Part shown: in pieces, positions 1 to 54,949 of the stretch
Position numbering within the stretch: the stretch's first letter is position 1
How the letters are laid out: each line of letters starts with the position of its first letter
NCBI GenBank assembly: GCA_022821845.1
Contig: JAJECT010000036.1
Location: 1-54,949 of the forward strand
Origin: Rhodothermales bacterium
GTDB lineage: Bacteria > Bacteroidota > Rhodothermia > Rhodothermales > VXPQ01
Direction: 5' to 3'
DNA length: 54,949 bases
Notes under the pieces: generated by a model
Seen by the model: only the letters and a program-made list of their open reading frames with translations
What the model was told of the DNA's origin: nothing
Databases searched by the model: none
Position numbers and translations under genes: made by a program

Positions 1-1
1 C

Positions 2-124
2 GAGATCGAGCGCTTGTTCCGGCGCCTGAAGGGGTATCGGCGCATCTTCTCGCGCTTCGAAAAACTCGATGTCATATTCCTCGGCTTCGTCGTCTTCGTG
101 CTTATCGTCGATGCATTGCTTTAG
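2..124 (+). pseudogene. C-terminal end of an IS5-like transposase (runs off the left edge)
   Basis: The frame is open at the left edge and ends at a TAG at 122-124, giving about 40 residues. The segment ERLFRRLKGYRRI followed by RFEKLD matches the C-terminal helix of IS5-group DDE transposases, in which the Glu of the E-R-x-F-x-x-L-K pattern is the third catalytic acid. The rest lies outside the window, so whether the copy is intact cannot be seen. It stands directly before a Uma2 gene and an AT-rich operon, as expected in an accessory region. Confidence 0.6.
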
Positions 125-182
125 TGTTAACAGGCCCTAATACAGACAATTCGCCGCCTAAGTTTTTTAACCGGGCTATCTC

Positions 183-782
183 ATGGAAGACGCAACCACT
201 CCAACCCGCTTGCGCCCTGTCCGGTACGGCGAGCGCCCCCGCTCGATGACGCTGGAAGAATATGCGGAGTCGGACGAACCGGCGGACGGATATCGATACG
301 AACTGGTCCGCGGCCAGATGGTCGCGCAGGAGCCTGCCCCAGGCGCACCGCATGGACGTAGCCAAAACAGACTGGTATGGCGCCTTAATAACTGGATGGA
401 AGCGTTCGGGCAAGGCGAAGTTTTTGCCCAAGTCGGCTTTATCGTGAGCGATAACCCGGCGACGGTTCGGGAGCCAGATGCAGCCGTTTTGCTCAAGCGG
501 CGACCCTGGAAAGGCGAACCCGGCAACTGGATACGCGGTGCCCCGGACGTGGCCATCGAAATCCTCTCCCCGTCGAACAGACCGGGAGAAATGCGCGAAA
601 AGACCAGCGATTATTTCTCCGCCGGAGCCCTCCGCGTATGGATCGTGGACCCCAAGACCCGCACCGTAACAATCCGCCGGGCGGACGGCCCGGAAACGGT
701 CTTCCAGGAAGGAGACCGGCTTGAAGACCCGGAGGTCTTGCCGGGGTTTGCACTGGAGGTGGAGGATGTGTTCGGGGGATAG
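183..782 (+). CDS. Uma2 family (DUF820) restriction-endonuclease-like protein
   Basis: A 199-residue protein, normal length for Uma2. The core pattern is visible: ELVRGQMV in the N-terminal third, REPDAAVL in the middle, then PDVAIEILSPSNRPGEMREK, which carries the Asp and Glu-x-x-S of a PD-(D/E)xK nuclease fold, followed by YFSAGALRVWIVDP. The family is widespread in mobile and multicopy settings in cyanobacteria and FCB bacteria; its substrate is not established. The ATG at 183 lies about 60 bases after the transposase end. No partner gene is adjacent. Confidence 0.85.
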   Translation: MEDATTPTRLRPVRYGERPRSMTLEEYAESDEPADGYRYELVRGQMVAQEPAPGAPHGRSQNRLVWRLNNWMEAFGQGEVFAQVGFIVSDNPATVREPDAAVLLKRRPWKGEPGNWIRGAPDVAIEILSPSNRPGEMREKTSDYFSAGALRVWIVDPKTRTVTIRRADGPETVFQEGDRLEDPEVLPGFALEVEDVFGG

Positions 783-921
783 GCGCTGCCCAATACTTGG
801 ATTGGTACGCCTGTTCTGTGAGGAACCTGATTCCTGCTCCCGGATATACGACTTGCAGGGGCTTCCCTTGAATTCTTGAATCCAGTCGCCGAAAAAGGAC
901 TTCAATCTATCCTGTGAACTC
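783..921. other. Short intergenic stretch after Uma2
   Basis: About 140 bases between the Uma2 stop and the truncated nucleotidyltransferase start. A minus-strand frame beginning at 923 reads about 48 plausible hydrophilic codons here before it becomes pure antisense of Uma2. I cannot support it as a gene; it may be decayed coding DNA. Confidence 0.3.
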
Positions 922-996
922 ATGCTTGCGCTACACCCCGAAGAAAAAATATGGCTCGATGCGTACCGGAAGGCGCTTTTGGATTATTTTATTTAA
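922..996 (+). pseudogene. N-terminal remnant of a nucleotidyltransferase-like (MNT) gene
   Basis: A 24-codon frame (MLALHPEEKIWLDAYRKALL, then DYFI and TAA). The opening resembles the N-terminus of small MNT-type nucleotidyltransferases, where PEEKxWLxAYRxAL is followed by a PGLV stretch and the GSxxRG catalytic motif. Here the homology stops at the junction with AT-rich DNA near 985, and the catalytic part is absent. I infer that the AT-rich segment cut this gene. The stop overlaps the 3' end of the minus-strand gene at 993. The match is from memory of the family, so confidence is moderate to low. Confidence 0.35.
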
Positions 997-1754
997 AATT
1001 TTACTGCAATAGTCAATGAATATTTTGTTTTTTCATATATTTTTTTATTGTATTTGATCTTCGATGCTATTGGTATCTTGATAACAGATTTTAAATTGAT
1101 AAGAATTTTCAAGTTTTGATGTGCTTCATTCGTCAAATTTAAATTAAAGGTATATTCTTGAGTAGGATTGTCAATCTTTGCTTTATTAATTAAATCTTGC
1201 ATAATAATATCATTCGACAAACCGGTCTGTTGCAAAAATTTAACAGCATTTTCTATATTGGGTTTAGTGCCAACAAATTTCGCTCCTGAAGACAGGTGTT
1301 CCACCAACAAGGCAGAAGATTTATTTTGCACATTTACCTTACCGCCTGCCACTAAAGCTACTCCAGCTTTTACTTTAAATTTGTCTTCTCTACCTCTATC
1401 ATTTAATTTTATTTGTTCAACTTTAACTTCACGGGCACCCAAATAGCCGCATAATGTAGAAAAATGCAACCATTTGGCTAATGAAATTTCATCTATGGCC
1501 TCTGACTCAAGGTGATACTGATTCTTATCGAAAGGATTTTGTATCAGTATAGCGCCCGCTGTCACAAGCCCTTGGTCAACCAGCTTTTGCACCACTGGGT
1601 CAGACTGCGATGGAAACGAAGCAAGCAGGTATACATCCTCATTGTCGAGCAACTTACTCCCTTCATTGTCGAGATATAAATCCGCAATATCATCTTGATC
1701 GAGCACCAAAATAACTTTACGGCGCGAATGGTAAGGCCAAGGGTTATCAAGCAT
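993..1754 (-). CDS. Protein of unknown function, third gene of the TerB/GTPase operon
   Basis: A 253-residue protein I do not recognise. There is no signal peptide or membrane helix. The middle is mixed alpha/beta. The last 60 residues alternate polar and hydrophobic residues (TFNLNLTNEAHQNLKILINL, later KYSLTIAVKF), as in a small beta-rich domain. It starts 42 bases after the GTPase-like gene on the same strand, so co-transcription is likely. Codon use is strongly AT-biased compared with genes right of 3 kb, which supports acquisition by transfer. A role together with the GTPase and TerB proteins is inference from context only. Confidence 0.7.
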   Translation of the reverse strand: MLDNPWPYHSRRKVILVLDQDDIADLYLDNEGSKLLDNEDVYLLASFPSQSDPVVQKLVDQGLVTAGAILIQNPFDKNQYHLESEAIDEISLAKWLHFSTLCGYLGAREVKVEQIKLNDRGREDKFKVKAGVALVAGGKVNVQNKSSALLVEHLSSGAKFVGTKPNIENAVKFLQQTGLSNDIIMQDLINKAKIDNPTQEYTFNLNLTNEAHQNLKILINLKSVIKIPIASKIKYNKKIYEKTKYSLTIAVKF

Positions 1755-1796
1755 GATTTGTTTTTTGTTTAGGTGATATGGAGGTCGATTAAGCGG

Positions 1797-2603
1797 TTAG
1801 GAAGTTGTTTCTCTAAAAAATCCAAATGCTTCCTTTAGAATTCGATGCGTCATATTTTTTGCAGTCGCTTCCGATTCAAGGCTGCCGCATACGATTCTTA
1901 CTTTAGATCCCGTGCCAATTTTCTTTTTAATATCTTGGATAAGTGGTGTTTTATCTATCTTATTTTCCAATTCAAGTATTTTGTTTGACAATGAATTATC
2001 TATAGATAAATTGGAAAAATCAGAATCAACAAGATCGCAATGGCTTCCAATAATAAAAAAAGGCTCTTTTTTATTTGAATTTGTCAGCCATTTTGCAATT
2101 AATCCTATTTCATTGCGAATGCGTGATTCATATTTTTCATTTTCTTCCAAAAATTTATCTATTCGAATGAAATAAAAAATTATATCTGCTTCTTTAATCG
2201 ATGATTTCCAAGATGGATATTTATGTTCACTCCCTGATTCATCTATTATCTTGTCCGCATTAAATTCCATATCTTCTAGTTTGAATATTTGTACCGGAAG
2301 AGTAACGACATTAAGGGTCGCTTCATATTTGCTGGGCAGATTACCCTTAGATAGGAATGTAGCCAAAGTGGTTTTTCCCGGTGGACAGCCATCAATATGC
2401 GGACCAATAAAAAGGATTTTTTTGCCCTTGAGAGGGGAATTTTCTTTTTCCCGACGTTGCTTTTGTACCTGCCGATTTTTCCGTCGTTTCTCACGCTCTT
2501 CCTCTTCACGCTGCTTTTTTTTACGTCGAGCAGCGGCAGTAGCAGCACCACCGGCAGTAGCGGCACTCACAAGTGCCCATATTACAATTACCGGTAATGG
2601 CAT
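1797..2603 (-). CDS. Membrane-anchored GTPase-like P-loop protein
   Basis: I chose the ATG at 2603, which follows the TerB stop after one base (TGATATG), over an upstream start at 2636 that would overlap TerB. The protein (268 residues) opens with one hydrophobic helix (PLPVIVIWALVSAATAGGAA), then a very basic and acidic stretch of about 40 residues, then a nucleotide-binding domain. G1 is GPHIDGCPPGKTTL, which looks lengthened relative to GxxxxGK[ST]. A DESG is a candidate G3 (DxxG). GSHCDLVD sits where the [NT]KxD G4 is expected. The specificity residue is therefore non-canonical, and GTP binding is inferred. AT-rich like its downstream partner; middle gene of a three-gene operon. Confidence 0.75.
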   Translation of the reverse strand: MPLPVIVIWALVSAATAGGAATAAARRKKKQREEEEREKRRKNRQVQKQRREKENSPLKGKKILFIGPHIDGCPPGKTTLATFLSKGNLPSKYEATLNVVTLPVQIFKLEDMEFNADKIIDESGSEHKYPSWKSSIKEADIIFYFIRIDKFLEENEKYESRIRNEIGLIAKWLTNSNKKEPFFIIGSHCDLVDSDFSNLSIDNSLSNKILELENKIDKTPLIQDIKKKIGTGSKVRIVCGSLESEATAKNMTHRILKEAFGFFRETTS

Positions 2604-2604
2604 A

Positions 2605-3012
2605 TCAAGTACCGAAAAGGTCGCGCTCCAGGTCAAGCGCGGACAGGTGAATATTTAACATGCGCTGGAAATCGTCAACCCGATCTGGCGCCACCCCGGC
2701 AGCCACCGCAAATTCGAATAGCAGGTCCATTTCTGCATTATGTAAATAGCCATCGGCTTTGGCGAGCACATAGGCATTTTTAATGGCCGCCGCAACAATT
2801 TCGCGGGGAGCCGTAGCCACGGTTGCAAGTACGCTGTCCTTATCCGGAGGCGTATCGGCCAGTCGAAAAAGATCCTCTTTCAGCGAATCATCCGCAGGGC
2901 TTACCTTGAGCACATCGTGCAAAACGGTACGCTCGTTTTCGTCGAACCGACCATCTACCCAACCGACGAGGGCAAGCATCTTCGCCTGAAGAGCGGTCAT
3001 GTCACTATACAT
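2605..3012 (-). CDS. TerB-like (tellurite-resistance/DjlA-type helical) protein
   Basis: A 135-residue all-helical protein: KMLALVGWVDGRFDENERTV, then AIKNAYVLAKADGYLHNAEM and LLFEFAVAAGV. The D-G-x-x-x-x-x-E acidic pattern, present twice, is the TerB/TerB-N metal-binding type of signature. I prefer the ATG at 3012 (MYSDMTAL; 3000 is an alternative) because the frame upstream to 3120 reads an unlikely sequence through a ten-G run. First gene of an operon with a GTPase-like protein one base downstream. TerB domains recur in stress-response and phage-defence contexts; the role here is not known. Confidence 0.75.
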   Translation of the reverse strand: MYSDMTALQAKMLALVGWVDGRFDENERTVLHDVLKVSPADDSLKEDLFRLADTPPDKDSVLATVATAPREIVAAAIKNAYVLAKADGYLHNAEMDLLFEFAVAAGVAPDRVDDFQRMLNIHLSALDLERDLFGT

Positions 3013-3100
3013 GGGCAAGGGCCGTATCGATGGCTCCAGAAATCCGGGGGTTATTGGGGATCGCTGCCAAGGGCAAGGCAACGACGCATCCCTAAAATAG

Positions 3101-3110
3101 CCCCCCCCCC
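3101..3110. repeat. Ten-base poly-C (poly-G on the minus strand) tract
   Basis: Ten consecutive C on the plus strand, about 90 bases ahead of the chosen TerB start. With exactly ten G on the minus strand, an ATG at 3120 is in frame with TerB; eleven G would lead into an in-frame TAG within a few codons. This is the layout of a slipped-strand contingency tract, though the extra N-terminus does not look protein-like. Confidence 0.6.
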
Positions 3111-3152
3111 TTGATTCCATGAAATTTTCGTGAAGAAAAATATCCCCTCCCC

Positions 3153-3671
3153 CTACCCCACCTCCACAATCAACTCTATCTCCACGGCGACGTTGTCTGG
3201 GAGCGAGCCCATGCCGATGGCGGAACGGGCATGGCGACCGCGGTCTCCAAAAACCGCTACCATCAGGTCCGAGAACCCGTTGATCACCGCAGGGTGCTGC
3301 CCGAAATCCGGGGCGGCGTTCACCATGCCCAGGGCCTTGACGACACGGCGGACGCGGCCCAGATCGCCGAGTTCGTCCTTCAGCGTGGAAATCAGCTGGA
3401 CGCCCACAAGGCGAGCCGCCTCGTACCCCTCCTCGACGGACAAGCCCGCGCCCACCTTGCCCGTAACCATCGTCCCGTCAGCGCGCAACGGCACTTTCCC
3501 GGATAAAAACAGCAAATCGTCCGTGCGTACGGCGTTCACGTAATTGGCGACGGGCGAGGATGCCTTGCGCAGCGTAATGCCCAGTTCGGCGAGGCGCGCC
3601 TCGGGATTGCGCTCCTCGTTTTGCCCAGAAGAAGTCGCGGCGGACAACGCCGTCAGGAAGGGAATGATCAT
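3153..3671 (-). CDS. RidA/YjgF/UK114 family protein
   Basis: A 172-residue protein of the long RidA subgroup (RLAELGITL start, then NYVNAVRTDDLLFLSGKVPL). RidA proteins hydrolyse reactive enamine/imine intermediates; this subgroup is less well characterised and the canonical catalytic Arg is not obvious here, so the substrate is open. The N-terminal 18 residues are mildly hydrophobic (MIIPFLTALSAATSSG) and could be a weak signal or a slightly early start. It reads toward the TerB operon on the same strand, with 140 bases between its stop and the chosen TerB start. Base composition is typical of the core genome, so the island boundary lies between the two. Confidence 0.85.
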   Translation of the reverse strand: MIIPFLTALSAATSSGQNEERNPEARLAELGITLRKASSPVANYVNAVRTDDLLFLSGKVPLRADGTMVTGKVGAGLSVEEGYEAARLVGVQLISTLKDELGDLGRVRRVVKALGMVNAAPDFGQHPAVINGFSDLMVAVFGDRGRHARSAIGMGSLPDNVAVEIELIVEVG

Positions 3672-3834
3672 TGGATACGCCTCAGTGTTTGGTCAGCATG
3701 TATTTTCGAATGCGCGCTATTGGGAAAGCAAGCGCACCAGAACCCATCGCCTCTGGCGCCTGCCTTGACGCGCACCCTCCTTCAACCGCAATGGCGACGC
3801 AACGGATTCCGCCGCAAGAAATTCAAGGCGCCGG

Positions 3835-5016
3835 CTACGCATACGCAGGCCGCTCTCCTCCGGCGGCGTATTGCAATACCCCGTAGGTTCCGCCCGACCG
3901 CCACGCTGGATGTTCGGCGTCCAGTTCGGCGGCGCGCGCCGGCGACACTTCCACCAGCGTATCGCTTTTGAGCGTACGAAGCAGCGCCAGCGGCGCAGGA
4001 AACGGCCCCAGCGCTTCGCTCATGCTCGTTTCGAGCGGCCAGAGTGCGTCGTTCGTTGCGCGGCGGTAATTGGCGTCCCCCTTGCTGATGACGAGGGACG
4101 CGCCGCTGAGGGCCTGCTCGATATGCGGCGGCAACTCCCAATACCGTCCGTCCGTATTCCAGAAATAATCCGCTTGCATGCGCAAACGCCCGTCCTCCAT
4201 GCGCGCAGCGAGGCGCTCCGCGAGGCGGGCGGCGTCCCCTCCCCGGCCCCGCATCGCCCGCAACAAATCATGCATATCCGCAGGAATCACATCGCTCACC
4301 AGGACGGGCAGCCTTTTCACATGCAGCACGACGTCCGTCGCCAACCCCTCCGCAAGCAGCCTATCGCTCCAGACCAGGTCCATCGCTTGCTCGGTGCCCG
4401 CATTGTCCATCACGATATGCGCGACGCCCGGCGCGCGCCCCAGCAATCCCGCCACGACCGCTTCCGAACGGTCCGTCAGCAACTGTTCGTCGGTCGCGCG
4501 CACGCCCTGCGCCGCCACGGCAGCGATGCTCAGGTCAATCCGGTTCCCCCACAACATCGCTTTCAGCGTCCGCACAAGACGCTCCGGCAACAGGTCCTCA
4601 AAGGCCAGCGCCTCCTCCAGCGTCGTCCACAACGTCTCGGAAGCCATTTCTTCCTGCTTGAAGGGCGCAAAAGGGTCCTGGCCCGATTCGAGAAAGCCGC
4701 ACGCCTCAACCAGCAGGCGATACACGAGCATTTCTGCAAAAAACCACTCCGTGCCCAGCCAGGTCTCCCCTTCGCGCCGCGCGTATCTCGGCAGCCACAA
4801 CGCGCGATCCGGCGCAGGCGCCTCGAAAAGACGCAGCGGCGCATTGCCCGCCACCTCGTCCCGAAGCCGCTTCAACGCATCCGCCGCGGCGTCCGGGTAG
4901 GCGTTCCGGGCAATCGTATCGTCGATAATGGAAGGAACCCGCACGCCCATGGAACGATGCGCAAACGCATTGCTCGCATCGGTCCGCACCGGAGGCGGCA
5001 AATCGTTTCGTGACAT
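3835..5016 (-). CDS. ARMT1-like (DUF89) damage-control phosphatase
   Basis: A 393-residue member of the DUF89/ARMT1 family, metal-dependent phosphatases that remove damaged or surplus phosphometabolites. Visible signatures are HIVMDNAGTE near residue 205, with the metal-binding Asp and Asn, and LVISKGDANYRR near 335, carrying the Lys-Gly-Asp-x-N motif. The N-terminal half is helical (WLGTEWFFAEMLVYRLLVEA), as in this family. Start ATG at 5016. Flanked by RidA, another metabolite-repair protein, 163 bases downstream on the same strand; a shared housekeeping theme is suggestive only. The natural substrate is not predictable from sequence. Confidence 0.85.
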   Translation of the reverse strand: MSRNDLPPPVRTDASNAFAHRSMGVRVPSIIDDTIARNAYPDAAADALKRLRDEVAGNAPLRLFEAPAPDRALWLPRYARREGETWLGTEWFFAEMLVYRLLVEACGFLESGQDPFAPFKQEEMASETLWTTLEEALAFEDLLPERLVRTLKAMLWGNRIDLSIAAVAAQGVRATDEQLLTDRSEAVVAGLLGRAPGVAHIVMDNAGTEQAMDLVWSDRLLAEGLATDVVLHVKRLPVLVSDVIPADMHDLLRAMRGRGGDAARLAERLAARMEDGRLRMQADYFWNTDGRYWELPPHIEQALSGASLVISKGDANYRRATNDALWPLETSMSEALGPFPAPLALLRTLKSDTLVEVSPARAAELDAEHPAWRSGGTYGVLQYAAGGERPAYA

Positions 5017-5124
5017 AACAGAAGTTGGACAGGCCCGGCGGCGTACGACCAGAAATTCTTATAAAAAACCGTCTCCCCTGCGCGTCCGCGGCGGCGAACG
5101 AGCGCAGCGTTCCGGGGCCCTTCC

Positions 5125-6555
5125 TCAGGCGTGACGATACGCGTCCCAGCTTAGGTACTTGCCAAGCGCTTCGCACACCGCGTCGGCTACGAGCGCCCGC
5201 GTGGCCGCCACATGATGCTCGAACCCGGACGCGCATACGTACCGGAGCAAGCGCTGCATGTTCGCTACTTCGAACACCCCGTACCCCCCGAAGGTTCGGA
5301 GCGCGTCCGCCGTGAATACGCCCTCTCCCGCATAGGCCCGCATGCGCCCTTCCAGATCGTCCGTGCTAATCCGGGCGAACGTGAACGGGCCGGGCGCGAT
5401 GCGCCCCGTAATGGTTCCGTACGTATTCTCCTTGCCCACCGCCCCGGCGATGATTTCCTGAAAATCCATGCGGTGCGCGTCCGCCCCTTCGTCCACAAAA
5501 AAGGATTTGGGAAGATTCGAACAATGAAATACGACCCCCTTGTCGGGATCGCCTCCGTAATCGTTGTTCCAGTCGAGAAGCGCCGCAGGGGCGCCCGCCG
5601 CTTCCTGCAATACGTACATGCTCAACGCCCCGACGATATCCGCCTCGCACGCGCTCGCCATAAGCCGATCGCTCATCATGCTCATCGCCGTACAGGGCAC
5701 GACGCCGTAGAACTCTTCCAGCGCGGTCCAGCACTGAATCGCGGTGGCGGCCAGCCCGTGATCGTCCATAAACCGGTCGATGCATACGCCCAGTTTGGCC
5801 ATCTTCATGAGCCGATCCCGGGGAATGCCGTCCACGCGCGTATACGCCCGCATCGCTTCGATCTTGTCGACGACGGGCGCTTCGTCGTCGGCAAGGCGAC
5901 GGATTCGGCCAAGCAATTCGGACAAATCCAGCGTTTCGACGGAAATGCCGGACCGCTCCAGCAGTTTTTCGCTGTAGCGCACGGTGTTGAACGCCGCGGG
6001 GCGGGCGCCGATCTGGCCCAGGCGAAGGTTCCTGAGCGAGCGTACGACGCGGCAGGTGGCCGCAAACCGCCGCAGGTCCTCTGCAAACGCCTCGCTATCG
6101 GGATCCATCGTATGCCGGCTGGTGAGCGAAAAGGGAATGCCGTACTGCCGCAGGTTGTTGCAAACGGATATCTTGCCGCAAAAACTGTCCCGACGGCTCG
6201 CCAGCGACATGTCGGACGGGGAATCCGCAAAGGCGTGCACCAGCACGGGGACGCCGAGGTCGGCCCAGCGCAAGGCATTCGCCACCGCCCGTTCGTCCCC
6301 GAAATTGGGCAGTGTAACCAGTACTCCGTCGATTTCGTCGCGGCCCGCGCGAAACAGGTCGGCGCACAGGCGCGCTTCCGCCAGGGTTTCCACGGCGCCG
6401 TTGTTGGTGGCCTCTTCGGGCGTAATCGCCAGGCGGACGCCTTCCCGCTCCAGCAAAGCGACAATCTTCTGCCGCCCGGCGGCGCACAAGTGATCCGGGA
6501 AAAAGCCCCGATTGCCTACGATGACGCCCAACGTCACCGGATTATCGTTCGCCAT
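5125..6555 (-). CDS. L-fucose/L-arabinose isomerase family protein
   Basis: About 476 residues from the ATG at 6555 (MANDNPVTLGVIVGNRGFFP). The frame extends 44 codons further upstream, but those overlap the divergent promoter region. An N-terminal Rossmann-like domain (GVLVTLPNFGDERAVANALR) is followed by the isomerase core with a conserved VVDKIEAMRAYTRVDG and a C-terminal CSNLPKSFFVDEGAD, consistent with the metal-dependent aldose-ketose isomerase fold. Which sugar is used is not clear. It is transcribed away from a UxuB-like SDR, with 137 bases between the two starts, so a shared control region for a sugar or uronate pathway is plausible. Confidence 0.8.
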   Translation of the reverse strand: MANDNPVTLGVIVGNRGFFPDHLCAAGRQKIVALLEREGVRLAITPEEATNNGAVETLAEARLCADLFRAGRDEIDGVLVTLPNFGDERAVANALRWADLGVPVLVHAFADSPSDMSLASRRDSFCGKISVCNNLRQYGIPFSLTSRHTMDPDSEAFAEDLRRFAATCRVVRSLRNLRLGQIGARPAAFNTVRYSEKLLERSGISVETLDLSELLGRIRRLADDEAPVVDKIEAMRAYTRVDGIPRDRLMKMAKLGVCIDRFMDDHGLAATAIQCWTALEEFYGVVPCTAMSMMSDRLMASACEADIVGALSMYVLQEAAGAPAALLDWNNDYGGDPDKGVVFHCSNLPKSFFVDEGADAHRMDFQEIIAGAVGKENTYGTITGRIAPGPFTFARISTDDLEGRMRAYAGEGVFTADALRTFGGYGVFEVANMQRLLRYVCASGFEHHVAATRALVADAVCEALGKYLSWDAYRHA

Positions 6556-6692
6556 AAGACTTGCTTCTGTATATTTTCGATACGCTATCCATGCGGGCCT
6601 TTCCGCGCGGGGCCAGGCAAAGCCGCTTGCGCGATGCCGCTGCCCGCCTTGCATGGAATAAACGACATGTACGGCAATCTTTTGCAACGATT

Positions 6693-7550
6693 ATGCAACA
6701 CTCCTTATACGACCTTACCGGACGGGTGGCGGTTGTCACCGGCGGATCGGGGGCGCTGGGTTCCGCCTGCTGCCGGGGCCTGGTCGAGGCGGGCGCCTCC
6801 GTGGTGATTCTGGCCCGCAACAAGCAGCGGGTAGAAGACGCGGCGCGGGCGCTGGAAGAGGCGGGCGCCGCGGCGGCGGCGGGCATCCCGGCGGACGTAC
6901 TCGAAAAAGACGAGCTCGCAGCGGCCCGCGACCTGGTCCTGAAACGCTTTGGCCGAGTGGATATCCTCGTGAACGCCGCCGGGGGCAACATCAAGTCCGC
7001 CACGCTCAAGCCCGGGGACAGTATTTTCAACCTGCCGGAAACCGCATTCCGGCAAGTATTCGACCTGAACCTGATCGGCACCGTACTCCCCGTGCAGATT
7101 TTTGGCGAGGTCATGGGAGGAGCGCGAAAGCACGCCGGACAAGCAGGCGAAAGCGCCCCGTGCGCCGGTTCCATCGTCAATATTTCTTCCATGGCCGCCG
7201 CGCGGGCGCTGACCCGCGTCGTGGGCTATTCCGCCGCCAAGGCCTCCGTAGAGAATTTCACCCGGTGGATGGCCGTGGAACTGGCCCGGCTCTTTGGAGA
7301 CGGACTCCGCGTAAACGCCATTGCCCCGGGATTTTTCATTGGAGAACAGAACCGGAACCTGCTCCTCGCCGAAGACGGCTCCCTGACCGAACGGGGGCGG
7401 CAAATCATCGACCATACGCCCATGGGCCGCTTCGGCGAGGTAGACGAACTTGCGGGAACGCTCGTCTGGCTATGCAGCGACGCGGCGCGGTTCGTAACCG
7501 GCGTGGTCGTGCCCGTGGACGGAGGATTCGGGGCGTTCAGCGGGGTATAG
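6693..7550 (+). CDS. SDR-family oxidoreductase, fructuronate-reductase (UxuB)-like
   Basis: A 285-residue classical short-chain dehydrogenase starting MQHSLYDLTGRVAVVTGGSG at 6693; earlier in-frame starts add a basic, unlikely N-terminus. The cofactor motif TGGSGALG, NAAGG, the catalytic Ser in VNISSMAA and YSAAK are all present. The sequences NAAGGNIKSATL and IAPGFFIGEQNRNLLL are typical of the SDR group that reduces D-fructuronate to D-mannonate in FCB and Thermotoga relatives; the assignment of substrate is inference. A KDG kinase lies 5 kb away; mannonate dehydratase (UxuA) is not in the window. Divergent from the isomerase gene. Confidence 0.8.
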   Translation: MQHSLYDLTGRVAVVTGGSGALGSACCRGLVEAGASVVILARNKQRVEDAARALEEAGAAAAAGIPADVLEKDELAAARDLVLKRFGRVDILVNAAGGNIKSATLKPGDSIFNLPETAFRQVFDLNLIGTVLPVQIFGEVMGGARKHAGQAGESAPCAGSIVNISSMAAARALTRVVGYSAAKASVENFTRWMAVELARLFGDGLRVNAIAPGFFIGEQNRNLLLAEDGSLTERGRQIIDHTPMGRFGEVDELAGTLVWLCSDAARFVTGVVVPVDGGFGAFSGV

Positions 7551-7605
7551 CGCCCTGCGCCGAATACGCCGCGCTACGCCTTGAGACGCCCGGCGGCGCC
7601 CCGGC

Positions 7606-10125
7606 CTACATCTGCACTTCCTGCATGTCCTGATCCATGCCGTCGCCCCGCTCGTAGTCCCCGCGCTGGCGCCGCTGCCGCTGTTGCCGCCCGAAGTTGT
7701 ACGTCAGGGAAAGGTTGACCTGGCGGGCGTTGAAGCTGCGGACCGACTCCTGATAGAACCGGGGCGTATCGCGCGTGATATTGAACTGCATCATATCGAA
7801 GGGATCGCGGATTTGCAGGCTGAGGCTGGCGCGCTCGTTCAGCAATTGTTGACGCGCCCCGACGCTCACCCGCGAAAACGAGCCGATGCGCCCGTTTTCA
7901 ATGTCCATGGGCGCCCGGTAGAACCAGGAGAGCTGGACGGACAATCCCTCCCGAACGCTGAGCGTGGCGTTCGCGCGCGTGGACCAGCCCCAGGCGTCGT
8001 TGCCAAGGCCGCTCTCCACGTTGGACCCGTCTGTTTGCATCCGGAACGCATTGAAACTGCCGAACGCATTCAGTCTGTTCGACAACCGCAACGTGCCGAT
8101 GGATTCGACGCCCCAGGAATCGCTCGAATCGAAATTGCGGAACGTGGTGATCGATACGCCCCGATTGTCGATGAATTCGTACCACTGAATCCGGTTGTTC
8201 GTCTTGCGATAATACGGGGTCAGCGTAAGCGAAACGGGGCCGGCGAAATGAATGTAGCTCCCCTCCATCGAATGCGTGTATTCCGGTTCGAGGTACGGAT
8301 TCCCCTCGCGGCGGGAAAACGGGTCCAGATCGTCGTTGAAGGGATTCAGGCGCCAGGTGTTCGGACGGCTGATGCGCTTGCTGTAGCTAAACTTGACCTG
8401 TCGCCAGCCCTTTTCTGTCCGGGCCAACTCCCAGGTCAGAAAGGCGCTCGGAAAGAAACTGTTGTAATCGTTCTCGTACTGCTCGTTGGCCGTCGTCAAG
8501 TCGAAGGTCGTGCGCGCTTGCTCGTAACGCAACCCCACCTGCACGGCAAGCGGCCCGAATTCCTGCTGCGCGATGCCGTAGGCGGCCTGGATATTCAGGC
8601 GATAATCGAACGCGTTCGTCCTGCGGGCGTCCATGAAATACTCGTTCCGGTCGTTATCGTAGTTAAAGACCGTGAATCGACTGTCCAGCAAATCGATGGA
8701 CCCCCTGTAGCCCGCCTCCAGCTTGCCGTTGGCCAGCGGGCGCGTATAATCCAGCTGCAAGGAACTCTCGCCCGTGTTTTCCTCCTGCATCGAACGCTGC
8801 CTGAAGAGATCGGCCGCGGCGCCAAGCGCCTCGAAACGAACCCCATCCTCCGCATAGCTGTTTTCGTCGTCCTCGTTCTCGTTTTCGTACCGCGCCTCAA
8901 TCTGCAATTCGTGGGTTCCCGGCGCGACAATCCGGGAAAACGTCAGGCGGTAATCCTGGTTCAGGTCCGTTCGGTCTCCGATGCGCGTCCGGTCGTAACT
9001 GCCCATAAGCGCCTGGTTCGCGTCAAGCAGGCGATACGTATTCAGTCCATCCTGATCTCCCCCGCGCCCGCTAAATCGCGTGGCCAGCGACAATACGTTT
9101 TTGTCGCTCATGCTGTAATCGACGCTGGCGCTGAGGTTATGCGACTCGCCGCCGCGCTCCCCCCGGTCGTCTTCGTCGATCGAAAAAAGCGGATCGGCCA
9201 CGCGGTTCTCCTGGAGGCGATCTCCCTCAGAATTACGCTGGCCATGCCGGAATCCGTAGTTCACGAAGGAGGTGAATTTGCCCTTGATAAAATTAAGCGA
9301 TCCGCCGGCATTGTAACTCTCCTGCGTACCGCCGCCCGCCGTAAGGCTTCCGCCGAAGCCAAGGTCCTGATCCTTGCGCAGCACAATGTTCAGGATGCCC
9401 GACATGCCGTCGGGTTCGTACTTGGCGGACGGATTCGGAATGACCTCTACCCGATCCACCGTGCTCGCCGGCAAGCCCTGCAAAAACGTAATGAGCGCCT
9501 CCCCTGTCATGGACGTAGGGCGGCCATTGAGCAGAATCGCCACATTCTGGTTGCCCCGCAAACTGATGTTGCCGTCTATATCTACCTCCACCGACGGGAT
9601 TTCTTCCAGCACCTGACTGGCGTCGCCCCCGGCGGACACCAGTTGGTCCCGCGTGTTGTACACCGTCCGGTCTATACCCACCTCCATGAACTCCCGGCGC
9701 TCCTCGACCACCACCTCGTCCAGCATCTGCACATCGGTTCGCAACGCGACCACGCCCAGGTCGGCGCTCCAGGCTCCCGGACGAAGCGCGATATCCGAAA
9801 TTTCTTCCGTGACATATCCCACGAAATGAATTTGTGCGTAATACCTTCCCGGTCGCAAGCCCTCGATCAGGAACGCGCCGTCGGCGTCGGTAATCGTCCC
9901 GGTGGCCAGCGAGGAATCCCGTACGCTCCACACCGCCACGGAGGCGGAAGGAATGCTTTCGCCCGTCTCCGCGTCCGTCACGCTCCCGGAAATTTGCGTC
10001 GAGGGCATCTGGCCCGCGGGCCTTCCGCCTTGTCCGCGATTGCCGAATTGCTGGGCAAACGCAGCATGGAGGGGCGCAAAGCCAAACAACAGGGCAGCGG
10101 CGATAAGCAACGCGGATCGTAGCAT
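7606..10125 (-). CDS. TonB-dependent outer-membrane receptor, CarboxypepD_reg/OMP_b-brl type
   Basis: An 839-residue receptor. A signal peptide (MLRSALLIAAALLFGFAPLH, cleaved after AFA) is followed by a Gly/Arg/Gln-rich stretch, a carboxypeptidase-regulatory-like beta sandwich (ISGSVTDAETGESIPSASVA, residues about 45-125), a plug domain (VLEEIPSVEVDIDGNISLRG; ILLNGRP) and a long outer-membrane barrel with alternating strands to the end. The C-terminus is unusual: after the last strand it carries a charged tail (RQQRQRRQRGDYERGDG...) rather than ending in an aromatic residue. Ligand unknown. It sits convergent to the SDR gene with only 55 bases between stops. The upstream region holds a dispersed repeat copy. 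Confidence 0.92.
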   Translation of the reverse strand: MLRSALLIAAALLFGFAPLHAAFAQQFGNRGQGGRPAGQMPSTQISGSVTDAETGESIPSASVAVWSVRDSSLATGTITDADGAFLIEGLRPGRYYAQIHFVGYVTEEISDIALRPGAWSADLGVVALRTDVQMLDEVVVEERREFMEVGIDRTVYNTRDQLVSAGGDASQVLEEIPSVEVDIDGNISLRGNQNVAILLNGRPTSMTGEALITFLQGLPASTVDRVEVIPNPSAKYEPDGMSGILNIVLRKDQDLGFGGSLTAGGGTQESYNAGGSLNFIKGKFTSFVNYGFRHGQRNSEGDRLQENRVADPLFSIDEDDRGERGGESHNLSASVDYSMSDKNVLSLATRFSGRGGDQDGLNTYRLLDANQALMGSYDRTRIGDRTDLNQDYRLTFSRIVAPGTHELQIEARYENENEDDENSYAEDGVRFEALGAAADLFRQRSMQEENTGESSLQLDYTRPLANGKLEAGYRGSIDLLDSRFTVFNYDNDRNEYFMDARRTNAFDYRLNIQAAYGIAQQEFGPLAVQVGLRYEQARTTFDLTTANEQYENDYNSFFPSAFLTWELARTEKGWRQVKFSYSKRISRPNTWRLNPFNDDLDPFSRREGNPYLEPEYTHSMEGSYIHFAGPVSLTLTPYYRKTNNRIQWYEFIDNRGVSITTFRNFDSSDSWGVESIGTLRLSNRLNAFGSFNAFRMQTDGSNVESGLGNDAWGWSTRANATLSVREGLSVQLSWFYRAPMDIENGRIGSFSRVSVGARQQLLNERASLSLQIRDPFDMMQFNITRDTPRFYQESVRSFNARQVNLSLTYNFGRQQRQRRQRGDYERGDGMDQDMQEVQM

Positions 10126-10269
10126 GACAGCGATATACTTTCGGGGAAAGGGGAGGGGAAAACCAGGGCTTTTGGCCCGGCGACACGCGAATAAGACCTG
10201 CGAAGCGAACGTTTCATTCCATGCGCATCCAGAGATACTGAAACGATCCGGAAGGAAGTTTGTTGCGCA

Positions 10270-10330
10270 AGGACACGCTGATCAAGTCCGCAAAGCGCAA
10301 GGGCTTGCGAGGGGCGCGCCGGGCAAGGAA
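10270..10330 (+). repeat. Dispersed intergenic repeat, copy A
   Basis: Begins GGACACGCTGATCAAGTCCG and stays alignable for about 60 bases with the left end of the MITE-like element at 19314, including the shared GCGAGGGG and CAAGGAAT blocks. It lies about 145 bases upstream of the receptor start. Confidence 0.65.
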
Positions 10331-10358
10331 TCGCGCGGGGACAGGACGAATACAACAA

Positions 10359-10390
10359 GGGCGAGGCGCGCTTGCCCGCGCGCCTCGCCC
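10359..10390 (-). terminator. Hairpin terminator downstream of the lipoprotein gene
   Basis: GGGCGAGGCGCG at 10359-10370 pairs perfectly with CGCGCCTCGCCC at 10379-10390 around an 8-base loop. On the minus strand the stem is followed by TTGTTGTATT, a T-rich run, as in a Rho-independent terminator. It lies about 40 bases past the stop of the gene at 10432. Confidence 0.7.
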
Positions 10391-10431
10391 TGAAAAACCT
10401 CCTGAAAGCCCGTCGTCAACGACACGCCTCG

Positions 10432-11217
10432 TCAGCGAACAGAACGCTTGGCCGGCGCCAGCCCGTCGGTAATAGCATCCACCGCGTCCTCGACGTCAAC
10501 CAGTTCGCCCGCTTCCGGGGTGTATTGCACAGAGAGATCGCATATCCTGCCGGACGTGCCGCCTTCGAGGATAACGGGCTCGTCTGTTTCAGGCCCTCCG
10601 AGAAACGCGACATTGATGTTTTCGTCGGTGGTGAAATCGACTGCGCACTCGCCCCGACGACCGCCTGTTTCCCAAACGACCGTGCCCGTTGTTTTGACTT
10701 CCTGGTCAATAACGATGTTCACAGACGTCTCGGTCTCTACGAATCCCAAGGCAAAATTTCCCTGTTGACGTATGCCCTGAAGGCCAGGGTACATGTCCAG
10801 ATGAAACGTAATATTATCCACCGTCGTTACGCAATTCGTAGCAAATTGCGAAACATCGTATTGCATGGCGAACGCTGCTTCCGTGTTTTCAAGGTCGGGA
10901 AACGCTTTCCCTACGAGGCTTTTCGTGCCGCCTCCGGAACAGGTAGCCGTCGAATCGATCGGCAAGGAAAAGTCCTCTGGATCCGGCATGGCGGCCGGAG
11001 GAGGCGCATCGCCCGATCCGTCGTCTTCTTCGAGCCCTCCTGTCGCATTCGACGCGACGGCCGACACCTGAAAATTGGTAGCGATGAATTGCAGGAGCGC
11101 GTCGGCTTCCTGCTGGGTAAGTACGTCGTTGGGGTCTCCGGCGTCCGTGCTGTCGCAAGCAGACAGACCTAAAAACAAAACGAGCGTGCAAGCGAATACT
11201 GTATAGCGAGATAACAT
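10432..11217 (-). CDS. Lipoprotein of unknown function
   Basis: A 261-residue protein from the ATG at 11217. The signal MLSRYTVFACTLVLFLGLSA precedes a lipobox Cys (L-S-A-C-D), so it should be lipid-anchored. After the Cys come DSTDAGDPNDVLTQQEADAL and an acidic, Pro/Gly-rich linker (EEDDGSGDAPPPAA), then a beta-rich domain with four Cys residues spread over it. I recognise no family. In-frame codons upstream to 11364 form no plausible protein. It is transcribed divergently from the AroE-like gene and has a strong hairpin after its stop. Confidence 0.85.
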   Translation of the reverse strand: MLSRYTVFACTLVLFLGLSACDSTDAGDPNDVLTQQEADALLQFIATNFQVSAVASNATGGLEEDDGSGDAPPPAAMPDPEDFSLPIDSTATCSGGGTKSLVGKAFPDLENTEAAFAMQYDVSQFATNCVTTVDNITFHLDMYPGLQGIRQQGNFALGFVETETSVNIVIDQEVKTTGTVVWETGGRRGECAVDFTTDENINVAFLGGPETDEPVILEGGTSGRICDLSVQYTPEAGELVDVEDAVDAITDGLAPAKRSVR

Positions 11218-11393
11218 GACAATGCCTCCAGTGGGTTTATGTGTGCGGGGGTTGCGCGCGAAGCGTTGCCCGTCATTAAAACAAACATCGTGCCATAAAT
11301 TACCGCAGCGAAAGACGACGTACGTTAGAATGTGCGCGCAGGCTGCGGTATATTGGCGCTCCATACGGATTTTCCTCTCTATACGACGCTCCC

Positions 11394-12344
11394 ATGTCCC
11401 CGACGCCGTTGCGGCCCGCCACGGTCCCGACCCTGTATTTCATCGGGGTGACCACCGGACAGTCTTCCATCGTGCCCATCTTCCCGCAATGGGCCGAACG
11501 CCTCGAGCTGGGCCCGGCGCGCCTTGCGGGCGTGGACGTCCCGATCGGCGCCAGCCCGGATACCTACCGCAATATCGCGCGCTTCATAAAGCGCGACCCC
11601 CGCTCGATGGGCGCGCTGATCACCACCCACAAGATAGACCTGCTTGCGGCAAGCCGGGACCTGTTCGACGAACTGGACCCGTACGCACGCTTGCTCGGGG
11701 AAATTTCCTGCATTTCCAAGCAAGGCGATAAACTCCTTGGCCACGCCAAAGACGCGGCGACGGGCCAGCGCGCCCTCCAGGCGTTTCTCCCGGATGGATA
11801 CTGGAAGGAAACCGGGGCCGAGGCGCTCTTCCTTGGGGCAGGCGGCGCAACGGTGGCGACCACCAGTTTATTGCTGGCCGCGCCGCAGAGCGAACAGCCG
11901 GCGCGCATCACCGTGACGGACGTCGACGAGCGCCGGATACGCAGCATCCAGGCCGTGCACGAGCAAGTGGAACGGCGCGGCAACGTACGCTATCTGCACG
12001 TCCGCAACGCTGCCGACAACGATGCGGCCCTGCGCAGCCTTCCCGACCGCTCGGTGGTTATAAACGGTACGGGCATGGGCAAGGACCGCCCCGGCTCGCC
12101 CCTGTCCAATGAGGCTGTCTTTCCAGAAAACGGCTATGCCTGGGATTACAATTACCGGGGAGACTTTACCTTCCTGAAGCAGGCGGAAGCCTGTGGCCGG
12201 CACGTCCAGACCGTGGACGGCTGGGCGTATTTCCTGTACGGGTGGACCAGCATCGTCGCGGAAGTGTTCGGCATTTCTATCCCGGAGCAAGGCCCGGAAT
12301 TCGAAGCGCTCGCGGAGATTGCCGAAGCGTACCGGCGCAGATGA
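11394..12344 (+). CDS. Shikimate-dehydrogenase-like (AroE fold) protein
   Basis: A 316-residue AroE-fold protein. LITTHKID holds the catalytic-Lys position of the family's V[TS]xPxK motif but lacks its Pro. LFLGAGGATVAT is the NAD(P)-binding loop, and VINGTGMGKDRPGSPL resembles NATxxGM. The C-terminal signature differs: AroE ends in a G-x-x-M-L-x-x-Q helix, whereas this reads DGWAYFLYGWTSIVAEVF with no Gln. I therefore doubt that it is the biosynthetic shikimate dehydrogenase; an AroE-like enzyme on another cyclic or sugar-derived substrate is more likely. Divergent from a lipoprotein gene and convergent with kdgK, 46 bases apart. Confidence 0.75.
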   Translation: MSPTPLRPATVPTLYFIGVTTGQSSIVPIFPQWAERLELGPARLAGVDVPIGASPDTYRNIARFIKRDPRSMGALITTHKIDLLAASRDLFDELDPYARLLGEISCISKQGDKLLGHAKDAATGQRALQAFLPDGYWKETGAEALFLGAGGATVATTSLLLAAPQSEQPARITVTDVDERRIRSIQAVHEQVERRGNVRYLHVRNAADNDAALRSLPDRSVVINGTGMGKDRPGSPLSNEAVFPENGYAWDYNYRGDFTFLKQAEACGRHVQTVDGWAYFLYGWTSIVAEVFGISIPEQGPEFEALAEIAEAYRRR

Positions 12345-12390
12345 CCTGTAGCGCCATAGCAACAGGCGGCGGCCTGCCCGGCAGCGACCG

Positions 12391-13419
12391 CTACCGCTGT
12401 ACGCGCCCGGAACCGGATCCCCGCATCAGGTTTTCGACTTCCTGCGTCGAAACCAGGTTGAAATCCCCCGGAATCGTTTGCTTCAGACAGGAAGCCGCCA
12501 CGGCGAACTCCAGGGCTTCCCGGGAATCCTCCCGGGTCAGCAGGCCGGCGATCAGGCCCGCCGCAAACGCATCGCCGCCGCCCACGCGATCCACCAACCG
12601 GATTTCGTAGCGGGCGGAGCGTTGCGGCGCGCGGCAAGCCTCCTCGTCGTGCAGCAACGCACTCCAGCCGTTCGTCGACGCCGAAAAACTTTCGCGCAAC
12701 GTAATGGCTACGGCCCGAAATCCGTACGCCTCGCGGAGCGTCCGAGCCAGGCCGAAATACGCGTCCTCGTCCAGCGTAGCCGCCTCCACGTCGGACGCCC
12801 CTGCCCGGAGGCCCAGGCTGCGCTCGGCGTCTTCCTCGTTCGCAATGCACACGTCCACATACTTCATAAGCGGACGCATGACGGCCTGCGCCTCCTGTTC
12901 GGTCCACAATTTGGCGCGAAAATTCAGATCGCAACTAATGGAGGCGCCCGCCCGACGAGCGGCGCGGCACGTTTCCTCCAGCATGCGGCGCGGGATTTCG
13001 CCAAGCGCCGGGGTGATGCCCGTCCAGTGGAACCACGCTGCGCCCTCGAACGCCGCCTCCAGATCGACTTCTTCGGGCACGAGCGTCGTTACGGCGCTTC
13101 CGGCGCGATCGTAAAGGACCTTGGCCCCTCGCTGACTTGCTCCGGTTTCCAGAAAATACACGCCGAGGCGATCCCCGCCGCGCACGATGAACCGGTCGGA
13201 TACGCCATAGCGTCGCAACGCGTTGACGCAGGCCTGACCCATCTCGTGCCGGGGAATTTTGGACAGGAAAACGCTGTCCAGGCCAAAGCCTGCCAGCGCA
13301 ACGGCCACATTGGCCTCCCCGCCCCCGAAGGATACGTCAAAGGAAGGCGTTTGCACCAGGCGCCTGTACCCCGGCGGCGACAGCCGGAGCATGATTTCTC
13401 CGAACGTAACGACTTTCAT
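12391..13419 (-). CDS. kdgK: 2-dehydro-3-deoxygluconate kinase, PfkB family
   Basis: A 342-residue ribokinase/PfkB protein. VVTFGEIMLRLSPPGYRRLV at the N-terminus, SFGGGEANVAVALAGFG and the C-terminal DRVGGGDAFAAGLIAGLL (catalytic Asp; GGGD in place of the common GAGD) are diagnostic. The FGEIMLRL start and the YFLETGASQR substrate strand fit KDG kinase, which makes KDPG for the Entner-Doudoroff aldolase. Last gene of a probable operon: receptor (14250), DUF1080 protein (13459), then this gene 39 bases later. Start ATG at 13419. Confidence 0.88.
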   Translation of the reverse strand: MKVVTFGEIMLRLSPPGYRRLVQTPSFDVSFGGGEANVAVALAGFGLDSVFLSKIPRHEMGQACVNALRRYGVSDRFIVRGGDRLGVYFLETGASQRGAKVLYDRAGSAVTTLVPEEVDLEAAFEGAAWFHWTGITPALGEIPRRMLEETCRAARRAGASISCDLNFRAKLWTEQEAQAVMRPLMKYVDVCIANEEDAERSLGLRAGASDVEAATLDEDAYFGLARTLREAYGFRAVAITLRESFSASTNGWSALLHDEEACRAPQRSARYEIRLVDRVGGGDAFAAGLIAGLLTREDSREALEFAVAASCLKQTIPGDFNLVSTQEVENLMRGSGSGRVQR

Positions 13420-13458
13420 GGGGAACCCCGTTGCGCGCCCGCCGGACGCATTGCCCGC

Positions 13459-14247
13459 CTATTCCAGTTCCCGGACCCAGATATTCCGAAAACGCACCGG
13501 ATGGTCGTGATCCTGCAAGGAAATCGGCAGCCGGTCCGGATGCGCCTCGTACGGCGGACGCGACCGATGCCCCGAAGGCCCTGTCATTTCCTCGTGATTC
13601 TGCACGAGGACGCCGTTATGGAAGACGGTTACGTACGCCGGAGAAGCCAGCGCGCCGTCTTCGTCGAAACGGGGGCGACGAAACACGATGTCGTACGCAT
13701 TCCATTCGCCCGGCGCGCTCATCGCATTGACCAGCGGCGGATACTGCCCGTACAACGCAGCCGCTTGCCCGTCGGGATACGTATCGCTCTCATAGGAATC
13801 CAGCACCTGCACTTCATACGTGTTCATCAGGAACACGCCGCTGTTGCCGCGATCCTGATCCTCGCCGTCGGGCGGCGAAGGGGCGGACCATTCGACATGC
13901 AGCTGCGCGTCGCCGAATCCCTGCCGGGTGCGAATGCCTCCTGTCTTGGGCACGACTTCAAAATATCCGTCGGCCACCTTCCAGCCCGCCGGGTCGCCAT
14001 TGAAATGCTCCCAGCCGGACAATCCGTCCGCCGCGCCCCCGAAAAGAACGATGGCGTCGGACGGGGGCTGTCCGACCGTATCTCCGACGCTCGCCGTCGC
14101 CGGAGAGACGACCACGGGGCGGGGGCGCTCCCGGTCGTGTACGTCCCAATCCGCGGGGGTGCGGCTCCCTTGCCCCTCGGAATCCTGGGCAAGCGCGGGC
14201 GACGCAGCGAAAAGAACGGCAGCGATAAAAGGCATGATGCGTTTCAT
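13459..14247 (-). CDS. DUF1080 (3-keto-disaccharide hydrolase type) secreted protein
   Basis: A 262-residue protein with a signal peptide (MKRIMPFIAAVLFAASPALA-Q). The DUF1080 concanavalin-like domain fills the rest: AIVLFGGAADGLSGWEHFNG, then WKVADGYFEVVP, GNSGVFLMNTYEVQVLDSYE and the final VRFRNIWVREL strand, all typical. Family members act on glycosides, and some hydrolyse 3-keto-sugars; the substrate here is unknown. The ATG at 14247 follows the receptor stop after two bases (TGATCATG), so translation is probably coupled; a TTG one frame-step earlier (14253) is less likely. Forms a nutrient-uptake set with the receptor and KDG kinase. Confidence 0.88.
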   Translation of the reverse strand: MKRIMPFIAAVLFAASPALAQDSEGQGSRTPADWDVHDRERPRPVVVSPATASVGDTVGQPPSDAIVLFGGAADGLSGWEHFNGDPAGWKVADGYFEVVPKTGGIRTRQGFGDAQLHVEWSAPSPPDGEDQDRGNSGVFLMNTYEVQVLDSYESDTYPDGQAAALYGQYPPLVNAMSAPGEWNAYDIVFRRPRFDEDGALASPAYVTVFHNGVLVQNHEEMTGPSGHRSRPPYEAHPDRLPISLQDHDHPVRFRNIWVRELE

Positions 14248-14249
14248 GA

Positions 14250-16277
14250 TCAAGGAAGTATGTGAAGTTGTAATCCGGCCAGAAAGGCCCGGCCGGGCGC
14301 GGGTTCGTAGTACCGGCCGCCGAACGCATTGATCGAAACGGAGCCGCTGTATCGGGCGTCCAGCGCATTACGCACCTCCACGAAGGGCATGATACGCACC
14401 GAACCGGCGGTAAAGCCCTCGTGCCCAAGCGACGCGTCGAAAACAACGTATCCGTCGTTCGCAGCCGTATTGGCGTCGTTCGTAAAATACTCGCTTACGG
14501 CTTCCGCTTCCACTGTAATCCGAAAATCCTGCTGCCGCCTCTGTACGCGCCCGAAAAAACGGCGTTCGGGAACGCCCGGCAACAGGTTGCCCCGCAATGC
14601 TGTTTCCTGAAAAACCAGACGGCTTGCGGTAGCCGCAAAGGTCGCCTCCCAACGAACGGACGGAATCCATTGCAAGGCGACTTCCAGCCCCCGATGCGTA
14701 TTCTCGCCCGCATTGCGGAAAAAGTCCCGTCCCTGTTCGTTCTCGAAGGAAACGAGGCGTCCGTCCACACGCATGGCGAAAAGGGCGGCGTCCACAAACA
14801 GGCGGGGGGCCAGCGCGCCGCGCAAACCCGCCTCCACGCCTCTTGCGATCTGCGGATCGAGGGCGGGATTGAATCCGCCGGTCAGGTCCGGCCGGTTGAC
14901 CAGTTCCGTGGTCGTGGGCGTTTCGAACGCCGTGCCGTAGTTCGCAAACAGCAACCATCCGTCGCCGCGCCAGGATACGCCCAGCATGGGGCTCCAGGCG
15001 CTGAAAAGGCGGCTGCCGGATTGGTCGCCATTGGCAAGCAAGCGATCCTCCATGGCGAATCGGACCGTCCCGTAGCGCAGCCCGCCCATGACCTGCATCT
15101 GCCGGACAATCTGGAAACCGGTATACGCAAAAGCGCCCGCGGACGTTACATCCTCCACCTGATCCAGGAAGATATTGTCGCCGGGCGCGCCCGCCGCATT
15201 ATTGAAATTTTTGCGAATATCGTGCTGGAGCGCCCCATCGCCCCCGATTCCCCACCGAATCCGTCCCCGATCTTGCCGCAGCGCAACGCGCGCGCCGCCT
15301 GCCGTCCGGCCCAGATCGATATACGCAAAGGACAACAGATTGTCGAGTGCGCGGCGGACGCCATAGCCGGTTATGCGCAGCGTTCGGGAACCCGCCGCGC
15401 GTTCGAAAGCAATGCCCGCCTGGGCGTGCAGGCTCTCTTTGCCCGCACGGGCGTCCACGAAAGCCGGACGCGCCATCGTGGGGTCCGCCTCGAATTGTTC
15501 GCGCGTCAACGAACCGGGATGCTCGGTATCCTGCAAGGCCAACGCGCCCAGCACGCGAAGATGCGAGGAGGCGCCGGTGCGAAACCGGACAGAAGCGCCC
15601 GCGCGACGGCGAACGCCCGCGGACCAGACCCTGTACCCTTCCTGGCGATGATTCGAGGCGTAAAATTGCAGGGCATGCGCGCCAAGCGGCGCCTGCCCTT
15701 CGACCAGTACCCGCCGCTGACCAAACGAACCGGCAAGCGCCTGCGCGCGAAAGCGAAGCGTTTCGGGTTCGTCGCCCGTGGCGAGAAAAAGCACGGCCCC
15801 CGACCCGTTTCCCCAAAACAGCGCCGCCGGACTACGCAACAGTTCCGTCCGCCGCAACACCGCGGACTCCACGACGTCCAGCACGGTTTGGCCATCCGGC
15901 ATGGTGAGTGGAATGCCGTCGAGCACGACCTGCATGCCCCGTACGCCGAACGGGGCGCGCGCGCCCATGCCGCGCACCGAAATACGCTCTCCAAGCGCAA
16001 AATGGCCCTGGTCGTTAACCCACGCGCCGGGGAGCGAACGCAACGCGCGCTCCATGGAAAGCGCCGCGCGCGGCAAGGCGTCCGGGGCATGCGTCTCCAC
16101 GGCAAGGGCGTAAGGGGCGGAGGCCGCGTCCGCCGTGCCCCGGGCGGCTTCCACCGTCCATTCCGGCAACGACCGCCCCGGAAAAACCGACAACGTATCC
16201 TGGGCGGAAACCCACCCTGGAAGCAAAAAGCAAAGCGTCGCCAACCCGCATCGAACGAACGACATAACGCGCATCAT
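14250..16277 (-). CDS. TonB-dependent outer-membrane receptor, iron/siderophore-like
   Basis: About 675 residues from the ATG at 16277, with in-frame ATGs at 16274 and 16265. The signal peptide (MSFVRCGLATLCFLLPGWVS-AQ) is followed by a plug: ERALRSLPGAWVNDQGHFAL, then GERISVRGMGARAPFGVRGM, VVLDGIPLTMPDGQ and a TELLRSPAALFWGNGSGAVL stretch. The barrel has NYGTAFETPTTTEL, a signature of FecA/CirA-like receptors, and ends in an aliphatic LQLHILP. There is no carboxypeptidase-regulatory domain, unlike the other receptor in this window. Codons upstream to 16424 cross the TTGTAC repeats and are not taken as coding. First gene of a probable operon with DUF1080 and kdgK. Confidence 0.9.
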   Translation of the reverse strand: MMRVMSFVRCGLATLCFLLPGWVSAQDTLSVFPGRSLPEWTVEAARGTADAASAPYALAVETHAPDALPRAALSMERALRSLPGAWVNDQGHFALGERISVRGMGARAPFGVRGMQVVLDGIPLTMPDGQTVLDVVESAVLRRTELLRSPAALFWGNGSGAVLFLATGDEPETLRFRAQALAGSFGQRRVLVEGQAPLGAHALQFYASNHRQEGYRVWSAGVRRRAGASVRFRTGASSHLRVLGALALQDTEHPGSLTREQFEADPTMARPAFVDARAGKESLHAQAGIAFERAAGSRTLRITGYGVRRALDNLLSFAYIDLGRTAGGARVALRQDRGRIRWGIGGDGALQHDIRKNFNNAAGAPGDNIFLDQVEDVTSAGAFAYTGFQIVRQMQVMGGLRYGTVRFAMEDRLLANGDQSGSRLFSAWSPMLGVSWRGDGWLLFANYGTAFETPTTTELVNRPDLTGGFNPALDPQIARGVEAGLRGALAPRLFVDAALFAMRVDGRLVSFENEQGRDFFRNAGENTHRGLEVALQWIPSVRWEATFAATASRLVFQETALRGNLLPGVPERRFFGRVQRRQQDFRITVEAEAVSEYFTNDANTAANDGYVVFDASLGHEGFTAGSVRIMPFVEVRNALDARYSGSVSINAFGGRYYEPAPGRAFLAGLQLHILP

Positions 16278-16390
16278 GGAGTGCAAGGGAGCGTACGCAA
16301 AGAGCCAGGCCCAGCCCGCGCCGATACCGCGAATTTTTCCCGAAAACAGGCCGCTTGCGCCGCATGTCCAAAAGAAACAGGAAAAACCCG

Positions 16391-16427
16391 ACTGTACAAT
16401 CCAAATGTACAACCCAAAGTACAACCT
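16391..16427 (-). promoter_or_regulatory. Triple TTGTAC repeat upstream of the receptor operon
   Basis: On the minus strand, three direct copies about 12 bases apart read GGTTGTACTTT, GGGTTGTACATTT and GGATTGTACAG. The middle copy includes TACATTTG, an exact match to the Bacteroidota -7 element TAnnTTTG, but no good -33 TTTG sits 19 bases before it. The array could be an operator, a promoter, or both, for the receptor gene starting about 115 bases downstream. Confidence 0.45.
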
Positions 16428-16430
16428 GAT

Positions 16431-16454
16431 CGGCGGATCAGGCGCGATCCGCCG
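16431..16454 (-). terminator. Hairpin downstream of the cold-shock gene
   Basis: CGGCGGATC at 16431-16439 pairs perfectly with GATCCGCCG at 16446-16454 around AGGCGC. On the minus strand it lies 24 bases after the csp stop and is followed by ATCAGGTTGTACTTT, which is only moderately T-rich. A terminator is plausible. Confidence 0.45.
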
Positions 16455-16477
16455 GCGCCGAAATGCCTGGAAGCAGA

Positions 16478-16690
16478 TCAGCCGTCCGTACGCTTTACGC
16501 TCATGGCGCTGAGGCCTTTGGGCGTCTGCTCCACGTCGTATTCCACTTCTTCGCCGTCTCGAAGTCCTTCGTCGTACCCGAGTCCGGATACGTTATTACG
16601 ATGGACAAATACGTCTTTACTGCCGTCGTCCGGCGCGATAAAACCAAAACCTTTATCGGCGCTAAACCACTTGACTTTTCCCCGGGGCAT
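16478..16690 (-). CDS. Cold-shock domain protein (CspA family)
   Basis: A 70-residue single OB-fold protein starting MPRGKVKWFSADKGFGFIAP at 16690. It contains RNP1 (KGFGFI) and RNP2 (DVFVH), the nucleic-acid-binding motifs of CspA/CspE, and ends with the usual VxxTPKGLSAMSV strand. It acts as a cytoplasmic single-strand RNA/DNA chaperone. An in-frame ATG 12 codons upstream is not conserved in the family. The 150-base upstream gap could hold the long leader common for csp genes; I see no decisive structure in it. Confidence 0.93.
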   Translation of the reverse strand: MPRGKVKWFSADKGFGFIAPDDGSKDVFVHRNNVSGLGYDEGLRDGEEVEYDVEQTPKGLSAMSVKRTDG

Positions 16691-16843
16691 GTTTTTTCCG
16701 TGTTCTGATGGCGCCGCAACCTGCATATCCCCGCCTGCGCTACGCGCAAATGCGGTATCTACAGCATCGCGGCAAAGTAAAACGATGGGCTGTGTACCCC
16801 ATTACGGAGCAACGGGTTCCTGCAAGGCCGGATTAAAGGATGC

Positions 16844-17266
16844 TCACTCCGCTGCAAACTGTTCGGCGCGCGCCAGTTTCTGCGCAATGTCTATCGGAAG
16901 CGCGGCCCCTTCCGTAGCCAGCGCCGCTTCGTACAACGCGCTGGCTCCGGCGGCGCGGGCGCGCGATTCCGGCAGCGCCCCCATCCGGGCCAATACGTCG
17001 GCCTCTTCGCACAACAAGTCGGCGATGGCCAGCGCAAGGCCATGCTCGAAGCCGCGCGGGTACCGGCACAGCGCAACCAGTTCGGCGGGCGACAGTTCGG
17101 ACACGGGGCGAGGCGACAAATCGGCTTCGCCAAATGCCTTGCGGATGTATGCAAGCGCTTCCTCGTACCGTTCTTCGGACTTCAGCCGCAGCGTCTGCGC
17201 CAGTACATGGAGCAGGACCCGAATGGCCTGCTCTATTTCCCGCATGATGAGATCGCGCTGCAACAC
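16844..17266 (-). CDS. DUF6483 family protein
   Basis: A 140-residue helical protein. The start MLQRDLIMREIEQAIRVLLH and the middle Y-E-E-A-L-A-Y-I-R-K-A-F-G pattern match DUF6483, a small family of unknown function found in varied bacteria. No signal peptide or membrane helix. It follows dsbD on the same strand with only 12 bases between the dsbD stop and this ATG, so they are likely co-transcribed. The role is unknown; a link to the redox protein is inferred from position alone. Confidence 0.75.
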   Translation of the reverse strand: MLQRDLIMREIEQAIRVLLHVLAQTLRLKSEERYEEALAYIRKAFGEADLSPRPVSELSPAELVALCRYPRGFEHGLALAIADLLCEEADVLARMGALPESRARAAGASALYEAALATEGAALPIDIAQKLARAEQFAAE

Positions 17267-17278
17267 GGCAATCCGGCG

Positions 17279-19300
17279 TTACGAAGGATCGGGCGCTGCT
17301 GCGTCGAAAGCAGCGGCCCCTCGTTCGAGAAAGGCAACGAATTCCGTAACCGACGCGGCGCCTGTGTGCCGGTGCAGCAACGCGCCGGAATACGGATCTG
17401 CCACGGCGTAGGTCGGAAGGGCCACCGTGCCCGCGAGGGAAAGCTGGTACTCCTGCAAGGCCGGCCCCTCTTCTCTCGCATCGGTATAGAGGCGCAACAA
17501 CACAAAACGATCCCGAAACAGCAACCTCACCGGCGCCTCGCGAAACACGGAGACTTCCATCTGGCGACAATTTGCGCACGTATACCCGGTAAAGTCGACA
17601 AACACCGGCTTGCGCGCGCTTTGCGCCTGCTCGAACGCCGCATCGATATCCTCATACCAGACAGGTTCGTCCTCCGCGCCCCCCGAAAACAGGCCTGCGC
17701 GGACCGCCGACGTTTTCTCTGGAGGGAGCCAGGCATCGATTACGGATAGCGGCGCGCCAAAAAGACCCGGCAACATATACAGGGAAACGCCGAGGAACAT
17801 CGCGGCGAAAAGCAACGGTCCGGCGCCTACAGGCCGGGACGACGATTCGTGCGGAAGACGGATCATACCCAGCAAATAACATCCGGCAAGGCCGAAAATC
17901 ACTATGGCGAGCGCAATGGCCGCCGACCGGGAAATCAGCCCCCAGCCCATCACCAGGTCCGCATTCGACAGAAACTTGATCGCTGCCGCGAGTTCTACGA
18001 AACCCAGCGTGACCTGAATATGCCGCATCCAGACCCCTGCTCCGGGCAACGACTGGAGCGCCCTCGGGAACATAGCGAACGCCGCAAACGGCACGGCGAA
18101 GGTCGCCGCGAAAATACCCATCCCGATCAGGGGCCAGGTCCATTCCCCCGTCGTAGCGGCCACCGCAAGCAAGGCCCCTACGAACGGAACGGTACAGGAA
18201 AAATGCACGAGCGTCAGGGTCAAGCCCATGAAAAAGGCGCCCGCGTAGCCCGACCGCTCATTTCCCTGCCGATTAAAATAATTGACGAAACGACCGGGGA
18301 GCGTAAGTTCGAACATGCCCAGCAACGAAAGCGCGAACACCCCGAAAATAACCGCGATAAAAAGATTGACCCATGGATTGGCTGCAATGGTGTGCGGGCC
18401 GGATGCCCCAAGCAGGGAAGCCGTTAACATGCCCAGCAACGTGAAGGTAAGCACGATCGCCGCCCCGAAGGCCAGGGACATGCGCACCGATTCGGAGCGC
18501 GTCGAGGCATGTTTCGAAAACCAGGAAACGGTGATCGGAATCATGGGAAATACGCAGGGCGTGAGAAGCGACGCCAGCCCGGCTCCGATCGCAAGCAGAA
18601 TAAAACCCCACAAGCCCTCGGCGTGTATTTCCTCGTCGGTGGGGGGCGCCGTATCGGGAGACAAGACGGCCGCGGCGCCGCCGGTGAGGTCGGGCGCGGG
18701 GCGAATCGAATCGTTTGCAGCGGCGACGGGAGGCGCTTCGGCGGCGACCGCGGCGCCTGCCGCGCTATCCCCGCTCCCGGCAACCCGCGCGACGGCTTCA
18801 AGCGAGGCGGGCGTGGGGGGCAGGCACACCGTTTCGGTGCAAATCATGAATCGCGCGACGCCGCGGAGCGCATGGTCGCCCGCAGGCGTACCTTCCCGTA
18901 CGCGTAACGGGGCGACAAACCGGGCTTCCTCCGTGAAATAGCGGACGGGGGCGTCAAACCAGGGATCATGCGCCTCGACGGGCTGTCGCTGCCGCATCGA
19001 ATCTGCAAGCGCAAACGGGCCTTCTTCCCACTCGAACGCCGCCGCGAAACTCGGAGGCGGCGAATCCAGCGCGTACATCTTCCAGCCCGTCTCGATCTCG
19101 GCCGCTACCACGGCTTCGAACGCCTCCCCCGGAGCGACTTCTTCAGGGGCGGTCGAAACGGTCCATGCTACATACTCCGTAGCAAGCCCGACGTCCTGCG
19201 CAACCGCGGACGGGCCCGCAACGCCTGCATACAACGCAAGCGCAGCCAGCCAGCCGACGCGGGCAAGACACTGCGCGAATCCAAAACCGTAGTGGCGCAA
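17279..19300 (-). CDS. DsbD-type thiol:disulfide interchange protein (DsbD-N / membrane / thioredoxin)
   Basis: A 673-residue protein with three parts. A signal peptide and DsbC/DsbD-N-like periplasmic domain (residues about 35-170; conserved TVCLPP) come first. Then follows an eight-helix CcdA-like membrane domain (LASLLTPCVFPMIPITVSWF with the electron-transfer Cys, and a second Cys in LVHFSCTVPFVGA). Last is a thioredoxin domain with YTCANCRQME near residue 575. It should carry electrons from cytosolic thioredoxin to the periplasm. The start at 19300 is TTG; an ATG start is not obvious, and a repeat-derived boundary lies 14 bases upstream at 19314. Confidence 0.9.
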   Translation of the reverse strand: MRHYGFGFAQCLARVGWLAALALYAGVAGPSAVAQDVGLATEYVAWTVSTAPEEVAPGEAFEAVVAAEIETGWKMYALDSPPPSFAAAFEWEEGPFALADSMRQRQPVEAHDPWFDAPVRYFTEEARFVAPLRVREGTPAGDHALRGVARFMICTETVCLPPTPASLEAVARVAGSGDSAAGAAVAAEAPPVAAANDSIRPAPDLTGGAAAVLSPDTAPPTDEEIHAEGLWGFILLAIGAGLASLLTPCVFPMIPITVSWFSKHASTRSESVRMSLAFGAAIVLTFTLLGMLTASLLGASGPHTIAANPWVNLFIAVIFGVFALSLLGMFELTLPGRFVNYFNRQGNERSGYAGAFFMGLTLTLVHFSCTVPFVGALLAVAATTGEWTWPLIGMGIFAATFAVPFAAFAMFPRALQSLPGAGVWMRHIQVTLGFVELAAAIKFLSNADLVMGWGLISRSAAIALAIVIFGLAGCYLLGMIRLPHESSSRPVGAGPLLFAAMFLGVSLYMLPGLFGAPLSVIDAWLPPEKTSAVRAGLFSGGAEDEPVWYEDIDAAFEQAQSARKPVFVDFTGYTCANCRQMEVSVFREAPVRLLFRDRFVLLRLYTDAREEGPALQEYQLSLAGTVALPTYAVADPYSGALLHRHTGAASVTEFVAFLERGAAAFDAAAPDPS

Positions 19301-19313
19301 AACCGTAATGGGC

Positions 19314-19576
19314 TATAGGATACTCTGATTAAATCCGCGAAGCTCAGAGGCATGCGAGGGGTGCGCTGGCAAGGAATGACGAAGCAGCATGGCAGGCCCC
19401 ATGTAATGAGGAATGACACAGCCAGCGTGCCCCTCGCAGCCTCCCGAAGGGCGCGTCAGGTCCCCAACGATCCGAATCTACGGTTTTTTCTGCTGATTTC
19501 ATCAATACAAGCATGACGACTTGTGCAGGCAAACGTGACGCGCTGAGCGAAGTGGCTTTGATCAGCGTATCCTATA
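19314..19576. mobile_element. 263-bp MITE-like element bounded by inverted repeats of the dispersed family
   Basis: Left end 19314-19347 (starts TATAGGATACTCTGATTAAA) and the reverse complement of the right end 19543-19576 (TATAGGATACGCTGATCAAA) match at 27 of 34 positions. Inside, GCGAGGGGTGCGCTGG (19354-19369) and CCAGCGTGCCCCTCGC (19422-19437) form imperfect hairpin arms. No open reading frame is convincing. Size, terminal inverted repeats and lack of a gene fit a miniature inverted-repeat element, and the ends recur alone elsewhere in the window. The 309-base gap between dsbD and rplI is largely this element. Confidence 0.55.
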
Positions 19577-19609
19577 AGGCTGCCGGAGGGCCGGCCTGTT
19601 CCACCGCGC

Positions 19610-20062
19610 CTACGCTTCCGCCTCGGCAACCACCTCGACTTTCAAGCTGGCCGAAACGTTCTTGTGCACCTTGACGGTGGCCGTATAGACGCCGAGCATG
19701 CGAATGTCTTCGTCGGGGACGATATGCTTGCGATCAATCCGAAAGCCCTGCTGGCCGAGCGCTTGCGCGATCTGCGTAGGCGTAACCGTCCCGAAAATCC
19801 GGTTTTCCTGACCGACTTTCGCGGCGATAACCACCTTGGCGGCTTCCAGTTGCTCCTTGACGCGCTCGGCGTCCCCGACCTCCTCGGCTATTTTACGCGC
19901 GCGCTGGCGAACGAGTTCTTCCTGGTGACGCACCACGGAATCCGAAGCGAGCACCGCCATGCGGCCCGGAATCAGGTAATTGCGGCCATAGCCGTCCCGG
20001 ACCGTGACGATATCCCCCTTGTGACCGAGGTTGTCTACGTCTTGCAATAGTAAAATCTTCAT
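19610..20062 (-). CDS. rplI: 50S ribosomal protein L9
   Basis: 150 residues, the usual length. The start MKILLLQDVDNLGHKGDIVT and VRDGYGRNYLIPGRMA are the L9 N-terminal signature (KGDxVxVxxGYxRNYLIP); the long central helix (VRQRARKIAEEVGDAERVKE) and C-terminal domain follow. L9 binds 23S rRNA near the L1 stalk. Last gene of rpsF-rpsR-rplI; its start is 15 bases after the rpsR stop. Confidence 0.97.
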   Translation of the reverse strand: MKILLLQDVDNLGHKGDIVTVRDGYGRNYLIPGRMAVLASDSVVRHQEELVRQRARKIAEEVGDAERVKEQLEAAKVVIAAKVGQENRIFGTVTPTQIAQALGQQGFRIDRKHIVPDEDIRMLGVYTATVKVHKNVSASLKVEVVAEAEA

Positions 20063-20077
20063 CGCGGTAGTTCGCTG

Positions 20078-20287
20078 CTATCGAACGTTATCTGCCACAA
20101 AAGGCAGCAAGGCCAGATGACGGGCGCGTTTTACCGCCCGCGTAAGTTTGCGCTGGAATTTCTGGGGCGTTCCCGTAAGGCGGCGGGGAAAAATCTTGCC
20201 CTGCTCGTTGAGGTAACGCTTCAGAAACTCGATGTCCTTGTAATCGACATACTCGATTTTCGCAAGGTCCAAATGGGGTTCGGGCAT
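20078..20287 (-). CDS. rpsR: 30S ribosomal protein S18
   Basis: 69 residues, containing [20 protein letters not shown] and [20 protein letters not shown], the S18 signature. It pairs with S6 on the 30S platform. It follows rpsF by 43 bases, with no ssb between, as is common in the FCB group. No zinc-type CxxC pair is present. Confidence 0.97.
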
Positions 20288-20330
20288 GGCCTAAATCCTG
20301 TGAATGTGCTGAAATCCTGAACGGGAACGG

Positions 20331-20741
20331 TTACGCCTTGGCGGGCGGCTCGGCCTGCGCTTCTTCTGGAGCGGGCGTAGGCTCGGCGGGCGGCTCGGCC
20401 TGCGCTTCCTCTGAAGCGGGCGAAGCCTCGGCGGGCGGTTCGGCCTGCGCGTCCGCCTCTGAAGCGGGCGGAGATTCGGCGGACGGCGCGACCTGGGCTT
20501 CTTCTGGAGCGGGCGGCGCTTCGGCGGACGGTTCGATTTGGGCTTTCTCCGGATCGAGCGAAGTCTCCGCGGGCGGCTCGGCCTGGGCTTCCTCTGGAGC
20601 GGGCGAAGCCTTGGCGGGCGACTCGGCCTGGGCCTCCTCTGGAGCAGGCGATGCTTCGGCGGGCGGATCGGCCTGGGCTTCCTCTGGAGCGGGCGGCTCG
20701 GCTTGAACTTCCGCCGCAACCGGGGAAGCCTCCGCCGGGGC
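20331..20741. repeat. Degenerate 45-bp tandem repeats encoding the S6 tail
   Basis: About eight variable copies of a 45-base unit, each encoding one EEAQAEPPAEASPAP-like unit on the minus strand. One unit carries an extra codon insertion (EADAQAEPP). Such arrays can gain or lose units by recombination or slippage in multiples of three without a frameshift. Confidence 0.85.
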
Positions 20742-21140
20742 GTCGTCGGAAACCTGTTCCGCTTGCTGGTCCGCAGCGGATTCGTTCGCCGCTTCCGCCT
20801 CCTCGCGCGCCTTTTCCTCCTTCCGCTTCGCGTAATGCCGGAGCATGGGGGCATCCATCTTCAACGTGAGGTACCGCAGGATATCGTCCTCAAGGGTAAG
20901 CGCGCGTTCGAGGCGGGCGATCAGGTCGCCCCCGGCCTTGAAATAGGCATTCACGTAATGTCCGGTGCGCTTCTTGCCGATCGGGTAGGCAAGGCGCTGC
21001 GCGCCCCATTCGTCTACTTCAATGATTTCGCCGCCTTCTTTCTCGATGAACTTCGTAACCCGGTTGACCAGATTCCGAATCTGGTCTTCGCTCAGCACGC
21101 TGTTGACGATATACGTAATTTCGTAGGTGTTTTCAGGCAT
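20331..21140 (-). CDS. rpsF: 30S ribosomal protein S6 with a long Ala/Glu/Pro repeat tail
   Basis: Residues 1-105 are a normal S6 (MPENTYEITYIVNSVLSEDQ; AYPIGKKRTGHYVNAYFKAG; ARLERALTLEDDILRYLT). Residues about 106-133 form a charged helix, and 134-269 are an acidic tail of roughly fifteen-residue units such as EEAQAEPPAEASPAP. S6 normally ends at about 95-135 residues, and some FCB species have shorter acidic tails; 269 is far longer. The frame is continuous and ends at a clear TAA, so this is not an assembly read-through of rpsR. First gene of the S6-S18-L9 operon. Confidence 0.95.
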   Translation of the reverse strand: MPENTYEITYIVNSVLSEDQIRNLVNRVTKFIEKEGGEIIEVDEWGAQRLAYPIGKKRTGHYVNAYFKAGGDLIARLERALTLEDDILRYLTLKMDAPMLRHYAKRKEEKAREEAEAANESAADQQAEQVSDDAPAEASPVAAEVQAEPPAPEEAQADPPAEASPAPEEAQAESPAKASPAPEEAQAEPPAETSLDPEKAQIEPSAEAPPAPEEAQVAPSAESPPASEADAQAEPPAEASPASEEAQAEPPAEPTPAPEEAQAEPPAKA

Positions 21141-21303
21141 GTTTCCCTATGGGCTAAATCTGGCCCGCCACGCTTGCGACGAGCAGGGAGTACGCCGCTT
21201 TCCGCGCCTTCGCACGCTTCGCCGAGGAGACCGCGGCGGGAAAGAGGCGTAAAAATGTGGGACCTTATATCGCCGAAAGGCAAGACGGTTCCCGCATGCC
21301 GCG

Positions 21304-21891
21304 CTAATCGCCGGGCTGGTCCTGCTTCGGGTCGTACAACATGCCGGTGCAAAGACACATCTTGCGCCGCGTCCGCGTAAGCACGTCGTAGTTGGGACAG
21401 CTCCGGCACCCTTCCCAGAAAACGTCGTCGTCCGTCAACTCCGAAAACGTAACCGGCTTGTACCCGAGTTCGGAATTGATCTTCATCACAGGCAGGCTCG
21501 TGGTAATGCCAAAAATCCGGGCGTCCGGGTATTTTTCGCGCGACAATTCGAAAATCCGGCGCTTGATCCGTTTCGCCAGCCCCATCTTGCGAAAATCGGG
21601 CGCCACGATGAGCCCGGAATTGGCCACGTACTTTCCGTGTTCCCAACTCTCGATATAGCAAAATCCGGCCAGGCGGTCGTCCGCGAGCGCAATCACCGCC
21701 TTGCCCTCTTCTATTTTAGCGCGTACGTATTCCGCGCTGCGCTTGGCGATGCCCGTGCCCCTTGCCGCCGCCGCCTCTTCGATAAGCCGACTGATCTCAG
21801 GCGCATGCCGGACATGCTCGTCCCGGGCGGCGAGGACAAGGATTTCCTCCGTCGCATCGGTTGCTTCCATGGTCGCAGGTTCCGGCAACAT
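21304..21891 (-). CDS. GNAT-family N-acetyltransferase with a Cys-rich C-terminus
   Basis: A 195-residue GNAT protein. VIALADDRLAGFCYIESWEH leads to the acetyl-CoA loop VAPDFRKMGLAKRIKRRIFE (the R-x-x-G-x-[GA] type, here RKMGLA). After the fold comes CRSCPNYDVL and, 13 residues later, CLCTGMLYDP: four cysteines that may bind a metal or act in redox. Similar Cys-tailed GNAT proteins stand at the head of arginine operons in many Bacteroidota and have been regarded as possible N-acetylglutamate synthases; no arg gene is adjacent here, so that role is only a possibility. 95 bases separate it from prfA. Confidence 0.8.
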   Translation of the reverse strand: MLPEPATMEATDATEEILVLAARDEHVRHAPEISRLIEEAAAARGTGIAKRSAEYVRAKIEEGKAVIALADDRLAGFCYIESWEHGKYVANSGLIVAPDFRKMGLAKRIKRRIFELSREKYPDARIFGITTSLPVMKINSELGYKPVTFSELTDDDVFWEGCRSCPNYDVLTRTRRKMCLCTGMLYDPKQDQPGD

Positions 21892-21986
21892 GGGACGTAG
21901 CGTTATGCCTGAATAAGGGTTTCGTAGCGGACAGAACCGAAGTAAACGAAAAAGACTTCTGATTGATCCTGCGCCGCCCTGCCGCG

Positions 21987-23063
21987 TTACGATCCGGCAA
22001 GCTGCGCCATAGTGTCCGCCGTTTGCAACGCCGTAATAATGTCTTCGAGCGCGCCCGACATCACTTTGTGGAGCGGGTGATTCTTGTCGTTCCCCTCAAG
22101 GCGATGATCCGTAACGCGATCCTGCGGAAAATTATAGGTTCGAATCTTGGCCGAACGGTCGCCGGAGCCCACCATGGACCGACGTACTTCGCTGCGCTCC
22201 GCCCGCCGCTTTTCCATTTCCTGCTCGTAGAGGCGGGAACGCAACACCCGAAGCGCCTTGTCCTTGTTCTTGTGCTGACTTTTTTCGTCCTGGCACGTCA
22301 CTACGAGGCCGGTGGGAATGTGCGTAAGCCGGACCGCCGAATCCGTCGTATTGACCGACTGCCCGCCGGGACCGCTGGAGCGGTATACGTCCACCTTGAT
22401 CTCGTTGGGGTCAAGGCGCACGTCGATCTCTTCCGCTTCGGGCAGCACCGCCACCGTGGCGGCGGACGTATGCAGCCGCCCGGAAGATTCCGTAACCGGC
22501 ACGCGCTGTACGCGATGCACGCCGCTCTCGAATTTCATGAAGCCAAACGCCTCTTCCCCCCGGATCGACAAGACAATCTCCCTGAGACCGCCTTTGGCCC
22601 CCGGAGATGCGTTCATAATTTCCACCTTCCAGCCCCGTCCCTCCGCAAATTTCTGATACATCCGGTACAGGTCCCCGGCAAAAAGCCCGGCTTCGTCTCC
22701 CCCGGTTCCCGCCCGAATCTCAAGGATCGCGTCCCGGGCGTCTTCGGGGGCTTTCGGGACCATTTCAAGACGCAATTCGGCCTCGATGGCGGGCAGCGCC
22801 GCCTCTACGGTTTCCAGTTCGGCGCGGGCCATATCCGCCAGCTCGCCCACGGATTCCTCCGCGAGGATGGCGCGCAAATCGTCCCGTTCCGAGGTCGCGC
22901 GCTCGTACGCGGCGATCGTCTGGACCACCCTTTCGAGCGTCGTGCGCTCCCGGCCCAGCTCCCGGAGGCGTTGCGGATCGGTGGCGACGTCCTCGCGGGC
23001 CATTAGCCGGTCGATCTCCGCGAACCGGTCCTTTATTTCCTGAAGCGCATCCGGACGAATCAT
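21987..23063 (-). CDS. prfA: Peptide chain release factor 1
   Basis: 358 residues from the ATG at 23063 ([20 protein letters not shown]); the frame runs further upstream into aroF and those codons are not used. The stop-codon-recognition tripeptide is PVT (PxT in [12 protein letters not shown]), as in RF1 rather than the SPF of RF2. The catalytic GGQ is in [20 protein letters not shown]. It ends translation at UAA and UAG. It lies 14 bases downstream of aroF on the same strand, so is probably co-transcribed with it. Confidence 0.97.
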
Positions 23064-23077
23064 AACCGAAAAAAGAT

Positions 23078-24112
23078 TCAGGCTGCCGCCGGCGCATCCC
23101 GGACCACCCGGCCAATGGCCTGGGCAATCAGCCGAATCTGCGCCATCAAATCGGTGAATTGCTCGAAATAAAGCGATTGCGGGCCATCGCTCTTTGCCCG
23201 GTCCGGGTCTGGATGCACTTCTATCATGAGCCCGTCGGCCCCGGCCGCCACCGCCGCGCGGGCCATCGGAATCACCTTGCCGCGAATGCCCGTGCCATGG
23301 CTTGGATCGACAAGGATCGGAAGGTGGCTGCGCTTTTTTATGACGGGCACCGCCGACAAATCCAGCGTGTTGCGCGTATAGGTTTCGAACGTGCGGATGC
23401 CGCGCTCGCACAGCATGACCTGCGCATTCCCCTCAGAAAGCACATACTCGGCGCTCATGAGCCATTCGTCGATCATGGCCGAGGGGCCGCGCTTCAGAAG
23501 TACCGGCTTTCGGAGTTTCCCGACCTCCTTCAGCAGCGGGAAATTCTGCATGTTGCGCGCCCCGATCTGTAAAATGTCCGCATACCGGGCAACCAGGTCG
23601 ATTTGTCCAATCTCCATCACTTCGGAAATGGTCTTGAGGCCCTGCTCGTCGGCGGCGGCCCGCAGCCATTGCAACCCCTGTTCCCCCAGTCCCTGAAAAG
23701 AATAGGGGGATGTGCGCGGCTTGAACGCCCCGGCGCGCAAAAACGTCGCCCCGCAAGCGGCCACATGCGCCGCCGTGTCATGAATCTGGCGTTCGTCCTC
23801 TACCGAACAGGGGCCGGCGATCGCCGCCACTTCCTCGCCGCCGATGGACACGCCCCCCACGTCGATCACGGTGTTTTCCTTTTTCCAGGACCTGCTGGCG
23901 AATTTGTACGGCTCGGTTACGCGGTATACTTCCGCCACGCCCTCCATCACCCGGATATTCCGGGGGTCGAATTCGGGCTTCACGCCAATGGCGCCCAGCA
24001 CGGTCTGGTTGACCCCGCTGGAGCGATGTACGTCGAATCCGTATCTGTTCAGGCGCTCGATCACGTCCTGAATCTGGCTTTCTTCCGAGCCGGGCCGAAA
24101 AACTACGATCAT
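23078..24112 (-). CDS. aroF: 3-deoxy-7-phosphoheptulonate (DAHP) synthase, AroA-beta type
   Basis: About 344 residues from the ATG at 24112 ([20 protein letters not shown]). The N-terminal ~70 residues form a ferredoxin-like regulatory domain, and the TIM barrel follows with [49 protein letters not shown] and [14 protein letters not shown], all signatures of the type I-beta DAHP synthase fused to a FeS-like/ACT-like domain. It performs the first step of aromatic amino-acid synthesis, which also feeds chorismate to the men genes nearby. Probably co-transcribed with prfA. Confidence 0.94.
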
Positions 24113-24175
24113 GGCATGCGCGCTATAATGTGAATGCAAGCGGACGGTCCGCTGTACGCCGTATTATCCCGTATA

Positions 24176-24212
24176 AACGCCGCATGGCGTATGCCCGGTT
24201 TCATGCGGCGTT
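24176..24212 (-). terminator. Hairpin downstream of lptB
   Basis: AACGCCGCATG (24176-24186) pairs perfectly with CATGCGGCGTT (24202-24212) around a 15-base loop. On the minus strand the stem runs into TTTATACGGG, a short T run. It lies 39 bases after the lptB stop and before aroF, and fits a terminator that separates the two units. Confidence 0.55.
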
Positions 24213-24250
24213 CTTATGAATATATTGCGTATCCCGAAAGCAAGGCGGGT

Positions 24251-25012
24251 TTACCGGTATCGTTCGAGCGTGAATTTCTCGCCCAGGTACCGTTCGCGGA
24301 CTTCGGGGTCGCGCGCAAGCGCTTCGGCGGTGCCCTGCTTCAGAATGCGGCCCTCGTACAGCAGGCAGGCGCGGTCCGTAATGGCAAGGGTTTCGTGCAC
24401 GTTGTGATCCGTAATGAGTACGCCAATGCCCCGCTCCTTCAAACGGGCCACCACGTCCTGAATATCCTCTACGGCGATAGGATCCACGCCCGCGAAGGGT
24501 TCGTCCAGCAAAAAGAATTTCGGTTCGATGGCCATCGCCCGAACGATCTCGGTGCGGCGGCGCTCGCCTCCCGATAAGGCGTACCCTCTGGAGCGTCGTA
24601 CGCGCTCCAGGCCGAATTCGGCGACAAGCGCATCGACCCGGGCATAGCGTTCGTCCCGCCCAATGCCCTGAAATTCCAGCACCGCATGCAAATTGTCCTC
24701 TACGGAAAGTTTTGAAAAGATGGACGCTTCCTGGGCCAGGTAGCCAAGGCCGAGGCGGGCCCTTTTGTACATCGGCATAGACGTAATGTCCTGTTCTCCG
24801 AGGTAAATCCGCCCTGCGTTGGGCCGCGTCATCCCCACGATCATATGAAACGTGGTCGTTTTTCCAGCCCCGTTTGGCCCAAGCAAACCCACGATTTCCC
24901 CCTGCGCGACATGGATGCTCGCGTCATCCACTACGTTGCGCTTCTTGTATCGCTTCGTGAGGCGCTCGGCGCGGAGCGTCACGGAGTCCACAGGGTCGCC
25001 GGAAAGCGCCAT
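24251..25012 (-). CDS. lptB: LPS export ABC transporter ATP-binding protein LptB
   Basis: 253 residues. Walker A ([14 protein letters not shown]), the Q-loop ([16 protein letters not shown]), signature ([16 protein letters not shown]), Walker B ([15 protein letters not shown]) and H-loop (GVLITDHN) are all present, with the LptB-typical [11 protein letters not shown] and FAGVDP. It powers extraction of LPS from the inner membrane with LptF/G/C. It starts 6 bases after the OstA-like stop, in the order lptC-ostA-lptB on the minus strand. LptF/G genes are not in the window. Confidence 0.95.
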
Positions 25013-25018
25013 GCGATT

Positions 25019-26524
25019 TCAGTCTACTGGTTCCGGAAGGAGGGCGGGGGCGGCGGGAGGAAGCGTGTCCTCGCGCCGGATTCCTTCGACGCGCCGGAGA
25101 AATTCCCGTTTCAACGGACGTTGTTCGGGGCGCCACGAGAATCCGTCCAGCGAAAGCGAATCGGGCAGAATATCTTCCGAATAATAAACGCCTTCCGTAT
25201 CGCGAATCGCTTCGAGCCGGTCGATGTCTCCTGCGCGGAAAGAAATCGCAATGCGGTCTGCGGACATGCGGACGGCGCCCTCGGCTGCGCCCGCTTCGCT
25301 GGTTCTGAAATGAATGGCTTCGGCCTGCGGACTCGCCGAAAGGACCCGCAGGGAATCGCGCTCGAACGACGCCACGATCTGTTTGCCGCGCAACTGATGC
25401 ACCCGTCCCGACGACGAATCTTCGCGGGCGGCAAAGGCATTGCCCAGTACGCGCAAGCTGTCTATGGTTTCGCCGCGGCCCACGATCTGCAATGTATCTC
25501 CGCTCGCCTGATTGTCCTCGAACCAGGCCAGCGGTTGGTCGAAAAGCCAGGCTACGGTGCGGCGGACGTCGTCGCCGTCGCTTCCGGCAAGCGTCACCCG
25601 GTCGTACACCACCGAATCCGCCGCCGCCGCAAGGTCGCCATGCACCAGCCGCACCGCGTCGATAGCCACCAGCCGCTCCAGCGAATCCCGCCGGGACGAC
25701 TCCAGAACGCGGGCGCGCAGCATTAACGTATCCGGAACGGCGCCGGTCGAATCCTCGCGAATCCGCAACAACAAGGGGGTTCCCTCCATGCGACTGTAGC
25801 CGGTGCTGTCCTCGTTGTACAACCGATCCCCGAAAAGCAAGGAGCGAACAGTCTGTCGTTGCGCGTCGGCCTGCGCGGTCGTGTCGATCCGCTCGACGAA
25901 CACGTTACCGTACGCAAAAGAAATATCCGTATCCCGATGGTAGGTGACCGTATCCGCCCGCAAGGAGCTGTTTTCCTGCGACAAAACCACATTTCCGTAG
26001 AAATCGGCCCGTTTTTCGTCCGAAAAATATTCCCCGGCAAGGCTGGTCAGCACGGCGGCGCGGTCGGTGAGGGTAACGCCTTCGGAAAATCGGGCTTGTT
26101 TCGAGCGCGTGAAATACAGGCCGGAAGGCGCTTCAAGCAAGACGTCGCCATCGGAAAGACGGAGTCCGCCGCGCGCATGCCCCGTCTTGTCGCGGCTGTT
26201 GTAGAGCACCGTATCGGCGCGCAACGTATCGCCGCGTTCGATCACCAGCACATCGCCCGTAAACAGGATTTCCCGGCGTTCCGGAAACTGCACGGCCCGC
26301 CGCGCCCGCAAGCGCGTATCTTCCTGCTGCAAGCGCACGTTGCCGACAAGGCGGCGGATGCGTTCGCCCTGCGCCTCGCCGCCCTCCAGCAAGTCGGCGC
26401 GCACGTCCACTTCCTGCAAGCGGACGCTGTCGGGTTCCTGCGCGCGCAGCGGAAGCGCCGCGCCTGCGCCAAAACACAGGCCCATCGCCAGAAGATATGC
26501 CATGCGCCGGAGGAGATCGTTCAT
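25019..26524 (-). CDS. OstA/LptA-like LPS transport protein
   Basis: 501 residues from the ATG at 26524, which overlaps the lptC stop (ATGA). A signal peptide (MNDLLRRMAYLLAMGLCFGA, ending about ALPLRAQ) precedes repeated beta-strand units of the OstA-N/LptA type: FTGDVLVIERGDTLRADTVL, YGNVVLSQENSSLRADTVTY, AYGNVFVERIDTTAQADA. It is much longer than E. coli LptA (about 185), as in other Bacteroidota OstA-like proteins, and may form a longer periplasmic slide. A frame upstream to 27238 is an artefact that covers lptC in another phase. Confidence 0.88.
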   Translation of the reverse strand: MNDLLRRMAYLLAMGLCFGAGAALPLRAQEPDSVRLQEVDVRADLLEGGEAQGERIRRLVGNVRLQQEDTRLRARRAVQFPERREILFTGDVLVIERGDTLRADTVLYNSRDKTGHARGGLRLSDGDVLLEAPSGLYFTRSKQARFSEGVTLTDRAAVLTSLAGEYFSDEKRADFYGNVVLSQENSSLRADTVTYHRDTDISFAYGNVFVERIDTTAQADAQRQTVRSLLFGDRLYNEDSTGYSRMEGTPLLLRIREDSTGAVPDTLMLRARVLESSRRDSLERLVAIDAVRLVHGDLAAAADSVVYDRVTLAGSDGDDVRRTVAWLFDQPLAWFEDNQASGDTLQIVGRGETIDSLRVLGNAFAAREDSSSGRVHQLRGKQIVASFERDSLRVLSASPQAEAIHFRTSEAGAAEGAVRMSADRIAISFRAGDIDRLEAIRDTEGVYYSEDILPDSLSLDGFSWRPEQRPLKREFLRRVEGIRREDTLPPAAPALLPEPVD

Positions 26525-27126
26525 TCTTCGCGCACGGTCACCCGGCCTGTCATACTGCGGAGCGTATATTCGTCGAGGCGTTCGTCCGCCTCCAGCGCAT
26601 AGCCCTGCACCTGTTCGTCCGGCGTCGCGATGCGGACGAATCCGGGCGTTCGAAGGACCTGTTCGCGCTCGAACCAGACCAGATGCTCGCTCCACAGCGC
26701 CTTGTCGCCCCGAGCATGGACGGCTACGTTGCCCGCCGCCTCGAACCGCCTGTTGTTGTCGAGCAAGGTAATCCGGTCGGCGAAAACCGTAGCGGAAGAA
26801 TCCCCGGCCTCGTCGTACAACAGCGCCGTAACGCGGCCCCCGGACGAATCGCTTTGCAAAACCGTCCATGTGCTGTCTCCCGCCTCGAAGGTCGCCATAT
26901 GGCCTGCGCGCATCGTCAGGCGCGGGCGCGAAGCGGGGTCGCCGGGCGTCGTTTCCGTTACGTAATACGCCGCGCCCCAGGTTTCCTGCACCGGAGCCGC
27001 CTCGGAACGAATGTCCTGCATGGCGGCGGGCGGAGCGGCGGGGCGCCCGCAGGCCGCCAGCATCCCCACGCACAGGAACAGCGCCGGGTACGAACTCCAG
27101 GGCATGGGACGCATGGGTTGAATCAT
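26521..27126 (-). CDS. lptC: LPS export lipoprotein LptC
   Basis: 201 residues. The signal peptide ends in a lipobox (MLAAC, Cys at about 26), so this LptC is a lipoprotein, unlike the E. coli protein with a membrane helix but like many FCB relatives. The core shows repeating beta-strands (RLTMRAGHMATFEAGDSTWT; ADRITLLDNNRRFEAAGNVA; LVWFEREQVLRTPGFVRI). It links the LptBFG complex to LptA. Start ATG at 27126; the stop overlaps the OstA-like start by four bases. A dispersed repeat copy lies just upstream. Confidence 0.85.
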   Translation of the reverse strand: MIQPMRPMPWSSYPALFLCVGMLAACGRPAAPPAAMQDIRSEAAPVQETWGAAYYVTETTPGDPASRPRLTMRAGHMATFEAGDSTWTVLQSDSSGGRVTALLYDEAGDSSATVFADRITLLDNNRRFEAAGNVAVHARGDKALWSEHLVWFEREQVLRTPGFVRIATPDEQVQGYALEADERLDEYTLRSMTGRVTVREE

Positions 27127-27145
27127 AACGAGCGATAGCGACGCG

Positions 27146-27179
27146 CTGAGCGAAGCGGTTTTGATCAGCGTCTCCTATA
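27146..27179 (-). repeat. Dispersed intergenic repeat, copy D
   Basis: A 34-base copy very close to the right end of the element at 19543-19576 (CGAAGCGGTTTTGATCAGCG core). The two also share flanking GACGCGCTGAGCGAAG. It occupies most of the 74-base gap between lptC and menE. Confidence 0.65.
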
Positions 27180-27200
27180 GGAATTATGGAAAATGCGATG

Positions 27201-28607
27201 CTATTCGGCTGCCCGCAGCGCTTCGGCCCGCCGCGCAAGGGCCCGACGATCCGGTTTGAGGCGCGACCCGCCGAGGTCGGACGGCCACGGGTAAAAGGCG
27301 TCGGGCGTCATGAACCGGGGCAACACGGATTCCACCGCGTCGCGCAAACGGGATATATCGATATGTCCGTCCGCGGTTTCGATAAAAGCGACCGGGCGCT
27401 GTCCGTATTCCTCGTCCGGCACGCCCACCACCGCAACCCGTTCGACGCCCGCCGCGCCCGCCAGCGCCCCCTCGATTTCCTCGGGCAAGATATTTTCACC
27501 GCCCGACACCAGCATATGATCCCGACGCCCCCGGACGACGAGCCGCCCGGCATCGTCCAGCGCGCCCAGATCGCCCGTCGCAAACCACCCCGCCTCGTCA
27601 AAAGGACGCGCAAGCCCATCCCGTTCGACATACCCGGCGAAGCGCGTACGGCCCCGCACCATAATCTGTCCCTCGTCGTCGCAGCGGAGTTCCCGCCAGG
27701 GAAGCAGGCGCCCTGCCGTACGCAGGTCCTCCAGACCGGCGCCGGGCGGCGTGGCCGTAACTTGCGAACTCATTTCCGTAAGGCCGTAACTGGCGCGCAC
27801 GGGGACGCCGAGGCGGACGGCCTCGTCGATCAAAACCGGCGGCACGGGGCCGCCCCCAAGCAACAACGCCTTCTCCGGCCAGGCCGGCGGCGGGTGGCGT
27901 TCGCGCAGAAGCCGCCGAAGTTGCGTGGACACCATGGACGCATGGGTCGCCTTCCGTACGGATTCGGCAAGGGAGGCCGCCGGATCGGGAAGCACGGCCG
28001 CAGCGCCGCCCAGCAGACAGCGAAAAAGAATGGCAAGCCCCCCCACATGCCAGAGCGGCAGGGACAAGAGCCAACGATCTTCGCGCGTTAGCGGCATATT
28101 TTCCTGCGCCCCAAGCGCGCTGAAATAATGATTCCCGTACGTGTGGAGCGCCGCGCGGGCCGCGCCGGACGAGCCAGAGGTGAACACGACGGTGGCGGGC
28201 GCATCCTCGGGAAAGGGCGGCGCGGCGGCAGGGGCTTCGCGCGGCGCCCGTTCGATCACCTCTTTCGGCGACGACGACCCCAGAAACGAGCGGTCGCTGA
28301 TCGTAAGCGATACGTTCAGGCATTGGCGCCGCTCGTCCAGCGAGGCCTGCGGAAGCTTCGGCGAAAGAGGACAGGCAACCGCCCCGGCCCGCAGGACCCC
28401 GAGCAACGCAATGACCGCCTCCGGACTCCGCTCCAGGAGGAGCGCTACGCGGTCGCCCGGCTTTACGCCTTTTTCCTGCAGGCGGCGGGCCGTCCCCGAC
28501 GCCAGACGGTCCAGTTCGCCGTACGACGTAGAAACGCCGCCGGACGAGAGCGCCGCATTGCGGGGAGCGCGGCGGGCCGCCGCCGAAAGCAGGCAAGGAA
28601 TCTCCAT
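27201..28607 (-). CDS. menE: o-Succinylbenzoate-CoA ligase
   Basis: About 468 residues from the ATG at 28607 (MEIPCLLSAAARRAPRNAAL). Acyl-CoA synthetase motifs are present: VVFTSGSSGAARAALHTYGN (P-loop), RASYGLTEMSSQVTATP, GWFATGDLGALDDAGRLVV and GGENILPEEIE; the Lys of the final RLKPDRRAL is the adenylation Lys. It activates o-succinylbenzoate in menaquinone synthesis. It follows menA by 22 bases on the same strand, so no room exists for a menC between them. Confidence 0.88.
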   Translation of the reverse strand: MEIPCLLSAAARRAPRNAALSSGGVSTSYGELDRLASGTARRLQEKGVKPGDRVALLLERSPEAVIALLGVLRAGAVACPLSPKLPQASLDERRQCLNVSLTISDRSFLGSSSPKEVIERAPREAPAAAPPFPEDAPATVVFTSGSSGAARAALHTYGNHYFSALGAQENMPLTREDRWLLSLPLWHVGGLAILFRCLLGGAAAVLPDPAASLAESVRKATHASMVSTQLRRLLRERHPPPAWPEKALLLGGGPVPPVLIDEAVRLGVPVRASYGLTEMSSQVTATPPGAGLEDLRTAGRLLPWRELRCDDEGQIMVRGRTRFAGYVERDGLARPFDEAGWFATGDLGALDDAGRLVVRGRRDHMLVSGGENILPEEIEGALAGAAGVERVAVVGVPDEEYGQRPVAFIETADGHIDISRLRDAVESVLPRFMTPDAFYPWPSDLGGSRLKPDRRALARRAEALRAAE

Positions 28608-28629
28608 GATCAACCCGTCGGGACAAGCG

Positions 28630-29523
28630 CTACATGATCCATCCGAAACCAAAAAGCAGGCTGTAGGCAAGCAAAAGTCGAGACGTGGACCCCAAAAGCG
28701 GGTTCAGGACGGCGGGATCGCCCGTGGCGCGCAGCGTCCGCAGGTTGGCCAGCCCCCAGGGCATGGCAAGCAGTGCTGCGAGGAGCCATGCGTTTCCCGC
28801 GAGCAGCGCGGACGCCGCCGCCGTCAGGGCCGCCCCGGCCACGCATACGCCGTAGAGCGCCACGCCCGCGCCGCGCCCCCAGCGCACGACCAGCGTTTTC
28901 TTCCCGGCAGCCCGGTCCTCCGCAATGTCGCGCGTGTTGTTGACGAGCAAAATAGCGGTGGCCAGAAATCCCGGGCCCAGTCCGGCCAGCGCCGCCGGCC
29001 ACGAAAAGGCCAGGGCCTGCGCATAATGCGTTCCGGCCACGGCCACCGGACCGAAAAACACCAGCACGAAAAGATCCGCAATGCCCAGATAGGCCAGCGA
29101 ATAGCGCCCCGCCGAATAGAGCGCCCCGCATAAAATGGATATCAGCCCGACGAACAGCAAAAACCATCCTCCGCGCGCAACCAGATACAGGCCAGCCAGC
29201 AAGGCCACGAGAAAAGCCAGCGCCGCGGCGGCCCGAACCGTCCCGGGGCGCGCCAGGCCCGCCTGGGTAATGCGCAGGGGTCCCTTGCGCTCCGCCGTGT
29301 CGGCGCCGTGCGCGAAATCCTGGTAATCGTTCGCGTAATTCGTCCCTACCTGAATGAACACGGCGACGAGCAACGCGCAGACCGCGGAAAGGGTATGAAA
29401 AACGCCGTCCCCAAAGGCAATGGCCGCGCCCAGGAACACTGGAGACGCCGCAGCCCACAAGGTCTTCGGACGCGCCGCCCATATCCAGATCGTCCATTTC
29501 GGACGCGCCTGTTTAGAGTGCAT
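28630..29523 (-). CDS. menA: 1,4-Dihydroxy-2-naphthoate polyprenyltransferase
   Basis: 297 residues, with about nine membrane helices. The two Asp-rich motifs of UbiA-type prenyltransferases are visible: NYANDYQDFAHGADTAERKG and LVNNTRDIAEDRAAGKKTL. The short N-terminus KWTIWIWAARPKTLWAAASP is typical of MenA. It attaches the isoprenoid tail to 1,4-dihydroxy-2-naphthoate in the inner membrane. It lies 42 bases after menB in the men operon. Confidence 0.93.
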   Translation of the reverse strand: MHSKQARPKWTIWIWAARPKTLWAAASPVFLGAAIAFGDGVFHTLSAVCALLVAVFIQVGTNYANDYQDFAHGADTAERKGPLRITQAGLARPGTVRAAAALAFLVALLAGLYLVARGGWFLLFVGLISILCGALYSAGRYSLAYLGIADLFVLVFFGPVAVAGTHYAQALAFSWPAALAGLGPGFLATAILLVNNTRDIAEDRAAGKKTLVVRWGRGAGVALYGVCVAGAALTAAASALLAGNAWLLAALLAMPWGLANLRTLRATGDPAVLNPLLGSTSRLLLAYSLLFGFGWIM

Positions 29524-29565
29524 GAGAGAAACGGTCTAACGAGGAACAGAGCGGCGGCGGACGCT

Positions 29566-30393
29566 TCATGGACGATACGGAAATTGCGAAAAATCCGGCT
29601 TGCGCTTCTCGTTAAAGGCGTTGCGTCCCTCCTGCCCTTCCTCGGTCATATAAAAAAGGAGCGTGGCGTTCCCCGCCAGTTCCTGCAAACCTGCCTGCCC
29701 GTCGCAATCGGCGTTCAGGGCGGCCTTCAGACACCGAATGGCCATTTGCGAATTCCGCAAAATATCCCGGCACCATTGCACGGTTTCTTCCTCCAGCCGA
29801 TCCAGGGGAACCACGGTGTTTACCAGCCCCATGTCCAGCGCCTGCCGGGCGTCGTAGGGACGGCACAGAAACCATATCTCGCGGGCCTTTTTCTGGCCGA
29901 CGATGCGGGCCAGATACGAGGCGCCGTACCCGCCGTCGAACGACCCTACTTTGGGGCCCGTCTGCATGAACCGGGCGTTTTCGGCGGCGATCGTGAGGTC
30001 GCACAGCACATGCAGCACATGGCCTCCGCCCACGGCCCAGCCCGCCACCATCGCAACGACCGGTTTCGGGCAACTCCGCATTTCCCGCTGAAAATCCAGC
30101 ACATTCAGCCGCATGACCCCCGTATCGGCCTCCGTATATCCGGCGTCCCCGCGAATTTTCTGGTCCCCGCCGGAGCAAAACGCTTCCGGCCCCTCGCCGG
30201 CAAGAATAATTACGCCGATCTCGTGATCGTCGCGCGCGTCCTGAAGCGCGTCGCGCATTTCCGTGACCGTCAGGGGGCGAAAAGCGTTGCGCACTTCAGG
30301 CCGGTTAATGGTGATTTTGGCGATGCCTTCGGCCTTGTGGTATTTGATATCCGTATAGGATTTCGCGGATCGCCAATCTATTGCAGGCGTCAT
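29566..30393 (-). CDS. menB: 1,4-Dihydroxy-2-naphthoyl-CoA synthase
   Basis: 275 residues of the crotonase fold. The opening [20 protein letters not shown], the oxyanion-hole strand [15 protein letters not shown] and the [20 protein letters not shown] and [20 protein letters not shown] motifs are specific to MenB, as is the C-terminal [13 protein letters not shown]. It cyclises o-succinylbenzoyl-CoA. Its ATG overlaps the menD stop by four bases (ATGA), so translation is coupled. Confidence 0.96.
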
Positions 30394-32396
30394 GAATCAG
30401 GAGGATTGGTGAATGTCTGGCGGGTTCGAACCATGTCCGAAACATGCTCGCGAACAAGGGTTTCCAGCCGCCGGTGCAGCTGCGCGTTTTCGGCGCGGTC
30501 GGTTGCGACTTCAATGATATGGCTTTTGCCGGAAGAAAGCGCGCTATCGTACGCTTCCGACAGATCGCGCAGGTCGCGCGCGGCGGCGTAGCCGAGATCG
30601 AACATGCGCGCGGCCTGTTCGAAGCGCCAGCGGTGCGGCGTTCCGAACAGGGGTTCGAACGCGTCGCCGCAGCGGGCTACGGGAAGAAACGAAAAAATGC
30701 CGCCGCCGCTATTGTTGATCGCTACGATAAGGACCGGCGCCGGGGCGGACGCCGCCAGGGGAAGGCTGTTCAGATCGTGGAGCAAGCCGAGGTCGCCGGT
30801 TGCGAGCACGACCGGCGCGCCGCGGCCATGGGCCAGGCCCGCCGCCGTAGCCACCGCGCCGTCGATGCCCGACGCGCCGCGGTTCGCCGCCACGAACGGG
30901 GCGCGGCCCGAGGCGTCCCCGTACATGTCCATGTCCCGAATCGGCATGCTGCTTCCAAGCATGAGCGTCGCATCGTCGGGCGTACGCCGGGATAAAAACC
31001 GGGCCACGGCAGGCTCGGACAAATCCTCCGACATTTTTTCGTTCAGTAGATTCGCTACAGCGTCAGAAACGGCAACCCAGCTCCCGGCCCATCCTGCCTC
31101 GATTCTGCGCTCGTCCGCTTCGGGGGCCGCGTTCAGAAAATGCAGCATGGATCGGCAGAAAAACGCAATGCCGGATTCAATATAATCTGTTACGCAATGG
31201 CCGGGGTCCATTCGGTCGGGCGCTTCGCGCACCACTGCGAACAAGGCCGGACGCACATCGGCCAGCCAGGCGTTCAAGCGCTTCGATACGGCTGCCCCGC
31301 CGAAATGCAATACGGCGTCCGGCGCATGGGCCGCCCGAAACGCTTCGCTCGCAAGCGCGAGGTCGTACCGCGAAGCCACTGCGCCCTCTTTCGTAATTTT
31401 ATCTGTAGAACCACTTACAGCGTATTTTTCAGAAAATCGAAGTTGCGAACATACGTCGGGCAAAAGCGGCCAACCGAGTTTTTGCGCCAGGCGGCGGACC
31501 GCATCGGCCTGGGTCCGGTCTGCAAGCCGCCCGGCCACGATCAGGCCGCGCCTTGCCCGAAGAAGGCGATGCATCAGAGACTCGAATCGGGGCACAGCGA
31601 ACGAATATGTTATAAGAATTTCTGAAATATTATGGGCTGCGCCAAAACCGGAAACAGAGGGTTTCGGAATTTCTTCAGCCGATTCGCGCCCGGATACGGG
31701 AGTGTTTGCGCTGTCCGGGGCCGATTCAGGGCCGGATACGGGCGTTTTTGCGCTGTTCGGGGTCAAGCCATAGCAAGTGTACGGCGCATCCGAATCCCGC
31801 CACGCCTGCAATCCGTCGAGATAATCTGCGTAGCGGCTTTTGTCGGGGTCTGAAACCAGCGGTTCGCGATACATCGCATTCAGATGAACCGGACCGGCAG
31901 GCATCCGCACCGCCCGATACGCCGCCTGATCCGCCGTGGTGAGCACGAACGCCGGATCGATCGCCAGGTCCGGCGCGGGGAGATCGAATTGCCACCGCAC
32001 ATACTCCCCGAAAATCTTCACTTGGTCAATGGTCTGGTTGGCGCCCGCCGCGCGCAACTCCGGGGGGCGATCCGCCGTAACGAGCAGCATGGGTATGCAA
32101 TCCATCGACGCTTCCGCCACGGCGGGCATGCCGTTCGCCACGGCGGTCCCCGAGGTCGTAATCCATGCGGCAGGCCGCCGGGTAGCGCGCCCGTAGCCCA
32201 GCGCGCAGAACGCCGCGCCCCGTTCGTCGTAGTGCATTACGTACTTCGCCCGGGGGTGGGCGGCCACGGCCAGCGCCAGCGGCGCGCTGCGGGAGCCGGG
32301 CGCAAGGCAAAACAGGCCCACGCCCGACCGGATCAACTCTTCCACGAGCAGGTCGGCCCATATCCGGTTTATGCCGGGGAAATTGGAATCAGTCAT
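30390..32396 (-). CDS. menD: SEPHCHC synthase (MenD) with a repetitive linker insertion
   Basis: About 668 residues from the ATG at 32396 ([20 protein letters not shown]). The ThDP-binding fold is clear: [20 protein letters not shown] near the N-terminus, the catalytic-type Glu in [17 protein letters not shown], and [20 protein letters not shown] with [17 protein letters not shown] in the C-terminal domain. MenD is usually about 550-580 residues. The excess is partly a 50-residue Ser/Pro/Glu repeat between domains (TPVSGPES and TPVSGRES units). MenD joins isochorismate and 2-oxoglutarate. It ends four bases into menB. Confidence 0.93.
31623..31772. repeat. Short internal direct repeats in menD
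   Basis: The segment encodes three related units, each with a [KP]PSVSG or TPVSG core. Two of them share a 29-base block (GGATACGGGNGTNTTTGCGC core at about 31695 and 31735) with few mismatches. In frame throughout. It lies between the pyrimidine-binding and middle domains of MenD, at a place where a flexible loop would be tolerated. Confidence 0.7.
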
Positions 32397-32472
32397 TACG
32401 GCGCTACGGTCATACGATGTTCTCATGCCTCAGAATATAGCGCACAGGCCGAGGCGATACATCCAAATTTCC

Positions 32473-33885
32473 CTACCCCAGCGCCCCCAGCACATCCCCG
32501 ATCTTCTGTTCGATTTCCGCCCATTCGCCGGCAGGGTCGGAGCCTTCCACGACGCCGGCGCCCGCAAACAGAAACAGGGAGCGCCCGCGGGCCAGCCCGC
32601 ATCGGAGCGCCACGGCGAATTCCGCGGCCTGGGGGCCTATCCACCCCACCGGCCCCGCATACCAGCCCCGATCAAACCCTTCGAGGTCGCGAATGGCCGC
32701 AAGGGCGGGTTCGGCTGGATATCCGCCCACCGCCGGCGTAGGATGCAGCGCCGCCATAACGTCGCTTCCATGCACCCCCCGCCACAACAGGCCGCTGCTC
32801 CGCGAAACAAGGTGCCACCGGAGGGCTTGCTGCAACCCGGAGGCCGCTTCGTCTATTCGAAATTCCTCGCACAGGGGGCGCAGCGCCTGGCGAATGCTTT
32901 CCCGCACGTAGCCATGCTCGCGCTGATCCTTCGCGCTGGCCAAAAGCGAATCCAGCGCCCGGGCGTCTTCGGCCTCCGTATCGCCCCGAACGCAAGTTCC
33001 GGCCACCGCCTCCGTACGTATGTACTGCCCGCTGCGGTGAAAAAGGCGCTCCGGGGACGCGCCCACGAAGGCGGCGTCGGGATCGAATTGAAATCCGTAG
33101 TGAAAACAATTGGGCGTACCCTCCTGCAACTTTTTCAGCAAGGCAAACGCGTCAAGCGAATCGGAAAAAGCAAGGCGCGTCCGCCGGGAAAGCACCACTT
33201 TTTCGAGCGGTCCGCGTTGGGCAAAGGCGTTCAGCGACCAGTCCACGTTCCGCGCCCAGCCCGCCTCGTCCGGCTCGTCCGTCCGCGAAAGCCAACGCGG
33301 CATGTCCCGCCCGGAATCCGAAACGGCCAGGCCGTCCGGAAACCGAAGCCGCGCTATCCGGGACAGAATCGCTTCCTTGCGGGCGCCGTCGCGGGGCAGC
33401 ACAAGATTGCACGCCAGCATCCCCTCGTTTTCGTTCCGCATATAAACAAACCGGGGCAGCGTAAACAGAAAGGTCGGGAAACCCCGCCAAACCTCGTCGG
33501 CAGCCGCATTCGGATCGAACCGGAACCCCCCGAAATAGCGCGCCCGCGCATCGCTTTTCGGCAACACCGCGTCCAGTTGCGCGCGAAGCATGGCGTACCC
33601 CGCGTCCGGGCCGCCCGCGCACTGGTCCGCCGCGCCGACCGCCGCCGCCACCATGCTGTCCCCGCGCCCATGCCAGTATATTTTCGGAAGCAACGTCTGC
33701 GCGCCAAGCCATGCAAACGAATCGAACGGCGCCACCGGAACAATCAGGCGCGCAATGCGGGGCTCCCCGTCGCGCGGTCCCGCCTCGCACAACACTTCTT
33801 CTACCCGGCGGGCAAGCATGCGCCGCGCATGGGCCGGATCGCGGAGAACGTCGTCGGAAACAAGAATGTCTTGTTCTTCAAGCAT
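32473..33885 (-). CDS. menF: Isochorismate synthase
   Basis: 470 residues from the ATG at 33885; a TTG at 33906 would add seven codons. The chorismate-binding domain is evident: GPLEKVVLSRRTRLAF, DAAFVGASPERLFHRSGQYI, TEAVAGTCVRGDTEAEDARA, LHPTPAVGGYPAEPALAAIR and YAGPVGWIGPQAAEFAVALR. This isomerises chorismate to isochorismate. The start lies about 22 bases after the YbbR/CdaR-like gene's stop, so that gene may lead the operon. Confidence 0.93.
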   Translation of the reverse strand: MLEEQDILVSDDVLRDPAHARRMLARRVEEVLCEAGPRDGEPRIARLIVPVAPFDSFAWLGAQTLLPKIYWHGRGDSMVAAAVGAADQCAGGPDAGYAMLRAQLDAVLPKSDARARYFGGFRFDPNAAADEVWRGFPTFLFTLPRFVYMRNENEGMLACNLVLPRDGARKEAILSRIARLRFPDGLAVSDSGRDMPRWLSRTDEPDEAGWARNVDWSLNAFAQRGPLEKVVLSRRTRLAFSDSLDAFALLKKLQEGTPNCFHYGFQFDPDAAFVGASPERLFHRSGQYIRTEAVAGTCVRGDTEAEDARALDSLLASAKDQREHGYVRESIRQALRPLCEEFRIDEAASGLQQALRWHLVSRSSGLLWRGVHGSDVMAALHPTPAVGGYPAEPALAAIRDLEGFDRGWYAGPVGWIGPQAAEFAVALRCGLARGRSLFLFAGAGVVEGSDPAGEWAEIEQKIGDVLGALG

Positions 33886-33907
33886 GCGCGCGGCGTATCC
33901 AGGCAAC

Positions 33908-34936
33908 TCAATCGATACGCTGGTAATACGTAAGGCGCCGGGGTATCATCTCTACGTCCCGAAGCGAAATCCCGTCCGGCGTCTCCAGATGCGGCTCCAC
34001 ATGGCCGGTCGTGTCCCGGCGAATGTCGTCCCAGGAAACCGTGGCGAAAAAATCCATGGCCCGGTGGGCTTCCTGGTACTGCGACAACGGAACCCGAAAC
34101 CGCACGGTCACCGTCGAAGGTTCGAGCGACACAAGCGGGCGCGTGGATGGCTGCCCCTGCACGGTGACGACGAGTTCGCGGGTGTCTTCCGTAAATTCCG
34201 CCGCTATCGCCTGCAACGACACCGCCTCCACATTTTTCTGCACCAGACCCGCCAGCGTATCCACCAGGGCCAGGCGCGCATTCAGCGTGTCGCGCACCCC
34301 GCGAAACGTTTGCGAAACCGTGGGCCATTCGTCAAGGCCGCTTACGACGGACACGGCCCCCGTCACCACCACGGAATCGGGGAATACCGCAGGCGGCGCA
34401 AGCAAATCGTACGTGGCGGGCGTTTCGAACGTCGCATTCGCCCGGACAGGAACCGCGCGCGCGATGCGGCGCTCCTTGAAGAGCGTAGCCAGCGCCGGCG
34501 CGACGGACTGCACCTGCACCTCCGACAGGAACTCCGAAACGACGTCCAGCACCTGCACTTGCGACTGCGACGCATCCATGGGAATGACGGGCGAACGCAA
34601 GCCGAGCCGGAGGAGCGTCCACCCCTCGCCGACGGCCTGTACGCGCACCCTGTCCGGAGGATACTGCGAAAGCGCCTGGTCTTCGGGAACGTTAATGACC
34701 TCCACGGGAAGTTCGAGGGTCCTCGTCTGCGTCTCCCGCATGGTGAAGGTAAACCAGAGCAAGGTCGATACGAGAACCGCCAGGACAATCTCCACGGTGC
34801 GGCGGTTCGAATCCGCTTCGGCGTCCGGGCCGGAAGGGCGCGTAAACAGGGGACGATGGGCAAGCGCCTGATGCAAGCGCTGCCGGAGAAGGGTTTGCAG
34901 GGATTCCCTGCCCGATTCCGGATCGATTCGAGACAC
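33908..34936 (-). CDS. YbbR/CdaR-like domain protein
   Basis: A protein with one N-terminal membrane helix (VEIVLAVLVSTLLWFTFTM) followed by extracytoplasmic YbbR-like repeats (VEVINVPEDQALSQYPPDRV; VQAVGEGWTLLRL; FTEDTRELVVTVQGQPSTRP). CdaR proteins regulate the c-di-AMP cyclase CdaA in Gram-positives; in the FCB group YbbR proteins are often uncharacterised. No cdaA lies upstream here. The start is uncertain: I chose the GTG at 34936, because ATG candidates at 35029 and 35167 lie in or beyond a divergent promoter and read implausible sequence. It leads into menF. Confidence 0.7.
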   Translation of the reverse strand: MSRIDPESGRESLQTLLRQRLHQALAHRPLFTRPSGPDAEADSNRRTVEIVLAVLVSTLLWFTFTMRETQTRTLELPVEVINVPEDQALSQYPPDRVRVQAVGEGWTLLRLGLRSPVIPMDASQSQVQVLDVVSEFLSEVQVQSVAPALATLFKERRIARAVPVRANATFETPATYDLLAPPAVFPDSVVVTGAVSVVSGLDEWPTVSQTFRGVRDTLNARLALVDTLAGLVQKNVEAVSLQAIAAEFTEDTRELVVTVQGQPSTRPLVSLEPSTVTVRFRVPLSQYQEAHRAMDFFATVSWDDIRRDTTGHVEPHLETPDGISLRDVEMIPRRLTYYQRID

Positions 34937-35008
34937 GGCGAAGAAGAACTTGGGCGGTCGGGCGTTAGACGCGCCGGGCGACGCGTTTGTTCGATTCTTC
35001 GAAATCGG

Positions 35009-35037
35009 TTGACATACGCGCAAAAACATCGTATCTT
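35009..35037 (+). promoter_or_regulatory. Sigma70-type promoter for the prohibitin-like gene
   Basis: TTGACA (35009-35014), a 17-base spacer and TATCTT (35032-35037) form a near-consensus -35/-10 pair, pointing right toward the start at 35171 and leaving a leader of about 125 bases. It is embedded in the 5' extension of the minus-strand YbbR frame. Confidence 0.65.
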
Positions 35038-35170
35038 GAACGTTGCTTGCAGTCTCGCCACGCAGACGCTGGCGCAAGCACTTGGTCAGGGCCCCGGGGA
35101 TGGGCATCCCGGCAACGCACGTCGGCCCAAAGCGAAACCGTTTTATCCTGTTGTACGCATCCAGCACGCC

Positions 35171-36046
35171 ATGAAAACACTTTTCGAATCTCCCAGGCGC
35201 CTTGTCCTCATTGGAGCGGGGCTATTCATCGCGCTCATATTGATTGGAGGGACGTTCAAGCCCATCCGATCCGGACATGTTGGCGTGATTCAGACCTTCG
35301 GCGCGGTGCACGCGGAACCCATGTCCGAAGGGCTCAACCTCAAACGACCTTTGCTGGACAAGGTCACGCAAGTCAACATCAAATTACAGACCGAGTCGGT
35401 TAACGCGTCCGCGGCGTCGAAAGACTTGCAGACGGTGCAGACAGAGGTGTCTTTGCAGTATTCCCTGGTCGGGCCAATCGTGCCCGCGGTATTCCAGCGG
35501 ATAGGCCGACGCGACGCCGTAGACGCTACGGTAATTCTCCCGGCTATTCAGGAGTCGGTCAAATCCGTTACGGCCAGATTCACTGCCGAGGAGCTCGTAA
35601 CGCAACGCGCCACCGTGAAACTGGAGATTGAGCAGGAGATCGAGGCCTTTATCGGCAAAACGCTGGAAGACAAGGGCGTGTCCGGGGCCATGCAGATAGC
35701 CAACGTAGCCGTTACGGATTTCCAGTTTTCGGCAGAATTCAACGCGTCGATCGAGGCCAAGGTGAAGGCTGAGCAAGACGCGCTACGCGCCGAAAACGAG
35801 AAATTGCGGCGCATTACGGAAGCAGAAGCGGCGGCGGCCGAAATCGAGCTGGCGGCGGATGCAGAAGCGTATCAGGTGGAAGTGATTTCCAGGGCGAATG
35901 CCGACGCGATCCGCCGGGAAGCCCAGGCGCTTGCCCAAAATCCCCGCCTGATTGACCTTCGCGCCGTGGAGAAGTGGGACGGCAAGGTTCCTTACCTCAA
36001 CGGCGGTTCGTCGATCCCGATCATTTCCTTGCCAAACGCAGAATAA
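35171..36046 (+). CDS. Prohibitin/SPFH (band 7) family membrane protein
   Basis: 291 residues from the ATG at 35171. One N-terminal membrane helix (RLVLIGAGLFIALILIGGTF) is followed by the SPFH domain (GVIQTFGAVHAEPMSEGLNL; KLQTESVNASAASKDLQTVQ) and a coiled coil rich in Ala and Glu (AKVKAEQDALRAENEKLRRI through the EAEAAAAEIELAADAEAY stretch). The C-terminus GKVPYLNGGSSIPIISLP is typical of bacterial prohibitins. Such proteins oligomerise in the membrane and are tied to membrane-protein quality control. It stands alone on the plus strand; a frame that starts at 33590 and reaches it is a read-through artefact. Confidence 0.88.
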   Translation: MKTLFESPRRLVLIGAGLFIALILIGGTFKPIRSGHVGVIQTFGAVHAEPMSEGLNLKRPLLDKVTQVNIKLQTESVNASAASKDLQTVQTEVSLQYSLVGPIVPAVFQRIGRRDAVDATVILPAIQESVKSVTARFTAEELVTQRATVKLEIEQEIEAFIGKTLEDKGVSGAMQIANVAVTDFQFSAEFNASIEAKVKAEQDALRAENEKLRRITEAEAAAAEIELAADAEAYQVEVISRANADAIRREAQALAQNPRLIDLRAVEKWDGKVPYLNGGSSIPIISLPNAE

Positions 36047-36051
36047 ACGCG

Positions 36052-36101
36052 GGCTACCCCCCGTCCGCCAGCCACGAGGCCATCCGGCGGCGGAAGGCGG
36101 C
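36052..36101. repeat. 50-bp direct repeat, copy 1 (duplicated 3' end of the HprK-like gene)
   Basis: Identical at 49 of 50 positions to 36787-36836, which is the 3' end of the kinase gene. This copy is six bases after the prohibitin stop and is not attached to the gene. Together the two copies bracket a 685-base segment. Confidence 0.85.
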
Positions 36102-36305
36102 AAAAACTGAAACTTATTGCCGAAAAGTCGTAGAATGCCTCTATTGCGGTTGGGAGGGCTGCCTTGGCGGTTCGTTGGGGGAAACCCCACCCGGCTGCAT
36201 TTTTTAGGACTTTATCGAAAACAGGCCGAGGTCAGTGCTGGCGCGGCTTTTTAGACTCCTTGACGGCCAGATGCCGAGCCTGTCGCAGCAATTCCCCGTG
36301 CAGGC

Positions 36306-36590
36306 TCATAATGCTTCGGCGCGTTCATCGGAAACCGAACGAAAGCGTACATACGGTTGCCAGGAGGCGCCCGTCTCGCGGCGGGTTACGTTGCGCACCA
36401 CTTCTTGCACCTGCTCGCGCAACCCCCGTTGCCGCGCGAAATCGATATGGTCAATATCCAGCACTGGCCAGACCCAGACCGCCGGATCGCCAACCCAATC
36501 GGAACCGGTCTCGACAATCCACCGGACGACACGTTCAGTCTTGTCAAGTTTCCTGAGCTCTTGCTCAATGAATTCCGGCGTTATTTCCAT
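36306..36590 (-). CDS. Small protein of unknown function
   Basis: 94 residues, MEITPEFIEQELRKLDKTER with a Trp-rich middle (WIVETGSDWVGDPAVWVWPV) and a basic, Arg-rich end. Composition and codon use look protein-coding; no family recognised. It is the only convincing gene in the segment between the two 50-bp direct repeats. A nine-codon frame (36581-36607, MQGASLWK) with a good AGGAG seven bases upstream overlaps its start, and might be a leader that couples translation. A cargo gene of a small mobile segment is one reading. Confidence 0.5.
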   Translation of the reverse strand: MEITPEFIEQELRKLDKTERVVRWIVETGSDWVGDPAVWVWPVLDIDHIDFARQRGLREQVQEVVRNVTRRETGASWQPYVRFRSVSDERAEAL

Positions 36591-36786
36591 AGCGACGCAC
36601 CCTGCATTTTGAATCTCCTGGCGACTGCTTATATCCTCTTACCTCAGAATTGATCCAGAAAAAGACGAAATAAATCGGACATTTTTGCACATATTCACGC
36701 TGGCGTCTCTCGGGGTTTTTCGGCTTGGATACCCCTGATAAAGTCGGATGTCAGAGGGAAATGAACAACCTGTTGAGAAGCATCCT

Positions 36787-36836
36787 GGCTACCCCCCGTC
36801 CGCCAGCCACGAAGCCATCCGGCGGCGGAAGGCGGC
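36787..36836. repeat. 50-bp direct repeat, copy 2 (within the HprK-like 3' end)
   Basis: Encodes the last residues of the kinase (AAFRRRMASWLADGG) and its stop. Paired with 36052-36101. Direct repeats made from the 3' end of a gene are typical of site-specific integration, but no integrase is present. Confidence 0.85.
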
Positions 36837-37907
36837 ATGTTCCATCGAACGGGGGATTCGGGCGAGATGGCACTGCGCCCGCTCCAGTACGCGCGTCAAC
36901 GTCTCTCGCCACCGCTGGAACACATCGGGCGCGGAAACAGACGGCAATCGCCCCTCCGCTTCCCGGTGCATGGCATGCCAATGGAGATGATTATGAAATC
37001 CGGCGTATTCCGCCTGCATCACATGTACGCTCATCGCTGCGGCGCGGGCCGGAGGAAGTTCGGAAATATGGATATCCGGGCGATCTTCGCAAAGCAGAAT
37101 AACGTAACGGAATACCGGGCCGCCTTCCCGGTTGCAGCCGTCGTACAGAACGTCTGGAGCCATGCGACGACGCACGAAAGCCAACCCCCGGCTACGATGC
37201 ACCGTCCAGTGCAAGCGATCCGCCGCCGCGCGACCGCCCAGTAAGCGACGAGCCAGTTCCGGATCGCCTTCAACGTTGTAGCCATATATCTTGGGCCACG
37301 CGAGATTGGGCCATACGTGGCCATCCTCGCCTACGAAAGAAATATCGTCGGCTACGAAGCGAAAACCATGTCGGCGGCACAACGTCAGCGCCAGAGAGGT
37401 CTTGCCTGCGCCGCCCGTGCCCCCGATCAGGGTTACCCCGCGTTCGTCCGAAAACGAGGACGCGTGAACAAGCGCCAGGTCCGGCATCCAGTACGCGGCG
37501 GGCCCGGCCACCCATTCGTGAAAAATAATTCCGGCGCGCTCCTCTCGCGAAGTGTACTGCATATCCGCCATGCGCCGCATGCCGCGCTTCAGGAGAGACG
37601 CTGCGGAAACCGGATAGAAATCGACCCCGGAAAGCCGATTCTTCGTAAAACGAAAACGCACGGTCGCCATGCGCCCCCGAACGATGAAACCGTCCCCCAT
37701 TTCATGGTGAATGGAAGGATTGGCGAACCGCAGTCCGTCGCACTCCACTGGCGCATACCGGACAACCAGATCCGGAGACGCAGGCCCCGCCGCCGCAGGG
37801 TACGCCGCCAACTCCTTTGCCAGAATGGCTGCGCCCTTTGAGGCATCGCGCCAAACCGCCACATTCCGCCCCATCATGCGATAGGCGCTGGTTCGATCAA
37901 TCATCAT
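36789..37907 (-). CDS. HPr-kinase-like P-loop kinase in a glycan cluster
   Basis: About 372 residues from the ATG at 37907. Walker A (LIGGTGGAGKTSLALTLCRR) and a following FRFVADDISFVGEDG (D-D pair, as in HprK's C-terminal domain) identify an HprK-related kinase; the N-terminal half (about 170 residues) is unlike HprK. No HPr or PTS gene is in the window. It overlaps the end of a GT4 gene by about ten bases, so is translationally coupled to it. HprK-like proteins recur in polysaccharide and modified-peptide clusters; the substrate is unknown. Confidence 0.72.
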   Translation of the reverse strand: MMIDRTSAYRMMGRNVAVWRDASKGAAILAKELAAYPAAAGPASPDLVVRYAPVECDGLRFANPSIHHEMGDGFIVRGRMATVRFRFTKNRLSGVDFYPVSAASLLKRGMRRMADMQYTSREERAGIIFHEWVAGPAAYWMPDLALVHASSFSDERGVTLIGGTGGAGKTSLALTLCRRHGFRFVADDISFVGEDGHVWPNLAWPKIYGYNVEGDPELARRLLGGRAAADRLHWTVHRSRGLAFVRRRMAPDVLYDGCNREGGPVFRYVILLCEDRPDIHISELPPARAAAMSVHVMQAEYAGFHNHLHWHAMHREAEGRLPSVSAPDVFQRWRETLTRVLERAQCHLARIPRSMEHAAFRRRMASWLADGG

Positions 37908-39006
37908 GTCTTCCGTTTCCTGTGTATTCGGATAAAATAGCCAGCAACGCTTCCCGGCGGCGGTCCCGGTGAAAAAAGCGCTCGATATGCGCCCGGGCCG
38001 CCGCGCGCGAAGCCGCTCCCCCTGCCTCCAGCGCCGCCCGAATCGCCTCGCAAACCGCGGAAGCGCTCGGCTCGTCCACCAGAAAACCGGCGGCCCCAAT
38101 ACCCTCTGGAATGCCGAAAACCCGGCTCCCCACCGGTACGCATCCGCACAACATGGCCTCGCACAACGCGTTCGGCAGCCCCTCCGCCCGCGACAATTGC
38201 GCATATACGGACATTTCGCGATAGTGCGCCTGCAACTGCTCGCGCGGCACGGGCGGAATCAGCTCCACGTTCGGCGGCGGATCCCACCGCGCAACGATCG
38301 CCTCCCGGTTCCGCGCGCCTACGACGCGGAAAGAGACATCCGGCATGAGGCGGGCCGCGGCAAAGAGCAAATCGATCCCTTTGACGCGAAAAGTACGCTC
38401 CCCCTGGATGAATCCGACCGTACCCACGACCGGCGAGCGCTCGACAGGCCCCGCAGGCCACGCCGCCGGATCGTAGCCCGTGGGAACGACGCGCACAGCG
38501 GCAGGCGCATCCGGCGCAAGCATCCGAAAGCCGTATTCCCGCGCTTCCGGCCCCTCGGAAAAACGATTCTGCGACCGAATGAGCGACGCCGACACCGGAA
38601 GCAGCGCGTCCATCCGGCGATACGCCATGCGGGCCAACCGGCGGCGCCAGCCGGAAAGCGCCACGCCATGCCCCAGCGAAGGCAACGAGACCGCATCGAA
38701 TCCGCCCACGACCGCCAGCACGGGCTTGCGAAATAAACGAGCCGCCAGCACAGGCAGCGCCATATGATAATCGACGAACCAGCCGTAAACGGCCGCCGCG
38801 CCGGGAAGCTCGCGAAACAGCCACCACGCCTGCTTGCACAACAGCCACGCAAACGCAAGCGGACCCGGCTTTTTCGGCCCCCCGAACTGGAAGGATTTTA
38901 CGTTGTACGCTTCCCCCAGCAAGCGCAGATCCTCCCGCACGAACGAGGAGGGATGAAGATGGACAAAAAGCAGTTTCTTCGGCATGGCGCGCCTCGCAGA
39001 GGACAT
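37897..39006 (-). CDS. Glycosyltransferase, GT4-like
   Basis: 369 residues, GT-B fold. The N-terminus (MPKKLLFVHLHPSSFVREDL after a short leader) and VVGGFDAVSLPSLGHGVAL match the acceptor domain; VRVVPTGYDPAAWP, VGTVGFIQGERTFRVKGIDL and SRAEGLPNALCEAMLCGCVP (E-x7-E) are the donor-binding signatures of GT4 retaining enzymes. The ATG overlaps the wecB stop (TAATG), and the stop overlaps the kinase start, so three genes form one tightly coupled unit. Likely surface polysaccharide assembly; sugar unknown. Confidence 0.85.
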   Translation of the reverse strand: MSSARRAMPKKLLFVHLHPSSFVREDLRLLGEAYNVKSFQFGGPKKPGPLAFAWLLCKQAWWLFRELPGAAAVYGWFVDYHMALPVLAARLFRKPVLAVVGGFDAVSLPSLGHGVALSGWRRRLARMAYRRMDALLPVSASLIRSQNRFSEGPEAREYGFRMLAPDAPAAVRVVPTGYDPAAWPAGPVERSPVVGTVGFIQGERTFRVKGIDLLFAAARLMPDVSFRVVGARNREAIVARWDPPPNVELIPPVPREQLQAHYREMSVYAQLSRAEGLPNALCEAMLCGCVPVGSRVFGIPEGIGAAGFLVDEPSASAVCEAIRAALEAGGAASRAAARAHIERFFHRDRRREALLAILSEYTGNGRHDD

Positions 39007-40070
39007 TACCTGTTCGCAAGCAAGGCGGCGATAAGGGCCGCGATACGCGCGGCGGCGTTTGATCCCCCCCCCCTCGATTTAGCAGGCGTATCAGGACGCA
39101 TCCGGGCCGCTTCCGCAATGCGAACAGGGTCTGCGCCCGCCAACCGGTTCCAGCCCCCTTCCAGCGTTTCCGTCCACTCCGTTTCTTCGCGCAGCGTAAC
39201 GCACGGCACGCCGAGCCAGAGAGATTCTTTTTGCAGCCCGCCCGAATCCGTCAGCACGGCGCGGGCATGGCGAACCAGCGTAAGCATGCGCAAATAACTC
39301 AGCGGCTCCGTAACCTCCACGTTCTCCGGTACGCAAATCCCTTTCAGGCGGGCGCGCGTCCTCGGATGCAGCGGGACCGCCACCGGCGCCCCCAGCCGCC
39401 CCAATCCGTCGAAAATCCCGCTTAGGCGTTCGGGATCGTCCGCATTGCCCGCCCGATGCACCGTGGCCACGTAATACGCGCCCGCATCATGCGGCGTCAC
39501 GGATTCCAGCGGCGCCCTCCGTTCGGCAGCCTCCGCAAACAAGCGCGTGGCGTCCAGCATGACGTCGCCCGTCCTGTGCACCCCCTCCACGATGCCTTCG
39601 GCAGCGAGGTTGCGCACCGCGCTTTCCGTGGGACAACAAAGCACCGAGGACAACCGGTCGGTCACCACCCGGTTGATTTCCTCCGGCATATCGCGCTGGA
39701 ACGAACGCAACCCGGCTTCGACATGAATAAGCGGAATGCCCAGTTTGGCGGCCACCAGCGCTCCGGCCAGCGTACTGTTCGTATCGCCGTACACCAGCAA
39801 CCCGCCGGGCAGGGGAGATTGCATCAGCAGGGCTTCCAGGCGCATCATGGTTTCGCCGGTCTGCACGGCATGGGTTCCAGACCCCACGCCGAGGTTGGCG
39901 TCGGGGTCGGGCAAGCCCAGTTCTTCGAAGAAAACGGCGCTCATTTCCGGGTCGTAATGCTGCCCGGTATGCACCAGCGTTTCCCGAATGCCCGCGTCCA
40001 CGAGCGCGCGGCGCACGGGAGCAGCCTTCACAAACTGGGGGCGAGCGCCAACGACGGTTACGATATGCAT
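39006..40070 (-). CDS. wecB: UDP-N-acetylglucosamine 2-epimerase, non-hydrolysing
   Basis: 354 residues. VVGARPQFVKAAPVRRALVD, HTGQHYDPEMSAVFFEELGL, LVYGDTNSTLAGALVAAKLG, HVEAGLRSFQRDMPEEINRV and VLTDSGGLQKESLWLGVPCV are WecB/MnaA signatures. It converts UDP-GlcNAc to UDP-ManNAc for surface glycans. Near the 3' end a run of ten G (39064-39073) encodes the RGGG of KSRGGGSNAAAR; a slip there would replace the last ~18 residues and disturb coupling to the downstream GT4 gene. First gene of wecB-GT4-kinase. Confidence 0.95.
   Translation of the reverse strand: MHIVTVVGARPQFVKAAPVRRALVDAGIRETLVHTGQHYDPEMSAVFFEELGLPDPDANLGVGSGTHAVQTGETMMRLEALLMQSPLPGGLLVYGDTNSTLAGALVAAKLGIPLIHVEAGLRSFQRDMPEEINRVVTDRLSSVLCCPTESAVRNLAAEGIVEGVHRTGDVMLDATRLFAEAAERRAPLESVTPHDAGAYYVATVHRAGNADDPERLSGIFDGLGRLGAPVAVPLHPRTRARLKGICVPENVEVTEPLSYLRMLTLVRHARAVLTDSGGLQKESLWLGVPCVTLREETEWTETLEGGWNRLAGADPVRIAEAARMRPDTPAKSRGGGSNAAARIAALIAALLANR
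39064..39073. repeat. Ten-base poly-C (poly-G in wecB) tract
   Basis: Ten consecutive C on the plus strand, coding in frame as Gly within wecB on the minus strand, 55 bases before its stop. This is a candidate for slipped-strand phase variation. Confidence 0.7.
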
Positions 40071-40130
40071 GGCGAATGGGCTATGCGCGCAAAACGCGGG
40101 TAAACAGGAATAATCAATTGATCAATGGGG

Positions 40131-40151
40131 AAATTACGACCGATCCGCAAG
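40131..40151. repeat. 21-bp direct repeat, copy 1
   Basis: AAATTACGACCGATCCGCAA plus G, identical to 40202-40222, which is the 3' end of the GT4 gene (LADRS and stop). The copies are 71 bases apart in the gap before wecB. A perfect ATCAATTGAT palindrome lies just left of this copy at 40113-40122. Confidence 0.8.
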
Positions 40152-40201
40152 ATGGGAAACAATGCATCCATACCAAATATCGTACCTCGTGAACCAACAT
40201 T

Positions 40202-40222
40202 AAATTACGACCGATCCGCAAG
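40202..40222. repeat. 21-bp direct repeat, copy 2 (GT4 gene 3' end)
   Basis: Contains the stop codon of the GT4 gene at 40205-40207. Partner of 40131-40151. A second case, after the 50-bp repeat, in which the end of a minus-strand gene has been duplicated. Confidence 0.8.
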
Positions 40223-41503
40223 CCCGGAAAGCAACGCCGCAAGCCGCCCGGCCTGTTCCCGGCGGCTGTACCGCAGGATCCGATCCGGCGGCGCGCCCGG
40301 CATGGGCGCCCCCGCCCGCCACGCTTCGTAATGCCTGCGCAGAAAGGCGCGCACGCCCGCCGCATCCTCGAAATCGAACAAACGCCCGCCGCCGGTTTCC
40401 TTCAGAATGCGGGCGGCGTCCCCATGCACAGGCCCCAGGGCCAGCACAGGCCGCCCCGACGCAAGGTATTCGTACAATTTGCCCGTCGTAATGGCTTCTG
40501 CTCCCTGCACCCGGTTGATGGGAAGCAAGAGCAACGCGGCTTCACGCATCCGGTCAATAGCTGTCCGATGAGGAACATACGGCAACGTATCGAGACGTAC
40601 CCCGGGACAGGAGGCGGACGCAGAAGCAAGCACAGTGGAATCGACATGCCCTGTGAACCGGAATTGCAGGTCGGGCCAATGCGATGGGGTTTCCAGATCG
40701 GACAACGCTTTCCAGAGCGCCTCTGGATTCTGAGTCCGGCTCATATTTCCCACATGGGCCACCACAAACGCGTCGCAGGAAACCGAGGATGTGGATCCCT
40801 CGAAATCTGCCGGGTCGAACCCGTTTGCGATCACCTCCGATGCATACCCCCTCTGTGCAAACCGGCTTTGCATGGATGCGCTCACCACGGTGCATCTGTC
40901 GGCATTCCGCAACACCCGTCGTTCAAGAAAAGCATCCAGCGCCCGGGCAGGGCCGGTCATAGGCAGGTCGGAATAATAATATATCTCCGTCCAGGGATCC
41001 CGCAAATCGGCGAGCCAGGGCGTACCCCGCCGCGCCGCCAACCCCACCAGATGGGTGGAATGCGGCGGCCCCGTCGTCAGGATGGCGTCGAAGGGCTGTC
41101 GCAGCAACTTCCGCGCCCGCGCCGCAGCAAAGGGAACCCACCCGATCCGCGCATCCGGCAAAAACAGATTCGCCCGAATCCACCGCGCAAACCGGCGGCG
41201 GGACGCCGCGCCCGCCTCCCCCGTAAACCCGACCGTCACGACGTCCTGCTTTTTCCGGCGCAGCAGCCGGGCGTACCCTGCATACGGATCCCATGCCCCG
41301 GTGCGCTCCACCCGCGTCCCGTCCGGAATGTCCGCTACGGAATCCGGGTCGGGATCGGGCCAGGAGGCGCGTTCCGGGCGCACGGTCAGCACGGTGGGGC
41401 ACCATCCGAATTCGGGAAGATATTTCGCGAACTTGAGGCTGCGCTGCACGCCGGACCCGCCCGACGGCGGAAAGTAGTATGTAACGAACAGAAGCCGCTT
41501 CAT
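40205..41503 (-). CDS. Glycosyltransferase, GT4-like
   Basis: 432 residues from the ATG at 41503 (MKRLLFVTYYFPPSGGSGVQ), the typical GT4 opening; the frame upstream to 41743 overlaps YfhO and is not used. TGPPHSTHLVGLAARRGTPW, WLADLRDPW, VIANGFDPADF and the C-terminal AITTGKLYEYLASGRPVLAL support a glycosyltransferase that handles a lipid- or membrane-linked glycan. The start overlaps the YfhO stop by four bases (ATGA). Donor and acceptor are unknown. Confidence 0.88.
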   Translation of the reverse strand: MKRLLFVTYYFPPSGGSGVQRSLKFAKYLPEFGWCPTVLTVRPERASWPDPDPDSVADIPDGTRVERTGAWDPYAGYARLLRRKKQDVVTVGFTGEAGAASRRRFARWIRANLFLPDARIGWVPFAAARARKLLRQPFDAILTTGPPHSTHLVGLAARRGTPWLADLRDPWTEIYYYSDLPMTGPARALDAFLERRVLRNADRCTVVSASMQSRFAQRGYASEVIANGFDPADFEGSTSSVSCDAFVVAHVGNMSRTQNPEALWKALSDLETPSHWPDLQFRFTGHVDSTVLASASASCPGVRLDTLPYVPHRTAIDRMREAALLLLPINRVQGAEAITTGKLYEYLASGRPVLALGPVHGDAARILKETGGGRLFDFEDAAGVRAFLRRHYEAWRAGAPMPGAPPDRILRYSRREQAGRLAALLSGLADRS

Positions 41504-44061
41504 GCGCCCGGCGCCGAGGAACGAACCTGCCGGCGTCTGCGCCGCCAACCCATCGCCAGCAGGAAGAGCGCGCCCCCGTACACCAGCGCGGTCGAACCGG
41601 CGCCGACCGCCACGCCAATGCGGTGCCGGGACGGATCGAACCGGAAGACCACCTCGCGCGCCCCCGCCGGGACAGGCACGCCGCGCAACATATGATCCAC
41701 CTGGACAATGGGAACCGCCTCGCCGCCGACCGTGGCCTCCCATCCGGCGGGATAAAACACTTCGCTGAGCACAAGGAGCCGGGGCGCGTCCGTCTCCACG
41801 CGCAGCGCAATCTCGTGCAGGGACCAGGATACCATCTCCACCCGCGCCACGCTGGCCGAATCGATGGGAACCGGATCCAAGGGAAGCGGCTCGTACAGGA
41901 GAGCCGTTTGGCGCGCGTCGAACGCCGGGTCGCGCAAACGCGCAAACGCCGAGGGCGCGTCGCTCGCCACTTCCGTCTCGCCGACCAGCCAGGCGCGGGG
42001 CGGAACATCCGCGTTTTCAAGCACAAGCAGGCCCGTCTGTTCGCCCCGATACGCCACCGTCAGGCCCGGCAACGGAGCAGGGGAAATCACATAACGGACG
42101 CCCAGCAAATCCAGTGCGTTCGCGTTGGGCAAACGCGTGCCCGGCTCCGCGTACAACGCGTCGATATAGTCCTGCGCCAGACGCAGCTTCGCGCCATGGT
42201 ACCCCCCGACGGATTCGTAATGGTAGGATGGGCGCGCATGCTGAAACGGACTTCCCGATTCAAGAGACAACACGCGGAACCGCCCCGGACCGCCCGCCGC
42301 CTCCTGTCGTTCGAGAATGTAGCGGTCCACGTCGTACGTGGCGATCTGGTCCGCCACCTCGCTGGCCCGGACCAGATCGTCCTCGTTGAAATAGCGCCGC
42401 CCGACGCCCCACAAGTCCACCGTGGCCAGGAGCGCAAGCGCGGCGGCCAGCGCCCACCTCGGGGCCTTGCCCAGCCGAAAAAGGAGCATAACGCCGCCTG
42501 CAAGCAGCAAAAAGAACAGCGACCGCTGCATTTCGGACCGGAACGTATCCTCCCGAAGCGCATGCTGCTCGGCAAGGTAGTTGCGAACGAGGGGCGCCAC
42601 GCGGGGGTCGTTCGGGGAAATGTCCGGTTGCTGCGCCAGGAGCGACTGCGTAAGCCGCGCCTCTTCGCCCGGCGCTTCGAAATCGTAGAACGCGCCGGGC
42701 GCCAGCGTAAGCAATAGCAATACCCCCGCAACGGCCCCGAATATCCACCGGAGGGCGCGCCAGGCCGCAGGATCGCCACCGGGTCCCACACCGCGTCCCG
42801 CGTCTTTGCCCAGTCCGCGCAGCCCGAACGCGGCCAGCAACGCCAGCGCAAACGCCGTAATCGCCAGCCAGCTCTCCGGTACGCGAAAGGCGTTGAACAT
42901 GGGAAAATGTTCGTACATAAAACGATTCAGCAGCGGAAAATTGGACCCCAGCGAAAACAGCATGGACAAGAGCGCCATGATCGCAAGCGCGAGGACTCCC
43001 CGGTTTCTCCATTGCCGCAACGCAAACGCCGCCAGCAACAACACGATCGGCCCGATATAATGCGGACCTGCCGTGAACGGCTTCGGCCCCCAATAGGTCG
43101 GACTGGCGCCGCCGTACGCGTCCGCCGCAAGCAGCGTAATCAGTTCCCCCACGCCCTGGCTCCACCCCATCGCGTAGTCCCAGTCCAGCCCGGACAGCGC
43201 GCCGCCCACGGCCCCCCGAATCGTATAGGCCTTGTATTCGAAATGCAGCAAATAGGGCTGCGCCACCAGCAATACGCCCAGCGCCCCGCCCAGCGCCAGC
43301 CAGCCCGTAGCCATGGCGAAGGGCTTCCAGTCCTTTCGCAGGACCGCGTGCGCGCCCTCGACGACCCACCAGACCCCCAGAAAAAACGCTACGTAATAGG
43401 TGATTTGCACATGCCCGCCCCGCAAATTCACCCCCAGCGCCATCGCGAAAAGCAAGGCGGCCAGCAAGCCCGGACGCCGAAGCGCCCAGGCGAACGCCAG
43501 CACGAGCCAGGGCGCGAAGCACAGCGTAATGAACCGGGAATTGTGCCCCGCAATCAGAATGAACGTCATGTAGGTGGCGAGGCCGTACGCCACCGCCGCC
43601 AGCAAGGCAGCCAGGCGGTCCTTCGTCAAAAAGAAGGCAAGCAGCCAGGTCCCGACGAGCAATACGATAAAGTGCGAAACCGGCCAGATCGCTTTCCGAA
43701 GCACTGCCGGAATATCGTCCAGTTGGGGAATCTTCTCGGCATAGGCGATCATGTACCCGGGCATGCCCCCGAAGGCGTTCGGCGCCCACAGCGCCTGCCG
43801 ACCCGTCTCTTCCTCGTACGCAAGCATATATTCCGCCATGGCCCGCCACCGCACCGTATCGTCCCCGATCAGCGCGCGCCCGGAAAACACGGCGGGCGCG
43901 AAAAAACCGAAGGCGACCGCCAGCAACGCGACAAGGCACGCGATATGCCGGGTGCGCCCGCCAAGACGGTCCCAGAGGCCCGCCTGGTTCCGGTCCCGGG
44001 CGCTCGCCGGAGAGGAACCTCGCGCCGGGGTCGTTTTTCTTCTGCCTCGCGCTCGCGCCAT
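41500..44061 (-). CDS. YfhO-family multi-pass membrane protein
   Basis: 853 residues with about 12-13 membrane helices, then a C-terminal soluble domain. The signature stretch after the first helix, LIGDDTVRWRAMAEYMLAYE with PNAFGGMPGYM, and the middle LDWDYAMGWSQGVGELITLL match Bacteroidota YfhO. YfhO of Bacillus glycosylates lipoteichoic acid, and FCB members are usually annotated as putative glycosyltransferase/membrane proteins. It is the first gene of a coupled pair with GT4. The N-terminus (ARARGRRKTTPARGSSPASA) is basic and disordered. Confidence 0.88.
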   Translation of the reverse strand: MARARGRRKTTPARGSSPASARDRNQAGLWDRLGGRTRHIACLVALLAVAFGFFAPAVFSGRALIGDDTVRWRAMAEYMLAYEEETGRQALWAPNAFGGMPGYMIAYAEKIPQLDDIPAVLRKAIWPVSHFIVLLVGTWLLAFFLTKDRLAALLAAVAYGLATYMTFILIAGHNSRFITLCFAPWLVLAFAWALRRPGLLAALLFAMALGVNLRGGHVQITYYVAFFLGVWWVVEGAHAVLRKDWKPFAMATGWLALGGALGVLLVAQPYLLHFEYKAYTIRGAVGGALSGLDWDYAMGWSQGVGELITLLAADAYGGASPTYWGPKPFTAGPHYIGPIVLLLAAFALRQWRNRGVLALAIMALLSMLFSLGSNFPLLNRFMYEHFPMFNAFRVPESWLAITAFALALLAAFGLRGLGKDAGRGVGPGGDPAAWRALRWIFGAVAGVLLLLTLAPGAFYDFEAPGEEARLTQSLLAQQPDISPNDPRVAPLVRNYLAEQHALREDTFRSEMQRSLFFLLLAGGVMLLFRLGKAPRWALAAALALLATVDLWGVGRRYFNEDDLVRASEVADQIATYDVDRYILERQEAAGGPGRFRVLSLESGSPFQHARPSYHYESVGGYHGAKLRLAQDYIDALYAEPGTRLPNANALDLLGVRYVISPAPLPGLTVAYRGEQTGLLVLENADVPPRAWLVGETEVASDAPSAFARLRDPAFDARQTALLYEPLPLDPVPIDSASVARVEMVSWSLHEIALRVETDAPRLLVLSEVFYPAGWEATVGGEAVPIVQVDHMLRGVPVPAGAREVVFRFDPSRHRIGVAVGAGSTALVYGGALFLLAMGWRRRRRQVRSSAPGA

Positions 44062-44127
44062 ACGTCGGATGTGTTACTCGATAAAGGTAAATGCTCGTAC
44101 CCGGCTGACAAATCCCTTTCGGATACG

Positions 44128-44415
44128 CTATTCAATGACTTTGGGAACGCGAAAATACGCGTCGTCCGCCTCGGGCGCCCCCCGGAGCGCTTCTTCGCGC
44201 GAGATGCGCGCGCGGGCGGCGTCTTCCCGAAACACATTGCGCGTATCCAGCACATGCGACAGGGTCGGAACGCCTTCGGTGTCGAGTTCCTCCAGTTTCG
44301 CTACGTACGCAAGCACCTCGCTCATTTCCCGGGCCAGCCGCGCCTCTTCCTCTTCGGTAAAGCGAAGCCGGGCCAGCGAAGCAATGTATCGCACTTTTTC
44401 GACGGTAACAGCCAT
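44128..44415 (-). CDS. gatC: Asp-tRNA(Asn)/Glu-tRNA(Gln) amidotransferase subunit C
   Basis: 95 residues from the ATG at 44415 (MAVTVEKVRYIASLARLRFT); an upstream in-frame start at 44469 adds 18 unlikely residues. The LARLRFTEEEEARLAREMSE helix and the C-terminal LRGAPEADDAYFRVPKVIE are the GatC signatures. GatC stabilises the GatA/GatB complex. It lies 55 bases after plsC on the same strand, and gatA/B are not in the window. Confidence 0.93.
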   Translation of the reverse strand: MAVTVEKVRYIASLARLRFTEEEEARLAREMSEVLAYVAKLEELDTEGVPTLSHVLDTRNVFREDAARARISREEALRGAPEADDAYFRVPKVIE

Positions 44416-44469
44416 TGGGGTACGCTCAGAATATGCTAATGTGGAAATCTCGTATGGAAAGCCGGTCAA

Positions 44470-45288
44470 TCAGTCGGAAACGGCGTCGAGGGGTTCGGCA
44501 AGACGCGCGCGCACATACTCCATAAGGGCAGGAATGTCCCGGCGCGTTTTCCCTTCGAGGGAAACAGGCTCCCCGACGACCATGCGCAGCGCGCCGCCCC
44601 GCAGCAGCCGTTTCTTTTCGTGCAGCAGGCGATGCCCGTCCACGATGGTTACAGGCGCTATCGGAACGCCCGCCTCGACCGCCACGGAAAAAGCCCCCTT
44701 CCGAAACGGCTGAAGATGCGGCCCGTGCGAGCGGGTTCCCTCGGCGAACACCAGCACCGAATTGCCGCCGCGAATGCGCGCTCCCGCTTTGCGCAAACTC
44801 TCCACGGCGCGGCGCGGATGGCTCCGGTCAATGAAAACCGACGCCGAATTGCGTATGGCGAACCCCAAAAAGGGTACGCGGGCCAATTCCGTTTTGGCCA
44901 GAAACCCGAAGGAATATGGAAGCGCGGCGCTCAAGGCGAGAATGTCCAGCAAATTCTGGTGATTGCATATGAATACGGTCGGACCGTCCCTGTCGATCCC
45001 GGCGCGGTCCGCGACGCGCACCCGAATGCCGCTCAAACCAAGGATGACGCCGCCCCACACCCGTCCGTTGCGCTTGAAATTACGGGCGGTAGGCCAGATC
45101 CAGTGCGTCGCCGTCTGGACAATCGCCATAACGACGGTCCAAAGCGCCGCCACCACAAGAAACCATACGAAATGCAACCGCGCGATCCACGTCGCAAGCG
45201 TGCTTTCCGGAACGAATCCGCCGGGCCAGGGCTGATCTATGGGCCGATGCATGGTATTGCGGGCGATGTTTGTTGTCTCCGTACGCAA
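44470..45288 (-). CDS. 1-acyl-sn-glycerol-3-phosphate acyltransferase (PlsC family)
   Basis: 272 residues. An N-terminal membrane helix (LHFVWFLVVAALWTVVMAIV) is followed by the acyltransferase motifs: FICNHQNLLDI (H-x4-D, variant NHQNLLD), FIDRSHPRRAVESL, VFAEGTRSHG and APVTIVDG. It adds the second acyl chain to make phosphatidate. Two in-frame starts are possible; the second (MHRPIDQPWPGGF) would remove twelve residues. A dispersed repeat copy is about 30 bases upstream. Confidence 0.9.
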   Translation of the reverse strand: MRTETTNIARNTMHRPIDQPWPGGFVPESTLATWIARLHFVWFLVVAALWTVVMAIVQTATHWIWPTARNFKRNGRVWGGVILGLSGIRVRVADRAGIDRDGPTVFICNHQNLLDILALSAALPYSFGFLAKTELARVPFLGFAIRNSASVFIDRSHPRRAVESLRKAGARIRGGNSVLVFAEGTRSHGPHLQPFRKGAFSVAVEAGVPIAPVTIVDGHRLLHEKKRLLRGGALRMVVGEPVSLEGKTRRDIPALMEYVRARLAEPLDAVSD

Positions 45289-45317
45289 AAGCAGAATATT
45301 TCCTTATAATTCCTGTA

Positions 45318-45349
45318 AAGGACACGCTGATTAAATCCGCGAAGCGCAG
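45318..45349 (+). repeat. Dispersed intergenic repeat, copy E
   Basis: GGACACGCTGATTAAATCCG followed by CGAAGCGCAG, closest to the left end of the element at 19314. It shares AGGAATTAT flanking bases (on the minus strand) with copy D. Confidence 0.65.
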
Positions 45350-45539
45350 CGTACCCTAAAATAGGAACCGCCGCAACGCCGAACACGCGCGCTGCGCCGC
45401 ATTGCGGAAATTTCCCGCTAAATCGGGCCGCAGCGCGTAACATACCGCCATGCCCTTACGTATAGATGCCGTATCCGGGGCGTTTTTTCGCCTTATTCGG
45501 AGCACGCCATAGCCATACCCCAAAAAAACGACCAGCGCC

Positions 45540-45890
45540 ATGCAAAGCAACGCGAACGACGTACAGAACGACTTGAACGATTTCTCCCGGGAAACGCTCG
45601 AAAAAATCAAAATCAAGGGAAATCAGCTGATGGACCGGGTCCGCGACGCCATCGAGGAAGGAACGGCGCGGCGCATTCTGGTGCAACGGGGCGACCGGAT
45701 CGTGATGGAATTCCCGCTGGTCCTCGGCGTCGGAGGCGCCGCAGCCGCCATCATGATTGCGCCGACCCTTGCGGCCATTGGCGCGTTCGCGTCGCTTGCC
45801 AGCGACATTCAGGTGGTGATCGAGCGGCGAGCGGACGACAAGGCCGAGGCAAGCGCGGAAGGCTCCGAAGCGCCGCCGAACAAAGGCTGA
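45540..45890 (+). CDS. DUF4342 domain protein
   Basis: 116 residues. FSRETLEKIKIKGNQLMDRV and RRILVQRGDRIVMEFPLVLG, followed by a Gly/Ala-rich hydrophobic helix (GGAAAAIMIAPTLAAIGAFA) and VVIERR, match DUF4342, a small family with one hydrophobic region and no known function. It stands alone on the plus strand, with a 10-base gap to the convergent flavin reductase gene. Start ATG at 45540. Confidence 0.82.
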   Translation: MQSNANDVQNDLNDFSRETLEKIKIKGNQLMDRVRDAIEEGTARRILVQRGDRIVMEFPLVLGVGGAAAAIMIAPTLAAIGAFASLASDIQVVIERRADDKAEASAEGSEAPPNKG

Positions 45891-45899
45891 GCCGGGCAA

Positions 45900-46514
45900 T
45901 CAGGGTAGCGCCGGATCGAACGAGGCGGGCTGCGCCGCCTTCCCCACCCGGCGGTACGAACGGTCGAAATACACCAGCGGCCGCCTGCCCGCAGCCGCCT
46001 CCCGGATATCCGTAACGCGCCCCAGCAGGATGGCATGGTCTCCCGCGTCGTACGCCGCATGACGTATGCACAGGAATGTCGCCAGCGCGTCGGCCAGCAG
46101 GGGAAGACCCTGCGCGTCCACCCGGTAATCGACGCCGCGAAATTGCTCGCCCCCCGGCATGTCCGGGGTGGCGAAACGATCCGAAAGGTGCGCTTGCCCT
46201 TCGTGCAAGACGTGCAACGCAAACCGGTCGGCGCGGGTGAGCAGGTCGTATATCCCGGCCTCTCGGCTGATATTGAACGAAAGAAGCGGCGGGGATAGCG
46301 AGGCGCTCGTAAACGAACCGATGGTAATGCCGCGGATCTCCCCGCGGCCATCTGAGGCCGTCACCACGGACACCGGCGACGGGACCTGACGCATCGCCTG
46401 GCGCAGTCCTTCGCGCGCTTCGTCGGACGCATCCGGGGCGGCTTCTGCGCTGCCCCGCGCCGTTTCCGCCCCGCTCCGATCTCCCCAAAGACGTCGATCT
46501 GCCTGGTCCGCCAT
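45900..46514 (-). CDS. Flavin reductase-like (FMN-binding split barrel) protein
   Basis: 204 residues. LRQAMRQVPSPVSVVTASDG, GITIGSFTSASLSPPLLSFN, and FALHVLHEGQAHLSDRFATP are the flavin reductase-like domain; the C-terminus RPLVYFDRSYRRVG is the usual final strand. Such enzymes supply reduced flavin to monooxygenases or bind FMN; no monooxygenase gene is adjacent. The first ~35 residues are low-complexity. The ATG overlaps the dnaJ stop (TAATG), so it is coupled to dnaJ, an uncommon pairing. Confidence 0.88.
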   Translation of the reverse strand: MADQADRRLWGDRSGAETARGSAEAAPDASDEAREGLRQAMRQVPSPVSVVTASDGRGEIRGITIGSFTSASLSPPLLSFNISREAGIYDLLTRADRFALHVLHEGQAHLSDRFATPDMPGGEQFRGVDYRVDAQGLPLLADALATFLCIRHAAYDAGDHAILLGRVTDIREAAAGRRPLVYFDRSYRRVGKAAQPASFDPALP

Positions 46515-47677
46515 TACGTAAACGCGTCCTTGACCTTGCTAAAGAAGGATTTGTGCCGATCCGACCGGTCCGGCTGCGGACGAAACGACGGCGAATCGCG
46601 CATCCCGGACAGCAAGGTCCGCTCCTCGTCGGTGAGGCGTTCGGGCGTCCATACATTCACCCGCACCATCTCGTCGCCGCGCCGCGCGCCCTGCAATTCG
46701 GGCAGTCCCTTGCCGCGCATGCGCAAAACCTTGCCGGACTGGACGCCCGGCTCGATCTGAAGGCGCGCCCGACCCGTCAGGGTGGGAACCTCTACGGAAG
46801 TCCCAAGCGCCGCCTGGGGAAACGAAATATACAGGTCGTGGAAAATGTCCAGACCGTCTCGCTCGAAATGCTCGTGGGGCTTTTCCCTGATCTCGACGCG
46901 CAAACTGCCCGCCGGCCCGCCCCGAACCCCTGCATTGCCCGCGCCGCGCATCGTCAGATAGTTGCCCTCGTGTACGCCTTGCGGCACGTTGATGGAAATG
47001 GTCTCCTCCCCTTTCACGCGCCCTTCGCCGCCGCACGCGGGGCAGGGCGTACGCACCACCCGGCCTTCGCCCCGGCAAACATGACAGGGCTGCACACTGA
47101 TGAATTGTCCAAAAACGGAGCGCGAAACCTGCCGGATTTCTCCCGTGCCGTTGCATGCGGAACAAATGGCGTACCCCGCTTCGCCCCCTTCGGCGCCCGT
47201 CCCGCCGCACGGCTCGCAAGCCACGAACTTGCGCACCTTGATTTTTTTCTCGACGCCCTCGCTGATTTCTTCGAGGGTGAGCGGAAGCGTGATGCGAAGA
47301 TCGCTGCCTGCGCCCCCGCCGCGTCGCCGTCGCTCGCGCCGCTGCCCGGCGAACATGTCGTCGAAAATCGTCCCCGACCCGCCGAAAATGTCGCTGAACG
47401 CGCTGAATATATCGTTGACGTCATGGAAACCGGCGGGGCCCGCTCCGCCATTGCCGTGTACGCCGGCCTGTCCGAAGCGGTCGTATTGTTTGCGTTTGTT
47501 GGGATCGGACAAGACCTCGTAGGCCTGGGCCGCTTCCTTGAATTTCTGCTCGGCCTCGGGATTGTCGGGGTTGCGGTCGGGATGGTACTTGAGCGCCTGG
47601 TCCCGAAAAGCGCGCTTCAGGGCATCCGCGTCCGCGTTGCGATCAACGCCGAGTATATCGTAATAATCGCTGGCCAT
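46514..47677 (-). CDS. dnaJ: Chaperone DnaJ
   Basis: 387 residues. J-domain with HPD in [20 protein letters not shown]; a Gly/Phe region ([20 protein letters not shown]); four CxxCxGxG zinc repeats ([32 protein letters not shown]); and C-terminal substrate domains. It is the Hsp40 partner of DnaK, with grpE 196 bases upstream on the same strand; dnaK and hrcA are not in the window. Confidence 0.97.
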
Positions 47678-47705
47678 GAGAAAAGATCGAAATCAATCAG
47701 AATCA

Positions 47706-47732
47706 GGGATACGCTGAGTCAGCCCGCAAGGG
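47706..47732 (+). repeat. Dispersed intergenic repeat, copy F (degenerate)
   Basis: GGGATACGCTGAGTCAGCCC matches the core only partly. It lies 29 bases upstream of the dnaJ start. Weakest of the copies. Confidence 0.35.
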
Positions 47733-47873
47733 ACCCGCAAAAATCCTGCCGCATCCCTCAAGGCGCAGCAATACGCGCAGTAATACGCCAACATGGCAGG
47801 CATAGCGCGCGAGCAAGCGCAAGATAAACGATACCGGTCCCGAAAACCCGCCGGAACCGCCGACGGCCACCGT

Positions 47874-48530
47874 TCAGGCGGACACGACCACCTTGCTGTG
47901 ACGCAGGATGTAATCGCCCATGCGATACCCCTTCTGCGCCTCGGCCACCACGACGCCGGGCGCCGTCCCTTCCGCTTCCTGCTGCATGACCGCCTCGTGC
48001 AGCTGCTCGTCGAACGGCTGCCCCACCGCCTCGATGGGTTCGACGGCTTCTTTCGCCAGTTCGTCCATGATTTTCCGGTGCACCAGTTCGAATCCCTCCT
48101 TGAGCGCGTAGTATACGGGGCCAGGCTGCTCCGTCTGCTGCGCCTCTACTTGTTCGGCGGCGGCAAGGGAGCGCCCGAAATCGTCCAGGACATCCAGAAA
48201 CCGCTGTATCACAAGGCGTTTGCCCAAGCCGGCGAGGGCGGCTTTTTCTTCCTCGGTCCGGCGGCGGTAATTCCTGAATTCGGCCTCCTTGCGCAAAAGG
48301 CGATCTTCCGCCGCCTCAAGTTTTCCGCGCAGGGCTTCGAGTTCGGCGGCAAGGGTTTCTTCCGGCGGCGCGGGTTCGGGCGTGGCTTCCGGCTCGTCGG
48401 GGCGGTCCGCTTCGGACGACGCTACGCCGTCTTCCGCCGGTTCCGCCGCAAGAGGGGCATCGGGATGGATATCGTGCTCGTTCAAGGCGTATGGGAGCCG
48501 ATGGCTCGGGCGTACTGTGTTTTCGCGCAA
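47874..48530 (-). CDS. grpE: Nucleotide exchange factor GrpE
   Basis: 218 residues. The acidic N-terminal 60 residues are low-complexity (EPEATPEPAPPEETLAAELE); a coiled coil (LRGKLEAAEDRLLRKEAEFR) leads to the GrpE core NYRRRTEEEKAALAGLGKRL, then a beta domain with GQPFDEQLHEAVMQQEAEGT and GYRMGDYILRHSKVVVS. It releases ADP from DnaK. Heat-shock pair with dnaJ; no CIRCE element was noticed upstream. Confidence 0.95.
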   Translation of the reverse strand: MRENTVRPSHRLPYALNEHDIHPDAPLAAEPAEDGVASSEADRPDEPEATPEPAPPEETLAAELEALRGKLEAAEDRLLRKEAEFRNYRRRTEEEKAALAGLGKRLVIQRFLDVLDDFGRSLAAAEQVEAQQTEQPGPVYYALKEGFELVHRKIMDELAKEAVEPIEAVGQPFDEQLHEAVMQQEAEGTAPGVVVAEAQKGYRMGDYILRHSKVVVSA

Positions 48531-48563
48531 AGCGGATAAGAACGCCCAACACGCAAGGATGTT

Positions 48564-48585
48564 CAGGATACGCGGATCAAAATCC
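48564..48585 (+). repeat. Dispersed intergenic repeat, copy G (partial)
   Basis: AGGATACGCGGATCAAAATC matches the core at most positions. It is 34 bases upstream of the grpE start, between that gene and the DUF2231 gene. Confidence 0.45.
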
Positions 48586-48616
48586 CATTCGATATATCTC
48601 GCACTTCATAATCCCG

Positions 48617-49093
48617 CTAACCGGAAACGCCCCACGTCATGGTGGCGCCAATATGACCGGTCCAGGCCGCCAGAGCCGCCGCAAGGAGCGCCAGCAAACC
48701 GGCGGCGAGGCGGTACGAGAGGCGATCCGGGGTCCTGTCCGCAAAGCGACCGCGACGGGACGCGCTCGCCGCCCAGGTCAGCAAGCCCAGCGTCGCGGAA
48801 GCGAGGAGGGCGGCAATCAGCGTATACAACGCCATGCGCTCGTGCAAATCCACCAGTTCGTCCACGATGGGAACGCCCTCTGCCTGCTCCGCCATGGCCT
48901 CTCCGGTAAACCAGGCGAACAGCGCGCCCGCCGCGCCCGCCGTCGCAAGCAAGCACGTAACGCGCCGCCAGAAGGGCGCCCCCCACCCCATCCAGATCAG
49001 CGCCGCCAGCGCGGCCGCCAGCAAAAGCGCAATCGGAAAGTGTACGGCAAGCGGATGGAGTTCCGGGATATGGTATCGAAAAACAGCGTCCAT
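48617..49093 (-). CDS. DUF2231 membrane protein
   Basis: 158 residues with four predicted membrane helices. The start FRYHIPELHPLAVHFPIALL is the DUF2231 signature (HPxxVHFPIAL), and the His-rich opening suggests heme or metal binding in some members. Function unknown. Start ATG at 49093, 110 bases from the divergent sppA; repeat copy H lies between. Confidence 0.82.
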   Translation of the reverse strand: MDAVFRYHIPELHPLAVHFPIALLLAAALAALIWMGWGAPFWRRVTCLLATAGAAGALFAWFTGEAMAEQAEGVPIVDELVDLHERMALYTLIAALLASATLGLLTWAASASRRGRFADRTPDRLSYRLAAGLLALLAAALAAWTGHIGATMTWGVSG

Positions 49094-49100
49094 GCGGCGC

Positions 49101-49133
49101 AGCGCGAAGTGATTTTGATAACAGTATCCTTTA
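49101..49133 (-). repeat. Dispersed intergenic repeat, copy H
   Basis: CGCGAAGTGATTTTGATAAC followed by AGTATCC, similar to the element's right end. It sits upstream of sppA, oriented as in the other gene-proximal copies. Confidence 0.5.
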
Positions 49134-49203
49134 AGCCTGAAATTTCGTATTTTTCAGGATATTTTGCCCGTTTTTCATCGCACGGTCCGTTTTTCGCTTC
49201 GTT

Positions 49204-51015
49204 ATGCGCTTTCTCTCCAACATGGCCGCCGCCGCGCTGGGTACGCTGGTCGCTTTCGGTCTCCTCTTTCTCGTCGGCATGTTTCTCGCGTTCGTCATTT
49301 CGGCGATCTCGATGTCCGGCAACGCGGCCCCGAGCGTGGGCAGCGGCACGGTGCTCACGTTCGACCTCGCCAGGCCCATTCCCGAAACGCCCTCGATGGA
49401 CGCCTTCGATCAGTTGGCCGGCACGCGATCAAACTACAGCCTGATGGGCCTTACGGACGCGCTGGACAAGGCGGCCACAGACGAGCGCATCGACGCCCTG
49501 TGGATTCGGGTCCGGGGATTTTCGGGATTGAGCGCCAGTTCCCACGAAGTCCGCAAGGCGCTGCTGCGGTTTCGGGAAAGCGGCAAGCCCGTGTTCGCTT
49601 CGAGCGACGATTATATGATGATGGAATCGACCTACTATCTGGCGTCGGTTGCCGATAGCGTCTTCGCCGCCCCGGAGGCCATGTTCGAATTCAATGGATT
49701 TTCGATGAAGACCTTCTTCTACGCCGGGCTGATCGAAAAACTCGACGTGGAGCCGCAGATCATTCGGGCCGGTTCGTTCAAATCCGCCGTGGAGCCGTAC
49801 CTGCGCCGGAACCTGTCTCCGGAAAACGAAGAGCAACTCGCCGCCCTGCTGGATTCGTACAACGAGACCTTCCTGAACGCGGTGGCCGAAAGCCGGGGCA
49901 CGACCTTCGAAGCGCTGAACGAACTGGTGAACCGGAAGGCTATTTTCTCGGCGAAAGAAGCCCTGGAAGCCGGGCTGATCGACGAATTGCTGTACCGGGA
50001 CGACGTGCTGAAACGCATCAAGCAGCGCCTTGGCCATGCCCCGGAGGCGGAACTGCAAACGATGTCGCTGGAATCGTATGGCTTTACGCCGAATTCCGAG
50101 GCGGGACGGGCGACGAACATGGAGGGCGAAATCGCCGTGGTGTACGCCGAGGGCACGATTCTCAACGGGCAAAGCGTCCCGGGGAATTTCTTCAGCGGCG
50201 CCGTCCTCGGCACGGAGACCCTGGCGCGGGATATGGAAGAAGCGCGGGAAAGCGACCAGGTGAAGGCCGTGGTCCTGCGCATCAATTCTCCGGGCGGATC
50301 GGCGGCGGCCTCCGGCGCCATGTGGGAAGCCATCCGGCAGACCGCGGAAGAAAAGCCCGTGATCGTTTCCATGGGCAACGTAGCGGCTTCGGGAGGCTAC
50401 TGGATTGCGACGGCGGGCGAAACCATTCTGGCCGATCCGATTAGCGTGACGGGCTCCATCGGCGTATTCGCCATGTTTTTCGACGTCGGGCAAGCGTTCG
50501 AAAACAAACTGGGCATTACGACGGACGGGGTGCAAACCAGCCCCTATGCAGACATGCTGTCCGGGGTTCGTCCGCTCGGCGCCTACGAACGGCAGATGTT
50601 GCAGGGCTGGGTAGACGAGATGTACGATGCGTTCATTGGTCTTGTGGCCACGCGCCGCGGGCTGGACGAAGCGACGGTGCGAAGCATTGCCCAGGGCCGC
50701 GTCTGGTCGGGGCAGGACGCGCTAACCGTCGGACTGGTGGATTCGCTGGGCACGTTGCAGGACGCCATCGCGCTGGCCGCCGACAAGGCCCGCTTGGGAG
50801 AGGGACCCTGGCGACTGCGCATCCTGCCGCGCCCGAAAACGCCTTTCGAAGCCTTTAACGACCTGCTGACGACGAAGGGCCAGGCCGCCTGGACGCACTG
50901 GACCCGCTCCCCTGCCGAGCGGCAATGGATGGATCAGGTCCGCGCCCTTGCAGCGCAGGCCCGGGACGCCGGGTCGGCGCAGGCCAGAATGCCCGTGGAG
51001 ATCGTGGTGCAGTAG
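49204..51015 (+). CDS. sppA: Signal peptide peptidase SppA, 67K type
   Basis: 603 residues with an N-terminal membrane helix (LGTLVAFGLLFLVGMFLAFV) and two tandem S49 domains. The general-base Lys lies in RAGSFKSAVEPYLRRNLSPE (about residue 190), and the nucleophilic Ser in VIVSMGNVAASGGYWIATAG (about residue 395). It degrades cleaved signal peptides in the membrane. Start ATG at 49204, about 110 bases from the DUF2231 gene. A CCTGAAA...TTTCAGG stem (about 49136-49158) lies in its leader. Confidence 0.95.
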   Translation: MRFLSNMAAAALGTLVAFGLLFLVGMFLAFVISAISMSGNAAPSVGSGTVLTFDLARPIPETPSMDAFDQLAGTRSNYSLMGLTDALDKAATDERIDALWIRVRGFSGLSASSHEVRKALLRFRESGKPVFASSDDYMMMESTYYLASVADSVFAAPEAMFEFNGFSMKTFFYAGLIEKLDVEPQIIRAGSFKSAVEPYLRRNLSPENEEQLAALLDSYNETFLNAVAESRGTTFEALNELVNRKAIFSAKEALEAGLIDELLYRDDVLKRIKQRLGHAPEAELQTMSLESYGFTPNSEAGRATNMEGEIAVVYAEGTILNGQSVPGNFFSGAVLGTETLARDMEEARESDQVKAVVLRINSPGGSAAASGAMWEAIRQTAEEKPVIVSMGNVAASGGYWIATAGETILADPISVTGSIGVFAMFFDVGQAFENKLGITTDGVQTSPYADMLSGVRPLGAYERQMLQGWVDEMYDAFIGLVATRRGLDEATVRSIAQGRVWSGQDALTVGLVDSLGTLQDAIALAADKARLGEGPWRLRILPRPKTPFEAFNDLLTTKGQAAWTHWTRSPAERQWMDQVRALAAQARDAGSAQARMPVEIVVQ

Positions 51016-51053
51016 TTTCCTTCTTTTCGCTTTTCGCGCGAGATATTCTTTTC

Positions 51054-54000
51054 ATGCCCTGGACGAGTATGCGCAATACCCCCTCGCCCCCTTCGATTTT
51101 GTTAAGGATACCGGGACTTCGGATTTTCGCCGCGCTCGCCCTCGCGCTGTGCGCTGCCCTCGCCGCGTCTGCATACGGGCAGGTTTCGCCGCCTGCGCTG
51201 GATGCGGCGCGTAGCGCGCTGGACAACGCGCCGACGAGCAAGGTCGAAGCCCCGGAATCCCGTACGGAAGGCGAACAGGGGGGACTCGTGATTGGTAATC
51301 CCGAAAGTACGATAAAGGAAGGGAAAAGCGCCTCCTGGACGGTGCGTCTTTCGAAGCAACCCACCGACGACGTTACCGTAACGATCACGACAAACATACC
51401 CCTTGCGATAAAAATAGATACCGACCGCAAGACGAGCGGCGACCAAAACACGCTGACCTTTACGACCTCCGACTATAAGACGGGGAAAACCATCACGGTA
51501 ACAGCCCTGCAAGACAACAACGACGACGACGAAAGCGGCCGCATAACGTACGCGGCGAAGGGCGGCGGCTACGATGAATCTCCTGCTACGCCCATTTTCA
51601 CCAAGGACGACGATAACCTTCCAAAACTTAAGGTGGATATTACGAATCCCATCACGGAAGGCGAAACGGGAGAGATAACCCTTACCCTGAGCAAGGCGCT
51701 GAGCAAGCGGGTAGGTTTTTATATCGATATAATGAGTATATATAACCCGCATGAACCGGGGGAATGCGGCACCGGGTTTATCCACGGCCAACCAAAATAC
51801 ACCTGTCCGCCCGGCGCGCAAACGGCTGATCGGGAAGAACTGGCTTTTTCGGGCATAACGGCGTCGACCCATGGCCATGTGTACATCGACGCCGGGGACG
51901 TCAAAAAAACCATTGCGATCGAGGCCCTGGCCGACACCAAAGGGGAACCAACCGAAATCATTCAATTCAGGTTAGTAATGACGGCAGGCGGCGTGCCTGT
52001 TAAAAATATGTGCGCCGATTGCATAATCGATCCGGCAACGCCCCCTTACGCCTACTCTTGGAGAACCTCCACTCGCCCACTGGATGGCCCTGTATGGTTC
52101 ATCCAGATCAAGGACGACAGCCAGCAGATCATGCTTCGGGCCAACCCGTCGCCCGTAATGGAAGGCGCCAAGGGTTTTTACCAGGCGAAGCTTGCGACCC
52201 AGCCAACCGCCGACGTTACCGTCACGGTGAGCGGCGCGTCCGGCACGGACCTGACGGTAGATACGGACGACACGGCGAGCGGCGATCAGAACACGCTGAC
52301 CTTCACCCGATCCAACTGGAATGTCTGGCGGATCGTGGACGTAGCCGCTGGCCACGACGACGACATCCGTGACGAGACGGTTACGCTGACGCATACGGCG
52401 GCGGGCGGAGGCTACGACGGAAAGACGGCGGATATAGTCCTTAACATAGAGGACGACGACTTCGTTGGAGTAACCGTTACGGAATCGAACGGGTCTACCG
52501 AAGTAAGCGAATCCGGGGCTACCGACACGTATACCGTAGCGCTCGGCTCCCGTCCTGCGCACGAAGTGACGGTCGCCCTGCAAGCCACTGCCGGCGTAAC
52601 CATCAACGGGCAGCCGGGTCCCTCGGCGACGCTACGCTTCCCTCCCGCCGCCTGGGATACCCCGCAAACGGTCATCGTCGCCGCCGTAGACGACGGCGCC
52701 GACAACCCCGGCGGCAGCCGCTCGGCGACGATAACGCATACGTCTTCGTCGGCGGACGCCGCGTACCATGGCCTGTCCATTGACGACGTGTCGGTTGCGG
52801 TTATCGACGACGACCCCACCAAGGTTACGCTTTCTACGCCGGATGCGACCGCGACGGAGGGCGACCCGAGCGACCCGGCGGAGATTCGCCTGACGCTTGG
52901 TCGGGGCCTCGTTGCCGGGGAAACGCTGACCATCCCGCTTGCGTTTTCGGGAGGCGCGCCGGGGACGGACTTTACCTTGTCCAAAACCGCCGGGTCAGGC
53001 GCCACGCTCGCCTCGAAGGCGGTTACGTTCGCAGGCCCGACAAGCGGAAAGACCGCCCGTTTCGCAACGCTTGCCCTGACCGCCTTGAAAGACGCCGACG
53101 CGCTGGACAAGACCATAAACGTCTCGATCCCCGCGTCGTCCGAGGGCGGTTCGCCTAAACTTTCCGCGAGGGGACTCGCAGGCGGCGCCATCGGAACGAG
53201 GACAGGCAACGGCGACATTCTTTTTACGGACAATGACGACGCGGTCGTTCGCTTTGCCTCGTCCGCGGCAAGCGCAAGCGAGGCGGCGGGCACGATCAAC
53301 ATACGGGTCAACCTGGATCCTGCCCCCCGGCATATCTCGGTGGGCGTAGCCTCCTTCGATTTCTCCGGGACAGCCACCCTCGGCGAGGACTATACCTGGC
53401 CCACGGGCAAAACCGGGCCGTTTTCGATATCCCCCGACAATGCCTTTGTGGATATCCCCGTAACGATCATCGACGATCCGGTGGCCGAGGGGGACGAAAC
53501 GATCGTGGTCAGGATCAAGGATCACAAGGACTATATCGCAGGCGATCCGAACGTTCATACCTTAACCATTACGGATAACGACAAGGCGGAGGTTACGGTC
53601 GCTCCGCGCTCGCTTGCGCTGGACGAAGGCGGGCCGCCAGGGACGTACACCTTCGTACTGGAGACGGAGCCCAGCGGCGCGGTAACGGTTACGCCGACTT
53701 CGAGCGATGCGGGGGCCGTAACGGTCGCGCCGGGGACGTTGACTTTTGATCGCAGCAACTGGAGCGCGCCGCAGCCCGTTACGGTAACGGCCGTAGACGA
53801 CGGGGACGCGGACAACGAAAACGTAACGATTACGCACGCCATAAGCGGCTACGCCGGCAAAACAAGTGGGCCTCCTGTTGCCGTCGCCGTTACGGACGAC
53901 GACGAACGAGGCGTTACGGTTACTCCGCTCTCGCTTTCGCTCGCCGAAGGCGGAGGCCCCAAACCCTACGACGTAGTCCTGGACACGGACCCCGGCGGCG

Positions 54001-54949
54001 CGGTAACGGTTACGCCGACCTCAAGCGATGCGGGGGCCGTAACGGTTTCGGGGGCCTTGACTTTCGACAGCAGCAACTGGGATACGCCGCAGCCCGTAAC
54101 CGTAACGCCGCAGGACGACGCGGACGCGGATGACGAAAACGTAACGATTTCGCACGACGTGAGCGGCTACGCGGGCGTGCCGGACGGGCCGAAGGTTGTA
54201 GTTACCGTGGACGACGACGAAATTCCCACGACGCCGGGCGTGGACGCCGGCAAGCTGAGCGTCGATCTCAAGGAAGGCGGGCCGAAAGATACCTATACGC
54301 TTGTTCTGCGCACGAACCCCGGCGGCGCGGTAACGGTTACGCCAAGGTCAAGCGACCCGGGCGCCGTAACGGTTTCGGGGGCCTTGACCTTTGATAGCAG
54401 CAATTGGGATCAGGAGCAAACCGTTACCGTAGCGCCAGAGGACGACACGGACGCGGACAACGAAAACGTAACGATTACGCACGACGTAAGCGGCTACGCG
54501 GGCGTAGCGAGCGGGCCGACGGTCGTAGTTACCGTGGAAGACGACGACGAACCGATCCCGGCGGGCGTTAGCGCGAGTACGCTGAATGTCGCGCTCAGGG
54601 AGGGAGGTCCGGGCGGGGATTATACGCTCGCATTGCGCACGGACCCCGGCGGCGCGGTAACGGTAACGCCAAGGTCGAGCGATCCGGGGGCCGTAACGGT
54701 TTCGGGGGCCTTGACGTTCGACAGTAGCAACTGGAACGAGGAGCAGACAGTAACCCTCGCCCCTCAGGACGACCTGGACGCGGACAACGAAAACGTAACG
54801 ATTACGCAAGCGGTAAGCGGCTACGCGGGCGTAGCGGGCGGTCCGACGGTCGTAGCCACCGTGGAGGACGACGACGAACCGGCGCCGGAGGTCTCTTTCG
54901 CTTCGTCGGCGTCGAGCGCAGGCGAGGGCGCGGGCTCCGTGAACGTCGC
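51054..54949 (+). CDS. Large secreted Calx-beta-like repeat protein (runs off the right edge)
   Basis: An open frame of at least 1298 codons with no stop in the window. The start MPWTSMRNTPSPPSILLRIP leads to a signal peptide (FAALALALCAALAASAYG). Then follow repeating beta-sandwich units in the Calx-beta/cadherin-like style: SGDQNTLTFTTSDYKTGKTI, DETVTLTHTAAGGGYD, and, from about 53590 on, near-identical ~106-110 residue units with GAVTVSGALTFDSSNW and NVTITHDVSGYAG. Frame was checked at six points. Probable role: surface adhesion or calcium-dependent scaffold. Starts 38 bases after sppA, so may be co-transcribed. The C-terminus, with any sorting domain, is not seen. Confidence 0.85.
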   Translation, partial: MPWTSMRNTPSPPSILLRIPGLRIFAALALALCAALAASAYGQVSPPALDAARSALDNAPTSKVEAPESRTEGEQGGLVIGNPESTIKEGKSASWTVRLSKQPTDDVTVTITTNIPLAIKIDTDRKTSGDQNTLTFTTSDYKTGKTITVTALQDNNDDDESGRITYAAKGGGYDESPATPIFTKDDDNLPKLKVDITNPITEGETGEITLTLSKALSKRVGFYIDIMSIYNPHEPGECGTGFIHGQPKYTCPPGAQTADREELAFSGITASTHGHVYIDAGDVKKTIAIEALADTKGEPTEIIQFRLVMTAGGVPVKNMCADCIIDPATPPYAYSWRTSTRPLDGPVWFIQIKDDSQQIMLRANPSPVMEGAKGFYQAKLATQPTADVTVTVSGASGTDLTVDTDDTASGDQNTLTFTRSNWNVWRIVDVAAGHDDDIRDETVTLTHTAAGGGYDGKTADIVLNIEDDDFVGVTVTESNGSTEVSESGATDTYTVALGSRPAHEVTVALQATAGVTINGQPGPSATLRFPPAAWDTPQTVIVAAVDDGADNPGGSRSATITHTSSSADAAYHGLSIDDVSVAVIDDDPTKVTLSTPDATATEGDPSDPAEIRLTLGRGLVAGETLTIPLAFSGGAPGTDFTLSKTAGSGATLASKAVTFAGPTSGKTARFATLALTALKDADALDKTINVSIPASSEGGSPKLSARGLAGGAIGTRTGNGDILFTDNDDAVVRFASSAASASEAAGTINIRVNLDPAPRHISVGVASFDFSGTATLGEDYTWPTGKTGPFSISPDNAFVDIPVTIIDDPVAEGDETIVVRIKDHKDYIAGDPNVHTLTITDNDKAEVTVAPRSLALDEGGPPGTYTFVLETEPSGAVTVTPTSSDAGAVTVAPGTLTFDRSNWSAPQPVTVTAVDDGDADNENVTITHAISGYAGKTSGPPVAVAVTDDDERGVTVTPLSLSLAEGGGPKPYDVVLDTDPGGAVTVTPTSSDAGAVTVSGALTFDSSNWDTPQPVTVTPQDDADADDENVTISHDVSGYAGVPDGPKVVVTVDDDEIPTTPGVDAGKLSVDLKEGGPKDTYTLVLRTNPGGAVTVTPRSSDPGAVTVSGALTFDSSNWDQEQTVTVAPEDDTDADNENVTITHDVSGYAGVASGPTVVVTVEDDDEPIPAGVSASTLNVALREGGPGGDYTLALRTDPGGAVTVTPRSSDPGAVTVSGALTFDSSNWNEEQTVTLAPQDDLDADNENVTITQAVSGYAGVAGGPTVVATVEDDDEPAPEVSFASSASSAGEGAGSVNV
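53590..54880. repeat. Four near-identical ~320-bp units within the Calx-beta gene
   Basis: SGYAG markers fall near 53843, 54160, 54487 and 54817, giving periods of about 318-330 bases. Units 2-4 share long stretches such as GCGGTAACGGTTACGCC and GTTTCGGGGGCCTTGAC. High nucleotide identity suggests recent duplication and possible length variation. Confidence 0.85.

Follow-up and report, generated by a model that had tools for sequence, protein, structure and literature searches.

A TerB gene and a putative membrane-anchored GTPase-like gene within a three-gene insertion at a variable site of a Rhodothermales genome

Shango (SngABC) is a three-gene anti-phage system that combines a TerB protein with an NTPase and occurs in variable loci (PMC10250203). 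A TerB-like domain is also found in DjlA, an envelope-signaling cochaperone, where it adjoins a membrane helix (PMC11709261), and bacterial Ras-like G domains have been described in the Rup proteins, single-domain GTPases of under 240 amino acids with Ras-like G1 to G5 motifs, whose group 1 accompanies uncharacterized membrane proteins (PMC4316618). Here we compare with these systems a trio of genes on the minus strand (order A, B, C; positions 993 to 3012) of a window of 54,949 nucleotides, which is one contig of the 2.8-Mb genome of a Rhodothermales bacterium. Like Shango, the trio is a three-gene unit with a TerB protein (A) and an NTPase-like protein (B) at a variable locus. However, whereas Shango consists of a large TerB_N-TerB-TerB_C protein, a BrxC/D-like ATPase, and a helicase, the trio encodes a 135-residue stand-alone TerB protein, a small GTPase-like protein, and a protein without a family match (C). 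None of SngA, SngB, and SngC was matched by the trio with the PADLOC models, which did recover SngA and SngB at a positive-control locus (L017), and we rejected identity with Shango since these partners are missing. The control locus lies in a genome of the same order (G038:C152) and carries a Shango-type pair, SngA (with TerB_N, TerB, and TerB_C domains) followed by SngB. More broadly, A, B, and C matched no PADLOC model at E values up to 10.

B shares a predicted bacterial Ras-superfamily G domain with Rup and MglA, and some Rup operons likewise have membrane partners; in contrast to these GTPases, B is not a single-domain protein of 150 to 240 residues, has no MglB partner, and is atypical in its G1 and G4 motifs. 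An MglA-MglB system was rejected because no MglB/roadblock gene lies beside B, whose neighbors are TerB and the protein without a family match, and membership in Rup was rejected given the 268 residues of B, its predicted membrane helix and linker, and those same two motifs.

The coordinates, strand, and spacing of the trio were confirmed, and the tight minus-strand arrangement anticipated from the sequence held: the TGA of A is followed after a single base by the ATG of B, and 42 bases separate B from C (Table 1). An in-frame ATG at 3000 provides an alternative start for A. The stop-free stretches of B and C extend over 285 and 267 codons, whereas 1000 block-wise shuffles gave 201 codons at most (mean, 103), so that both open frames are longer than chance. 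Upstream of A, we found no Bacteroidota-type −7 element (TAnnTTTG). An 18-base stretch in the same region (3030 to 3047) coincides exactly with a piece of prfB from several genomes of the genus, probably by chance.

Table 1. Positions of the three genes and of the features around their insertion site in the window
Feature	Position	Strand	Description or basis
IS end, DDE transposase 3′ end	1-124		DDE_Tnp_1_2, E 0.0015, below the curated cut-off
Uma2-family PD-(D/E)XK protein, complete gene	183..782	+	PF05685, E 9.6e-33
HTH antitoxin 3′ remnant of a RelE/HTH pair	845..918	+	Alignment with L073 and annotation of L073
Nucleotidyltransferase 5′ remnant	924..983	+	Cut by the insertion; intact relative in G003:C3 is NTP_transf_2
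Inserted segment with the trio	984..3143	.	Comparison with genus relatives L012-L015, L073 (G003:C3), L012/L014
Gene C	993..1754	-	253-aa protein, no family match
Gene B	1797..2603	-	268 aa; predicted N-terminal hydrophobic helix (~3-23), basic helical linker (~25-57), Ras-superfamily-like G domain (~58-268)
Gene A	2605..3012	-	135-aa TerB-like helical protein, net charge -11

Comparison with related genomes revealed that the trio is an insertion in a variable site. The left junction is sharp, at 983/984 within the start of a nucleotidyltransferase gene, and the AT-rich segment begins at 984; positions 857 to 983 are 79% identical to the 3′ end of an HTH antitoxin gene and the 5′ end of a nucleotidyltransferase gene in a genus relative (G003:C3). 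In that relative, an intact row of RelE toxin, HTH antitoxin, and small nucleotidyltransferase genes is present (L073, positions 1200 to 2251), of which the window keeps a fused remnant (845 to 983). The right junction lies near 3143, upstream of a RidA gene. In the nearest relative (G001), the downstream DNA is 96% identical and the trio is absent, the 3′ end of a Uma2 gene (corresponding to window positions 707 to 789) standing directly before the RidA gene (corresponding to the window from 3144), and Uma2 sequence likewise adjoins RidA in G003 and G004. Of five further genomes of the genus that were searched, these three have the site in readable form, each with the Uma2 3′ end beside RidA and no trio, and searches of all five recovered none of A, B, and C. 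The original prediction of an accessory region is borne out, and horizontal gain is supported, by the genus comparison and by base composition (below), and the cut-off nucleotidyltransferase start that it described proved to be the left junction itself. An IS end, said to adjoin the segment, is present in the window, but only at the contig edge, with the complete Uma2 gene intervening. The 3′ end of the DDE transposase gene falls exactly at that edge, so that repetition of the IS is the probable reason for the break in the assembly. Genus-type flanks on both sides make mis-assembly of the trio itself less likely, yet it lies close to the contig end. There is no tRNA at either junction, and no terminal or target-site repeats are evident at the edges of the insert. 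Several full or partial Uma2 copies lie near one another at the corresponding site of G001 (L012, positions 1 to 3121), in addition to the fragment beside RidA, and the Uma2 gene of the window matches a PADLOC candidate defense model (PDC-S03; E 3.1e-20).

The base composition of the segment is not uniform. GC content is 31 to 41% over most of positions 1000 to 2250, compared with 60 to 67% downstream, and third-position GC (GC3) is 0.27 to 0.28 in B and 0.33 in C, against values near 0.8 in the flanking genes. Hence a GC content well below that of the flanks, as originally predicted for the whole trio, applies to B and C but not to A, which has 53% GC and a GC3 of 0.55. B and C are also alike in codon use, being rich in AAA and ATA, while A differs. 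The GC-rich start of B reflects an alanine-rich sequence and not its third positions (GC3, 0.28). Since the composition changes between A and B, A may have come from a different source than B and C.

A scores 26.5 bits (E 8.6e-6) against the Pfam TerB family (PF05099), above the curated gathering cut-off of 24.4, which identifies it as a weak but genuine TerB domain and bears out the earlier assignment. Its closest known counterparts are the TerB family (PF05099 and COG3793) and the TerB-like domain of DjlA, although A is divergent, its nearest PDB match being 2ou3 (COG3793) at an E value of only 0.005, and no other Ter genes lie beside it. Within its order, A has three weak TerB matches (E 0.004 to 0.009), one of which is the SngA protein of the Shango system in G038, and it matched neither plasmids nor viruses.

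The predicted architecture of B, with a membrane helix, a charged linker, and a noncanonical GTPase fold, found agreement in hydropathy, motif order, and structural modeling. Its N terminus, LPVIVIWALVSAATAGGAA, is the sole strongly hydrophobic stretch of the protein, and a single N-terminal membrane helix is predicted here. Of residues 25 to 57, 16 are basic and 7 acidic, and this stretch forms one long helix in the AlphaFold2 (AF2) model. From residue 58 onward, motifs follow one another as in a G domain (GPHIDGCPPGKTT, DESG, PSW, GSHCD, and CGS). Of these, DESG provides the DxxG of G3. The P loop reads G67-x8-G76-K-T, with 8 residues in place of the usual 4 of the canonical G1 (GxxxxGK[ST]), and the G4 position reads SHCD, without the usual lysine of [NT]KxD; given these departures, we call B Ras-like only. 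Considering the longer P loop, the SHCD in place of NKxD, and the lack of a glutamine after DESG, GTP hydrolysis by B may be weak or absent. The B model was predicted from a single sequence and has a mean pLDDT of only 56; with this limit, Foldseek gave a best E value of 9.9e-5, to Gtr1-Gtr2, and VIA-align a Z score of 11.0 to Arl1 (rmsd, 3.0 over 143 residues), the top structural matches being Arl, Rag/Gtr, and Rho GTPases. The match to Pfam Roc (PF08477) reached 15.6 bits, under its cut-off of 27. We conclude that the fold of B is probably Ras-superfamily-like (Arf/Rag-like) and noncanonical, at low model confidence. In SRbeta, as in B, a membrane helix at the N terminus precedes the G domain, and the tryptophan after G3 (PSW in B) recalls the Arf family. 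The likeness to SRbeta, Arf, and Rag lies in the predicted fold of the G domain; however, identity to B in the structural alignments is only about 9 to 21%, and B differs from these proteins in its enlarged P loop, its SHCD motif, and its bacterial operon setting.

C had no match in Pfam, NCBIfam, PADLOC, or the PDB at E values up to 10, and its PHROG match (E 0.32) did not exceed chance. Structure prediction failed for want of an alignment, the AF2 model (pLDDT 33) being unusable, and the beta-rich C terminus proposed earlier is plausible from the sequence. With its stop codon some 9 bases within the left junction, C seems to end naturally, the alternative being truncation.

Relatives of B and C were found neither in their own order nor among 395 genomes of the phylum, and B had none in 164 genomes of the order of G235, in 246 of the order of G139, or in GTDB genome contigs. 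Plasmids and phages (both searched by tblastn for B) and viral contigs likewise yielded no relative of either protein. B gave six matches at E values of 0.001 to 0.01, of which the four examined were unrelated proteins or chance alignments; C gave two phage matches at E values of 2 to 4, and a Rhizobium plasmid match from a relaxed search (E 6) was dismissed as chance. We also scanned TerB neighborhoods, taken from a PF05099 search of the 395 genomes, and a small GTPase of the B type lay beside TerB in none of the 50 loci scanned, 30 of which had short flanks. A wider pattern search combined real proteins with artificially varied rows, made up solely to loosen the DNA patterns, with confirmation on real sequence; these widened scans were all empty, but they detect close relatives only, so that their emptiness is weak evidence. 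By these searches, the trio appears as an orphan within the collections covered. A literature search found nothing on TerB with a GTPase in phage defense.

The gene layout, the TerB domain, and the insertion into a variable site are solid observations, to which B adds a predicted membrane helix and, at low model confidence, a G-domain-like fold. That A, B, and C interact, that B binds nucleotide, and any function given to C or to the trio as a whole are inferences. As a tentative reading, it is possible that the trio is a horizontally acquired, membrane-tethered GTPase-switch module for stress or phage response. In such a module, the N-terminal helix of B would tether the protein to the cytoplasmic membrane on its inner side, its Ras-like G domain would switch state with the bound nucleotide, and the acidic TerB-like A would serve as an adaptor or sensor that sets the state of B, possibly via the basic linker. 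A and B would be made at matched levels through translational coupling, probable given the 1-base gap, and C would be the output protein; the unit would most likely serve in responding to stress or phage at the membrane. This reading draws on the collinear tight layout, on the TerB domain of A and the helix, linker, and G motifs of B, and on a variable genus site rich in toxin-antitoxin and Uma2 remnants, while the lack of relatives in our searches, the different composition of A, the atypical G1 and G4 and missing glutamine after DESG in B, the lack of a −7 element upstream of A, and the absence of a match to any known defense model count against it. Phage defense in particular is suggested by the Shango analogy and by the toxin-antitoxin and Uma2 remnants at the site, given the PADLOC candidate match of Uma2. 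It is tempting to go further and speculate that the locus is a new kind of bacterial conflict system. Its switch, linking a sensor of the TerB type to C as effector, would be a Ras-like GTPase that is anchored in the membrane and has a remodeled nucleotide site, in place of a helicase or an AAA ATPase, but we consider this distinctly unlikely.

Alternatively, the trio might respond to metal, oxidative, or osmotic stress of the membrane or envelope and not serve phage defense, with TerB sensing, the GTPase relaying, and C acting on the envelope. TerB is named for tellurite resistance, B has a predicted membrane anchor, no defense model matches A, B, or C, and DjlA sets a TerB-like domain beside a membrane helix in an envelope-signaling cochaperone (PMC11709261); nevertheless, the toxin-antitoxin and Uma2 remnants at this variable spot are more what one expects around conflict genes, and Ter operon partners were not seen beside the trio. 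We regard this account as rather unlikely. We give much the same weight to a serious rival, namely that the segment is hitch-hiking foreign DNA without joint function, with an AT-rich donor for B and C and a different source for A. The GC3 step and the change in codon use at the A/B border would then be expected, as would the uniqueness of the trio in the genus and phylum sample and two junctions that both look illegitimate, with gene fragments. Random joining, however, rarely gives a coupled border of 1 base, and the three frames are intact in the single strain available, with B and C well beyond chance length.

A further possibility is a diverged bacterial Ras-family signaling set of the Rup or MglA kind, working in cell biology rather than in conflict. 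The small Ras/Arf-shaped G domain that Foldseek and VIA-align recovered for B would fit such a set, as would the uncharacterized membrane proteins with which Rup group 1 sits (PMC4316618). Yet neither an MglB/roadblock partner nor Rup-type neighbors were seen, B has its own helix anchor in addition to its atypical G1 and G4, and the trio is a local insertion, whereas Rup groups are vertically inherited; we regard this reading as highly improbable.

If the switch-module reading is correct, a Ras/Arf-like GTPase would act at the membrane within a TerB-containing stress or defense module, and to our knowledge small GTPases have been little described in bacterial immunity. The trio would then provide TerB domains with a concrete partner, and C would add a protein family that currently has no annotation, all within an operon that, at 2 kb, is tractable.
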